NCBI GenBank assembly: GCA_022376465.1
Contig: JACDTU010000025.1
Location: 1 to 64,000 of the forward strand
Length of the DNA: 64,000 nucleotides
From: Cubamyces lactineus
Lineage: Eukaryota; Basidiomycota; Agaricomycetes; Polyporales; Polyporaceae
Reading direction: 5' to 3'
Positions 1 to 64,000 of this stretch are shown in pieces. A program made the translations under genes and the position numbers. The notes beneath the pieces are model-generated. The model made no database searches, was not told the origin of the DNA, and saw nothing but the letters and a program-made list of their open reading frames with translations. Position 1 is the stretch's first letter; every line of letters starts with the position of its first letter.

Positions 1-561
1 GTTCGCGGAGCCGCACGTGTCGTCTTTCTCGCCGACATTCCACTTCAAGGTTTCGTCTTTAACCAGTTGTCGTGGACGCACCGGTTCGAGGTAAGCTACC
101 CCAAGGAACTCAGGTGTCGCCGGATGTGCGAAGTGCGAAGGCACATTTGTGCGAAACAGAGATTGTTCGCGGCGATGCACAGATGCGCGTTGCCGCACTT
201 TGATATGTGGTCTGCGGCAGTGCGCACTTGGGCATGGCCGCATGAAATTATTTCAATACTGTAAAGGATTTCGCACATTGCGGCGAAGCGCAGATGCACA
301 TTGCTGCGAGACCTGGTTTCACAAAATTACGCTATCGTGAAATTACACTATCGCGAAATTACGCTATCGCGGCGGCACACAAATGAGCATGGCCGCAGGC
401 AAGTTCAAAATATCAGATAATTTAATGTGAGACAAAAAATGCGAAATATATTATTGAGTGCGGCAGCGCAAGGATGCGCACCGCTGCAAGCAAAACGTCA
501 GAATCATAGGCCTAACCCTCACCCCCCACCTTTTTCTCCTATAAATCTGACTCGAAACTGA
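1..561. other. No supported gene; low-complexity GC-rich stretch
   Basis: I see no convincing coding exon here. The open frames are short and full of Cys/His/Arg, arising from repeated variants of a 'gcgcagatgcac' theme that recurs between about 120 and 480. A short three-copy tandem repeat lies inside (324-371). A consensus-like splice donor (GGTAAG) occurs near 92, but nothing upstream resembles a known domain. Confidence 0.5.
324..371. repeat. 16-bp tandem repeat, three copies
   Basis: Three adjacent imperfect copies of a 16-bp unit, aaattacgctatcgcg, differing by one or two bases. It lies in the non-coding stretch left of the kinase fragment. No function is apparent. Confidence 0.6.
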
Positions 562-1447
562 TTATCCAAAGTCTTGCATATGTGTTCCATAGTGCACGCC
601 GATGTCAAGCCGAACAATGTCTTATTGCACTCCTCAGAGATCATCACTGTCCATCGAATGTCATCAGATGACGCTTTCTTCACCCAGGTACGCATCCATG
701 CTCTCCACTTGCATGCCAGGCGCTGTATGCAACTTCGATAGGCCGAACTCGCAACGGTTGAGCTTATTATAATTGACCTCGGAGAATCCAGCGTAGTGCA
801 ACCCAACGGGAGGCACGGACGAGTCGGAGCGACTTGTTATCGCACGCCCGAGGTCACATTAGGTGCGCCGCCGCATTTTATCCTTGTGTGTGACATTAAC
901 TCCTATCTTTGCAGGCATGCCATGGGATCATGCAGTTGATCCGTTCAGCACCGGGTGTGTTCTCGTGGAGCTGTGTTTGGGGGCACCACTCTTTCATTAC
1001 ACCGAATCAGACCTGGAGCGCATTGCTCTTCTCGAACACGTTCTGGGTCCGTTTCCCGCCCATCTCGCAAAACAATGTGAGAAACGACACCCTGGGGTAT
1101 TCAAGATACGCGCCTCTGCACGGGTGTGCTTCCCACCGGACGATATCAATGCGATTTCTGCTGAAAGCGTCTGGAGAATTCTCTTAGCAATGCCCCTATC
1201 AGTGAAGCTTTCTCCGTACATCATGCGCCTCCTCATTGTAACATAACACGGTGATTAGCAATGCATCTGCGACGGAGCATTTCGCGAGCTTTGCCAATGG
1301 CTTCTGGCGCTAGATCCAGAAGACAGAAGCAACATCTCTAACTGTTACACCCTCCCTTTCCTGCTTGAGCAAGGCCTCGACTATGTTCTGACAAGCAACA
1401 TCCATGCCTGCGGTAAAATCGAGTCGCCAGTTGAACGGAGCTGGTGA
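562..1447 (+). pseudogene. SRPK/LAMMER-like protein kinase, C-lobe only (N-lobe missing)
   Basis: Four exons (about 562-687, 742-862, 915-1201, 1259-1447) join in frame through three GT-AG introns of 53-57 bp. Together they encode the catalytic part of a serine/threonine kinase: catalytic loop HADVKPNN, a DFG variant DLGESS, activation segment CYRTPEV, then the subdomain IX/X block WDHAVDPFSTGCVLVE and HVLGPFP, and the subdomain XI motif ALDPEDR. HAD/HTD in place of HRD and the LGPFP block are typical of SRPK/CLK (LAMMER) kinases, which phosphorylate SR-type splicing proteins. An in-frame stop lies just before 562, and no glycine loop or VAIK lysine is found upstream. I therefore read it as a truncated gene or pseudogene; a distant 5' exon outside the window is the alternative. 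Neighbours are transposon relics. Confidence 0.7.
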
Positions 1448-3147
1448 GGGTAGTGGGAGATGCACTGCCGTACGAAGTTGTTTGGGGTTCAGCTTGTACG
1501 TTATCGTTGTAGTCTTTCTTGTCCGCTATGATACCGCATCCGAGGCACACCCGGCACATGCCCAACTAATCGTCCTCCAACGTCCATGTACTCTCATGAT
1601 ATGTGATTCGTACATATGCCCTCTGTTCTATATATGTGCCGCCTCTATTGCATGACATTCGTGGCCAGGACTGCCCGGAGGGCCTTACCTATGGCCAAAT
1701 ATGATAGGAATGTAAGCATTGGGATGCTCAATGTATACTTAGCTACCATACCGCCCCACACAGGACAACTAAGGACTCCTCTCCAGGCTCCGCTTCATCC
1801 TCGGGCTCCAGGCCTCACTCTCCCTCCAAACCCTCTTGCCAGTCTTTTTCTTTGTCCTCCTCTGGCATACAATTGGCCTTCTGCTGCTCGCTCGTGCCAA
1901 TGCGCGCAAGCACGTCTCCATCGTGTATGAGCACGATGCTCAAAGCCATATACAGATACAGTCAAAAACCGTGCAACGCAACACCACCGCCCAACGCAAC
2001 GCCTACCCGATAAGGGATATTAGCGCTTTATAAGCGCTCAAGTGTTGCGTTGGGCGATTTGCACTCTCACCTAGTTACAATGCTAGAAAAATCAAGAGAA
2101 GAGTGTAAAAATTTGCACGGCAACATACAGTAGCTCTGCACACTGTATGTGGTGAAGAATGAATGAGAAAGCTGCATAAATACTTCATGACTGCCCGAAC
2201 TCGGCTCGACGGCGCTAGGCGCTCATGGGCGCTCATACCGCGCAACGCAACAGTTTCCGCGCTTAGACGGCGTTTATCAGCTGGAATATACTATATCGGG
2301 CAGGCGTTGCATTGGGCGGTGGTGTTGCGTTGCACGGTTTTTGACTGTACACTGCGCTCGCCAGCATGAAACCTGCGATGAACGCCGGCCGCCATAGCCT
2401 ATACCTGCACTCGATGCACTCCTCCTCTAGGGATATTGCCGAAGCGCGGTAGGCAACGGAGGAGGCGGGTGTGCGGGGCCAAGAAACCCACGTCTGCGAC
2501 CGGCAATCTGGGCTATTACATGTCCCAGTATGCTGCTTCATGAGCATCCTTAAATGGTCGGCATGTAACTTGCGTTGGAATTTCGCATATTCGACACTCA
2601 GGCAGACTCTTCTTGCGTGAAGACCACAGACCATGACCACTATCCTGGCTTACACCGCGACCGTCTATCCTAGTACAACACCTCACGACGCGTATTGCAA
2701 GTCCTGTGAGCACGCGAGCACGATTTGTCTCAGTCCTTGTAAGAGAGAGACAAGTACTTTATCGGGTGGTATCAGGATTTCATATCATCATTTCCATGGG
2801 ATCGTCCTGACTGCCCGACCCGGTCCACTGGGTGCCTTGAAGAGATTCAAGAGACTTCTGGGCTGTAGGACCGGTGACTGGGAGTAACATTGCGAGCAAC
2901 AGTACACATACCTTTTTGCAACTGACTTTCAGTTGTCTTTAGGTGCTCCTTCTTGAAGTGACCTTGTTCTTGCAGATTGCGGATGGTTTCGGCTGCTTCC
3001 TTGACCACAACAACAGCCCTGTGTATGGCGCATGCCTGGCGTTCCAAGGTGGTGGACACAGATTTTAAAACATTTGTAGTGGAAATATCCTCTGCTGATG
3101 CAAACGTTCCTGAGAGTACAACATTCAGTTAGGGAAAGGTCAACTAT
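1448..3147. other. Intergenic, no supported gene outside the MITE
   Basis: Apart from the terminal-inverted-repeat element at 1957-2349, I see no coding signal. Frames are short and overlap on both strands without recognisable motifs. Exons of the hypothetical gene to the right may begin in the last few hundred bases, but I cannot place them. Confidence 0.4.
1957..2349. mobile_element. MITE with 55-bp terminal inverted repeats and TA target duplication
   Basis: The left end, TA|CAGTCAAAAACCGTGCAA, and the right end, read on the other strand, match over about 55 bp with two mismatches (compare 1958-2012 with 2293-2347). The element is bounded by TA on both sides (1957-1958 and 2348-2349). A CAGT terminus plus a TA duplication is the signature of Tc1/mariner-type elements. 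At about 390 bp and with no open frame it would be a non-autonomous MITE mobilised in trans. The motif CGCAACGC recurs inside the element as well as in the termini. Its ends do not match the Tc1 element at 7427-8647, so it belongs to another family. Confidence 0.85.
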
Positions 3148-5280
3148 TTGATCAATCACATACCAGCCTCCCATGAGCATTCTGCTTCCACCATCTTGCA
3201 TGGCTTGCAGGCTACAGGCTTGTGGTCCAGAGGTACGGGAACACAAGCATCTGGGTATCCAATCACAAACCTCCGTGGAAGGTTTGATGATTTGGTCCTG
3301 GTGACCTACGTGAGTCCCATTGCAGAACTATTTATTCAGTTATGTACTCATATACCATAGATCATTTGGATGACACATGTGCCGTCATGGGCCAACATCT
3401 ATAACAGCTTGCAGCCCAGAAACATCCCTGTAAAGCAAGGCCAGCCCTCATGGGGATTCCTGCAGTGGTGGAAGTCTGGTGATGGAGTCATTTTGTCCCA
3501 TCTCATCCACTTGAGGCTCGGTTTGGCTGGTAATGAAAACCTCAATACCACAGTGGTGCAGCTCTATGAGGAAGCATCCCAGAAATATCTGCAGGCACTT
3601 AGGGTTAGGCAATTTGGCTTTGGATGCTGGATATTGTTGCTGACTTGGTGATGTACAGAACACTAGCATTTTACTTTGCAATGTGACAGAATGGCTTGAT
3701 CATTTCCCTTAGGCTTTGGTAAATGGTGATGCCCACCCGGATGAGCCCCTCAACCACCACTGTGATGCAAAAACCAAGTTCCTGCCAGACGGAATGGACA
3801 CAGTCACCTTTGGTGGTGTCATCTCCCCTCAGTTGAAGCTTACCCCTGTCCCTAAAAAGACCAAGTGGTTCAGCAACATGACAATCATACTGTTGTAACG
3901 TATGGGCAGCACACTCAGGAATCCTACGCACACCACATCCAAGCCTTCAAAAATGGTCCAGCCAATGTCATCCAGCACCAGCTTTGGCAGAAGGTCTTGG
4001 AGCACTTGAGAATTGGGCAAGTCCATCAGTGGTTCAACCAGGAAATGGCTGCGGTTTACACCAAAGCCCCAAATCCTCGTTGGCCCGAAGGCTTGCCATG
4101 CAGACTTGGAGCAGGATGAGGTTCAGGATGAGCAGAATGTCATGGCACAACAACTCATTGCTGCACTAAACCAGCATGCTCAGTCTTCAGCTGCCCTCCC
4201 TTCAGACCTTCTCATTCAGCCTCGTCATGGTGTTTGTGCAAGGCGAGCCAGGGGTGTGATGCAAGTTCTCAACTCACCAGATGAAGACAAGGAGGGCAAT
4301 GCAGAGCCGGAAGAAATGGAAGATGTTGATGTGCAGCCACAAAGCATTAACATCAATTTGTCCAAGGCCAGGGAAGTGCCCATCCATGGTGGGCTTGACG
4401 ACCACAGCACTTCATCAAGCTCAGATGACTTAGATGAGCAGTGGTACAGATGGCGGTGAACACACTCAAGACTTGCAGCTTGAGGACAGTGAACCATCCA
4501 ACTCGGAATTCGAGGTTGAGAGCAACCACTCCTCAGATGAAGATGAGGAGAACCTGTCAGTCACATCAGAGCCTGATGAGCTTGTTGGGGTGTCAAAGTG
4601 GCATCACACCAGGCGCAAAGCTGCACCTAAGCGCCAGCCAGATTGGGCTTTCCACAAGGGCAAAGGCAAGCAAAAGGCAGTGCGCAGCAAGTCTGTTGTC
4701 AGCACTAGTGGAGACAAGCAGCCAGTGCAGCCGGTGAAACCCTTGTCACCAGTGCCCACAACACCTGTGGAGAATGGTGTGTGATATTTTGATACACTCT
4801 TTGCAATACTTGAAGCTAATCATGCATTTTCTAATAGAAGAAGAAGCAGAGAAAGGAGAGGAAGTTCCACCTGCTGGGGAAATGGAGGTCAAGAATGTAG
4901 TTCCCAGCAATGAGGAGGAGGTGCGTGTTAAAGTCAAAGTGTTTGAGATAGTATATTAACACATTGCATAGTATGCAATCACAGCAGAACAGGCCCTTAA
5001 TCTGTCTATTCACTCTGAGGACATTCCGGCAAACATGCCTAATCCTCTGCAGCCTGGATGGCATTTGCAAGACTCTGGAAGTCGCTGGGCTGCAATGCAA
5101 GCACATCAGCAGAATGTCTCCACCATAGAGTTGTATGTGCAGTTGGGAACCTACCGCTTGTTGCCACTGTTCAGGGAAATTCAAGCTAGATATCCCAACA
5201 ATGTTGACTGCCTGTGGACTTGGTACCCCCTTCAACAGTTGAAAACCCAATGTAGCTATTGGAGGGAATGGTCACTGTGA
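3148..5280 (+). CDS. Hypothetical multi-exon protein, unknown function (boundaries approximate)
   Basis: I do not recognise this protein. A series of plus-strand open blocks can be joined by plausible short introns, for example from about 3310 to the TAG before 3361, from 4779 to 4839, and from 4920 to 4981. The blocks read like one protein: a tryptophan-rich segment near 3390-3650, a block with HPDEPLNHHCDAKT near 3730, one with IQHQLWQKVLEHLRIGQV near 3970, a long acidic serine-rich tail with basic KGKGKQKA near 4480-4770, and a C-terminal block from 4982 to a TGA at 5278-5280. The style fits the lineage-specific, transposon-associated hypothetical proteins common in Agaricomycetes, but that is inference. 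Start and some frames are uncertain, so decay is possible. It converges on the minus-strand dioxygenase-like gene. Confidence 0.4.
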
Positions 5281-5461
5281 GCGTGGGGCCACAGACAAGC
5301 AGTGTGGCGCTGTGGCGGAGGGCGTGTGGGCATTGAGGCCCATGAGTGAACATTTTGTTTCTTGTTTTCTTGCATGTCCTTGTACAGGCCATAGGGGTCA
5401 GTCTGGTATCATTTCTTCTGTTTATGATGAGTCTTGTTCTAGCGTGTGTTGTCCCATCACC

Positions 5462-6790
5462 TCAGTCCCTAATACAGTGACTTGTATTCACAGTCCTGAG
5501 AATAGAGACTATGTTAATCACTCTATAGTAGCTCATGTTGGGGGGGGGGGGGGGGGTAGGGACAAGGTTGGCACTGTAAGCTGTATGAGGGCCCCAACCT
5601 GGTGGCTTCCCCTCAAGCATCTGAAGGATGTTGGCCCTGGAGAAGAACATGTTCCCAATTCGACCTGGTGTGCATCCATTGGGAGGACCCTCCACTGCTG
5701 TGAAAAAAGGTTCTACAATGTGCGCCAGAACCTCAGCGCAAGCAATGAACACTGTTCCTGGGCTATATCTATGTTTGATTAGCATAGTTAAGCCCAGGCA
5801 GCAAATCAGCCACTTACTCTAGCCTAGCCCTAAGCTGTGGAATAGCAAGAGTCCCCCCACGGTATTGGCCCACAGGGAAAATGGCAGTGGGGCTACCATC
5901 TCCCTGGTTGTAGTGGAGCTCTGAGTCCAGCTTGTAAACAATGACCCTACTGAGCCAAGGGTCCTCTGGGATCCAAACTCCAGCAGCAAAGGCTGCTGCA
6001 GCATACTTGGTATACCGCTCTGGGAAGGCAGCTTGGAACATGGTAGCCAACAGATGGCTGACTAGGCTGGTATGCTTGAAGTAGGTTACTGCAGCCATAG
6101 CAGCTGCTGCACTTGGTTCCCTAACTTGTGTTGATGGAATTATAGGCTGGTAATGATTTGAGCTTCACTTCAGAAACTAGCACTAGTGGTCACCATTTTT
6201 TATTGAAAACTGCCCACAACTGTGGGAAAACCATTGTGGAACCAGTGGTCACATGAATATACAATGATAAATCACCACATATGTTGATGATGGAGATTGG
6301 GAACATTGTAGTAGGCAAGCTCCCTGTCATGATAACTAGGATCCTACCTCAAACCCCGGACAAGGTTCCCATGTCCTCATTTTCATTTTCCATGTCAGCA
6401 GGCAAAGATGAGTCCTGGGTGGCTTCCAACCCTCCATCAGGATGGGAGAAAGGCTATAATTGCATGCTCCCTGTAGAAATGAGTGGATCCGATAACTGTG
6501 ACTCCTGCACCCACCAACCAGTTCTTGAACCCATCTTTGAGATGTTTCTGAAGTGCTGCTGGAGCCGGGGCCCTTTTCTGGCACCGTAATTTAGTTTGTG
6601 GATCATAGCAGAGGCAGATAAGCCTTCCTGTGTGGTCCCGTTCAACAGCTGCTTTAGGTCCCTCCCCCTTCCTCTCTGCAGGGATTGTGAGGAAGACGTC
6701 GAAGAGATACCGTTTGCATGATCTATTGTGCATAGTTGGTGCACTCTTGTAAGTGAGATCGCACCACAGACAAACTTGTTCCTTTGGCAT
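5462..6790 (-). CDS. Zinc-finger plus 2-oxoglutarate/Fe(II) dioxygenase-like protein
   Basis: Minus strand, at least three coding blocks. Block 1 (6790 downward) begins MPKEQVCLWCD and holds a C-x2-C-x10-H-x3-C zinc-finger-like motif, followed by a second Cys cluster (CLCYDP..LRC). Block 2 (about 6098-5817) contains YKLDSELHYNQGDG and VGQYRGGTLAIPQL. A GTAAGT donor then joins in frame to block 3 (about 5770 downward), YSPGTVFIACAEVLAHIVEPF. The order H..D, GG-L-P-L, Y-x-PG-T, H is that of the double-stranded beta-helix of fungal 2OG-Fe(II) oxygenases, including the TET/JBP-like proteins expanded with transposons in mushrooms. Assignment below the fold level is uncertain. The last block runs into a 17-bp G run (about 5540-5556, read as poly-proline), so the C-terminus is unclear. 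It may be decayed. Confidence 0.45.
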
Positions 6791-7426
6791 GTTGTATGAG
6801 ATTTGTGGACAGTAAGCTGGGGTTAAAGAAGTAGAGAAGAGAAGATAGCAGAGCTGACAGAACTAAGCTCTAGTACAAAGGGAACAACGGAAGAGGAGGA
6901 AGGGGCTTCAGCTAGCAAAATCCCGAAAGACCTCCATAGATTAGGCATGGGTCCTAGGGATGGAGGTGCTTGCAAGTTGTTCCCAGTTTTGGGCAGTGCA
7001 CAGACCAACACATGGCTGGCATAGCAACGTGAAATTGAGACATTCCCTCACAAGAGCTTCTGGTATATGGGGGGATGCTGACTGAGTGATACTGAACACA
7101 ATCATGATAACAGCACGAGGACTTGTCCTTTGTTTTGACAGTGTCATCCATTGAATGAATTGAGAGGATAGATGGTGCCTCTAACGAAGGAATGATCGCC
7201 CGGGGGGGAGGTGGGAGCTACTTGACATCCCACTGCCAGCACATCACTTCCCTGAGTTGAGAAGTTCATGAAGCCATTCAAGTTTCTTCACACACAGGTA
7301 CTTTCCAAACAGCGTGTATGTATGATATATTGTAGAAGAGCAGTGGTGCATGAATATTGACCAAGAGTACGGTAGGAGAGATGCGCTCAAGGTGGTAGTA
7401 GCGCTAGGATTCAATACGTAGTAGTA
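6791..7426. other. Intergenic, nothing recognised
   Basis: Short overlapping frames only, on the minus strand around 6820-7150, without motifs. These could be upstream sequence of the dioxygenase-like gene. Confidence 0.4.
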
Positions 7427-7544
7427 CAGTGATGGCCATAATTATACTGCCACCCCCCAAGTTCACAACTTCAATAGATATTAAGCAGCATTCAGACACA
7501 AATATATAATCATTATATAGCACACAACAAGTGCTTTTTACTGT

Positions 7545-7610
7545 AAATGCTCTGAACCCTCTAGGGCTTGAGGGCGCAAATGCTCTGAACCCTCTAGGGC
7601 TTGAGGGCGC
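7545..7610. repeat. 33-bp perfect tandem duplication
   Basis: Two identical adjacent 33-bp copies (7545-7577 and 7578-7610) beginning aaatgctctgaaccc. They lie inside the Tc1 element just upstream of the transposase frame and contain a CCCTCTAGGGCTTGAGGG partial palindrome. Confidence 0.85.
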
Positions 7611-7637
7611 ACGAAACGTGGTCGCTTATTCTAGCGC

Positions 7638-8386
7638 TTGACAGCGCATCAGACAGTGCGTAGATGGCTTTCTGAGGCTGGTCTCCCTGGACGTGTGCGA
7701 CGGGAGAAGCCATATTTCAGTCCTCTCAACATGAAGCAACGACGAATGTGGGCATGTGGGCGGAGGATGTTGGAAATTGGGGGGTTGAGCAGTGGAAGTG
7801 TCTTCTCAGATGAGTCTAAGTTCAATCTCTTTGGCTCATATGGGAGGCAATCAGTCCAAAGAAGGGTTGGGGAGGAGTTCCTGGACCGGAACGTGAAGAA
7901 GAAGGTTCAGGGCGGGGGAGGAAGTATCATGGTCTGGGGATGCATCACTGCGAACAGAGTTGGGCGACTCCACCGGATCAATGGGATCATGGATGCAAAG
8001 AAGTACTGCATTATTCTTGAGCAGTCCCTTCTGGGTTACCCTTCATGATCATCATCTCAGCCCTTCCGCCATTATCTTCCAGCAAGACAATGACCGAAAG
8101 CACACATCCAAGCTCACCCAACGCTGGTTCGAAGACCATCCACATCACAGTTCTCCCCTGGCCCTCATCCTCTTCCGACATGAACATCATTGAACACGTC
8201 TGGGGTGAGCTAAAGCACTGTGTGCGTGCTCGCAATCCCCTTGCCCGCAACTGTCAAGAGCTATGGACTGCATTGCAGGAGGAGTGGTATGGACTTAGCC
8301 CTTCATTTATCCAGTCCCTGTACGACTCCCTTCCTAGGCGTGTTAAAGCCTTGAAGGATGCCAAGGGCTCTCACACTCCTTACTAG
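7638..8386 (+). pseudogene. Tc1-type DDE transposase, broken by two frameshifts
   Basis: The helix-turn-helix tail is seen in TVRRWLSEAGLPGR. The first catalytic aspartate lies in FSDESKFNLFGS (about 7805). The second lies in QQDNDRKHTS (about 8082), but in a different frame. The glutamate block SSDMNIIEHVWGELKH (about 8177) is in a third frame. The catalytic triad of a Tc1 transposase, which cuts and pastes at TA sites, is thus present but spread over three frames. A frame change occurs near the stop at about 8046 and another near 8140. The N-terminal paired-domain half is also missing from the open frame. It cannot make a working enzyme as it stands. Confidence 0.88.
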
Positions 8387-8859
8387 ATCACATATGCTTT
8401 TTGTATCCCACATTATAGTCACATCTTTTGAAAATAAACCTGAGCACCCATTACCATTACTGCTTGCAAAGTCACTTGAATATCTTCGCAGCCATTGGAG
8501 ATATTCTCAAAGAACTCTGCAAACATATAGCTAGTACTGTAGTGAACGTGTATGTATAATATGGGGCTAATCAGTAGAGGGGCTCTCGATATATACACAA
8601 AATAAGCGCTGGTAGTAAGGGTGGCAGGATAGTCATGGCCGTCACTGTATGTAGCACAATGTGTACATTGATAATGGTGGTAATCACAGTGTCATTTTGT
8701 CAGTGGTCACAGAGTGTCATCTGTGAAAGTATCATTTAGGGTTCTAATGCGGACTTCAAAGAAGGCTGTCCAGTGGACAGCTTTCAGCATCTAGTAAGTT
8801 GTTGGCACACTGAGCGGACATACCACATGTGCTCACCTATGAACACAAATGCAACTGCA

Positions 8860-9537
8860 GCCTGCGCTGTTGCGTGGGTTCATGTATCTATGTACATGAG
8901 AAAATGTAAGCACACAAAGAACCTCAAGATCGGTGACCCCTTCGACCCAGAAGTCTTCCAGGGCCCCCAGGCCTCGCAACAATGTACATACCTCACTCTT
9001 GGCAGCATGTCCATTCAGTAGTTCTGATTTTCAGCTCGCACCCCCTAGCGCATCGTGGGCTACATCAAGTCCAGAGTGAAGGACAATGTGATGATTGCGG
9101 TTAGCAGCCAGTGCGCATGGGCCAGGAGGGCTACTACATTGAGCTGATGATCTCCGGGCCCGTGCATCATGCTCCAGTTCAAGGGCAAGGTCACCATTAT
9201 CGCACAGGCAAACAACACCATCTACGGCGTCACCACATCCACGTACTTGCAGAAGATGCATGCACAAGATCTGTGCTGGGGCCGTCTGGGTGTGTACATG
9301 TTGTGAGCCAGTTATGTACTTTAATCAAGGTCAACGCGGTGAACACGCTATACCCCAAGCGCCCTTCGGCGGCTACACACAGCCTAGTGTGGCTGCGAGT
9401 TCAGTGAGTATGCGCTGGACAATGAGTTTCTACCCCAGATTTCTCTGCCTCTGCTTGTGTTGGTGAAATGGATGCTGATATATGGGACACAGCTACACCG
9501 TCATCAAGGACATCCAGGTCAACCTCCAATCAGCCTA
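8860..9537 (+). pseudogene. Aldehyde dehydrogenase C-terminal fragment, frame-shifted
   Basis: Pieces of an NAD(P)-dependent aldehyde dehydrogenase appear in order but in changing frames. NLKIGDPFDPEVFQGPQ (about 8930) matches the conserved post-catalytic block. It is followed by a GYIKS-like segment, an FGPV..QFKGK-like block near 9160, HKICAGAVWV near 9260, PFGGY near 9363, and YTVIKDIQVNL, which ends the frame at about 9537. Between them lie several stops and shifts. The N-terminal two thirds, including the catalytic cysteine loop, are not recognised upstream, where the Tc1 element ends at 8647. It is a relic of a host metabolic gene. Confidence 0.75.
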
Positions 9538-11200
9538 GGAGTGTGTCTGTCTTGGAGTCTGACTCTTGACATCATTTGAATTTGAGGCAGGAGCAGGATG
9601 GATATGCCGAAGTGTACTTTTACCGTTGTCATGTTGTATCCCTAGTTCTCAATGAACGCACACATCGTCTTTAGTTCTTGTTTGTGTGAGATCTTTGGAC
9701 AGTTGAGCTTGCAAGGCCATGGCGGCCAATGTGTGCAAGATTGTTGTTAAGCAGAGTGGCTCAAGCATCATTACACCGTGGGTGTGCCAGTCCTGTATCT
9801 TGAGGAATATTATCCAATGCTCTCACACAATGCCGCACTGTGGGAGGTGCCCATCATCCACGATGCTGAGTGAGGGCCTTTGTTATTAGGCGCCCATGCC
9901 CGCAGGCAAAGAAGAGAAAGAAAGGGCTTTATTCCTGTGCCCATCTTTGAATTTCCATCTTACAGTCCCGCCACCGCTCTATCCCGCCGGATGCTTCTGG
10001 AATTAATGCTCGCCCACCGCTGCAGACGGCACGTGGACATTGACACCAGAACCACCAGCCCAATCCCTCCCCATCATTTCTAGCACAACCCTTCCAACCT
10101 AAGGGTGTAGTTATCTTACTTACATTAGTGAGGTGGTGGAAGCAGCTTGGAAAGGAACACTTTGAGCGTACCTTCAAATATTTGAGGCGTAAGGTACAAA
10201 GCTTGGGATTCCCCCAATGGTGCGCAGTGGCGAGCTGTGTGGGCTTCAGCTGTCCGGTCTCTCCATTAGCTACAAAGCTTTGTTTTACAGTGCTCAGACT
10301 GATGTACCCTGTTCTGCATTAGCCGTCCCTAGCCTGAAAATCAATTGGTTTCTATCTGCTGTCGCCCTATCAGAACTCTTGGGTGGGATTGTGAGTTTTT
10401 GTCAAGATCCCAAGGAGACACCTCATAGCGTCCTGAACGTGTCTAGAGATCATCTACCCAAGGAGACCTGGGAGCCAGGAGCAAATGACCTAGCCACAGA
10501 TACTCCTGAGGTGTTCAACATGGGAACAACATCACAACTCTGAATTGAGAGTTGTGAACATACAGTGGCTCAAGAGTGGCGGTCCAGAAAGCAGGAGACG
10601 GCATCTTGCCAGGTTCAGCTTTGCCAGGTCCAGCTTTGGGTAACATCAACTGTGGCAAGTTGTATGTAAGTGCTCAGACGCGTGGCACCAGGTGATGGTG
10701 CCACAGCGGGGTCCAAAAGGCAGAGAGCATTTCAGGTAGGACATTAACCTCTAGTAGTACTTTGTGGTGGCTACCTATGGTACAAACTTTGGTTGGCCTG
10801 AGGACCCACATACAACTGTACCCAAGTTCCTCCTGCAGTGACATAGCGGCGGAGGATACTTGAAGTTATAAGGCTGTGGTCGGCACCCTTTGCTGACGAT
10901 CCTTGCTGGGGCAATGGTTGGCTGCATGCATTGCACGCCAGTGATCCTCACCATGGCCAGGCCTGTCTGTATACACTTCCTCCCGCCAGCGCCTTTCGCA
11001 CCCGCAGCGGCCCATCTCTAGTACAGTCGGGGGATGACCACAATCACATCAAACATGGCACCGAGAGAGTGCGTTGTGCAGCTATGTACTCGCAGTTCCG
11101 TGCTGACATGTTTGGTCAGCTCTCTAACAGAATCTGGTAGGTCGTATATGTGTGTTGATGGACAACACTTTGTACTGATTGATTGCTTAGCAGTGGCTAT
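9538..11200. other. No supported gene; one strong hairpin
   Basis: Frames are short and carry no motif that I recognise. A perfect 10-bp stem (TCACAACTCT/AGAGTTGTGA, 6-base loop GAATTG) lies at 10532-10557, followed by text reminiscent of transposon ends (cagtggctcaag), but no partner end was found. Confidence 0.4.
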
Positions 11201-12840
11201 TCCTATGGGTATGCAAGACATGGCAGATTCATTGACAACTGCGAAGAGACTCTCTGGGACTGTATGAGTTACAACGCCCCCTTGGAGCACCTTTCATCCA
11301 TCCGCGAGGCAGACATCTACCTCGTGTTGATCAAAACATTCTGCACAAGCTTGGGTCGGGGTGATGCGCAAACACCTGTCTTGGTCACTTGATTAGCCTA
11401 CCGGCACTTACATGTGCTACAATGTCTACTGTGGGGCTTGGCCCTTGCCATGTTAAAATGGGTCCAGCCGACAATGTGCTTGGAATGCAGCATGATGAGC
11501 ATTGTCTGCAAGATGCTGAGGACTGAGCTGATTAGTCTCGCAGGTGTTGAATCCGTGAACACAAGAGACATTCTTAAGTATCCCAGATACAATGACAGTG
11601 AGCTTCTCAATTGCTCCCATTTGCTCCTCACAGGTGCATCCATCATTGGAACCGTGTTTCCCGGTGTTGTCACTCAACCGCTCCCACTCCGCTCCCCACA
11701 GGATCAGTGCCACTTTGGAACCAGATGCTTCTGTGTTTTCTCTTCTCATCAAGCATTTCCCATCTCTCGAGTCAATGTTCATGTCCGATGTCTACAGAGC
11801 TCCCTCCGGAGTGTTCCAAGGAACAGACCCAAATCCCAATACCACAAGATTCAGGGTAAACATCATTTAAGCCTATGAAGCTGTTATTGAGAGTTTCCGC
11901 TGCAAAGAGATCGGAAAATCTGATGCCGCCACAAAGCTCTTCCGCACTGTTAAGTCAATGAAATGGTGGAGGGGAATGAAATCGCTGAACGAGCCTACTT
12001 TGACTTGCTTGAAGACATTGATTGCGAACTCCTTGCTGCAGGAACCTGAGGATCTAGTGCAGACTCCACTTGAACCCAGTCGGACCAACACGACAATGAG
12101 CCTCACACCTGTGCTTGAGAGGAGCTCAGAGCAAGCAGAGAACCCATCAGAGAACAAGTGGAAGATAATGGGCCACAAGACCTCCTGAAATGGCTTTCGG
12201 AACCAACTCTGTTGAAGTATGACAGAACAGTTTTCGAAGCAACAACTCTGGTGATGAAGTTACTTTGGGCGGGAAGCGAGGACAAGTCAAGTGTACTGTC
12301 AAGGCTGTCAAGGACCTCCAACGAATCCTTGTTCTCAGGGAGAACTATACCAGGGACCTTATATTCTCCAAGTTGTCTGCAGTCCATCATGCCCGCCAAT
12401 CCTGGACGCAATCTGGACTGATGTCCTCGCAAACCAATACATCGCCCTTGATCGTGTCTTTTTGGCTGTCTACTGTGTGGCTGGAGATAGCAAGAACAGT
12501 GTCAGGCCTGGCAACTTCAAACTTACTGATCTCCCATTGAGACCAAGACATTGTATTGAGAGACACATGTATTGGAAGACACAGTCACTGGACTGTCACC
12601 TGGGCATTGTACCAGTGTGCCATTCTCTTCGTCTACGTAAACTTTGTGCTTACTTCAAATAGATCAATGGTTTCTTCACTGCCGTCTCAGACGTTGAGGT
12701 ATTCAGACTCATCAATCTCGACAGTGCCATTAGAGGCAAAGTCAGCTGATCCAATACACTCTTCCTCTCTGCTTTCTCCCATTTTAACCACCTCTACATG
12801 ATGCACATTGTCGGAGCAGGAGCAGAAGCTCAGAACTCTT
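11200..12840 (+). pseudogene. Decayed ORF1-like region of a DIRS-like retroelement (tentative)
   Basis: A run of plus-strand blocks in shifting frames. SYNAPLEHLSSIREADIYL lies near 11270. ALDRVFLAVYCVAGDSKNSV, followed by RPGNFKLTD, lies near 12445-12535. A block with INGFFTAVSDVEVFRLINLD lies near 12665-12725, and LSDFSHFNHLYMMHIVGAG near 12770-12825. In mushrooms, ORFs with this flavour precede the reverse-transcriptase ORF of the kind found at 14.06-15.58 kb, so I interpret it as the first ORF of the same element. That is inference from memory of the family style, not a demonstrated match. Many stops and frame changes make it non-functional. Confidence 0.35.
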
Positions 12841-12968
12841 CTACTTCACTGTGTGCCCCTGGAGGAAAGATGGTGTGATGACCCGGATCATCCGACAAGG
12901 CCTGTATCCGATTGAACAAGGGCCGCTGTACTTCACGCAATTGTTGATACCCTCACATCTGCTCTACC

Positions 12969-13940
12969 AGGACCCTCGACTATAGTAGGGCCAGCCTTAT
13001 CGGATTCCGGACAAAAGTAGGCCTCCAGAGGGGGGTCATGCTACATCTTTTCCGGACAAAAGTGGCCAAATCGGACCCCCAACCCACATCGAAAACCTGG
13101 ACAAATTAACCTGGCTTGGGCCGAACCTACATCACGTTCTATGCCGTCCGGACAGATTCACGGCCCGGTCAACCCTGGCGCCCAGCCATGAGACTACCAG
13201 TTGTATCGGTAGAGCGGAGGCTGTCGGAGATATGCTCTAGTTTAAGGCGTGTCCTAGTGTCATTCAACCAGTGTAAATAAAATTGTTAGTCTATAGAATG
13301 CTTACGCTTACTGCATAGAGTTCGTGAATAGATCTATAATGATGTGTAAGCTTACAGAGCTAGCAAGTGGTTTTCTGACTGTGCTCAGACGTGCATGATC
13401 TTGGCAACAACAACAATGGCGACATCTGGACACTAGAACTATGGACATCATTATTCTACTTGAAGATACTGAGCTTCTTGCACAAAGCCCTCAGGAGCCA
13501 TCGCCGGAAGAATCGCAACCGTAGAAACGAGACGGGGGATGGTGAGGACTCGGGCTCTGAGGACGGCGCGTGAGCGTACGATCATGTATATATATTCTGG
13601 CTGTTCCCAGCGTAAACTTGTCTCCCCTAGGCAGACGGTGAATGTGTACCACATACAGAAAAAAAATAGGCGTAAACGTAGGGATGTACACAACCTACAT
13701 GCATTTTCCGGACAAATTGTGTGAGATATACAACCTACTTCGCGCTGTTCGGACGTTTTGTGGCGACTACAGGACCTACATCCAATAAAGTACAAATCTC
13801 CGGACAAATTGCTGCCTGAGGCGGCCGAACCTAGATTTTTTTCGGACAATTTGAGGCGAAAATGGCCAAAAAACCGCGGACACTTTCACCCAAATTTTGG
13901 CCGAGGTGATAAAGGTTCACCTACCATTGTCGGAGGTCCT
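12969..13940. mobile_element. Small transposon with TIRs, 8-bp target duplication and subterminal repeats
   Basis: An identical 8-mer, GCTCTACC, flanks the segment (12961-12968 and 13941-13948). Immediately inside, the left end AGGACCCTCGACTATAGTAGG and the reversed right end AGGACCTCCGACAATGGTAGG are imperfect inverted repeats that weakly continue to ..TTATC. Inside each end lies a cluster of same-orientation motifs, (C)CTACAT...CCGGACAAA(TT): left at about 13005-13150, right at about 13690-13850. An 8-bp duplication fits hAT or KDZ/Zisupton-type elements. No transposase is encoded; the 60-codon frame at 13391-13573 is unconvincing. It is therefore non-autonomous. It sits between the two halves of the DIRS-like relic. 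Confidence 0.72.
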
Positions 13941-14062
13941 GCTCTACCTGGGAGAAAGCAGCACTGATTGTTGCAAATCAGAGGCCTCACCATTCTTGAG
14001 GCTTCTGGTGGGAAGACCGTTCTAATGACCCCATCACTCCCCTAGCGACATTCTCCGAATCA

Positions 14063-15580
14063 ATGATTCCATTGCCCCTCCCTTCGCAATCCAAACTTGA
14101 CAACAAACCCGCTCAAGAAACTCTGCATCTGCACGCGAACATGTTCTGTGTGGTGATGCTGCTGAAGGTTGATGTTTTTGAGCGTCTCCTTCAATCCCAC
14201 CCCAATAGGTCACTCGTTGCTTCGGTTTGTCGCGGATTTGGAGAAGGTTTCTGGCCCTTCACTGATGTTGACTCCACTGCCTTCCCTATGTCTTGTGAAC
14301 CATCCAGTGTGTCAGATGATGTGGCTTTGTATTTTGTGACACACTAGGTCAAAGATGAAGAAGCAGCTTGGGGCTACTCATCGCCTTTCTCTGGAGATCT
14401 CCCTGAAATGTTTTCAATGCCAAGCCATGCTGTCTGTCCCCAAGCCCCATTCAGATAAATTTTGTTTTATCAACAATCACTCCATGGGGTCATTCTCACT
14501 CAACAGCATGATCAACAAGCATGCCATTGGCATACGACCGGACAATGTCCAAGATCTTGCCCACAACCTCTTGCAGTTCCATGAGAATAGAGGTGACACA
14601 CCCATTTGGCTCTTCATATTGACATTGCCAACGCATATCGCCTTCTCCCCATGCATCCCCTCTGGCAACTCACGGAATTGTTTCTATCAACAGTGTTCAT
14701 TACATTGATTGCTGTTGCTGTTTCGGGAATCTTTGAGAGGATCACCCAATCTGTTCCTGCCTCCTTGCATACAAGGATGACAATTTTGCTTTTGATGTTG
14801 TCTCTCCTCTGGTCCATTATCTCGACTATTCCACTCCTGCAACCCTCTCACTTTCCCAAGCTGAACTCTTACAGCTGTGGGACGAGGCCGGAGTACCTCA
14901 TGCGGCTCAGAAACAACTATTTGGACGCTCACTCACATTCACTGGCTTCTATGTTGATTCCAGCGAGATGACCATTGTCCTTCCTGACACAATCTTGCAT
15001 GCAGCTTGTTGCCACTATCTGTTCATTGCTCGATCATGCCCCATATTGACGACAGCCTCTTTGTGAACAGCAGCAATTTTTTGGCTGGATTAACTGGGGT
15101 CTGAATGTCCAACCACTCCTCTGTCCTCCCCTGCAGTCCTCTTATGTGAAGATTGCAGGGATGCAAATCCCTCATGCACCAATCTATATAAATGCTTATG
15201 TCAAGCAAGATCTCCTTTTCATTGCCTCTGTCTTTGAACACCATGGTGCCAGACACTGCTGACCTCTCCATCTTCTGCGACACATGTCTTTCAGGGATGG
15301 CTTCCTGGGCGCCACTGTTCCGTCTCCTGGCCTCATAGACAACATCTTCTGGTATAAGGTACTTATTGTCCTCACAGCCCTCAAATGGGTACATGACAAG
15401 ATCCACTCCATACCTGCACATGTAGCCATCTACAGGAACAATCTCAATACCGTCCAAATATTTGACTCTTTATTAGTGCAGCCCTCCTTTGAGGAACTCC
15501 TCCTATGCGCATGTAATTACCTCATTTCTTCCAACATTGAAAATTGGGCACTGTTATTGTGAACACAAAAATTGAGTTGC
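14063..15580 (+). pseudogene. DIRS-like reverse transcriptase/RNase H ORF, degraded
   Basis: Blocks typical of the RT protein of DIRS-like elements in mushrooms are seen in order. VASVCRGFGEGFWPFTDVD lies near 14215, VPKPHSDKFCFINNHS near 14425, SMGSFSLNSMI and a degraded IRPDNVQDL near 14490-14550, a frame-shifted ANAYRLLPMHPLWQ near 14625, and LLQLWDEAG..FTGFYVD near 14870-14960. The RNase H-like tail follows: IFWYKVLIVLTALKWVH near 15345 and AIYRNNLNTVQIFDSLL near 15425. Many frameshifts and stops lie between, so it is dead. In such elements this polypeptide copies RNA into DNA. The tyrosine recombinase expected of a DIRS element was not recognised. Confidence 0.6.
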
Positions 15581-17744
15581 TCCATTTGTCTATGATGATG
15601 TCTACTACTGTCTGACATTAATGTATATGCATTTCAGTAAAGGAGAGAGCCAGTGGTGCCAGAGAAAATGCCCAAAAAATATGTCTTGGGCCAGACTTGA
15701 GTGCAATGTAGTACTTATTTTGAGAGAATGCTCAAGCTGCCATTAATTGTATAGTCTGTGAATAATTCTATGGAAGGGGCCCTATATATACTCAGTGGGT
15801 TCAGGGACTGATAGTTCCTGGTTCATCTTCAGAAAATCTCCAAAAATCTCACAAACAATCCAGAGTTTCAAGATATGGCTTAATGCACTATATACTATAG
15901 ACAGTACGCTTTCAATACAGACACAAATATGTCTCATAGATTTCGGAGATTTTGCACAATGTAAATATCTAAGCGCCCGAAGGGGGGTGGCAGGATAATT
16001 ATGGCCATTACTGTATTAAGATCATTGTAAGACTTATCTTCTTATGTCTGTTGGCCTGTAAAAGAGGATCCTGGTTATAGGACAATGTCCCGGCTCTCAC
16101 CAAGGTTTGCCTAAAGGTGTTTGTTGCATACACTAGTGAAACCTCAAAACTGTGCAAGCTATTGTAGAAACAATATTACCACATCGTATCTTCACATCTC
16201 TGAATGTTTATTGCTCTAAAATGCCTGATTAGATAACAATATTCAGAGTTCAAGCGCTTTGATGGCGGATGGCCCATCCAATGCACCTTGAAACAATTCA
16301 CTAATAAGTTCAAAGAATCACAATAAGCAGAGAAACAGTAGGATGGCAATAGCAAGCAAGGTTTATGATTGATGAGGAACAAATTAATTGTTTTGTGGGG
16401 TGGGCTTTCTGTCAAATCTTGTGACATGCATCCGACCCTGTGAGAACAGATTTTCAGACTCAGAAAGGGAAAAGTAAGTATTTCACACAGCCACTCAGAC
16501 TAAAAACCCTAGGGTTAGGATCCACTTTCAATAGCACAGCTTAGGGTTGGCCCTAATCACAGTAAGTATCCCAAAGCTTACTTTTGACTTACATTACTAT
16601 TACCTGTGGTCTTACTAGCAACTTAACCCTAAAGCTGTGGCATAGCATTTACTGTTACAAGCACCTATCATAATGTTATCTATCTCTTGACCTCTTTTTG
16701 TACCCAGTAGTATTTGGTGACTTATAAATCAACTATCAATCTGATGTATTAATATAATAAGTTATTTGTGTCTATAGGATCTCAAGTTACACAGTAGTTC
16801 TATTAGCTCTACTGTATACCCAGTAATTAAAAATGATCAGTCATCATAAGAGTGCACATTGAGTATAAACAAACCTTTGTAGTATACAATATATTGCTTA
16901 GTACATGATCTACTTTGATACATTGACAAAGGGTAGGAGATTCAATAATAAAGGAGTATCTTGTGACTTGCCAAAGTACTACCTAGTTTATGTATTAATG
17001 AAATCACTTTGTTCTGTCTGTAGCATCTATAGCTACCAATCAGTCATATCATATTTGCTATTTGCACATAAAACAGATTTAGAGCAATCTTCATCCATCA
17101 AGCTTCTATGCCTGTAGAGCATTCACAACTGTATATAGTATCCTAAGGATAGCACCATTGAAGTCTCCTCAATAAGAGCTCTTGAACGGTATATAACATC
17201 AGATAACTACTGAAACCAAACACAGCATAACAACTTGGCATGACAATGCTGGCCAGTGTTGTCTGGGTGGCTAAAAAGGCATAGAACATCAAATGCTTTC
17301 TGCATATCAGAGCATCAAGTAGGTTCATTGGATAGATATGAATTAGCACCATATGCTCATATAGTAGTGCTTGTATACCCATGCCATGGTGTTCCCAGCA
17401 AGAAGCATTATATGCTGACTAATTGATGTGAAACTGGTATTATGTCAGTTGTTTAGAGACTGCCTATTTGTGCTACTGATGAAATATGTTCAATTGATTC
17501 ATTGGGAATAGAGCTTTTATAGGATACCACTTTGAAGCCTGTAGCCATAGTAACAAAAAAGACATGGCAACTTAATTATCTTCCAGGCTTCTGCCACAGA
17601 AGATTGGATCCTAAATTTGTAGAGACTGCAGCTATTATAGAACTGAATATTGGCCTTCATTGATTGCATCATTGCATTCTTCTTGATGTAAGCTTTTGAA
17701 TGATATATAAAAGAACTATCGACAGGTCTTTGAGAAGAAGGCAG
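15581..17744. other. AT-rich gene-free stretch with a Tc1 right-end remnant
   Basis: Markedly AT-richer than its surroundings, with no coding motifs. At 15982-16013 the sequence GGTGGCAGGATAATTATGGC..CACTGTA-like reproduces the right terminal repeat of the Tc1 element at 7427-8647, ending in CTG|TA, but no left end is found within 500 bp. AT enrichment fits mutated repeat DNA (C-to-T decay). Confidence 0.5.
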
Positions 17745-20700
17745 AAAGTAGATTTCCACCCTCGAGACCATGGGACCATGCAATCAAATTCAAGAAGGAT
17801 TTCGTTTATAACACCAAAGGGTCATGGAGGAAGATTTGTCCGCTGACTTACACGGAATGCGCAGAACTCGACCAGTTTATTGCAGAGAGTCTCGAGAAGG
17901 GATACATTTGAAAATTCAAGCCTCCTCTAGCCTTGCCATTTTTTTTGTCACCAAGAAAGATGGGAGTCTTCAACCAGTTCAAGATTGTGGGGCTCTTAAT
18001 AAGGGGACAGCACAAAACGCATACCCTTTGCCACTCATTAGCAACATTATTGACCAGCTGAAAGGGGCCACAATATCCACCAAACTTAATGTGCAAGCAG
18101 GATACAATAATGTTTGCATCAAGGAAGGTGATGAATGCAAAGCTGTGTTTATCACACCAGGTGGATTGTTTAAACCAACGATCATGTGTTTTGGATTGTG
18201 CAATGTACCAGCCACATTCCAAAATATAATGAACTATATCCTTCAAGACGTGCTCTGGGAGGGATGGATGGTCATTTACATGGATGACAACCTAATATTT
18301 TTGAACAATGTTGAAGAACATCACGAGAGGACACAAAGAGCCTTACAATGGCTCCAAGACAGCGATTTATTCCTCAAGGCGGAAAAATGCGAGTTCAATA
18401 GGCAAGAAGTCAAATTCTTAGGATCAATTATCTGGCCAGGAGTTGTCGCTATGGATCCCATTAAACTCAAGGTGTTATGCTCCGTGCTGTAACCCCAAAG
18501 TCCAAGCCCCGAACCTCTGTACTCCGCTCCTTACTCCACATCACGTACTCCGTTCCTCCGTACTCCGCTCTTTCATACCCCGTACCCCCGACTCCGTTCT
18601 CTGTACTCCGCACTTTGTACTCCGTACTTCGGACTTCCCCTGATCCCATGACTTACATGTCTCAGATAACCCCTCATGGCACTGCCTACATGAGGCTTTT
18701 GCTTACTGAGCTATCTGCGTTATCTTACCCTTGGCAAGTTACTTTGTACCTTCATTCTTCTCCTTCCTATCACGTACATCTCTTATTGTTTCTATCAGGT
18801 TTCTGACTTAGTATAAATACTGCCCCGGAATGTAGTAGCTACTCAGTTCGGAAATCTCGTTAACCTCGCTATACTGGTTCATCTCGTAGGCCGACACTCA
18901 ACCCTGACCCCCTAGTCCGACCAACCTTTGTTCCCTTCCTATCTTCCCCTCCGACCCGACCCCGTTCCCAAGTCCGACCTCCGCCCGTCAAGTCCGTACT
19001 CTGTAATCCGCAAATAGAGGACACCGAGTCGGAACCTGTGCATTACTAATAGTTTCGCGAAAGTCCTCACAACAGTGCTAGTCCGACCTCCAGTCGTACT
19101 CCGACCCCGAACTCTGTCCAAGTCCCAACCACCAAAGTTGTACCCCCGGACGGCACGGTCCTAACACAAGGCAATTGTTGAGTGGGAGCCACCAAAGACA
19201 GTCAAGCAAGTCCAAGCATTCTTAGGGTTCGGGAATTTTTACCGACAATTCATTCAGGATTATTCCAAGATAGTTCAACCCCTCACAGAATTAACAAAGA
19301 AGGACAAGCCCTTTGTGTGGTCTCAAGATTGTCAAGAAGCATTTGAGACACTCAAGAAACAATTTACGAAGAACCGATCCTGCAAATCCCGGATCCGGAG
19401 AAACCGTTTCAAATAGAGTGTGATGCATAAGGTCGCAACAGGTGCTGTACTACAACAGCAAGGAGAAGATGGACAATGGCATTCATGTGCCTATTTGTCC
19501 AAATCTTTCACTCCTGCAGAATGGAACTATCAGATTTATGATAGAGAATTGTTAGCCATTGTTCAAGCTCTCAAAACATGGCGACATTTTCTACAGGGAT
19601 CCCCTCATTCTGTGGAAATTCTCTCAGATCACAGAAATCTGACGTACTTCCGTATGGCGCAGAAGTTGAATTGTAGACAGGCTCAATGGCATTTATTCTT
19701 CTCAGAATTCAACATTGCAATCAAGCATCAACCTGGAAAATCCCTCACCCAAGCAGACACCCTTTCTCGGAGATCAGGGCATGATGGGGGGGAAAATGAC
19801 AACAAGGACGTCATTGTCCTAGGATCAGAATTATTTGTCAAGGCTATCAATGTCGAGCTTCAAGAGCGCATTAGGGACAGCAAACTACAGGATACCTCGG
19901 TAGTGGAGTACATTACTCTAAAAGGAAAGGCTACCAAACACCCGGAGTTTGGCAAACCAGAAGACTGGTCCGACGATGATGGAATACTTCTGTACAAGAA
20001 CAGAGTATATGTTCCACCAGATAATCAGTTGTACCATGATATAGTCAAGTTGTATCATGATGCGCTGATTATGGGACACCCAGGAGTCCAGAAGACCTAC
20101 AACTTGGTTAAACGGGAATATATGTGGCCAGGCATGCAAAAATTCATCACGCAATATATCAAGGGTTGTGCGGCTTGTCAAACATGCAAGGTCAATACAC
20201 ATCCCCTCAAACCAGGTTTAATTCCCATGCAACACAGTGGGGATACTAGGCCTTTCCAAACGATCACCATGGATTATATCACCGATTTACCAGAGTTGGA
20301 TGGGTTCAATGCCATCCAAGTGGTAGTCGACCATGATGTATCCAAGGCAGCGGTATTCTCTCCCTGCACAAAGAATATTACAGCTGAAGGAGCCATGGAT
20401 ATTCTGCAAAGAGATGTATATCACAGGTTTGGATTACCCGCAAAGATTATTTCGGATCGAGGACCGCAATTCATCTCCAAGGCATTCAAAGAATTACACA
20501 ACAGCCTAGGAATCAAAACTGCGCTCAGTACAGCCTATCATCTGCAAATGGATGGGGGAACAGAACAAGTCAATCAAGAACTCGATTTAGCACTTCAACT
20601 CTACTGTGCTAACAATCCAGATACCTGGGCCAAACTGCTGCCTCAATTCAGATTTGCGTATAATCAGCGGACACACTCTGTCACAGGAAAATCCTCTTTT

Positions 20701-21336
20701 GAACTCCTCTATGGATTTCAGCCAGAGGCCATTGGGATGGTCAGAACAACCCCAAAGCATCCAAGTACGAAGCAGAGGCTTCAAAGTCTTCAGGAAGCCA
20801 GAGAGAATACAATCGCTGCACATGCTCAAGCGGCTGCAGCGATGTCAAAAAGGCTCCCTGCTGCTCAAGTACTGCTGAAGCAAGGAGACAAGGTTCTTCT
20901 CAACACAAAGAACCTCAGGCTCCCATATGCCTCCAGGAAGTTAATTCCAAAACGAGTGGGACCATTCACAATTGTCAAGGTCTTGGGACCGGTCACATTC
21001 AAATTAAAACTTCTGGAGACATGGAAGAGACACCCCGTCTTCCACGCAGTGCTACTCACTCCGTACCACACAACAAAGGAGCACGGTCCAGACTACATCC
21101 GACCTCCACCAGTTCCAACCCCAGAGTCGACTGAAGGGGAGAATTGGGAGGTAGAGGCGATCCTAAGTCACTGCACTAGAGGTACCCAAAAGCAGTATCT
21201 CGTGGCTTGGAAGGGTTGGCCCGTGTCAGAAAATTCTTGGGAACCAAAAAACATCTCAAGAATGCGCAGACGGTCCTGCGCAACTATAAGAAGAGGCACA
21301 AGTTGCAGTGAAAAAGTCAACGCAATATTTCTTTGA
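17745..21336 (+). pseudogene. Old Ty3/gypsy pol (RT, RNase H, integrase, chromodomain), broken
   Basis: RT starts at RPWDHAIKFKKDF (about 17765), shifts frame near 17908, then reads KKDGSLQPVQDCGALN and the catalytic VIYMDDNL (about 18270). A solo LTR (18473-19166) interrupts it. The frame resumes exactly after the target duplication with AIVEWEPPKTVKQVQAFLGF. RNase H follows after another shift near 19370. From 19420 one long frame gives the integrase HHCC finger (HPGVQK..CAACQTC), the DDE core (MDYITD, SDRGPQF, GTEQVNQE) and a chromodomain (NWEVEAILS..YLVAWKGWPVSENSWEP). Chromodomains direct chromoviruses to modified histones. The protease and gag parts are absent, so the copy is 5'-truncated as well as mutated. 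Confidence 0.85.
18473..19166 (+). mobile_element. Solo LTR of the young gypsy family, TSD CAAGG
   Basis: 694 bp from TGTTATGCTCCGTGC to GCACGGTCCTAACA, flanked by the 5-bp direct repeat CAAGG (18468-18472 and 19167-19171). It is homologous to the LTRs at 24486-25187 and 32233-32935, including the TATA box and the CAGTTCGGAAAT motif. It interrupts the RT of the older gypsy element. Recombination between two LTRs of a full insertion is the usual origin. Confidence 0.95.
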
Positions 21337-21365
21337 ATTTCCTCAACAATTTTCATAACTTCACA

Positions 21366-23380
21366 ATGGTCTACACTTGTACTCGTCTCACAGAACGTTG
21401 CTTCACTAAGAGCTCAAGACGTCATATCCCTCGCCCTCCCAACTTCATTCGTGAATGGCGAACAGTGTTCTACAATCATCTTCCCTGACACACGGTTTCT
21501 GTTACGCTCCGTGCTGTAACCCCGAAGTCCGATCCCCGAACCCCCGTACTCCGCTCCTTACCCCGCACTACGTACTCCGCTTCCCCGTACTCCGCTCTTC
21601 CGTACCCCGTACCCCTGGCTCCGTTCTCCGTACTCCGCACTTCGTACTCCGTACTTCGGACTTCCCCCCGACCCCATGACTTACATGTCTCAGATAACCC
21701 CTCATGGCGCTACCTACATGAGGCTTTTGCTTACTGAGCTATCTACGTTATCTTACCCTTGGCAAGTTACTTCGTACTTTCGTTCTCCTCTTTCCTATCA
21801 CGTACATCTCTTTTGTTTCTACCAGGTTTCTGACTTAGTATAAATACTGCCCCGGAATGTAGTAGCTACTCAGTTCGGAAATCTCGTTATACTCGTTAAC
21901 CTTGTACACTCGTCTTACTGGACTTCTAGTCCGTACTCCGACACTCAACCCCGACTCCCTAGTCCGACCAACCTTCGTTCCCTTGCTACCAACCCCTTCG
22001 ACCCAACCCCGTCCCCAAGTCTGACCTTCGTCCCGTCAAGTCCGTACTCCGTAGTCCGTAAATAGAGGACATCGAGTCGGAACCCGTGCGTTACTAATAG
22101 TTTCGCGAAAGTCCTCACCCCAGTGCTAGTCCGACCTCCGGTCGTACTCCGACCCCGAACTCCGTCCAAGTCCCGACCACCGGAGTTGTACCCCCGGACG
22201 GCACGGTCTTAACAGTTTCTATCCATGACAAAGGTACCCTTGCCGATCGTATTGGCTGGGTTATCGTCCATCCCAACCTCTACAGCCATGTTGAGGCTAG
22301 GGTCTCCCATCTCCCCGAGGTCAGGGACCTTATTGATGTCTACCGTGCTCTGGCTAGGGCCACTTCCTCATACACCATTCTCCTCAAGTACAACAAGAGA
22401 ACACTGGCACCCAAGTCGGAGAAGAAGAAGGTGGTTCAGGTTGTGAGTGAGGCCTACCAAGCAGTGATCCATGTGGCAGAGAAAGTCATATCTATGCTCG
22501 CTAACCCCCAGGTCGCGGGGGTTCTCTCGGATCTCATGCCACTTCGCAACCAGCATAGTACCCAGAACTGGGGACATGTTTTTTGGCCTACACGTCTCGA
22601 CTACTACCAGAAGCCTTTCAGAGCGGATTCCTCGGAGAGGATGAAGACAAGGACGAGGAGCACTCTGGAGGATGGTCTACTCCCTCGACAGACCCTTGGA
22701 AGGTCTCCACCCCTGACCCTGAGGAGGAGGCTATCAAGTGGGGTCTGACTTCGGTCAAGGAGTCCACTCCCTCCCTCGTCTCTTCTCGTTCCGACTCGCC
22801 TTGCTCTGAGGTCGAGTCTTTCGACTTACTCCCAGAGCTCAATCATCTTGAGCTCAGCACCGTCGATGAACTTTCGGAAGAGGAGTTCCACGATGCCCTC
22901 AAGGTCGCTGTTAGGGCTCCCTCTCCTCCTCCCCCTCCTCCGACAACTCTTCTCAAGAATGTCGAGGACCCTTGTGGATGATGCGGTTTCTTTTGAGGAA
23001 CCGGAGGAGATCAACTTGGTTACATCAACTACAATGGCGACATCTTCATAGTCCCTAACGGATACTTCGGCACTTCAGTCACCCAAATCATGGCTTTCTA
23101 CCATTTGCGGTGGCCGGAGGCTTCAGTTAGGACTACCAAGGCAGCTTCCCTTCTCATTGACGACATCATTGCTCGAAGGGGGAATTTTCCTGCTTTCAAG
23201 GTCAAAGCAGAACACATTCCGACGACTTACCGCCAAGCTATAGGTATGTCGACAACGGAGTGTATGCTGTGGGACCGTATTCAGGTAGTGGGTAACAAAG
23301 CTGATCTCATTAACATCTCTTTGGACGTTTATCACCCAGAGGTTGTTGAGAGAAACCCTAACGCTATATTGGATCTCTAA
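21366..23380 (+). pseudogene. Extra ORF downstream of the old gypsy pol, unknown function, broken
   Basis: A reading frame opens with ATG at 21366, 30 bases after the pol stop. It is closed by TGA at about 21487, is cut by a solo LTR (21500-22214), and continues in the same frame after the duplication (HTVSIHDKGTLADRIGWV, PNLYSHVEARVSHLPEVRDL). A frame change at a T6 run near 22572 leads to an acidic stretch (GEDEDKDEEHSGG). More shifts follow, then a block with NGDIFIVPNGYFGTSV, and the frame ends NAILDL at 23378. A purine run (GGAGGGGGAGC, about 23400) right after it resembles a polypurine tract, so this may be a third ORF of the old gypsy element. I do not recognise the protein. Confidence 0.45.
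21500..22214 (+). mobile_element. Solo LTR of the young gypsy family, TSD GTTTC
   Basis: 715 bp from TGTTACGCTCCGTGC to GCACGGTCTTAACA, flanked by GTTTC (21495-21499 and 22215-22219). It carries the same TATA box and CAGTTCGGAAAT motif as the other copies. Its insertion split the extra ORF of the older gypsy element without removing bases. Confidence 0.95.
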
Positions 23381-24214
23381 GGTCGAGAACGACCTTCAGC
23401 GGAGGGGGAGCTGATGTTTGTTGAACTTCCAGGTTATCGGCTGTGCTGGACCGGGAATGTGGACCCTGTGGCTGTGGCGCCTACAACGCACACAGCATGG
23501 ACTTTGTTCCTTTTATGGACTGCTTAGCATACGTACTGTAGTTGGACATTTGGACATTCCCTCCATCTTTCCGTTGTGTTCTACACTGCTACGGATCCTT
23601 CCAGAGGGTTCTCTATCTATGATACCATATGTCGCGATACTCGCACCATCGTCTTACTCAGGATATGCTCAGCACTTACTCATCATACATAGGGATCACA
23701 TGCCTCCTTTCTTCGCTTACTCATGGCACTCCTCTCTCAGTATATGGAGGACATTCTTCGCCCCTGCTCTTCAGTCGTTCGCTCACAGACTGAAGAGTAA
23801 GTTTCCTTATTACCTATGGTTTATATGCAGTTACTTACTGAGTACTTGTAGCTTCTTTATGTCGCTTACAGGTACTTATACTATGCAATATAGTCGTTCG
23901 CTCACACACTGAAGACTTCTTTGTGTCGCTTACAGGTCGCTCCCAGCCTTCTAGGTTCAGAAGTTCGTCAATGTTATGAATGTACGATAGGTTGTTTACA
24001 AACTTTATGATTGGTTATGTACTTGTGCTATGTTTCCTGTATGATACAAATATGGTGGACTCTAGGACTGTAGCTACGGTTCTTTAGGACAGGAACGTTC
24101 TCGTCTCAGCTAGGACTTTCTAGCACTTACTATATACACCATATAGGGGTGCACAGTCACTTCTGCGCAGCCGCCCACAGTGCACAGCAGCACTGCCACA
24201 GTGGTACTAGGTTC
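23381..24214. other. Non-coding; possible degraded 3' LTR of the old gypsy
   Basis: No gene. After the purine run near 23400 the sequence could be an LTR, but no 5' copy is available for comparison. A direct repeat of about 24 bp (AGTCGTTCGCTCACA.ACTGAAGA) occurs near 23773 and again near 23892. Confidence 0.35.
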
Positions 24215-24485
24215 AACTAGCGCTGACTACGACGTACCAGAAAGTCCTTGAATACGCTAGAACATTCCTCTCTTTGGTCTCTGTACATGTATATAAGAGG
24301 CGACACCACAGAGCGACCCTCAGCTTTCAGTCTCTTCGCCAATGTTGAGCAGGGCTTGTTACGCAGTGAAAAGCCCCACTAGCTCACTTACCTGTAGAGC
24401 TCTGAATAGAGGCACACGTAGGGATTGAAGGTTAAGAGCGACTTGTTGTACTGCTCCTACAGAGCAGCCTTATATACATGTACAC

Positions 24486-25187
24486 TGCTACGCTCCGTGC
24501 TGTAACCCCGAAGTCCGAACCCCGAACCCCTGTACTCCGCTCCTTACTCCGTTACGTACTCCGTTCCTCCGTACTCCGCTCTTTCGTACCCCGTACCCCC
24601 GACTCCGTTCTCTGTACTCCACACTTTGTACTCCGTACTTCGGACTTCCCCTGACCCCATGACTTACATGTCTCAGATAACCCCTCATGGCGCTACCTAC
24701 ATGAGGCTTTTGCTTACAGAGCTATCTGTGTTATCTTACCCTTGGCAAGTTACTTTGTACTTTCGTTCTCCTCTTTCCTATCATGTACATCTCTTATTGT
24801 TTCTATCGGGTTTCTGACTTAGTATAAATACTGCCCTTCAATGTAGTAGCTACTCAGTTCGGAAATCTCGTTATCCCTCATTAACCTCGTTATACTGGTT
24901 CAACTCGTAGTCCGACACTCAACCCCGACCCCCTAGTCCGACCATCCTTCGTTCCCTTCCTACCACCCCCTTCGACCTAACCCCGTTCCCAAGTCTGACC
25001 TCCGTCCCGTCAAGTCCGTACTCCGTAGTCCGCAAATAGAGGACACCGAGTCGGAACCCGTGCGTTACTAATAGTTTCGCGAAAGTCCTCACCCCAGTGC
25101 TAGTCCGACCTCTGGTCGTACTCCGACCCCGAACTCCGTCCAAGTCCCGACCACCGGAGTTGTACTCTGGACGGCACGGTCCTAACA
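24486..25187 (+). repeat. 5' LTR of the young gypsy element
   Basis: 702 bp, TGCTACGCTCCG to CGGTCCTAACA; the first bases are TGCTA instead of the TGTTA seen in the other copies. Contains a clustered GTACTCCG-type repeat (about 24530-24650), a TATA box at 24823 and the self-priming motif at 24855. Confidence 0.93.
24823..24830 (+). promoter_or_regulatory. TATA box of the gypsy LTR
   Basis: TATAAATA, conserved in all four LTR copies in the window. It sits 32 bases upstream of CAGTTCGGAAAT (24855-24866), which would place the transcript start at or near that motif. Confidence 0.7.
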
Positions 25188-25189
25188 GT

Positions 25190-25201
25190 ATTTCCGAACT
25201 G
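25190..25201 (+). other. Primer-binding site, complementary to the transcript's own 5' end
   Basis: ATTTCCGAACTG begins two bases after the 5' LTR and is the exact reverse complement of CAGTTCGGAAAT at 24855-24866 in the LTR. In Tf1-type elements the first bases of the RNA fold back onto the primer site and prime minus-strand synthesis instead of a tRNA. The position of both partners fits that model. Confidence 0.75.
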
Positions 25202-25218
25202 ACCGGGTTTCACTCAAC

Positions 25219-26688
25219 ATGTCCACTCGAACCGTAGTCCGCACTCAGACTCAATCTCGTGCCTTAGAGCAAGAAGACCCTGCCGAGAACTGGAGTGGCT
25301 GGACAGCTCGCCGAGGCGACTCAGCGATGCAAGAAGAAGCTACTCCGAGCCACCGTGGGCAGTTCGCTCGAACAATCGTTGAAGTGTCCTCCGATGGGGA
25401 TGACGAAGGTGACCCGCCTCAGCCTTTGGTCATCTCTACTGCGACTGCCTCACAGGTACCCCGAGAGCCATCTCCGGGGAATCCGTTCTCCGAGGGTCAG
25501 CCTTCAGGTCCGAGCCGCGGGCCTCCAGGTCCGCCTAGTCCTCCAGGTCTGCCGGGCCCTCCAGGACCGCCAGGTCCTCCGGAGAACGACCCACAAGGAC
25601 CGGGAGACGACGACACTAGCTCAAGCTCGGACTCCTCCAACTCCGAAGACTGAGTTCAGTCGCAACTAGCGACCGCGATCTCTCTCATCGCGCGTACCCT
25701 CAAACGTACTACCACTCCAACTCTGGCCGTTACCCAACCTTCGAACAGCGAGCGGCACAATGTCCGCGAGCCGGACCAGTTCGACGGGTCCGACCCCAAC
25801 AAACTCCGGTCTTTCTTTACGCAGTTGGAACTTGTCTTCAAGGCCCGACCCCGAACATTCGACTCCGATGAGAAGAAGGTGACCTACGCCATCTCTTTCC
25901 TCAAGGGCACCGCGCTACAATGGTTCGAGCCCTACCTCCTCAAAGGTGACTCGGACAACCCCCCCATCTTCCTCACATCCTACGACCACTTCCAGGAGGA
26001 ACTCTGTGTGAACTTCGGCCCCTACGATGCCTCAGGAGCTGCGGAGCATGAGCTAATGAACCTCTGGATGGGCGACAACCAGCGGATAGCTAAGTACATC
26101 ACCCAGTTCACCCGCCTCGCTACTTAAGTCCGCTGGGGTAATGCTCCGCTCCGATACCAGTTGTACGACGGACTTCCGAACCGTCTCAAGGACCGCATCT
26201 CCGAGGTCAGCAAACCCGAGACCCTGGTGGCCCTCCGCGACCTCGCGCAGTCGATTGACAACCGCTACTGGGAGCGCAAGGCCAAGGTCTCGCGCGAGTC
26301 CGGACCTTCCAAGTCCGGCAGCAAGTCGGCCTCCGACTCCAAGTCCTCCAACTCCGGCAACAAGTCCGGAGGTAGCAACTCCGGACAGGCCTCCTCATCT
26401 AACCCGTCCAAATCTGGCAATTCCAGTACTTCGTCGAAGTCTCCTAAGACTCCGAAGACCCCGGCCAAGACGTACGCCGACAAGCTTGGTAAGGATGGAA
26501 AGCTCACCCCCGAGGAGTGTCAGCGCCGTTTCGCCAATAATCTCTGTCTCTTCTGCGGCGGAGCTGGTCACACTGCGAGTGCTTGTCCGAAGAAGACCTC
26601 GTCCGCAACTAAGGGTCGTGCTGCTCAAGCCAACCCCGCTCCTGCTGCGCCTGCTCCGGCCGCAGCTCCGAAGGAGACAAAAAATTAG
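25219..26688 (+). pseudogene. Gag polyprotein of the young gypsy element (two in-frame stops)
   Basis: One frame of 490 codons starting at ATG 25219, 31 bases after the LTR. The N-terminal third is acidic with a Gly-Pro-Pro-rich stretch (about 25500-25580) and a Ser/Asp cluster. The middle holds the conserved gag helices (FDGSDPNKLRSFFTQLELVF, then LKGTALQWFEPYL). The C-terminal part is Ser/Lys-rich and ends in a zinc knuckle, CLFCGGAGHTASAC (C-x2-C-x4-H-x4-C, about 26551), which packages RNA. TGA at 25651-25653 and TAA at 26125-26127 interrupt it; both could arise from CGA and CAA by C-to-T change. The frame ends with TAG at 26686 directly after a slippery heptamer. Confidence 0.85.
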
Positions 26689-26747
26689 TCCGCGGTCCTC
26701 CAAACTCCGTACCCCATGAGGACTGCGTTGACTCCTCTGTTACGGAG
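26679..26747 (+). promoter_or_regulatory. Candidate -1 programmed ribosomal frameshift signal at the gag-pol junction
   Basis: The last gag codons are ACA AAA AAT TAG, giving the slippery heptamer A_AAA_AAT (26679-26685) in the correct phase. A -1 slip continues as TTA GTC CGC, which is precisely the pol frame. Nine bases downstream, GTCCTC (26695-26700) pairs with GAGGAC (26718-26723), and the loop bases CTCCGTA (26705-26711) pair with TACGGAG (26741-26747), the geometry of an H-type pseudoknot. Because the element abounds in CTCCG/CGGAG words, the second stem may be coincidental. Confidence 0.65.
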
Positions 26748-29700
26748 ATTCTCGGGCTCAATGTGTCCGCTCCTTCCGACCCCCATGCACTCCTCCTCGA
26801 CTTGTACTCCGATCCTATCCCAACTCCGTTCCGCACCCTTATCGACTCCGGTTCCTCCCATTGTTTCATCAACTCCGATTTCGCGACTACGTATCAACTC
26901 CCAACCACCGCCGTAACCCCGCTCCGTCTACAGCTTTTTGACAGTACTTCTAACCACCTGATTACTTCGTTTACCACCCTGCCCATACATTTTCCGTCTG
27001 GAGAAGTTCTCAATATAGATTTCTATGTTACTCTGCTCGACAAGTCCGTGTCTGCCGTTCTGGGATACAGCTGGCTCTCCGCCTACAATCCGTTGATTGA
27101 CTGGAAGAAGCGCAGCATCCAATTCCGTTCCGCACCCCCACCACGTTCTGTTTCTGACACCATGGTACCCCTGCCAGCTCCGGCTAAGCGTACTCCGTCT
27201 ACTCCGGCTACTCCGGAACTACCGACTTCCCCTACTCCGACCTCTGTACCCCGGATCTCTCTGGTGAACGCTGCTGCTTTCGCTTGAGCTTGCAAACTCC
27301 CGGGGTACGCGAGTTATACCCTGAATCTGTCTACTCCGGACTTGGCTACTGCACGGAGTTCATCCATCTCCGACTCTCCCCTGGACCTCACCAGAGTTCC
27401 GGAGGAGTACCACGAGTTTGCAGATGTCTTCAGCAAGACCAAGGCCGACATCCTACCGGAGCACCGCCCATACGACCTAAAGATCGATCTGGAAGAAGGG
27501 GCTACTCCGCCACTCGGACCTATCTATTCCCTCTCAAAACTCGAGCTCAACATACTTCGGGAGTACATCAACGAGAACCTCTGATTGGGGTTCATACGTC
27601 CGTCCAATTCTCCCTGCAGAGCTCCCGTCCTCTTCGTCAAGAAGAAGGACGGATCTCTTCGCCTTTGCGTGGACTACCGGGGCTTGAATAAGATCACCCA
27701 GAAGGACAGCTACCCCCTTCCTCTCGTCTCGGACTTGCTGGACGCGCCTCGGAAGGCCCGAATCTATACCAAAATCGACCTCCACCATGCCTACAACCTA
27801 GTCCGCATAGCTCCTGGAGATGAGTGGAAGACCGCGTTTCGAACCCGCTACGGGTCTTTCAAATGGTTAGTCATGCCGTTCGGACTTTCTAACGCGCCCG
27901 CTGCCTTCCAACGGTTTGTCAATGACATCTTCGCGGACATGCTCGATGTGTGCATCATTGTCTACCTCGACGACATCCTCATCTACTCCGACAACCCCGA
28001 GCAACACCGCAAGCACATCAAAGAGGTACTCCGGCGACTCCGCAAGCACCGGCTTTATGCCCGTGCTGACAAATGCAAGTTCCACACCGACTCTGTCGAG
28101 TACCTCGGGTACATTCTCTCTCCCACCGGACTTACCATGGCGGAGTCGAAGGTTAAGGCGATCTCGGACTGGCCCGAACCCTGGAAGGTCTGCGACATAC
28201 AGTCGTTCCTGGGGTTCGCAAACTTCTATCGACGGTTTATTCCAAACTACTCCGAGATCGTACTACCGCTGACCCGCTTGACCCGCAAGTCCGTGCCCTG
28301 GCACTTCTCCAAGGAATGTTGGAGTTCGTTTAACGCTCTCAAGAAGGCGTTCACGACAGCTCCGGTACTACACCACTGGATGCCCGACCGACCCCTCACT
28401 GTCGAAACCGACGCCTCAGACTATGTCATTGCCGGCATTCTCTCCCTTACCACTGAGTCCGGTGAACTCCACCCCATCGCTTTCCACTCCCGCACCTTGA
28501 CCGGCGCGGAGTTGAACTACGACACTCACGACAAGGAACTCCTCGCGATCTTTGAATGCTTCAAGACCTGGCGGCACTACCTCGAAGGTTCGGCAACTCC
28601 GATCGATGTTGTCACGGACCACAAGAACTTGGTATACTTTGCGACTACGAAGTTACTAACTCGCCGCCAAGCCCGATGGTCGGAGTTCCTCTCGCAGTTC
28701 AACCTCGTAGTCCGGTTTTGGCCAGGTAAGCTTGGAGCGAAGCCCGACGCACTGACACGCCGTTGGGACGTCTACCCAAAAGAGGGGGGCAGTGACTACT
28801 CCGTCGTCAACCCGCACAACTACCGACCGGTCTTCACCCAGGAGCAGCTCGCCACATCCCTCCGGGCTTCCTACCTCTGACCCCCCGTACTCCGGGCTTC
28901 CTACCTCTGACCCCCCGTACTCCGAGCTTCCTTCGTCCTCGACGCTGAACAACTCCTCTCGGACATCAAGTCCGCCCAAGCAACCCCGACTCCTGACCCC
29001 GAACTATCTGCCGCACTCAAGCTCACCTCCGGAGGCAACTCCCGATGGTCCCGCGATGAAGACGGGCTACTCCGACTCTCAGGTCGAGTCTATGTCCCGA
29101 ACTCCGGCGACCTCCGCCTCCATGTACTCCGAGCTTGTCACGATCATCCTACTGCCGGACACTGGGGACAGAACAAGACGCAAGCCCTGGTCCTGCGGGA
29201 CTACGCCTGGCCCAGACTCCGACTCTTTGTCCGGGACTACTATAAGTCCTGTACTACCTGTGCGCGAGCTAAAGTCCCCCGGCATCTCCCCTACGGTACT
29301 TTGAAGCAACTCCCGATCCCCGAGCGACCCTGGAACTCCATCTCCATGGACCTCATCGAGCAACTCCCGAACTCCGCCGGCTACACCACGATCCTGGTGG
29401 TAGTCGACAGGCTCACTAAGCAAGGTATATTCATCCCTACCCACGACACGCTTACAGCCTCGGAGCTAGCGGACTTGTTCGTACTCCATGTGTTCTCCAA
29501 GCACGGAGTTCCCTCGCACGTTACCTCCGACCGGGGCTTGGAGTTCATCTCACACTTCTTCCGCTCCCTCGGCAAGGCCCTCGACATGCGCCTTCACTTC
29601 ACCTCCGGTTACCACCCGGAAGGCGACGGTCAAACTGAGCGGGTTAACCAGACCCTTGAGCAGTACCTCCGGATCTACTCGAACTACCAGCAGGACAACT

Positions 29701-30441
29701 GGTCCCAACTCCTTCCCTTGGCGGAGTTCACGTACAACAATGCCCCGTCCGCAACTACCAGTATATCACCGTTCTTCGCGAACAAGGGCTACAACCCCAC
29801 CATCTCCGTCTACCCCGAGCGGGACCTCACCTCCACTCAAGCTCGCGACTACGCTGTCGACCTCGACGAACTTCACACCCAACTCCGACAGCAGATCTCC
29901 GAAGCCCAGGCCCGATACCAAGTGCAGGCGGACAAGCACCGTCTACCGGCGCCGGACTTCAAGGTCGGAGATCAGGTCTATGTCCGAGCTCAGCACATCC
30001 GGACTACACGTCCCTCCAAAAAGTTGTCCGAGAAGTTCTTAGGTCCGTTCACTATCATCGCACAGGTCGGAACTCACTCCTTCACCCTCCGACTACCGGA
30101 CTCTATGCACGCGGTACACCCTGTTTTCCATGTCTCGCAACTCGAGCCTGCAACTCCGAACACTATCCCTGGCCGCATCCAAACTCTGCCACCTCCGATC
30201 CTGGTGGACAGTGGTGGACGGAGAACCGGAGTACGAGATTTCGGAGATCCTCGACTCCAAGATTGACCGCCGGCGTCGGAGTTGTCAACTCCTGTACCTA
30301 GTCCGATGGGCAGGCTACGAGGGTACGGACAAAGAAACTTCGTGGATCTTAGCCACGGAGCTCGGACATGCCCAGGAGTTAGTCTCGGACTTCCACTCCG
30401 CTTACCCCGACAAACCCGGACCTCTAGCTAAGTTGTCTTGA
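26685..30441 (+). pseudogene. Pol polyprotein of the young gypsy element (stops and a 10-bp insertion)
   Basis: Reads in the -1 frame relative to gag. Protease with LIDSGSSHCF (about 26847). RT from about 27400 with KKDGSLRLCVDYRGLN and catalytic IVYLDDILIY (about 27958). RNase H with VETDASDYVIAG (about 28397). Integrase HHCC finger (HDHPTAGH..CTTCARAK, about 29130-29270). Core residues in SMDLIEQLP, TSDRGLEF and GQTERVNQ. The GPFTII..HPVFHVSQLEP module (about 30040-30150) precedes a chromodomain (YLVRWAGYEGTDKETSW, about 30294). Breaks: TGA at 27285 and 27582; a 30-bp tandem duplication at about 28858-28925 that carries TGA twice; and a 10-bp insertion AGTGGTGGAC near 30205 that throws the chromodomain out of frame (read as a separate frame to 30441). 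Confidence 0.9.
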
Positions 30442-30546
30442 GAGTTCACACCGGTATTTCTCACCTCCACCGTTTTCATTCAACCCCGCGCTCAGACTAC
30501 AAGATACTAGCTAAGATGTCCGAAGTCCGAAGTCCGTACTCCCGCA

Positions 30547-32020
30547 CTACTCCGCAGTGTCCATGTCCGCAGGTCCCTCCAGACCTTTCCCCTCCTTCGC
30601 ACCCTCGCCCTGCTCCTCCTCCACCTCACCGGACTTGCCCCGCGCGGACTTGTCCAACCCCGACCCATTTTCCTCCTCCTCCCAGTCCGACCCAGCTACC
30701 CCTGCCCGCTCCAGTGTGTCCGTGATCGCGTCCTCCTTGTCCTGCGAGGTGATCTCGAGGATCTCCCGCAGCATAGTCCCGAACTCTGTCGCAAGTTCGG
30801 ACTTCACTGCCTCGCGGACGGCCTCACCGATCACGGCCTTCAACTCCTTCCGCACGATCTTGGCGATGGCATCGCCAAGACCCCGGACCTCCTCCCGCAT
30901 CATCTCCTCCCGCTGCTCCTCCTCGTCGACCAGCAGGTTGATGACCCGCCCCGCAGTGCGCCGGTTGTGCTGCACTGCGACAAGCAGGCGCTCGAGGAGC
31001 TCCCGGTCGGAGAGTTTCTCCAGGTCGTCGGACCACCGGAGGTCGGACTTCCCAACCTCCGGAAGTCCGGAGCTTGCGGACATCCGGGGGCCTGTTGACG
31101 AGCCCGCAATGCTCGGGCCTCGGGCTACGACCATGCATGCTGGTGGGTTAACTCCGGGCGGTGCGACAAAAGTCCACTGGACCTCACCTGGTTGGAGCGG
31201 CTTCTCCGCCGCCTTCTCCGCCGCCTTCTCCTTCTCCTTCTCCTTCTCCTTCTCCTTCCCCTTGCCCTTCTCCGCCCACACCTTCTCCGAACTCCGTACT
31301 CCAGAGGGCACGGGGGCCTCAAACCCGTCGTCGTCGTCAACAATGGGGGCGGACTTGACCTTCTTGTGCTGCGGGCTTGGGGCCTCCTCTTTGCACGCGA
31401 TTCGGGCCTGGATGTCCACGGGCAACCTGCGAGCCCCGACGCACGCGCGCGACCGGGCCTTCTGGCACTGGACGCAGCTTGACGTCCGCTTGCCAGCGCG
31501 GAACCGGCATGCGATCTGCTTGGCCACGCACTGATCGCACTTCGTCCTGTAAACTCAGTGTTAGTCCGAACCCCGTACTCCGTACCCCGACCGGACTTAC
31601 CACGGGACGAGCAACTCCGCGTCATCCTCCTCCTCCTCCGACTCCGGCTCCTCGTCCTCCGCGGGACACTTGCTTCCCCATGCGGAAGTCCCGGCCTTCG
31701 CGAGGGCAGCCTGGTGGATCAGCGCCGCTGCCTTTTGCGCGGCCTCGTACTCTGCGCGCTCCTTCTCCTCCCACGCTCGCTCCTCCTCCCGCGCTCGCTC
31801 CTCCTCCCGTGCTCGCTCCTCCTCCCGCGCTCACTCCTCCTCCCGCGCTCGCTCCTCCTCCGCCCTTTGCGCCCTACAAACCACCGTTAGTCCATACCCC
31901 GAACTCCGACAACTGCGGTACTTACGCCTCGGCTGCTGCGGCCTCCTCCGCCGCCGCCTTCATCCGGAGTTGCGCCAAGTGCGCCTCCAAGGCTTGGATG
32001 TTGTCGAGGGTACTGGACAT
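30547..32020 (-). CDS. Antisense gene inside the gypsy element: Cys-cluster, coiled-coil protein
   Basis: Three exons on the opposite strand to gag-pol. Exon 1 (32020-31926) starts MSSTLDNIQALEAHL and ends at a GTAAG donor. Exon 2 (from about 31873) has an 18-bp minisatellite coding EEERAR repeats, then AALIHQAALAKAG and an acidic stretch, ending at another GTAAG donor (about 31599). Exon 3 joins in frame to give KCDQCVAKQIACRF and CVQCQKARSRAC, a double Cys cluster reminiscent of fungal zinc-binding modules. It continues with a KEKEKE tract, a long helical region (ELLERLLVAVQHNRRTAGRV, GLGDAIAKIVRKELKAVIGE) and an acidic tail ending at TAG 30547. Exon 3 is fully open. Exon 2 holds one TGA (31833-31831) where sister repeats read CGA, and its phase with exon 1 is off by one. 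Function unknown; nucleic-acid binding or silencing control is only a guess. Confidence 0.7.
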
Positions 32021-32087
32021 TGCTGGTGGTGGTGGTGGTAGTGGTGGGAGACAGAGAGTGAGGAAGAACTGGCTAAGTCACCCCCGT

Positions 32088-32095
32088 CTTATATA
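32088..32095 (-). promoter_or_regulatory. TATA box for the antisense gene
   Basis: TATATAAG on the minus strand, about 70 bases upstream of the ATG at 32020 and inside the element rather than in the LTR. It suggests an independent promoter firing toward pol. Confidence 0.5.
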
Positions 32096-32219
32096 CACCT
32101 TTCCTCATCGATTCTGACCCTGCCCCGATTCTTCATCTCCGTTCCCTGGACTTATCAGATTACCTTTTTTGGACAGACTTCTATTTCCTTTCACCATAGG
32201 CCCTCAAGGGTTCAGGCCT

Positions 32220-32229
32220 AGGGGGGAGG
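32220..32229 (+). other. Polypurine tract of the young gypsy element
   Basis: AGGGGGGAGG three bases before the 3' LTR (32233), the expected plus-strand primer position. Confidence 0.75.
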
Positions 32230-32232
32230 CAC

Positions 32233-32935
32233 TGTTACGCTCCGTGCTGTAACCCCAAAGTCCGATCCCCGAACCCCTGTACTCCGCTCCTTACTCCGTT
32301 ACGTACTCCGTTCCTCCGTACTCCGCTCTTTCGTACCCCGTACCCCCGACTCCGTTCTCTGTACTCCACACTTTGTACTCCGTACTTCGGACTTCCCCTG
32401 ACCCCATGACTTACATGTCTCAGATAACCCCTCATGACGCTACCTACATGAGGCTTTTGCTTACAGAGCTATCTGTGTTATCTTACCCTTGGCAAGTTAC
32501 TTCGTACTTTCGTTCTCCTCTTTCCTATCATGTACATCTCTTATTGTTTCTATCGGGTTTCTGACTTAGTATAAATACTGCCCTTCAATGTAGTAGCTAC
32601 TCAGTTCGGAAATCTCGTTATCCCTCATTAACCTCGTTATACTGGTTCAACTCGTAGTCCGACACTCAACCCCGACCCCCTAGTCCGACCATCCTTCGTT
32701 CCCTTCCTACCACCCCCTTCGACCTAACCCCGTTCCCAAGTCTGACCTCCGTCCCGTCAAGTCCGTACTCCGTAGTCCGCAAATAGAGGACACCGAGTCG
32801 GAACCAGTGCGTTACTAATAGTTTCGCGAAAGTCCTCACCCCAGTGCTAGTCCGACCTCCGGTCGTACTCCGACCCCAAACTCCATCCAAGTCCCGACCA
32901 CCAGAGTTGTAACCCCGGACAGCACGGTCCTAACA
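32233..32935 (+). repeat. 3' LTR of the young gypsy element
   Basis: 703 bp, TGTTACGCTCCG to CGGTCCTAACA. It differs from the 5' LTR at roughly a dozen places by eye, mostly C/T and G/A changes, plus a small length difference near the end. Confidence 0.93.
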
Positions 32936-33154
32936 TACACAGAGGCTATGATGTAATACTGTATAGTACGATGTCATACTACGTAGTACCTCAGCCACAG
33001 TATCCGGAACTTTCTCTAGGAGACTGGTAGCCTCGTGTCCATTCCCGCTTACTAGCCTGCTATTAGTCAGTGCCTAATGCGCATCTAGTTCAACACTCCC
33101 CCTCGCTAAGCACCACAGTAGTGTGCGCGAGCGCGCAGGCTGAATGTAGCGGAT

Positions 33155-36100
33155 TTAGGCTGAGTCATAGAACTCAAGGCCAAGTTGCCCTCTGAACTTG
33201 GTGAACTTGACATGTCCCAGGTTCTTGGTGAAGAGGTCAGCTGGATTATCCGAGCCGTCAACAAAGAACACTTCGACCTGCTTATTCTCAATGTACTCTC
33301 GAATAGCATGGTAGCGAATATCGATGTGTTTCGACCGGCTCTCAGTCACAGGGTTCGAGCTCATAAAGAGAGATCCCTGGCTGTCTCCCACAATTGGGAT
33401 GGGAGCTAGCTCGTAGCCGATCTCGCTCATAAGGTTGCGGATCCAGACTACTTGGCGAGAACAATCGCTGATTGCCATGTACTCGGCTTCAGTTGACGAG
33501 TGTGCAACTGTCTTCTGAGCACGAGATTGCCAGCTGAAAATCCCTCCAGCCAACTTCAGGAAATATCCTGTTTGTGACCGTCGAGTGTATGGGTCAGATC
33601 CCCAATCAGAGTCTGTACATGCGCACAGGCCGAGACCGCTAGCACCATTGTAGACCAAAGAGTAAGACCTGATCCCGAGAAGATAGCGACAGATATACAG
33701 CGCTTTAGTGAGGTGCTCTTGCGAAGGATTCGCAGCAAACTGTGATAGTTTGGTCACGGCAAAAGCGATGTCAGGTCGAGTGCCTAGCATGATGTACAGC
33801 AAGGACCCGATGACGGTTTGGAACCTGGAGCGGAGAATGGGATCCACTGATTGACTATTTGGCTCTGGGTGATACCCTGCCGGCAGTGGAGTAGGCGCAG
33901 GCTTCGCGTTCTGCATACCGCATTGCAGAAGCACTTTCTCCAGATAGGCGCACTGATCAATACGGATCGTTCGACCTCTACGCTGGATGCGCATACGCAG
34001 AAATTCCTTGACTTCGCCAAGGTCTCTGCATTCCCACTTCTCCATGAACTTGGCCTTCATCTTATTGACGAGTGCCTTGTTCCGTCCACAGAAGAGGGTG
34101 TCATCGACATACACAATGACGATGACCATGCCGCCGTTCTCGTCCCTAAAGACAAAGATACCGGCATCAGAGACTAAGTGTTTGAAGCCTAGCTCTTTCA
34201 TGGACTCATTCAGGGTGCGTCACCATGCAAGACCTGCTTGCTTAAGTCCATATAGAGCACGTAGTAGTTGGAGGACTTTGTGCTCCTGGCCTTTGGCTGC
34301 AAAGCCTTCGGGTTGTTCCATGTAGATCTCCTCGTCAAGCTTTCCGTAAAGGTAAGCATTACGGACGTCGAGTCCAGTGATGTACTAGTCTTCAAGTGCT
34401 GAGAGTGCAAGCAAAAGCCGCACAGTCTCGAAGCAAACAACTGGTGAGAAGATCTGGTCGTAGTCGACACCTTCGACCTGGGAGAAACCCTTGGCTACAA
34501 GCCTGGCCTTCTTTCGACCGTCAGATTTGACGTCAAATACCCATCGGTTCTTTATGACCTTGCGCCCTTTAGGGCAATCAACCAACTCAAAGACTTTTCG
34601 CCGTTGGAGTGCCTCTAGCTCCTCACGGCAAGCAGCCTTCCATTCCTTCTGCTCAGCCGGTGGTAGGCGAGCGATGTCACGGTAAGTCCACTCTCTAACG
34701 TTGGACGTATCGGGCAGATTCTCATCAACTGGTGGCACTGCTTTCATGAGCAGATAGTTGATAAGTCCTACTCCCCCTTCCCGGCATAGTTGTGCCAGGA
34801 CCAGTTCATCATGCATGGCGCGCAGGGCATCTTCGACCTCGTCTGAAGATTGACCCGAGCCATTATCAGGTGCGCTGCCAGACGCTTCTCCCGAGGCGGA
34901 TGGAGCAGGTATGTTGCTTGGAGCGGGTGGTGCAGAACTACTGCCGGGAACAGATTCTGACTGAGACTTGCCAGTGGCGCGGGAGCAACCCAACTGCTCA
35001 CCAACAATCTTTTTCCACTCCCCCTGCTTCTCAATCTCCTTGAACTGTTGTACGAGATGCCGTGACTCTCCGTACACATTGCCTGGGAGAACTGGTACTC
35101 TCCGCTCACGTGTTGCATGCCTAGGCTTCTGAGGTGTAGGCGGCAATTCCAGCACACGGGGCAGCGGACTAGGAGTGCGCACACGGGGTGGCATCTCAGG
35201 TGCATTGTCATGCTCCTGCTCCTGTCTCCTTTCAAGAGGTTGGTGGGGAGGATGACGTGGCTCATCGTCATCATCAGGGCCCGAAGGAACAGTTGGTTCA
35301 TGGTCAGATGGGTTTTCATCCTCTGGATCATCAATCCGAGAGGTACGACGTCACTGGTTGGTGGGACATTTAGGGAACATATTCTCGTCAAACAATGCAT
35401 GTGCTGACGTGAATATAACGTTGTTGGGTGACCGCATGAACCTAAAGCCATGACCACCGGGGGCAACCCCAATGTACACCATAAGTTCTGACTTAGGCGA
35501 GAGCTTATTGGTTCGTACTGCAGGCGGTAAGTGCACATAGGCACCACACCCAAACACACGTAAGTGTTTGATAGATGGAGCTTCACCATTCAACGCCTCA
35601 TAGGGGGTTCGCCACTTCAAGCGGCGTAAAGGCGTGCGGTTATACACATGAACAGCGTGCTCAATTGCAAATTCCCACCATGATTGTGGTAGACAGGCGT
35701 CAAAGTGCATAGCTTCAGCCTTGTCTGAAAGAGTTCGCATGAGTGGTTCAGCACAGCCATTCTGCTAAGGCTGGTGCGGAACACTCTGGAGTATCTCTAT
35801 GCCTTTGTCCTTAAGCAATGCATCAAATGCTTTGGACTTGTACTCTCCTCCACCATCAGACATCCACTTCTGTACCTTCGTCTTGAATTAATTCTCAACG
35901 TTGGTAAGGAAGTGTTTTGTCGCTGTGAGCGCAGCATCCTTGGAGCGCAGACACACAGCCCAAGCATATGATGTATGATCATCGAGAAACATGATCGCAT
36001 ACTTGTATTTGTGGTAGGAGTCGACGGGGAATGACTTCAAGTCCGAGTGGATAAGCTCAAAAGGACAAGAAGCGCGTCGAACGGATGGCGGGAAGGACCG

Positions 36101-38071
36101 TAAGGGCATCTTCCCTTCTGCGCATCCGCGGCATAGAGGTTCCTCCTTAGGGAACTCAATGGTAGGGAAATCTGCAGTGTGTTCCCTTGCATGCCTTAGT
36201 ACATCCTTGGAAGGATGTCCCAAGTGACGGTGCATGGTCTGGTAATCAAGGTTACAGACCGTTGGAAAGATATACAATGCATCCCTCGCGTGAAGCAACT
36301 CGACACAGTAGACAGTGTCATTGGGAGTGCATGGATGAAAAACCAGGAATGGCTTTCCTGATCTTTGCAAGATGCTGATTCTCTCAGCATTTCTGCTCAC
36401 TCGCATTCCTTTCTGAAGGAATTCTCCCATAGAAAGAAGGCGGATAGATAAATCTGGCATAAAGTAGATAGGTGCGATGCGCACTGTCGTGTGACCGCCA
36501 GATGGTAACGGAAAGTTCAGAAGAACAGTCCCAGATCCCTTGACAAAGGCAACACCATTCACAGTATGAACGACAATGTCTTCACTTAGCGGTGCATACT
36601 CAATGTAATCATCCATATCATTGGTGAAATGGAGAGACGCGCCCGAGTCAAGCATCCATTGAGGATTTTGGTCAGCCTTACTCTTGCCCTTGCAACGAGC
36701 ACATTCTGCGAATGAAACAGAATGACTACATTGTTCAAATGAAATACAGACAGGATTCCGCAAACTAACTACCGCAGATCCATCCACGCTGTTACATGTT
36801 GCTGCTGGAAGAAGCGCATCAGCGTGTTGTCTGTAGGGCAGAGTGAGAAGTACTGACCGCACTTGCTCGTCATACTGCTCATAGAGACCAGCCGCATTGG
36901 CGATCTCCATGTCCACGTCGTCATCTTCGTAGCCGAAGGAGACAGTGGATTCCGCATTGTCATCCCTTTCAGTCCAGTCGATGCGCTCAGCCAAGGTAAG
37001 GCGAGTCCGCTTTGACGAGTGACTGTCCGCGCTGTCCGAGTCGATCTCGACGATCTGGCTAGAACCCTCCCCCTTGTCGCTGACCTTAATTACGCTTTCC
37101 AAAGTGCGAATGCGCTCAGGACTGGGCGTGATGTCGAGGTCGCGAGCAAGGTTGAAGGCACGCTTGAGGGTAGGATACTTCGACTCACCCTCAGGGCCGT
37201 TAACCCGGACAGGCTTGCGCAGAAGCGCACGCGGATCGACAGTTGTGGTAGGACCATCAGAGATGGCCGCGGTGGAAGCAAGGTGGGCGTGGTCATGGTC
37301 TGAAGACTTCTGACCCTTACGCTTCCCTCGCCGAGCTTTGCCCTTGCCCTTCTGCTGCTGCTGCTGCAAGTCACCGTTGCAGTGTTGCTGCTGCTGCTGC
37401 TTGAAGGCAGGATCTTTGCCCTTGCGCTTGACAGCGCTGAGCTTCTTTGCCTCACCAACTTTGCGGTTACCCTTTGTCACCGACGCTTCCCAGGAAGCCA
37501 CAAGTGCTTCCCGAGCATCAGAAGTGGTCAGGTCCGCTAGCTCATTGTCGTTAAGACAGAGCTGAATTGCGGTCTCATACCGCGGCGGCGCTGCATCCAA
37601 GATCATCAAGGCACGCAGGTTCATAGGGATGTTAATCCCCGCACCGCTCAGTTGGTCAAGGTTCCCTTGGATCTTAGCGATCACAGGGCCGGGATGCTCA
37701 TTCGACGCGATGTGCACACTGGTGGCGGCCTTATAGAAACTATAGGCACCCATCGACGAGGTAGTCCTGTAGAGGCTCTTAAGGGTGCTCCACAGCTCCT
37801 TGGGAGTCGCCTTGTCTTTCACAAGGCTACTCACCTCGGGGCTGAGCTGGAGGCGGATACAGCCCATCGCCTTCATCATCATCTGATTCCAGGCGACAAC
37901 TTCACTCTGGTTTTTGCCGTCTTCCTCGAGGGTAGGGGCAGCGATGCCCTCAGGAGGCTCAACGACGAGCCAAACCTCCTGCTGCTGAAGGTAAGCCTTC
38001 ATCAGGTCAACCCACTGAGGGTAGTTTGAACCGTCAAGGACAGGAACGAGCTGAGTGAGCGAGTTGGACAT
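33155..38071 (-). pseudogene. Copia Gag-Pol polyprotein, five in-frame stops, no frameshifts
   Basis: A single minus-strand frame of 1639 codons from ATG 38071. Gag region with GSNYPQWVDLMKAYLQQQ and a glutamine-rich/basic stretch. Protease WMLDSGASLHFTND. Integrase zinc motif (HRHLGHPS..CRGCAEGK) and core D-D-E (ELIHSDLKSF, MSDGGGEYKS, NGCAEPL). Reverse transcriptase with KNRWVFDVKSDG, LVAKGFSQVEGVDYDQIFSP and catalytic VIVYVDDTLFCGR. RNase H SDWGSDPYTRRSQTGYF and STEAEYMA. Domain order PR-IN-RT-RH is that of Ty1/copia. Stops at 35888, 35765, 35351, 34385 and 34220 (left coordinate of each) interrupt an otherwise intact frame. Each can be explained as CAA, CAG or CGA changed by C-to-T. The copy is recently dead rather than ancient. 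Confidence 0.93.
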
Positions 38072-38371
38072 GGTGGCGTTAAGGGAGTCTGTAGAGACAG
38101 AATGTCAGCATTTGTCCATGCGCACAACAAGGCAGCCATGACGGCGCCAAGGGCAGCAATGCTGAACACTCCCTAAGCTCTAGCGGCATAGGTGCAGCCT
38201 ACATGGCACACACTAAGGGCCGCAACGTCTAGCCCCACTAGGGCGACGTCCAGGTATTGCTGGGCGCACAAAAGCAAGGCCTTGCCAGGCACAAGCTTTG
38301 GCATCAACCAGCTGAGCTGAGCTGGGAGCATCAGGATCGCAGCCTTGCCAGGCGCAGATCCAAGCATCAAC

Positions 38372-38385
38372 CAGGGCTCATAACC
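38372..38385 (-). other. Copia primer-binding site matching the initiator tRNA-Met anticodon arm
   Basis: On the minus strand, GGTTATGAGCCCTG directly abuts the 5' LTR. Its complement CAGGGCTCATAACC is the anticodon-arm sequence of eukaryotic initiator tRNA-Met, the internal 'half-tRNA' primer used by many copia elements. The leader between it and the ATG contains two diverged copies of a roughly 30-bp motif (CTTGCCAGGC...CATCAACC). Confidence 0.8.
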
Positions 38386-38683
38386 TGTTGAGCAGGGCTT
38401 GTTACGCAGTGGAAAGCCCCACTAGCTCACTTACCTGTAGAGCTCTGAATAGAGGCACACGTAGGGATTGAAGGTTAAGAGCAACTTGTTGTACTGCTCC
38501 TACAGAGCAGCCTTATATACATGTACACGGAGGCTATGATGTAATACTGTATAGTACGATGTCATACTACGTAGTACCTCAGCCACAGTATCCGGAACTT
38601 TCTCCAGGAGACTGGTAGCCTCGTGTCCATTCCCGCTTACTAGCCTGCTATTAGTCAGCGCCTAATGCGCATCTAGTTCAACA
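38386..38683 (-). repeat. Copia LTR (5' LTR in element orientation)
   Basis: 298 bp, intact. The other LTR has the same length when its two parts (24343-24485 and 32941-33095) are added. The five differences between them are all transitions. Confidence 0.93.
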
Positions 38684-38846
38684 GCGAATTACGAACTTGG
38701 ATTGCTTGTTAACTCGCTTTCACTGAACAAATTACTACACGCTTATCTTCGACAAGCTAGGGCTAGTAATCAAATAGATACAAGCTCTCTATTCATTGAA
38801 GTCTCAAGGCTTGATAGTTTAAGAGTCACGCTCAAAAGCGTAACAC

Positions 38847-39132
38847 AACTAGTGCTGACTATGACATATCAGAAAGTCCCTATTCGTGCTAGAACATTTC
38901 TCTCCAGTTGTCTGTATATATACATAAGAAGTGACACCATAAAGCAACCCTCAGCTTTCAGTCTCTTTGCAAATTAGGATCTTGGATGCTCGTTCACTCG
39001 CTTTCAACTAAACAAATTACTATGTGCTTATCTTCAATAAGCTAAGGCTAGTAACTGGATAGATACAAGCTCTCTATCCATTGATGTCTTAAGGCTTGAT
39101 AGTATGAGAGAGTCACACTTGAAAGTGTAACA
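38847..39132. mobile_element. Old LTR-like repeat, copy B
   Basis: AACTAGTGCTGACTATG to AAGTGTAACA. Aligns throughout with copy A and carries TATATATA at 38915-38922. It is more AT-rich than copy A, the differences being mainly transitions. It marks the right border of the repeat-rich half of the window. Confidence 0.6.
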
Positions 39133-39584
39133 AGTGGTTACAGCCTCCTCATTACAAAGACATGAAACATGGCAATAGTGTTGTAAGTCACTGCAATAGG
39201 CTACACTCACAAACCATCCTGTGGATATAGAACAATGCAGGTAAGGTGTTCAGTATGATATTAAATGAAATCGCTTCCAATTGACTCGAGTAAATCTATG
39301 GTCCTTGCTCAGTCTTCCTCCTTCTGACGTCCTGTACAATCAAGCCAGTCTCTCTCATCGGTCTGAATCATAGAAAATGTGCAGTTTCATTACACATTAA
39401 TTTTCTCCGTCGTATCGGATGCCGAGGCAACGACGACCAAAGTCAACCTACAAACAACAACGGAAGGAAAATACAGAGTGAGAGTGCGAGATAGAGGGGG
39501 ATGAGAGGATAAGAAAGAGAGAAGATCTAATATACTTTGCGTAGCGCTGCTACCAGTAATTGTACAGATTCACGAGATAGTCTC
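39133..39584. other. Intergenic between the repeat block and the CCCH gene
   Basis: No gene seen. It presumably contains the 3' untranslated region and terminator of the minus-strand CCCH gene; base composition changes from AT-rich to GC-rich across it. Confidence 0.5.
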
Positions 39585-41998
39585 TCATTCCATCGAGAAC
39601 AGATCGTCATCTTCGCCCGTCACTACGGGTCCGCTCAGAGGGCTCAGTGATCCCTGAGGGTGCCCTCTACCGCTCGGTATCCGTCCGCCCAACCCGGACG
39701 GGGCCACCGAACCTGCACCAGGCCCAGCACCTGTAGAAGGCATGGTCAGTGGGAGTTACCAACAGGGAAATCAGAAGCGACGTACGAGATGCGGCGGCAG
39801 AATACGATGAACGCGAGAACATGGTCTCCAGGCCTCCTAAGGATGCTCCCGGTGTCCCGGGGCCACGCGCAACCGGCTGCGAAGGGCCATTGTTGATCTG
39901 ATCGAGGAGGCTGCTTGCGGTGGGTGACATGCTTGCCCAGTCGCTCGATGTGGTGTGCGCATGCCCGAACGTCTTCGTTCCTGGTGAGAATCCACCCATG
40001 GGAGTCCTGCTGAGGACGCTCGACGTGGAGGGAGAAGGAATAACCGGCGGAGGGAGTGCATGGATACGTGAATACCCAGCTGCCAAACCTTGCGGCAAGC
40101 TCTGCCCTGGAGCATGCGCCTGCAAAGCCCGGGCAGACGGAGAGAGTGCGCTGCGATGATCGTCGAGACCTGGACTATACATGTCGCCTCCGGGGATGGG
40201 CCGTGCACCGGGACGAAGCCCAGGATGCTGCAGGTAACTATCACTGGGGACTTGGTCGAACGCTGGACGGCTGCCGAAGGCGCTAGTGCGAGGAGGCGAC
40301 ATGGCTGTTCCGTTCAGGTCATGGCCATAGGCGCTAGCGCTAGACGAGAGAGTGGGCAAATTGCTTCCGCCGCCCGAGTACATGGAGGAAAGACCCGAGG
40401 TCACCGCTGGACGTTGGTTCTTCGCGTTGATGTAGTGGTGCAACCCTGGGAGGAAGGCTGCGGATGCGTTTGAAGGGGACAACATATCTTCAACGCGCGA
40501 GCCGAGACCAGAGTTGGATGTGAAAGAGCTTGGTGTACCGTTTCCGAGGCCACCGGCGAGGTGACTTGTACCCATCGCTGCCGCATCTGGGGATCCGACA
40601 GCACCAGGAGTCGCGTCGGACCAGATGGACTTGATGTCCTGCAAGAGAGAAGGTGCAGGTACCGAACGCGAGTAGCGATGGTGAGCCTCAGTGCCCAATC
40701 GCTGTTGGCTAGGCTCGCGATCGAGACCGGCGACATTGGGTCGTGGCGCATTGGTACGTGACATCCTCCGGGAGCGCTCCTCGGGCGTGAGGAGGTCAGT
40801 CAACGAACTAGGCAGGAAATCCTCGAGATCTTCATCCTCGACGACAGCCTCTTCGGCAGTAACAGCCATCCTTCTCGTGGTGATACGCTCGGAGCTCCAG
40901 GTCATGACGGCGCCAAGGGAGGCTGAAAGACCAGACCTAGTCTTAAAGTCAGACGAGATGTCTTCCCGTTGAGGCACGGCAAACACCGTCTGGGTCCCTG
41001 GGGCCGAGAAGGGAGAGCTGGAGATGCCGGGGCCCTGAGGGGAAGTGCCTGGAGAGAAGCCATTGACACGAGCAGGTCTGCTGGAGGAAGAAGATGCGCG
41101 AGGAGGGGAGCCGATGGGGCCGAGGTCGACTGCGGTAGAAGCGTCGCTGATACGGCGTGCAGCCGACGGGTTGCTCGTAGGCAGAGGCGATGGAGAAGTC
41201 TTGTGAGCTGCGGGCTGGTCCTGACCTTGTTGATTGGACGACGAGTCGGGATTAGCGGTCTGGTCTTTGTCCGAGGAGGAGCCATCGGCGGAGGACGAAG
41301 GTTTGCCCTGAGCGGGGGCGCTTGGGAGCTTGTTGGACTCGTCGGGAAGACCAAACGAGGCGAAGTCGGTGTCCTTGACGGGCGGCGCAGGAGCAGACGG
41401 AGAGAGAGTGGCCTTGAGAGGAACCGGCATGGGGTTGCGCGAGTTGGCGGCGACGGAACGAGTTGGGGCAGTTGAGCCCGAGAGGAGGGCATTACGTGAT
41501 TGTGAACCACCGCCGCTTCCGCCGTGGTGCGAAGCCTTGTGGCCTCTGGAAGACTTGGACCCGTCTTTCCCGCCGCCGCCAGCAGCGTTAGCGGCGAGCT
41601 GGGCAGCCTTCTTGTTCTTGCGGTCCATAGACATGCTCTGACCGGGGAGAACGTGGGCGAGGGCGCATTTGTGGCCAAACTTGCAGTTGCCCTTTACGAA
41701 CCAGGCGCATACTTCTTTTGGCTGGCCAGGCTCGAGGACCTGGTGGGAGAAAGGGCAGGAAGAGCCTGCGGTGCAGGATCCGACCTTGAAAAATTTGCAG
41801 GGGACATGGGAGAGGTCCTTGGCTGTGCGTGGACTAAGAGGTGGGGGCGATGGGCGGGATGGGCGGGAAAAGAGACGTACTCTTTGTCGCCGACGACTTG
41901 TGCTTTTGGCCCTTGTCCTTGGACTCGCGCTCCCTGTCACGCTCACCCGAGTCGAGGGCGGGCTCAGGCTCATTTTGCTTTGCGTCGGCAGCAGGCAT
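39585..41998 (-). CDS. CCCH zinc-finger protein (Lee1-like)
   Basis: Three exons, complement of 41998-41881, 41822-39786 and 39730-39585, joining in frame to 766 residues. The start is MPAADAKQNEPEPALDSGE, with an ATG in good context. Two CCCH fingers lie near the N-terminus: C48-x7-C56-x5-C62-x3-H66 and C78-x7-C86-x5-C92-x3-H96 (GNCKFGHKCALAHVLP), closest in style to yeast Lee1-type proteins, which are presumed RNA-binding. The remaining 670 residues are low-complexity, rich in Ser, Pro and Gly, with a short acidic helix (EDEDLEDFLPSSLTDLLTPE) that may be a docking motif. The last exon ends GEDDDLFSME. The longer N-terminal reading upstream of 41998 and the C-terminus read through the intron are artefacts of unspliced translation. 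It shares a divergent promoter with the MAP kinase. Confidence 0.85.
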
Positions 41999-44094
<2,096 letters not shown>

Positions 44095-44475
44095 CGACGC
44101 AGGGGGCAGGGACTCGAGGAGACGACGACAGGATCACGACACGGCTTTGGTGGACGAGGTGCGGTGGATATACCCCAGGGCGTTTGACTACTCCAGCGCA
44201 GACCGGCCCTTTGATTTGTGTTCGTTTGTGAGCAAAGTGAATTGGCGCATGCATGTATTGAATTGGAATGCGACGCGGTCAAGCAAACGGCGGATTGATA
44301 TCATCGTCTGTATATGTATCAAGTATAATATTCTCGTCCTTCTCCCCCAACCCCCGCGTGACGTCATGCCCTGCCCATCGTCCTCCGTCACGGTGAAGGT
44401 GCGCTCTCTCTCCATATAACATCGCTCGACGAACAACGTCGACCACCCACCCTCTTCTCTTCACTCCCCCACACG
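44095..44475. other. Intergenic between the MAP kinase and the 6PGDH-family gene
   Basis: 381 bp holding the MAP kinase 3' region and the promoter of the next gene. A TATATAAC-like sequence at about 44414-44420 lies 60 bases upstream of the ATG at 44476. Confidence 0.5.
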
Positions 44476-46263
44476 ATGAGCACGGACACATTCACAAAGG
44501 TGAGCGGCTCCCTCAACATCGCGAGCTGTGTAACACTCACCCCCTCACAGATCGGCGTCGTCGGCGCAGGGTCCATGGGCTCCGGCATGGCCATGCTCTT
44601 CGCCGAGAACGGGCTCGACGTCTCCGCGTACGATATTTCGCCCGAGAATATCGACAACCTCCAGCGCATCCTCCAAACAGGCCTCGCGCCGTCGCTCCAC
44701 CAAAATGTGACCGGATACAAGGACCTGAATCAGTTCATGGACAGCTTGGGAGGCACCTCCGCCGACAAGCTCCTCGTCTTCAGCATCCCGCACGGCTCCG
44801 CGGCGGACAAGGTCCTCGAGCAGATTCGACCCCATCTCTCGCGCGGGGACATCATCCTCGACGGCGGCAACGAGTACTATGAGAACGCGCGCCGCCGCCA
44901 AGACGCGCTGCAGCCGGACGGGATATCCTACATATCAATGGGCGTCTCAGGTGGGTACCAGTCTGCGCGTCGTGGGCCGTCGATCTCGCCAAGCGGGGAC
45001 CGCGCCGCGGTCGAGCGCGTCCTGCCTCTTCTGCAGCGATTCGCGGCCAAGGACCCAAAGACGGGCAAGGCGTGCGTCGCGAACCTAGGGCCGGGGCCGT
45101 GCGGGCACTACGTGAAGATGGTGCACAACGGCATCGAGCAGGGTATCCTGGGCGTCGTCTGCGAGACGTGGGAGATCCTGTACAAGTGCCTGCACACCGA
45201 CCTCGACACCATCTCGAGCATTTACAAGCAGTGGTCAGACGAGGGCGAGCTGGTACGTACCTCGACAGGGTCTATAGCGATCGTGGCTGATCTCTGCGCG
45301 CAGAAACGCAACTTTCTGTTCGGTATCGGCGCAGACATCTGCCGCCGGCACAAGGAGGACGGGAAGCCGGGGCACATTGTGAACGAGGTGCAAGACAAGG
45401 TCGTGCAGGATGCCGACGACACCGAAGGTGCGCATGGCACGACGTAAGTTGAACCTACCCCTTTCTCATACCAATCAACAGGGACTGGGTTTTGGACGGT
45501 GATGGAGGCGGCAAAGCGACACGTTTCCGCGCCGACGATCTCGAGCGCGCACTTCTTCCGGATCGCGTCCGCGGACCGAGCGCAGCGCATGCAAGTCGTG
45601 CACGCGCTCGGGGAGGGAATTGGAGCGGCGCGGAAGCAGCATGTGGACGAAGCGTTCCGGACGGAGTTCATTGAGGATCTGCGCCTCGCGGCGTACTGCG
45701 CGTGCTTGGCGTCGTTTGCGCAAGGGATGAACCTGATCGCGCGGGCGAGCAAAGACGAGGGATGGGGAGTGAACCTGGCGGAGTGCATCCAGATATGGCG
45801 AGAGGGGTGCATCATCCGGTCCGAGTACATTGCAGACCTGCTGCAGCCGCTGTACGAAAAGGAAGCGGGGGTGCTGAACACGCTAACGTTGCAGCCCGTT
45901 GCGGATGAGATCAAGAGGACGATACCGAGCCTGGTGAAGGTTGTCAAACACGGTCTGGATTGGAACGCTCACATGTGAGTGTGAGTCGGAGCGGATGGCG
46001 GATGCGGATGCTGAGTTGCCGACCGGATGCAGACCGACGCTGAGCGCGAGTGTGGAATACTTGAAGTATTGCGGAGGAAAGCACCTACCGAGCCAGTTCA
46101 TGGAGGCGGAGCTGGACTACTTTGGAGCACACAGCTACGACCTGAAGTCGGAGGGAGACGGCGAAGTGAAGAAAGGTGGGTGGGTGTGTGTGTGCATGGC
46201 GACGGGAGACTGACACAGGCGTGGGTGGCAGGCAAGCATCACTACGAGTGGAAGCCGGCGTAG
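44476..46263 (+). CDS. Divergent 6-phosphogluconate dehydrogenase family protein
   Basis: Six exons (44476-44499, 44551-45252, 45304-45427, 45482-45974, 46033-46175, 46232-46263) give 505 residues. The N-terminal Rossmann motif is GAGSMG (13-18). The substrate-loop counterpart is GVSGGYQSARRGPS. The catalytic block HYVKMVHNGIEQG keeps K197, H200, N201 and E204, the equivalents of the residues that bind and decarboxylate 6-phosphogluconate. The C-terminus has DYFGAHSYD and HHYEW. The canonical enzyme makes ribulose 5-phosphate and NADPH in the oxidative pentose phosphate pathway. This protein departs from the usual fungal enzyme in the N-terminus (canonical GLAVMGQN) and the GG-YQ loop, so it may be a paralogue with another role. 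Exon 1 codes for only eight residues; intron 1 is 51 bp and open. Confidence 0.85.
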
Positions 46264-46719
46264 GCCAGAGGCCGCTGGAGGGGATGGTAGGCTGTAGCTG
46301 GGACTGGGCTCGGGACTCGGGACTCGGAAGAGAGGAGCGGGATGGGGCTAGAGCGGGCCAGGTATGCGCTCTCCGTATTGTCTGCGTCGTTTGTCTGCTG
46401 TACTTGTATGTTTCGAGTATGTTTTCCGGAGCAAGCTGCACACGGATGGGCTGCGGGTGATCTGAAGGCGGAATAAACACGTGAAAAAGGGGGAAATACG
46501 AAGGAATATTGGAAGGCGGGGGTGGCGCATGCGACGGGCGCCTATTCGAGGGCAGCTCGGAAAGAGGCCGGAGAGAACATAAACATATCCTCTCCTCTCC
46601 TCCTCTCCTCCAGCCACACCCGTACCCCGCCTCCATCCCACATACATGCCAGCTTCCCCCGACAGCCTCAACCCACCGACGACGACGCAGACGACGAACT
46701 CGCCCTCCAGACATCAACC
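46264..46719. other. Intergenic between the 6PGDH-family and PDK-like genes
   Basis: 456 bp with no gene. The minus-strand open frame here has no domain signal and overlaps coding exons of both neighbours. It includes a CT-rich stretch (about 46583-46612) before the PDK start, a common feature of fungal promoters. Confidence 0.5.
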
Positions 46720-48637
46720 ATGTTCCGCATCTCCTCGAGCCTCTGGGAGAGAATACACCACTATGCGTCCTTTCCCCAGACAGGCGGTGAGTCACCCCAC
46801 ACTCTCCCCGCATTCTGCAGCATCACCAACGAGCTCACCGGTTCGCCCGACAGTCTCGCTCCAGCAGATGGTCCTCTTCGGCCAGAACCCCAGCCAGGGT
46901 ACTCTCCTAAGAGGCAGCCAGTTCCTGCTCGGTACGTCTATCCTCACTGCGTGTGCATCCGCGCTCTCACACACTCCGCACGGCAGAGGAACTCCCCGTC
47001 CGCCTCGCGCACAGAGTCAAGGAGCTCGACCAGCTGCCACACAACCTCAGCGACATGCCCTCCATCAACAAGGTCAAGGACTGGTACGCCCAGTCATTCG
47101 AGGCGAGTCATTTCCTCCCGCCCCTCTTCCGCTTCTCTCACGTCCCCTCCTGCCCTCTAGGAGCTCATCAGCTTCCCGCCAATACGCCTTCCTCCAGACA
47201 TCCGCGCCGCCCTCCTCAACCCTCCCACTGACCCCGTCTCTCTCCCCGAATCCTTTCCCAATCCGTCCCTTAGCTACCAGTACTACTCGGACGACTACGG
47301 CACCCCTCCCCAGTCACCTCTTGGCATCGTCTCCACACCCAAGAACGGCAAAAACGGCAAGAACGGGAACGGGAACGGCAATGGTAACGGCAACGGCGGC
47401 GGTCAAAAGATGCGCATCCCTATGGAGCGCAGGTGAGCTTCGTCTTACCGACCCGTCCGCGCGTGTCCTCGTCTAATCTGACCATCCTGTTCCCTTCTTC
47501 AGATACTACGCGAACATGTCGCACGTCAAGGAGTGGCCACCCGAGGTGCGCGAGTACAACCGCACCTTCACCAAGACGCTCGAGGCAATCAAGAAGCGGC
47601 ACGACCCGACGGTGACGACCGTCGCCCAGGGCGTGCTCGAGTGGAAACGCTCTCGCAACGCGCGCAACATCAACCTCGACGTTCAGCACTGGCTCGACCG
47701 CTTCTACATGTCCCGGATCGGTATCCGGTTCCTCATCGGCCAACGTGCGTCTCTGCCTCCCTTCCCCTCTCCCGCATCTGAGAGGACACGCCTCGTTCTC
47801 ACATCAGTCTACACAGACATCGCGCTCAACACGTTGCAGCCCCATCCAGACTACGTCGGTATCATCTGCACGCGCGCCGTAAGTCGTCCTTCCCTTCTGC
47901 CCGCGCAACCCCTTGATCGCGTGACCGCGCTAACGCCACTGCGCGCATGCCCAGAACGTCCATGACATCGTCCAAGAAGCCATCGAGAACGCACGGTAAG
48001 TCTTCGCGCGCATTATGTTCCGTCCCGCACCCCCGGAACTCAATCATCCGACGCGCGCCACCACCACCTCCATCCAGATTTGTGTGCGAAGAGCATTACT
48101 CGATGTTCAAAGGTCCTCCGGTGCAGCTCATCTGCCCCAAAGACCTACACTTCGCCTACGTCCCCGGCCATCTTTCACACATCTGCTTTGAGTTGCTTAA
48201 GAACTCTCTGCGCGCCGTCGTCGAGCGCTTCGGGCCCGAGTCCGAGTCGTTCCCGCCGATCAAGGTCGTCGTCGTCGAGGGCAAGGAGGACATCACCATC
48301 AAGATCTCTGACGAGGGCGGCGGCATCCCGCGCTCCGCCATCCCGCTCATCTGGACGTACATGTACACCACCATGGAGGGCCAGAACATCGACCAGGACT
48401 TTGCCGACTCGGACTTCCGCGCGCCCATGGCCGGCTTCGGCTACGGCCTTCCGCTCTCCAGACTGGTCAGTCGTGTCTCACGCGCGCACCGCTTTTGCTC
48501 GCTCACATTCTCCTGTCTATCTGTAGTACGCACGATACTTTGGCGGGGACCTCCGCTTGATTTCCATGGACGGTTTCGGGACGGACGTCTACATCCACCT
48601 CAACCGGCTGTCGTCCAGCCGCGAGCCTCTCCCGTGA
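46720..48637 (+). CDS. Mitochondrial pyruvate/branched-chain dehydrogenase kinase
   Basis: Nine exons (46720-46786, 46854-46931, 46987-47102, 47161-47432, 47503-47744, 47817-47878, 47955-47995, 48078-48465, 48527-48637) join to 458 residues. Family marks: N-terminal [31 protein letters not shown], the [13 protein letters not shown] helix region, [18 protein letters not shown], and the GHKL ATP site with the N-box [14 protein letters not shown]1 DEGGGIP and G2 [20 protein letters not shown]. Such kinases phosphorylate the E1 subunit and switch off pyruvate (or branched-chain keto acid) dehydrogenase in the matrix. The Asn/Gly-rich insert [15 protein letters not shown] (about residue 130-150) enlarges a loop. 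Intron 3 (47103-47160) starts GC. Which dehydrogenase is the target cannot be told from sequence alone. Confidence 0.92.
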
Positions 48638-49693
48638 CCTTGTCGCGTCGGATTGAGCGAGTTGGAGCTTTGCACACACATACCATGTTGGGGGAAAGCA
48701 GAAGGGTTGTGGGGGGCGTTCTACTGTACTATAGTATAACCATCGCATGCGAGAGGGCTCGACACAGAGTTGAATTGGGAGGATCCCTGTGCTATATGTA
48801 CGAATATATTCACGCCGCGACGACACGAGCTCTCCGAAATCACAGACCAAGGCGCGCGCAGAAGGTCCCGGGAGATTTCCTAAACTCAAATGCGTGAGTA
48901 TCACCGCGTTCCCACTTCTTCCCGACGCGGCGGCGAGCGTGGTGAGACCGGGGTCGGTCGAGTTATGTGCGCCTGTGTATGTCTGTGTATGTGTATGTCT
49001 GTGCACATATAGCGGCTACTGCCAACCACTCCCAAAGCATTCGATCTGCCATACATGTCATCGTCCTCGCGCGCGCGTCAGGAGGCCTAGGTGATGCTCC
49101 CCGGAACGATACAATCGCAATGCATGCATGTACGTGTGTAATACCAGACGACATGTACAGGGAATATACGGTGGTATCTTACAAGACAGGCCGGGTGTTC
49201 CAAACCCCGAAACGCTCTCACTCACATCTCCCCGGGCCCGGTGTCTCCTTCGAATTCTGCCGCCCAGCCACCGCACCAACGAACGAAACTGTATCCCGTG
49301 CCTGTGACTGTATCCGTATTCGCATGATACTACTGAACATGACGACTCGGATGCATGCATGAAATGCGAGATATCTCAGAGAGACGAATGCTGTACTTGG
49401 ACTATAGGTACCACAAAGCACGACGACGGATGTGGATGCATACAAGTATGAGACAGACGCGTGATATACTGTATCTGCGCGGTACTAAGATACGCTGCAG
49501 TGCGACGACGACGATAACGAGACGAAAGAATTGCCAAGATATACACGTATGATGATGACGAGGAGCAGTGCACGAAAACCCAGAATAAATGTCCCCACCA
49601 TGAGCACGCTGACTGTGCCCATCCAGCCATCCGAACCGTCCCGTCCAAACTGTCCAACGGGCGGACCCAATGCACACACGCTCCCTCTCAGAC
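48638..49693. other. Convergent 3' intergenic region
   Basis: 1056 bp between the ends of the PDK-like gene (+) and White Collar-1 (-). No supported gene; it holds both 3' untranslated regions. Short GT-rich (about 48975-49012) and CpG-rich runs. Confidence 0.55.
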
Positions 49694-52600
49694 TCACGCG
49701 CCTCCCCCGCCACCGCCACCGCCGCCTCCCGGGTCTCGCATGGACGCATCCCACGGCCGCTTCATCGGTACGCCGCCATACCCCGCGCTGGCCGTCCGAC
49801 TCGCCAACCCATTCCCGCTCTCGCTGCTCGGCGAATGCTCCAGCTGATCATATGCGTACTGGCTCCACCCCTGCAGCGCCGACTCGAACGCATGGGCGTG
49901 TCTCCCATGCGGTGTGTACGTCGCCGACACCGGCTGTTGATGTTGTAGCTGTGGTTGAGTAGGCGACACGTACGCCTGTCCAGACGAAGCCACCTGCCCT
50001 GCGTTCGACATCGTACGCGCACGAACAGGGGCCGACATTGACGACGCTGCCGCCGACGACGCGGACGCGAGAGGTACGCCCTGGGTGCCCGACACGAACC
50101 GTACGTTCAGCGGCTGCTGTGAGGATTGTGACTGCGGAGGTTGCTGCATGCCCGACGCAGGATGCCGGTATGCAACAGCCAGTCCCCCGACGGCGGCTGA
50201 TGTCCTCGCGGTCGCGCTGATCCCCAGTCCTGCCACGCCCGTCATCGTTGGCCCTGTCGCTCCTGTCACCGCCGCGGAAGCAGCAGAGGAAGTGGAAGAG
50301 GACGTCGAAGCAGCGGCCAACGCGCCCAGCGACTGCTTCCTCCGCATCTTCTTCGTAATCGCCGCCTCGAGCGCGACGACTTCTTCCACCAAGCGCTGGT
50401 TCCGGTACTTCAGCTGCTGGAGTTCATACTGCCAACTGCTTCCCCTGTCCAAGTCCGTCTCTTCGAACACGCTCTCCTCCGGGGCGTGTACGAGCGGCAA
50501 CGTCGCGGGCGGCGTGCCCGCTGCTCCTTGGCACAACTTCACTTGGCAGACCACCGGTGCCTGCGCCGCGGCGTCCCCGCCGTTCCCTGCCGGCTCGTCC
50601 GTTACGCCCTCCGGACCCTGCTGCTGCTGACTCGGTGGTGCACAGGATCGGTAGAGGACGATATGAACGGAAACGGTACCTCGCTCCTTGGTATGGACAT
50701 CGCACGCGAGGCCGGCACTCTCGACGCCTGCAGTTGCCAGTACCTTGTTCATCTCGACCTGGACCGCTGTGCGCACGTCTTGCGGCGATGCTCCGCTCAC
50801 CAGATCCGCCAACGGCTTTCCAATGATCTCACCTGCGCCCCAGCCGAGCACGTCCCGGACGGCGGCACCCGCGTAGAGGAACGTCGCGTTCGGACTTAGC
50901 ATGCCCCAGAATTCGCGCTCGCTAGGCGGGCTGTTATTCGACAGTTCCTGCGGGCCATCAAGGGAGTTGTGTATGGGCGGCGGTAGTGGTTTGTAGAGCG
51001 GGGACACCAAGCCGCCGGCACGGGAGATAGGTCCCCAATCCAGATGGGGGAGGTTTCTCAGGCGGCCGCTGAGGATGATCGCCTTGCGTCCTTTACCTGG
51101 CTCGACGTGCAGGCGGCCACGGCACTCGATCCATACGTACCCTCGGCCTTTGGCCTGCATGCGGAAGAGCAAATCGACGGGACGCGGCGCGGCACCGGAA
51201 GCCAAGGCCTGAACGGCGGAGGCGGCAGACGCGGTCTCGGCGGTAGGACTGACTCCCGCCGAGGCGGAGGACGAAGAGACGGGAGCGCCAGAGGGATGAA
51301 GGCCGGGGCCCGGGGTGGCCGAGGCTTCTTTGAGTTCACGCATGAGCGGTACACAATCTGCGGGATGACAAAAATCGGTGAGGGAACGTCCGACAAGCTC
51401 ATCGGGGTCGTAGCCGAGCACGCTACGGACGGCAGGCGCAGCGTAGAGGAAGGCGCCCTTGAGAGAGACGACGTGGATAAAATCTGGGGAGCGGTCGAGG
51501 AGGAACATGTGGATGGGCTTATTACCATCGTAGGGATCGAGCGAGATGGGTTCCGATGGATGGGTGGAGAGGGCGATGGCGGTGGAAGCGTGGGTGGAGG
51601 TGGAGAGCTGGAAGGAGTTGGCGAAGGCAGGCTCAGCGAGGAGAGCGCGGAGCTCTTTAGACATGCCGCGCATGGTCATGGAGGACGTGCGCCAGTCCCG
51701 GGGGCCGGTAGGGACAGGAGGGGCGATGGACTTGTCTGAATAGTTGACGAGATAAGTGCCATCTTTAAGTTTGCTAAGGATAGCCTTTGGCTGCTCGGAA
51801 AGGTCGACCTGGAAGCCGACGTGATAGACGATGTCGTCTGCCTCTTCTGGAGAGTTGTGAACGCCACCACGGATGGGGATGACAGATACCATGTTGATGA
51901 AGGCAGAGCCATCTTTGCGATAATTTATGATGCTGACTTGGCATTCCTTGTCGGCGATGATATTCTTGCGAAGATGCGCGACGGCGTCTTGAGCGGTGTG
52001 GAGGCGGTCCTGTCCGCGTTGAACGTGACCACCGGGGGCTTGGAGGAAGCGACAGTTGCGGCCGACGACCTCGTGCTCGTCGTAGCCTGTGAGTTTGTAA
52101 AAAGTGGGGGATGCATAGACTGCGAGGAGAGACGATGAGCGACCGGTCGGAAAAATGAGAGAGATGGGTACCTATAGGGGAGTCGAAGCGGCGTGTGTCT
52201 GTGACTACGAATGAGCAAGAGAGGTCTACTGGACCGAGATATATCTTGGGGAAAGGGCGGTTTACGACGCGAGCGAGGATAGAGAGGAGATCAAACCCAG
52301 AGGCGGAGTAGACGGGAAGACCGAGGGCGGAGGGGATGGAGAGGGGAAGGTGGGAAGGATAAGGGTGGTGGGCGGTTAGTTCGGACGCATGGTGGGAGTG
52401 AGGATGAGAGTATGGAGGGGTGTTTGTGTGAGAATACGAGTACGCGGAGGAGGCTGGTGGAGGTGGTTGTGCAATAGGGTAAGAGGTGGAAGATGTCGCG
52501 GACTGGAGGGAGCTTGAGGGCGGGGAGTGTCAGGGCGAAGCGGGCACAGAAGGAGAGGACGCACAAGTTGTTTGAGTAACCCTGAGGAGAGGCGAACCAG

Positions 52601-52812
52601 GAGAAGGAGGAAGAGGGCGGGTAGAAACCGGCTGGGAGAGCCTCTGCACCACCTCCGGGCGGAACAGCAGGAGCGTTGAGGATGAGCTGAGGAAGCTGGA
52701 ACTGGACGTTTGTGGAAAAGGTAACGTTGTGATCGAGGCAGTCCTGGTCGTGGTCGCGAATGTGGTCGTCGTGGTCGCTGTGGTCGTCGCCGAGGTAACG
52801 GGAGAAAGGCAT
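49694..52812 (-). CDS. wc-1: White Collar-1 blue-light photoreceptor (LOV plus PAS, no zinc finger)
   Basis: Three exons, complement of 52812-52565, 52512-52172 and 52119-49694, give 1004 residues. The conserved block before the LOV domain is VYSASGFDLLSILARV (from residue 150). The LOV core is GRNCRFLQAPGG, with the flavin-adduct cysteine at about residue 219, followed by DGSAFINMVSVIPIRGGV. Two further PAS domains follow: FIHVVSLKGAFLYAAPAV..VLGYDPDELVGRSL and EFWGMLSPNATFLYAGAAV..LGWGAGEIIGKPL. Then comes a short coiled coil (ELQQLKYRNQRLVEEVVALE) and a Ser/Ala/Gln-rich tail ending in ten glycines. WC-1 binds FAD, senses blue light and pairs with WC-2 to drive light-induced transcription, fruiting and repair genes. 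As in other basidiomycete WC-1 proteins, no GATA finger follows. It is divergent from the aldolase gene. Confidence 0.93.
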
Positions 52813-53399
52813 TGGGGAGGGAGCCGCGGACGGCGGCGACGACGAGGGCGAGGACGAGGACGAGGGGGGAGGAGATGGAGGAGAGAGAGAAGGAGGAGGC
52901 GAGAGAGTGTATGCGCTTCACTCTTCTGTCATTCCACATTCCCTAATCCGGTAAGAAGGGACACTAGACGATGGACGGGAGCCAATCAGCGTCGAGAACC
53001 CGTTGTCCGCGTTTTTCGCACAGACTGACAGCTGCCGTCACCTACAATTTATTTCTCGTTAATGTCGTTTATTCTCGCCGGACGTGACGCATTTCCCCGC
53101 CGGACTTCCGCCGTCCGTCGACGTCATCGCTCCCCGGTCCTCCCCGGCCCGGCCTCGGTATGTCTGCAGAGAGATTCAGGCGGGGGAAGAGGAAGAGACG
53201 GGGAGACGCAAGACACAACGGCAGAGAGAAAGAAATAATATCTAATAGACGGGAATAATGCAGGAATGGCGGGTGGGACGATGGGATTTCCCGATCTGGC
53301 GCGCGTCATCGATACCAGCCCCGCCCTTTTCTCTCCCTTCCGCCTCTTCCTCCTCCTCCTCCTTCTCTCCATCTCTCTCCATCCTCCACTGCAGCAACC
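52813..53399. promoter_or_regulatory. Divergent promoter between wc-1 and the aldolase gene
   Basis: 587 bp between opposed start codons. It contains several purine/pyrimidine-rich runs, notably a CT-rich stretch directly before the aldolase ATG (about 53326-53385), typical of highly expressed fungal glycolytic genes. No GATA cluster stands out. Confidence 0.5.
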
Positions 53400-54393
53400 A
53401 TGGGCGTCCTCGACATCGTTCCCGTACGTCCTCACCCCGTCCAGCAGCGACACACACTCACCCACTCGTCTTCCAGGCTGGTGTTCTCACCGGTGACAAC
53501 GTTCGCAAGCTCTTCGAGTACGCAAAGGAGCACCAGGTACGCCCTCCCCCCTCTTCTCCGCCTCAGCCTACACGCTAACGCGTCGATTTTCAGTTCGCTA
53601 TCCCCGTAAGTCCTTTGCCAAACCATGCCTAGCATCTTCTGAACGCCGCCGTCTCATCCATCCATCCAGGCCATCGTAGGTTCCCATCTCCGTCCTCCTC
53701 GTCTTCCCTCTTCTCATCTATCCACCCCCAGAACGTCACCTCTTCCTCCGTCGCCAACTCCGTTCTCGAGGCCGCTCGGTACGTCCACGATCACAGTCCC
53801 AGCTCTTCTCTGCCCTCATACCCTACTCCAGCGACATCAAGGCCCCCATCATCTTTCAGGTCTCCCAGGGAGGCGCCGCCTTCTTCGCCGGAAAGGGCCT
53901 CCCCAACGACAAGCAGCAGGCTTCCATCGCAGGTGCCATCGCCGCTGCCCACCACGTCCGCACCGTCGCAAAGGAGTACGGAGTGTACGTCCCCGTCCCC
54001 TTCCTCCCTTTCCCCACATCCTCCCAAATCACATGCTTCCCGCTCCCTTTCCGACCCTCCCCCAACTTCCTTCCCCACACTCGCACTCACACGCTCACGC
54101 TCACGTCCACCCACAGCCCCGTCGTCCTCCACTCCGACCACTGCGCCAAGAAGCTCCTTCCCTGGTTCGATGGCATGCTCAAGGCCGATGAGGAGTACTT
54201 TGCTCAGCACCAGGAGCCCCTCTTCTCCTCCCACATGCTCGACCTTTCCGAAGAGTCCAAGGAGGACAACATCGCCACCTGCGTCAAGTACTTCAAGCGC
54301 ATGGCTCCCCTTGGCCTCTGGCTCGAGATGGAAATCGGTATCACCGGCGGTGAGGAGGACGGCGTTGACAACACCGGCGTAGACAACTCCCGC

Positions 54394-54431
<38 letters not shown>

Positions 54432-55108
54432 CGCGCTCTCCCAGATCTCCCCCAACTTCTCTATCGCCGCCGCGTTCGGTAACGTCCACGGCGTCTACAA
54501 GCCCGGTAATGTCCGTCTCCACCCCGAGCTCCTCAACAAGCACCAGATCTACGCCGAGGAGAAGCTCGGTAGCAAGCAGAAGAAGCCCCTCTTCCTCGTC
54601 TTCCACGGCGGTTCCGGCTCTACCAAGGACGAGATCAAGACCGCCGTCCAGAACGGCGTCGTCAAGATGAACGTCGACACCGACACCCAGTGGGCCTACC
54701 TCTGCGGTATCCGCGTACGTACCGCGTACGGCAGTCGCTCACGGTGCAGCATGCTCACGCGTGACAATTTCCACAGGACTTCATCCAGAACAAGTCTGGC
54801 TACCTCCAGACCCAGGTTGGCAACCCCGAGGGTGCCGATAAGCCCAACAAGAAGGTGAGTTCTCTCCTCGTGCACGATCTAACCAGCCACCAAACTCACG
54901 CCTTCTGCGATCAGTACTACGACCCGCGTGTGTGGGTGCGTGAGGGCGAGAAGACGCTCGTTGAGCGAGTCAAGGAGGCCTGCGCCGATCTCGGCAACAC
55001 CAGTACGTATACCCATACCACTCGATCGCGCCTCTGCGCTTCCCTTCTCGTCTTCGCGTCGATCCGCGCACTCGCTGACACTGCATCTTTCCTATAGACC
55101 GCTTGTAG
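53400..55108 (+). CDS. FBA1: Class II fructose-bisphosphate aldolase, ten exons including a 6-nt microexon
   Basis: Exons 53400-53423, 53477-53536, 53594-53605, 53670-53675, 53732-53778, 53832-53984, 54117-54714, 54777-54854, 54915-55002 and 55098-55108 give 358 residues, the normal fungal length. Seen: GVLTGDNVRKLFEYAKEHQ, FAIP+AI+NVTSSS (split over exons 3, 4 and 5), FQVSQGGAAFFAGKG, zinc-binding HSDHCAKK, LEMEIGITGGEEDGVDN, FGNVHGVYKPGNV, phosphate-binding FHGGSGST and NVDTDTQWA. It cleaves fructose 1,6-bisphosphate in glycolysis, and runs in reverse in gluconeogenesis, using zinc, in the cytosol. Exon 4 is only GCCATC (Ala-Ile). The last exon codes for three residues plus stop. Dense 5' introns are usual for strongly expressed basidiomycete genes. 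Confidence 0.95.
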
Positions 55109-58100
55109 ACTCGACCCTGAACGGGGGACGATCGCGACGCGTGTCCGAGCTTGAGGGCACGCGCGGCGACCACTGCGAAACGAAGCGGAAGTCATCAAAG
55201 TGTAGCACCAGGCCGGACGCGCGGAAGCCGATGTAGCAGAAGCACAGAAGAGAAGAGCAGAAAACAGCGTTGTATCCCTACTACGTGTACTGTCGAATAC
55301 ATCACTAGCCTTTCCATTTCTCCCCTACCTACTCCATCGTCGCCTGCCTCACCCCTTACGCTCGGCTCATCAGATGTGGCAGCCACGAGGTCCCGCGCGT
55401 TCCCCAGCGTCGGAAGTGAGTGCTCAGGTCCGCACTATCCCAATCCGCCGCGGCGTTATACTTCACTCTCGTGATGTGCCAACGGAACACGGGGGGCGAC
55501 AACGCACCTCGCAGCGGGAGAATTCGAAGCAGCCTAGGCCGACCGAGCCTTCCTCTTCCCCTCCGCGCTCGCGCCTCAGGAACAACCTTGTAACAGGACG
55601 CGCCATGGCGCATATACTGTACGCATACAGTGCAGAGACTGTCGATGCGATCGCCGCAGAGCGCGCAGGAGGGCGATCGTCGTCCTATGTTCCATTTCCC
55701 ATGTCTCGTGTCACGCTCCGAGGGCCTTCAATGCGCTGCTCACGCTCGGTCGGAAGCGGTAAGCACGTTATACGTACTACGGCTGCGGCGTAACGTACTT
55801 TGCTGCTTCAAGTCCAAGCTTAGGCTCAAGCTCCCGCGGCTCCACCGGTCTGGCCTGGACGTCGCGTCGCCGCCCTCGCCAGTCCCGAGATCCTTTGTGC
55901 ACGCGCACTTATTCATACGCGCATGTCAATGTGCGTAGCGGCGCAGCTGGTCATAACGCCGTAGCGAGCTGGCCAACTGCGAAACGGCATTGCGCACAAA
56001 CAGCGCACTGCGTGGCTGCCGCAAGGTGGACCGTGGGGCCGTTGCGCCTCTCCGAGTCCCTATCCGAGTCGCGCGCTCGATTCACGTCGAATTCCCTGCT
56101 GACTTCCATGGTCTCCGTGGGACGTGCAGTGACCTAGTATCCTGCCAGATACCTCGTATAGCTGTCACAGTCCGGCCGGGATCACACCATAGGTATACGG
56201 GATTGGTAGCGTCCGCCTCCGCGTTGGTGCTTGCGCGCGTGCACCACATGTGTCATTGCAACACATTAGAATACCGACTGCGATCCATCTACAGACGCAG
56301 CGTGCGGGGCCGGTACACAACACACCATGCGTACACTTACACCACCAACGCTCGGGTAATGTACCGTGACGCCCGCCCACCATCATGTCAACATCGACAG
56401 CCCGGGGCCTCAACTGCGCACGGACGGGGGTACGCATACTGACCTGCGCGCCCTACGCCACTTTCCACCGCATCGCACACAAGTTCATCAGCAAGACGCA
56501 TCTCTATTTGAATACATGAACGTAGCTCGCCTCCCCGAGCGTCCAAACACAGTTCTCTGCCACGTCCTTGAGTCAAAGTCCTCCTTCCTGCCACTCTTCC
56601 CTGGTTCCTACTTCATCCAGGACACGATCAGTCGAGACTCTGTACCTCAACCACCGCGCCCCTCGGGCCAGATCACCGGGTCCTCGCCGCGAACTCGGGC
56701 TTTGGTCCTAAGGCTGAGGTCGCCAGTGGGTCCCGAACATATCCCAGGGCATAAATGCTGAGTCTGAGGCATGAGAACTCCGAACCTGAACCTGAACTTC
56801 CGTCGGGACACGTCGATCTGCGGGTCCAAAGCGGCGTTAGCCATGGGTGTGCCTATACCTGGCATATGTACGGGCGGCAGAGCTCGGTCGCAGTACGCGG
56901 GGCGCACCGGCGGCACTGCTAGTCTATATGTGTGTATTGCAGTTCTGCGCGCCGTGCTAATATGGGACGGGGCACTTACTGAGTCATCCAGCATGGCGAT
57001 GTAGACGTGGGCCGAGTGCTCTCTTGGCGTACTGCAGCATTTACGGGTGCACAGTATGTAGACTTGTGCGACACATGAAACGGTGTGTAGATGTATTTGT
57101 TTCCAGGGGTCACATTATCGACCTCCTACTTCGTTGTCAACATCGCCTATTGTGTATCCGCCGGTGGTGGTGGCGCCTTCGGAAACAAGCAGCAAGCAGC
57201 CTGCCATTCAATCAACCCGTAAGCACCATGCATTGGCATCAACTTGAACAAGCTCAAGCGAATACTGAACGCATGGCGCGTTCGGCTAGCTCCTAGCCGG
57301 CGGTACTGCAATGTGTTGCATCGCATTGGATGCCAAGCCAGTAAGCGGGAATCCTTGATGGCTGTCGTCCATTGACTACAGTCGACACCCTCTTAACCCA
57401 TACTTCTCGGCAGGGCTCCAGAGCTCCCTCGTCTGCACAATTTCGCCTGGAAAGTATACCAGTAGATGCGCTTACATCAAGGCTATATAGCCATCCACAT
57501 CCGAGAAGGAAAAGTGGCTTCATTCCTCAGCGATTTGCGGATCTGTGTGCTAAGCGAGGTATGGGTTAAGAGGGCGTCGACTGTACCTCCCGAGTCATTC
57601 ACAGCTAGCGTGACGAGGCGTTCAGCTTGCATGCCACAATGCATACGCGAGCAATATCCAAACCGACACTGACCGGCCAACCTCGAACCACGCGCCACGC
57701 TAGAATAGCACCCGAATCGGTGTGCGTTAATGTAAGCACCCGCGGGGAAAGCGTTCAGAGGTACGTCAGAGGTACGTACATGTTGTTCTCCGTGGTTGAC
57801 GGCGATTCTGAAGATGAAGAAACATTCATTCAGTACGCAGGCTAGAAGATGTTTTTGCAGGATCAAAGTATACCCTCACGATTGTGCTCGGGTTGTTGAG
57901 GATTTACTGTGACAAACCTTACTATGACGCGAGGCATGGGTGATGGCGGCGCGTGCTCACTGCTAACTTGGGGCCCGTGCTTGAATAGCGTCCGGACGCT
58001 CGTGCGGGAGCGTACCGGCAGCGGCAGCCTTCAGTGGTCGGCGGTAGGCCAGGCCAGCCTCAGTGCATATTGTTCTTAGCCGACAGGTGAAGAGCGTGCA

Positions 58101-59494
58101 TTTCAATACAGAGGCTAGACAATTTTCGCACTGGCGTCCAAAGGGCACCAATGCCAGCCTCTTTCTCGCCGCCGGAGACAAGTCCGAATAGCAGTGCATG
58201 TTCAGCTTCGTTCCCCAGCTGAACAAAAGAAGTGTCATAGGCGTGCACCTCTTAATCACCACCACTCACATGTGCCCCGAGACAATTTTCCGGTTGCCGA
58301 GTGCCCTACTTGTGCAGCGTGCGTGCTGGCTGAGTCCGACATGCCCCAGTGAGTGTTCAACTCATGACGAACCGTGTAGCAGAGGTACTTACTACGGTTT
58401 CACGAGAAGTGCATCACAATCCACGCATACCGCCGGCCATTACCTAGTAACCAGCGTAGCGCAGAGACATTGACGAAGAGGGCGCGAACATATCGTCGGT
58501 TTCATTGTGCGACGATGGCCCCGGTCTCGGGCGCTAGCGCCCACACGCGCCCACATTGGAAGATCGGAAAGATGGGCTCCTGCTTGCTTCTTAAACCTCT
58601 CGCTCTTTGTTTTCTGCGGCCGTCACGTCCACAAATGATACGGCAGATCCTTCTAGCTCTCCGACTTGGTGACTGCTAGGTGGTCATATATGGGTGGTAG
58701 GGCCCGACTGAGCAGAACCCATAGGCTATATACATTGGGCACCTTAGTCTTCGCACGTATCGACTGGTTGCGTGGATGCCGTGTGTCCTATGACGGGTCG
58801 ATAGGTTATAAGCACACTCTCAGCTCGGATGGATCTGACACTTCACAACGCTGTCGAGCAGAGTTGATTCATGCCCACCTCGCCGGCTCCTCAGGCCTCA
58901 GCTGTCGAGTGCATGTCAGTTCTGGCTTGTAGCGTGTTCTATGAAGCTGTCTGCCTGTGGTATATACCATAACGCGCAAAGGCCGGTGCTGGCTATGGTT
59001 ATGACTTGGAAAACATCTATAGCCCGCAGGCGAGGGACTTCGGTATCCCGGTTGGAACTTCCCGTCTATCAGACGGTGACAAGTGGAGTCCGGGCGTCAA
59101 CTTGAAAGCGCGGAAACAACGCCAAAGCAAGCAAGTAACAAAGTACTTACTTCCGGTACTAGAGCGTGATCAAGGACATTGAGTCCTGCAAGGCACGGTA
59201 GATAGTACGGTTTTCCAGCTCAGCAAAGAGGGATCGAAGTGGCCCTTAGGTCGTTGTCGTGGTAGACAGTAGACGGACTTAGGGCGCGACGAACGCGCGA
59301 CGGGACGCGAGCACGTGATCAGACGCGTTGAGATGAGGCTATTGGGCGTCTACTGACACGCTCTGTTCTCTTCCGTCTTCGTCTCCCTCCCCGTCTCGAG
59401 CTCGTCCCTCTCACCCCGTTCGCGTCGTCTTCGGTCTCTCTGTGGCTCATATCTCTCAGCAGGCTACTTTTTAGTGGATGTGCTATGGTATAAT
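55109..59494. other. 4.4-kb stretch without a supported gene
   Basis: Numerous short frames on both strands, none with a recognisable domain or codon pattern like the neighbouring genes. The only structure I can define is the TA-flanked MITE at 57377-57585. The last 200 bases are CT-rich and hold the promoter of the Spt21-like gene. A decayed repeat or an unrecognised non-coding RNA locus is possible. Confidence 0.45.
57377..57585. mobile_element. Small MITE, TA target duplication, about 26-bp TIRs
   Basis: The left end, TA|CAGTCGACACCCTCTTAACC, and the reversed right end, TA|CAGTCGACGCCCTCTTAACC, match through CCATAC with one or two mismatches. TA lies on both sides (57377-57378, 57584-57585). 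About 205 bp, no ORF. CAGT ends and TA again point to the Tc1/mariner class, yet the terminal sequence differs from the other two families in the window. Confidence 0.72.
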
Positions 59495-62400
59495 ATGGAG
59501 AAGCGTATGATATCTAGTAAGTCACGAATTTCGTGCTCCATCGCAGCGTATTCAGTCGTGTCTCGGCCAGTTCGTGCCCTATATTCTATCAATGGCCAAT
59601 ACCCTTATATGCTCGCACGTTCGACAACCAAGGTTGAGGTTGCTATTATACCGTCTCATCTTGCGTCAGGGGCTGGGCCCGAAGTCGTATATGGAAAGGT
59701 CTCCCTTCGCCCATGTCTAGACGCGATATGCCAAGCTAGGTGAGCTCAAGAATTACTTCCCATCGCCTTTCATTCCAATGTAACGCGTCAAAAGCCCCGA
59801 GCTTGCTCCTTCAGGCTGCAGAGATTGGTCTGTGTACGCAATTGACCCTCTCGAGTCTCGTCAGTCCCCGCCGTTTGCTCGTCCATTCCTATGGCTGACT
59901 CACCAATCGTCATAAGAGCAAAGGGGATGCTCTAGCTCCACACCAGGCGTTGCCGTTGGCCTTGGTTGGCTCTCTGATGCCCTTCGTAGCGCAGACCCTC
60001 CCTCTGTGTTTGGTACTTTGATGTCCGATGGCATCCGTGATGACAGCCTTGAGGTCATATTCTCCTTGCGCGAGGTTTGTTTTCCCCTCATAATGTACCG
60101 TTTGTTTATTGACGCGTTGCGCCAGGGCACCCGAGTGCCTCTCCCTCGCGCCAACACCTGGTCTGCTCCAGCGGCTACGACTGAGAAGAAACCGATCAAG
60201 CGCGCTTCTGGTGCACTCTTCACTAAAGACCCTCTACCTTGGCCGAAGGACGAGAGAGAGGGCTCTGGCTCTGGCTCTCCGTACCCACCACAACCTTCGC
60301 CCGCGCCCACCGTATCGGCCCCTGCACATTCGCCTCTGACAAATACTTCGCTACAGAGCAGGCACCCAGCTACTACGCCAGCTCCGAATTCTGCTAGTGT
60401 TCATCCTGCGCCAACTGTCTCCGCTGATGTGCCCACCCCCGCTGCCACTTATCCCTCCGCCTCTGCTACGGACTCTGCTCAGGTCGCCTTGCACACGCTT
60501 TTGATTGCCCTTGCCAGTTCTCAACAGAATCAACAATTGTTATCATTCCTATCTTCAATCGATGCCTCGTCGACCGCCACTCCAAACCCGGACCTCGTCC
60601 AAGCCCTAGGCAGAATGTTCTCCTCGGCTGCATCAACATCGTCATCTCAGCTGCCCGCTACTTCTGCTCCTGCTCCTATTTCAGCGCCTGCAACCATTGT
60701 TCCACCCAGTACGGCACCTTTCACTTTTCTTTCTGCCTCAAGCTCGTCTACTCCTTCCGTCACCTCGTCGACGTCAGCTTCTCGCTCCCCACCTAGCGAT
60801 GCTCCTGTGCCCTCAACACCACCAACCACCGATACCGCAGGTGAAGACGATGAAATTGTAGTGCTGGACAAAGAGAACGTAAACCCAGCAGCTTTCCGTC
60901 GGAAAGGGCCCGAAAAGGAGAAAGGGAAGGATATCGCGCGTCCACCACAGCAAGTCCAGCATGGCGGGCCGCATCACGCTACCAGCCCTGGGCAGACGCC
61001 TCGGGCACGACCACAGGCGAATGCGGCCACTAACCACGGGCGAAGTTCCAGCGTTGCCACATCCAGCAGTCGCAAGCGGACGCTGAGCGACATTTTAGAT
61101 GAACGAGACCGTGAACGAGAAGAGTCGCGTAAGCGGGCAGCTAGCTCTTCGTCACGAATATTGTCTTCTAGACCGAGCATGAACTCTGTTCTCTCCTCAT
61201 TTGGGACGAACACTGATCTATCACAGACTGTTGCGTCTGATCCTGGCTGGGAGAACGACTCATCCCACCGCTCTGGAGCAGCATCTGGGCCATCTACGTC
61301 TCCACCTCGACGTTCCCACACGAACTCCCACTCATCTCTCCGCAAGCCATACGTAGTGCCTGAATGGGCACGCACCAATACGGCGACACTACCGCGAACA
61401 GCGGACGGCACGTATCTCACAGACGACATGCAACCGTCTGAACCTCTGAAGCGGAAGCGATCCACGAAGAGGCACCACGAAGCCAAGGTGCGGAAGAGGT
61501 CCTCAGGAAGCAAACCGGTCAAGGAAGAGCTTGATGGGCGCGAGTTCCATGGCCCCGTCACACTTTCGCCGCCAGTCCCCCGTGCATCGGGCTCCAGCTC
61601 CAGGGCCAGCGTAACCAATACCAATGCCAATGTAACTCAGCCCGACCCGCCACGACCAGTGATCGCGACCGCATCCCAAGCTCCAATTTTCGCAATGCCC
61701 CTCGCGCCCTCGTCCTCGCACAACGTGCTCTCGTCTTCTAACTCTCAGCATGCCCAACCACCTACCACCCCTGAACGACGAAGACCTGGGGATGTAAGCA
61801 CCACGTCTACGCCCGAGGACGACAGCCTCGGGTCTCTCTTCACACCAGAGCGGCCTTCGCGCAGTGCACGTAGTCCGCGCAAACTGCCCAGCCTGTTCAG
61901 CGGCATGTCATCGATCCTTTCTCCCACCCGCTCGGCCCGTAAGCGTATGCGCACACGCACCGTCTCCGGTGGCCACTCAAGCCATCCAAGTAGCTCCCGT
62001 AGCGCGGGCTCCCTGCCAGATGCCCCCGCGCGCGGATCCAGGCCTGAAGAGTCCTCAGAGCCGGCGGAGCCTCCGTCAGACGACCCGGACGACGTCCCCC
62101 TGGACTCCATCCCGATTGCTAGTAGCGACGGAGAGTTCGATCTCGGCCTCAAAGATGGTCCCTCAGAGGGCGGCGATTTTGCCACGTCCAAGCGGTGGTC
62201 TGTCGGTCTGCCTCCGTCTTCGCCGCTGCCACCCTCGAGTCCCATCCTCTCTCCCGCGGATGGCAGTGACTGGGAAGCGCAGCTAGAACAAGAACAGGAT
62301 GAGAGGCCTGTGGACCCGGACGCAACAATCTGCCTGCCGCAGCTGCAGTTCCACAGGGACGCCCCACCAGACACGCTCTCGAATCCAAGCAGCCATGACT

Positions 62401-63020
62401 CCGAAGCTATCCTCGCGATGCTCTCACAAGAGACCGAGATGTTCTCGGATGCGTCTCTAGACAACATCGTCGCCCAAGGTGACGGCGCGAGATTGGGCGT
62501 CGATATGGGTTCACTCGATACCACTTTCACGGACTTCTTCTCCGCCACCTCCTTCGTACCCTCGACGGACAGCCCCGCTGCGGGTCCCAGCTCATACCCA
62601 GTCCCCTCAACAGTGAGCGATGACCCCCTCTCCTCGGCGTCCATGGTCATGGATCCGGAGCTCGAAGCCGCGCTCTTCGCCAACCCGGAACTCTACGGCT
62701 ACGGGCCAACGGACGCCGGCGGCGACCTCGCGCAGCCCAGCGCGGAGCCCGGCGAGATGGACTTCAGCGAGTTCTGGGAGTTCATGAAGCCCGTGATGAG
62801 CGAGAGCGTCGTGCCGATGCCCGCCGACCTCTTCGGTTCCACCGTGGACCCGCAAGGTGGAGAGTCGGTGTCCGGGGCTGACGTCGGGAAGGGGAAGGCT
62901 CCTGCGGGGAATGATGATCCTTCCGACGGGACCGCTGGGGACGGCGGGGCGCTGCTAGCTATAGACCCAATGAAAGTAGCGGAAAACATGCAGGCGCTGC
63001 TGTCTGGATGTGCGGTTTAG
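59495..63020 (+). CDS. Spt21/Ams2-like chromatin or histone-gene regulator
   Basis: Proposed exons 59495-59739, 59795-59859, 59917-60074 and 60126-63020 join in frame to about 1120 residues. The N-terminal domain, spread over the first three exons, reads RPVRALYSINGQYPYMLARS, VYGKVSLRPCLDAICQ, SGCRDWSVYAIDPLES, STPGVAVGLGWLSDAL and SLEVIFSLRE, the pattern of the Ams2/Spt21 N-terminal domain. Family members activate histone genes and act in silencing in yeasts. The rest is long, disordered and rich in Ser, Pro and Thr, with the motif KENVNPAAFRRKG, basic patches (KRKRSTKRHHEAKVRKR) and an acidic C-terminal region (DFSEFWEFMKPVM) that may activate transcription. No GATA finger is seen, unlike fission yeast Ams2. 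The start codon and the 51-bp third intron (60075-60125), which is also open, are the uncertain points. Confidence 0.75.
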
Positions 63021-63464
63021 GTTTGTTCCGGGACAGATTGCATGGGGAGTTTTGAACCTTACGGTCGGACACGGCTCGCGGTACTGTGCATATGTGATCT
63101 ATAGTCATGTTGTCTGTTGTTCCATCCTCAATCGTCTATGTTATCCTAAGTAATGTAGCACAACTCACGACACAATCATTGTTTCCAAATAGCATTGTCT
63201 TTCCTTGGCATGCGAGGGACACGAATCGTCCGGAGGGAGCTACCGCTCGTCTGAAAGAGTGAAAACCCAATAATCTGCGATCGTCTATAGGCGCGAATGG
63301 CCGAGTAGACTAATAGACATGGACGGGTATCGACGCAATCACTTCGAGGACCGTCGTAGTAGTACAATCTTCTTTGGTTTCCTGCAAACATAGATAGCCC
63401 AGATATAGCGCTCCATCTTTGGAACACTCAACAGCAACAACATGGTTGTGGTCTTCGTCGAATA
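63021..63464. other. Convergent 3' intergenic region
   Basis: About 440 bp between the Spt21-like gene (+) and the Cys-tailed gene (-). The minus-strand frame continuing to 63310 has no domain signal and may be 3' untranslated sequence or a further exon. Confidence 0.4.
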
Positions 63465-64000
63465 TCAACATTGGGGCCGACGAAGAGATAAGATAAAGCT
63501 CACGCACCCACAACACTCGTCGCAGCAAGTCTCGCAACACAAGTCCCTACAGCTGCAACACCCCTGCTCACCCGGCGGTCCCGGTCTACAGCACATCGTG
63601 TCTCCCGGTCTGCGCACGAGCCGGTGGTAGTACATCGGCGGATTGCGATAGATCATCGGCGGCTGCGCCATCGGCTGGGCATACTGGGGGTACATCGGCA
63701 CCATGCGCATCTCGGGAGCTAGATAGAATAATGCCCAGAGAGAAGAAGCCGGGGAGCTCGTGTGTCAGAACGCGCCCTGGTCCTAAACGAGGTGGAGATG
63801 GCGATCGACGCACAATCGTAGTAGCTTCCGGAATAGCTCCCCGGGCTGTACCGCACTGGGCTGAGGGGTGGGGACATTCTCGACGGCCAGTAAGCCGCCG
63901 TCATCGGACGCTGCGGGGCGTAATACATCGGGTGGTAGCGGCGCGTCGGTGAAGCTGCTGAACACAGGGGCGGGCAAAGATGGAGAGTCGGGGGGAAGGA
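63465..64000 (-). CDS. Tyr/Pro/Met-rich protein with a Cys-cluster C-terminus (5' part outside the window)
   Basis: Minus strand, partial. An exon running in from the window edge to 63814 (MYYAPQRPMTAAYWPSRM, SPVRYSPGSYSGSYYD) is joined by a GTGCGT..CTAG intron (63813-63719) in frame to the exon 63718-63465 (EMRMVPMYPQYAQPMAQPP, MIYRNPPMYYHR). It ends with CCRPGPPGEQGCCSCRD and LCCETCCDECCGC. The Pro/Tyr-rich body followed by a dense Cys tail resembles small fungal and plant proteins with palmitoylated or CYSTM-type Cys tails that attach to membranes, but no hydrophobic helix is clear, so the function is unknown. If the last exon is not spliced at GTGAGC after CCGC, the frame adds 12 residues and stops at 63465. 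Confidence 0.55.

What the first reader, a model, noticed from the sequence alone, without database searches (positions are those of the whole stretch)
30547..32020. Spliced antisense gene carried inside a gypsy retrotransposon
Between pol and the 3' LTR the element carries a minus-strand gene with two GTAAG-donor introns, its own TATA box and a 327-codon open last exon. The product has two Cys clusters (CDQC..C and CVQC..C) and long helices. Introns on the antisense strand would survive retrotransposition because the genomic RNA is read from the other strand, so the element can carry a spliced gene. The product might regulate the element (HBZ-like logic), bind its DNA, or be a captured host gene. 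Last exon and splice signals are seen; role is inferred.
Basis: partly seen in the sequence, partly recalled or inferred. Interest (0 to 1): 0.82.

Follow-up and report, generated by a model that had tools for sequence, protein, structure and literature searches.

The report
Conserved antisense gene inside fungal retrotransposon
A jumping element in a fungus (probably a polypore) carries a second gene, with introns, on its opposite strand; selection keeps that gene intact, its product resembles a DNA-binding zinc-cluster protein, and the whole element is littered with a short DNA word of the kind such proteins recognise, so the element may recognise and control itself.

Summary
Between the chromodomain of pol and the 3' LTR of a Ty3/gypsy element (24486-32935, TSD TACAC) lies a minus-strand gene: TATA box, ATG at 32020, two introns of 52 and 54 nt, last exon ending at 30547. 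The window's own copy has an in-frame stop in exon 2, but 23 of 35 comparable copies in the genome are open for 426-440 aa. TATA, donors, branch points and acceptors are kept, exon indels are nearly all multiples of three, and dN/dS is 0.12. Relatives are unnamed Trametes/Cubamyces proteins. The product has six cysteines spaced like a Gal4-type Zn2Cys6 cluster; predicted structures match only Zn2Cys6 chains (7 of 7 and 13 of 13 Foldseek hits), each match weak alone. The new point: the element is peppered with A[C/G]TCCG (CGGAST), 14 per kb against 0.8 outside, even in pol codons beyond synonymous shuffles (60 against 21 in six ORFs), and densest in the gene's introns. I propose self-recognition: the antisense protein binds CGGAST sites on its own element and controls its chromatin or transcription, as VANC does for VANDAL. 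Binding and its direction are inferred. Antisense genes in LTR elements are known (Grande, Retand, Boty brtn); this is a new variant.

The parts
24481..24485 (.). target-site duplication TACAC (left)
   Evidence: sequence
24486..25187 (+). 5' LTR (98% identical to the 3' LTR)
25219..26690 (+). gag region (Retrotrans_gag, Ty3_capsid; zinc knuckle below cut-off), broken by in-frame stops
26691..27284 (+). protease (RVP_2)
27585..28877 (+). reverse transcriptase and RNase H
28911..30212 (+). integrase (H2C2 and SH3_Tf2-1 above cut-off, rve core just below)
30213..30441 (+). chromodomain (PF00385), end of pol, in another frame than integrase in this copy
30547..31546 (-). antisense gene exon 3 with stop codon
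31441..31539 (-). six-cysteine, Zn2Cys6-like segment
30706..31008 (-). long predicted helix (residues 182-282 of the exon-3 model), pLDDT above 90 over most of it
31547..31600 (-). intron 2 (GTAAGT...CTAAC...CAG), rich in CGGRSTW-type units
31601..31873 (-). exon 2 with 18-nt repeats; in-frame stop in this copy
31874..31925 (-). intron 1 (GTAAGT...CTAAC...TAG)
31926..32020 (-). exon 1 with ATG at 32020
32088..32095 (-). TATA box TATATAAG of the antisense gene
32021..32232 (-). antisense promoter and leader region; no CGGAST motif; its LTR-side part (32100-32231) is the least divergent stretch compared (1.4%)
32233..32935 (+). 3' LTR; 8 motifs upstream of TATAAATA at 32570 and 7 downstream
32936..32940 (.). 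target-site duplication TACAC (right)
   Evidence: sequence
24486..32935 (.). element-wide dispersed motif A[C/G]TCCG / CGGA[C/G]T, 118 instances

Best explanation
The element carries a true accessory gene on its antisense strand, with its own TATA promoter and two introns that survive retrotransposition because the genomic RNA reads the other strand. It encodes a protein of about 430 aa: N-terminal charged, coiled-coil-like part, Zn2Cys6-like segment, basic linker and a long helix that may dimerise. I propose that the protein enters the nucleus, recognises CGGA[C/G]T sites spread through LTRs, gag, pol and its own introns, and marks copies of its own family; the likeliest effect is in the element's favour (activation of the LTR promoter, or anti-silencing as with VANC). 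Shown: gene structure, purifying selection, cysteine pattern, motif enrichment. Inferred: transcription, splicing, zinc binding, nuclear entry, binding to this motif, direction of the effect. Confidence: real constrained gene 0.97; zinc-cluster fold 0.85; binds CGGAST 0.5; favours the element rather than limits it 0.65 given binding.
For: Gene: splice signals and TATA kept; 23 of 35 frames open; NG86 dN/dS 0.118 over 45 pairs of 10 of the 23 open copies, four other frames 1.6 to 4.3, the wobble-aligned opposite frame 0.178; integrase 0.092. Indel runs in pairwise comparison of 8 copies that are multiples of three: exon 2 31 of 31, exon 3 68 of 72, intron 1 7 of 42, 3' flank 0 of 43 (pairs, not independent events). 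Relatives P0002, P0003 and P0004 read through the places of both junctions. Zinc cluster: all six Cys in 9 of 15 family rows, the other 6 lacking part or all of the segment, and in 23 of 23 open copies; Pfam Zn_clus listed for 7 of 10 segments, best E 0.0016; 4 of 5 PDB profile hits are GAL4 or PPR1; Foldseek hits 7 of 7 and 13 of 13 Zn2Cys6 chains. Motif: 118 in 8.45 kb; family pieces 15.4/kb, outside 0.78/kb; six ORFs 60 against 20.9 (sd 3.6, max 34) in 400 synonymous shuffles, ACTCCG first of all hexamers; three control ORF sets in the window show no excess. Most Zn2Cys6 proteins bind CGG-containing sites (PMC3334620, passages); a Pho7 footprint reads TCGGACATTCAA (PMC5559640, passages).
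Against: No RNA, binding or methylation data. The Zn2Cys6 matches are each below significance: Pfam at best 19.0 bits against cut-off 21, 3 of the 7 listed segments match only half of the profile out of register, 3 of 10 including the window's own have none; the best PDB profile hit is a ribosomal protein, eL42; Foldseek E 0.28 to 8.7 with rmsd 9.6 to 12.4 for the exon-3 model; models pLDDT 64 to 67. The link between motif and protein is indirect: only the shared CGG. The gag ORF pieces alone are not clearly above shuffles (2 against 0.95, 6 against 3.6). Tests for conservation of motif sites within the family are inconclusive: losses 81 against 102.5 expected, shared motif-changing variants 32.3 against 36.0, no effect in pol. 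Motifs lean to the plus strand in LTR and gag-protease, which an RNA-level role would also give.
Confidence: 0.45

Rival explanations
1. The antisense gene is a real accessory gene for a zinc-cluster-like protein, but it acts as an ordinary transcription factor on host promoters or at a few LTR sites; the element-wide motif has another cause.
For: Known Zn2Cys6 proteins are transcription factors; 8 motifs lie in the LTR upstream of its TATA.
Against: The motif is spread along the element and above synonymous expectation in protease, RT-RNase H, integrase and the antisense exon; a promoter factor does not need this.
Confidence: 0.25
2. The protein, or the antisense transcript through double-stranded RNA, limits the element (HBZ-like or copy-number control).
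For: The review PMC7264820 (parts 1 and 2 of 3 read) proposes regulation by protein or by double-stranded RNA for antisense genes.
Against: A transcript role alone does not need a protein frame with dN/dS 0.118 and frame-keeping indels; a self-limiting protein is not excluded by my data.
Confidence: 0.2
3. The motif is an RNA signal (packaging by Gag, RNA stability) or a by-product of tandem expansion of CGGRSTW units, unrelated to the antisense protein.
For: Strand bias 88 plus to 30 minus overall, 15 to 2 in the 5' LTR; frequent head-to-tail spacings 7, 12 and 15; introns look like arrays of such units.
Against: Minus-strand instances exceed the shuffle mean in RT-RNase H (7 against 1.9, shuffle maximum 7) and integrase (6 against 1.5, maximum 7); single sites in conserved domains are not tandem expansions; most one-letter variants are near expectation.
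Confidence: 0.25
4. The gene was captured from the host as a working transcription-factor gene with its introns.
For: Introns and TATA have the form of host genes (that form is recalled).
Against: 13 of 13 further loci read lie next to element pol or LTR; no free-standing gene was seen, though not every one of the 74 matches was read.
Confidence: 0.1
5. Chance open frame, no gene.
For: The window copy has a stop; 12 of 35 copies are not open.
Against: as above; relatives in other species.
Confidence: 0.02

Closest known systems
Antisense additional ORFs between pol and 3' LTR (aORF-3R) of plant Ty3/gypsy elements: Grande gene23, RIRE2, Retand ORF4 (PMC7264820, parts 1 and 2 of 3 read; PMC11963269, passages including parts of the abstract)
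   Same: Place, orientation, presence in most copies, own promoter (reported for Grande), suspected nuclear or DNA-binding role; about half of the Retand elements carry tandem repeats in that region
   Different: Here a chromodomain element of a fungus; two conserved introns (the word intron occurs 0 times in the Retand paper's text); a Zn2Cys6-like segment instead of TRP28 or SMC; a motif dispersed through the whole element
brtn of Boty-like elements in Botrytis (Zhao et al. 2011, Virology; nothing of it seen, known from citations in PMC8365987 and PMC7264820)
   Same: Antisense gene in a fungal gypsy element
   Different: Other host group; brtn sequence not at hand, so homology, introns and zinc cluster could not be compared
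Tcn1-like chromoviruses of fungi (PMC2864245, two passages)
   Same: Fungal chromodomain Gypsy elements; a figure legend lists an additional ORF of unknown function
   Different: The passages give no orientation, intron or domain; not compared by sequence
VANC/VANDAL anti-silencing, Arabidopsis (PMC5735166, passages)
   Same: TE-encoded protein with a short motif enriched in its own family and rare in other TEs, present in introns and tandem repeats
   Different: VANDALs are DNA transposons (recalled); VANC binding and hypomethylation are shown by experiment; the VANC21 motif lies mainly in non-coding DNA, here also in coding DNA; proteins not compared
HBZ of HTLV-1
   Same: Antisense spliced gene near the 3' LTR (recalled)
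   Different: Its antisense promoter lies in the 3' LTR and it is a bZIP (recalled); here the TATA lies outside the LTR and the segment is zinc-cluster-like
Gal4-type Zn2Cys6 transcription factors (GAL4, PPR1, HAP1, LEU3, PUT3, Pho7)
   Same: Cysteine spacing, short helices in the model, a long helix further on, CGG-containing candidate site
   Different: Carried by a retrotransposon; sequence match below Pfam's cut-off

Membership tests
Ty3/gypsy chromovirus | protease, RT, RNase H, integrase in this order and C-terminal chromodomain, LTRs, TSD | tested here: met
   (rve core 30.7 bits against cut-off 32.6, H2C2 and SH3_Tf2-1 above)
aORF-3R antisense accessory gene | between pol and 3' LTR, antisense | tested here: met
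aORF-3R antisense accessory gene | present in most copies and conserved as a protein | tested here: met
   23 of 35 open, dN/dS 0.118; copies were found by searching for the gene itself, so copies without it would not be counted
aORF-3R antisense accessory gene | transcribed from its own promoter | not testable with these tools
   only the conserved TATA box was seen
brtn (Boty) | sequence homology to brtn | not tested
   brtn sequence not held; only citations seen
Zn2Cys6 (Zn_clus, PF00172) | six cysteines spaced CX2CX6CX5-12CX2CX6-8C (pattern recalled) | tested here: met
   window and 23 of 23 open copies; 9 of 15 family rows, the other 6 lack part or all of the segment
Zn2Cys6 (Zn_clus, PF00172) | Pfam score above the curated cut-off of 21 bits | tested here: not met
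   best relative 19.0 bits, window segment none; so called Zn2Cys6-like, not filed as a member
Zn2Cys6 (Zn_clus, PF00172) | fold of the binuclear cluster | tested here: inconclusive
Zn2Cys6 (Zn_clus, PF00172) | zinc and DNA binding | not testable with these tools
   needs protein
VANC/VANDAL (works like) | short motif enriched in own family, rare elsewhere | tested here: met
   15.4/kb in family pieces against 0.78/kb outside
VANC/VANDAL | motif mainly in non-coding DNA | tested here: not met
   60 instances lie in six ORFs; not a VANC member
VANC/VANDAL | protein binds the motif and derepresses the family | not testable with these tools
   needs experiment
HBZ | bZIP product of an antisense promoter inside the 3' LTR | tested here: not met
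   TATA lies between gene and LTR; no bZIP among Pfam matches at E up to 1

The most novel reading that the evidence does not exclude
A retrotransposon has evolved a self-recognition system: an antisense, intron-containing zinc-cluster gene whose product reads a seven-letter word, CGGASTW, that the element has written across its body, including into the codons of pol and of the antisense gene itself and into the splice-signal regions of that gene's introns; a retroelement counterpart, arisen independently, of the VANC anti-silencing system of plant DNA transposons.
Probability: 0.4. Interest if true: 0.88.

Novelty: new variant of a known kind. Interest (0 to 1): 0.74.

Why it matters
What antisense genes of LTR retrotransposons do is an open question (PMC7264820 says their functions are not known). 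Here one such gene comes with a recognisable candidate DNA-binding segment and with a candidate target site that marks the whole family, so the question becomes one binding assay. If right, a retroelement tags itself for recognition at the cost of codon choice, a fungal parallel to TE anti-silencing.

Tried and rejected
Host capture was looked for by reading 13 further loci and found no support. Viral-contig scan with the family alignment: 275 pattern matches, 0 confirmed. Full family profile against the PDB: 0 hits at E up to 10. Pfam with the whole protein: only a P-II match at E 0.38. Motif-conservation tests are told in the report; they do not show selection on single sites at the present divergence. 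Whether other gypsy families of this genome (37-50% integrase identity) have an antisense gene or such a motif could not be read, apart from one ORF of a neighbour in the window (19417-21333), with 2 motifs against 1.3 expected. Literature searches, seen as listings: antisense/additional ORF/fungal, extra ORFs (13), brtn (19), VANC (44), zinc cluster with retrotransposon (48; 20 of 52 listed), Zn2Cys6 CGG (56), chromovirus antisense (57), Trametes antisense transcript (71; 0 papers), retrotransposon-encoded zinc cluster (78; 0 papers with 4 of 5 terms), Boty intron (81). No title or abstract start listed there names a zinc-cluster antisense gene of a retrotransposon or a dispersed self motif outside VANDAL; this covers that open library only, and PMC2864245 mentions an additional ORF of unknown function in fungal chromoviruses. 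One search aligned wrong frames through my wrong coordinates and was discarded. An earlier count said that Zn_clus was listed for 8 of 10 segments; one search gives 7 of 10.

Full report
The element. The window holds a Ty3/gypsy chromovirus at 24486-32935 with LTRs 98% identical, a 5-bp target duplication TACAC on both sides, protease, RT, RNase H, integrase domains and chromodomain. Repeats on either side show that it sits inside an LTR of a copia element. Its gag-pol in this copy is broken by in-frame stops and a frame change before the chromodomain; other copies have open frames of up to 1,305 codons at the integrase match. The host is a 36.3-Mb assembly; that it is a polypore is inferred from the relatives.

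The antisense gene. On the minus strand there are a TATA box, an ATG at 32020, two introns (31925-31874, 31600-31547) and a last exon to 30547. A DNA search of the genome gave 43 matches, the exon-3 protein 74; both are lower bounds by the tool's own words. From 39 fetched loci plus the window, 36 rows could be aligned between the end of pol and the 3' LTR; L043 and L045 were left out for length, L046 and L047 for lacking a border, and L044 lacks the 5' part. TATATAAG is in 35 of 35, donor 1 in 35 of 35, donor 2 in 35 of 36, acceptor 1 in 34 of 35, acceptor 2 in 36 of 36, although the 35 copies hold 15 different versions of intron 1 and 14 of intron 2. 23 of 35 spliced frames are open for at least 420 aa (426-440); the window's is not, having a stop at codon 46.

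Selection. Among 10 of the 23 open copies (45 pairs) dN/dS is 0.118 in the antisense frame; in 7 copies it is 0.127, beside 0.092 for integrase (one of the 7 has only 68 integrase codons, two have a stop there). The opposite-strand frame whose third positions coincide with those of the gene gives 0.178, an expected shadow; the other four give 1.6 to 4.3. Indel runs between pairs of 8 copies keep the frame in exon 2 (31 of 31) and exon 3 (68 of 72), not in intron 1 (7 of 42) or the 3' flank (0 of 43). Synonymous divergence of the gene (0.173) exceeds that of integrase (0.062) in the same 7 copies, and single pairs show LTR, pol and gene with different histories (LTR 0.4% and pol 2.6% in L012-L015, LTR 5.3% and pol 0.1% in L012-L016), so elements seem to recombine. 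Intron divergence (0.063-0.065) is below the synonymous divergence of the exons.

Relatives. Protein searches found 6, then 14 relatives including the first 6 (about 8,000 candidates scored in each, a cap). All that carry a name are hypothetical proteins of Trametes or Cubamyces. P0002, P0003 and P0004 run from the N-terminal charged part into the cysteine segment, across the places of both predicted junctions.

The motif. Looking for what such a protein could bind, I counted words in the element. A[C/G]TCCG and its reverse complement occur 118 times in 8,449 bases, against 42 in 46.7 kb of the remaining window, which still includes one LTR of the family at 18473-19164. Over fetched loci the family part has 15.4 per kb (2,935 in 190 kb, related copies and mainly 3' parts) and the rest 0.78 per kb (58 in 74 kb). 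In six ORFs of the element there are 60 against 20.9 (sd 3.6, maximum 34) in 400 shuffles of synonymous codons; ACTCCG ranks first of all hexamers and AGTCCG fourth, with overlapping words between, while most one-letter variants stay near expectation. By ORF: protease 11 against 2.7, RT-RNase H 10 and 7 against 2.3 and 1.9 on the two strands, integrase 9 and 6 against 3.2 and 1.5, antisense exon 5 and 4 against 1.9 and 1.6; the two gag pieces are not clearly above. The copia ORFs, the neighbouring gypsy ORF and 12 further ORFs (some overlapping) show no excess (4 against 5.2, 2 against 1.3, 21 against 21.1). The word was picked from this same sequence, so its rank is descriptive; control regions and shuffles are the test. 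Introns are densest: intron 2 holds 2 to 4 instances and intron 1 holds 1 to 3 in 35 of 35 copies. The intron-2 donor reads GTAAGTCCG in 33 of 35 copies and its branch region CGGACTAAC in 27 of 35, both overlapping the motif. The 211 bases before the gene hold none.

Is the motif under selection within the family? Motif columns differ less than other columns in LTR (0.059 against 0.068; CCG control words 0.068) and gene (0.057 against 0.086; control 0.075), not in pol (0.042 against 0.037; control 0.047). Losses are 81 against 102.5 expected and gains 13 against 8.7. Motif-changing variants are 32.3 against 36.0 expected in shared and 55.8 against 62.0 in singleton columns. This is suggestive at most; copies that no longer move decay freely, which would blunt such tests.

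Reading. The antisense gene is real and belongs to the class of antisense accessory genes reviewed in PMC7264820 (parts 1 and 2 of 3 read), of which fungal brtn of Boty is a cited example. New here, as far as my searches go, are the conserved introns, the zinc-cluster-like product and the element-wide CGGAST word. The closest working model is VANC of VANDAL elements, whose motif is enriched in its own family, rare in other TEs, and found in introns and tandem repeats (PMC5735166, passages). Rivals are an ordinary transcription factor, a self-limiting regulator, and an RNA-level or purely mechanical origin of the motif.

Noticed in passing
24486-32935: Element-wide dispersed hexamer A[C/G]TCCG, 14 per kb, above synonymous expectation inside pol and antisense ORFs; now part of the finding.
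   Followed up: yes
18473-19164 and 21499-22212: Two further LTRs of the same family, about 91% identical; the first splits the RT of another gypsy element (RT pieces 17938-18516 and 19153-19773).
   Followed up: partly
31547-31600: Donor and branch region of intron 2 overlap the CGGAST motif; both introns look built from CGGRSTW units.
   Followed up: partly
24343-24485 and 32936-33095: The element is inserted in an LTR of a copia element whose matching repeat is at 38386-38683.
   Followed up: no
L012, L015, L016 (LTR, pol and gene compared): Copies are mosaics: LTR, pol and antisense gene differ in which copy is nearest, so template switching between subfamilies is likely.
   Followed up: partly
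L053:2690-9175: Mirrored pair of 3' ends of the element, facing each other with their 3' LTRs about 0.4 kb apart.
   Followed up: no
L034:3851-4499 and L035:1-575: Beyond the 3' LTR lies a further piece of the gene's 5' part, promoter and LTR, as if a second 3' end were joined in tandem.
   Followed up: no
G000, other gypsy families: Families with 37-50% integrase identity exist, several with open frames over 1,000 codons; whether they have antisense genes could not be read.
   Followed up: no
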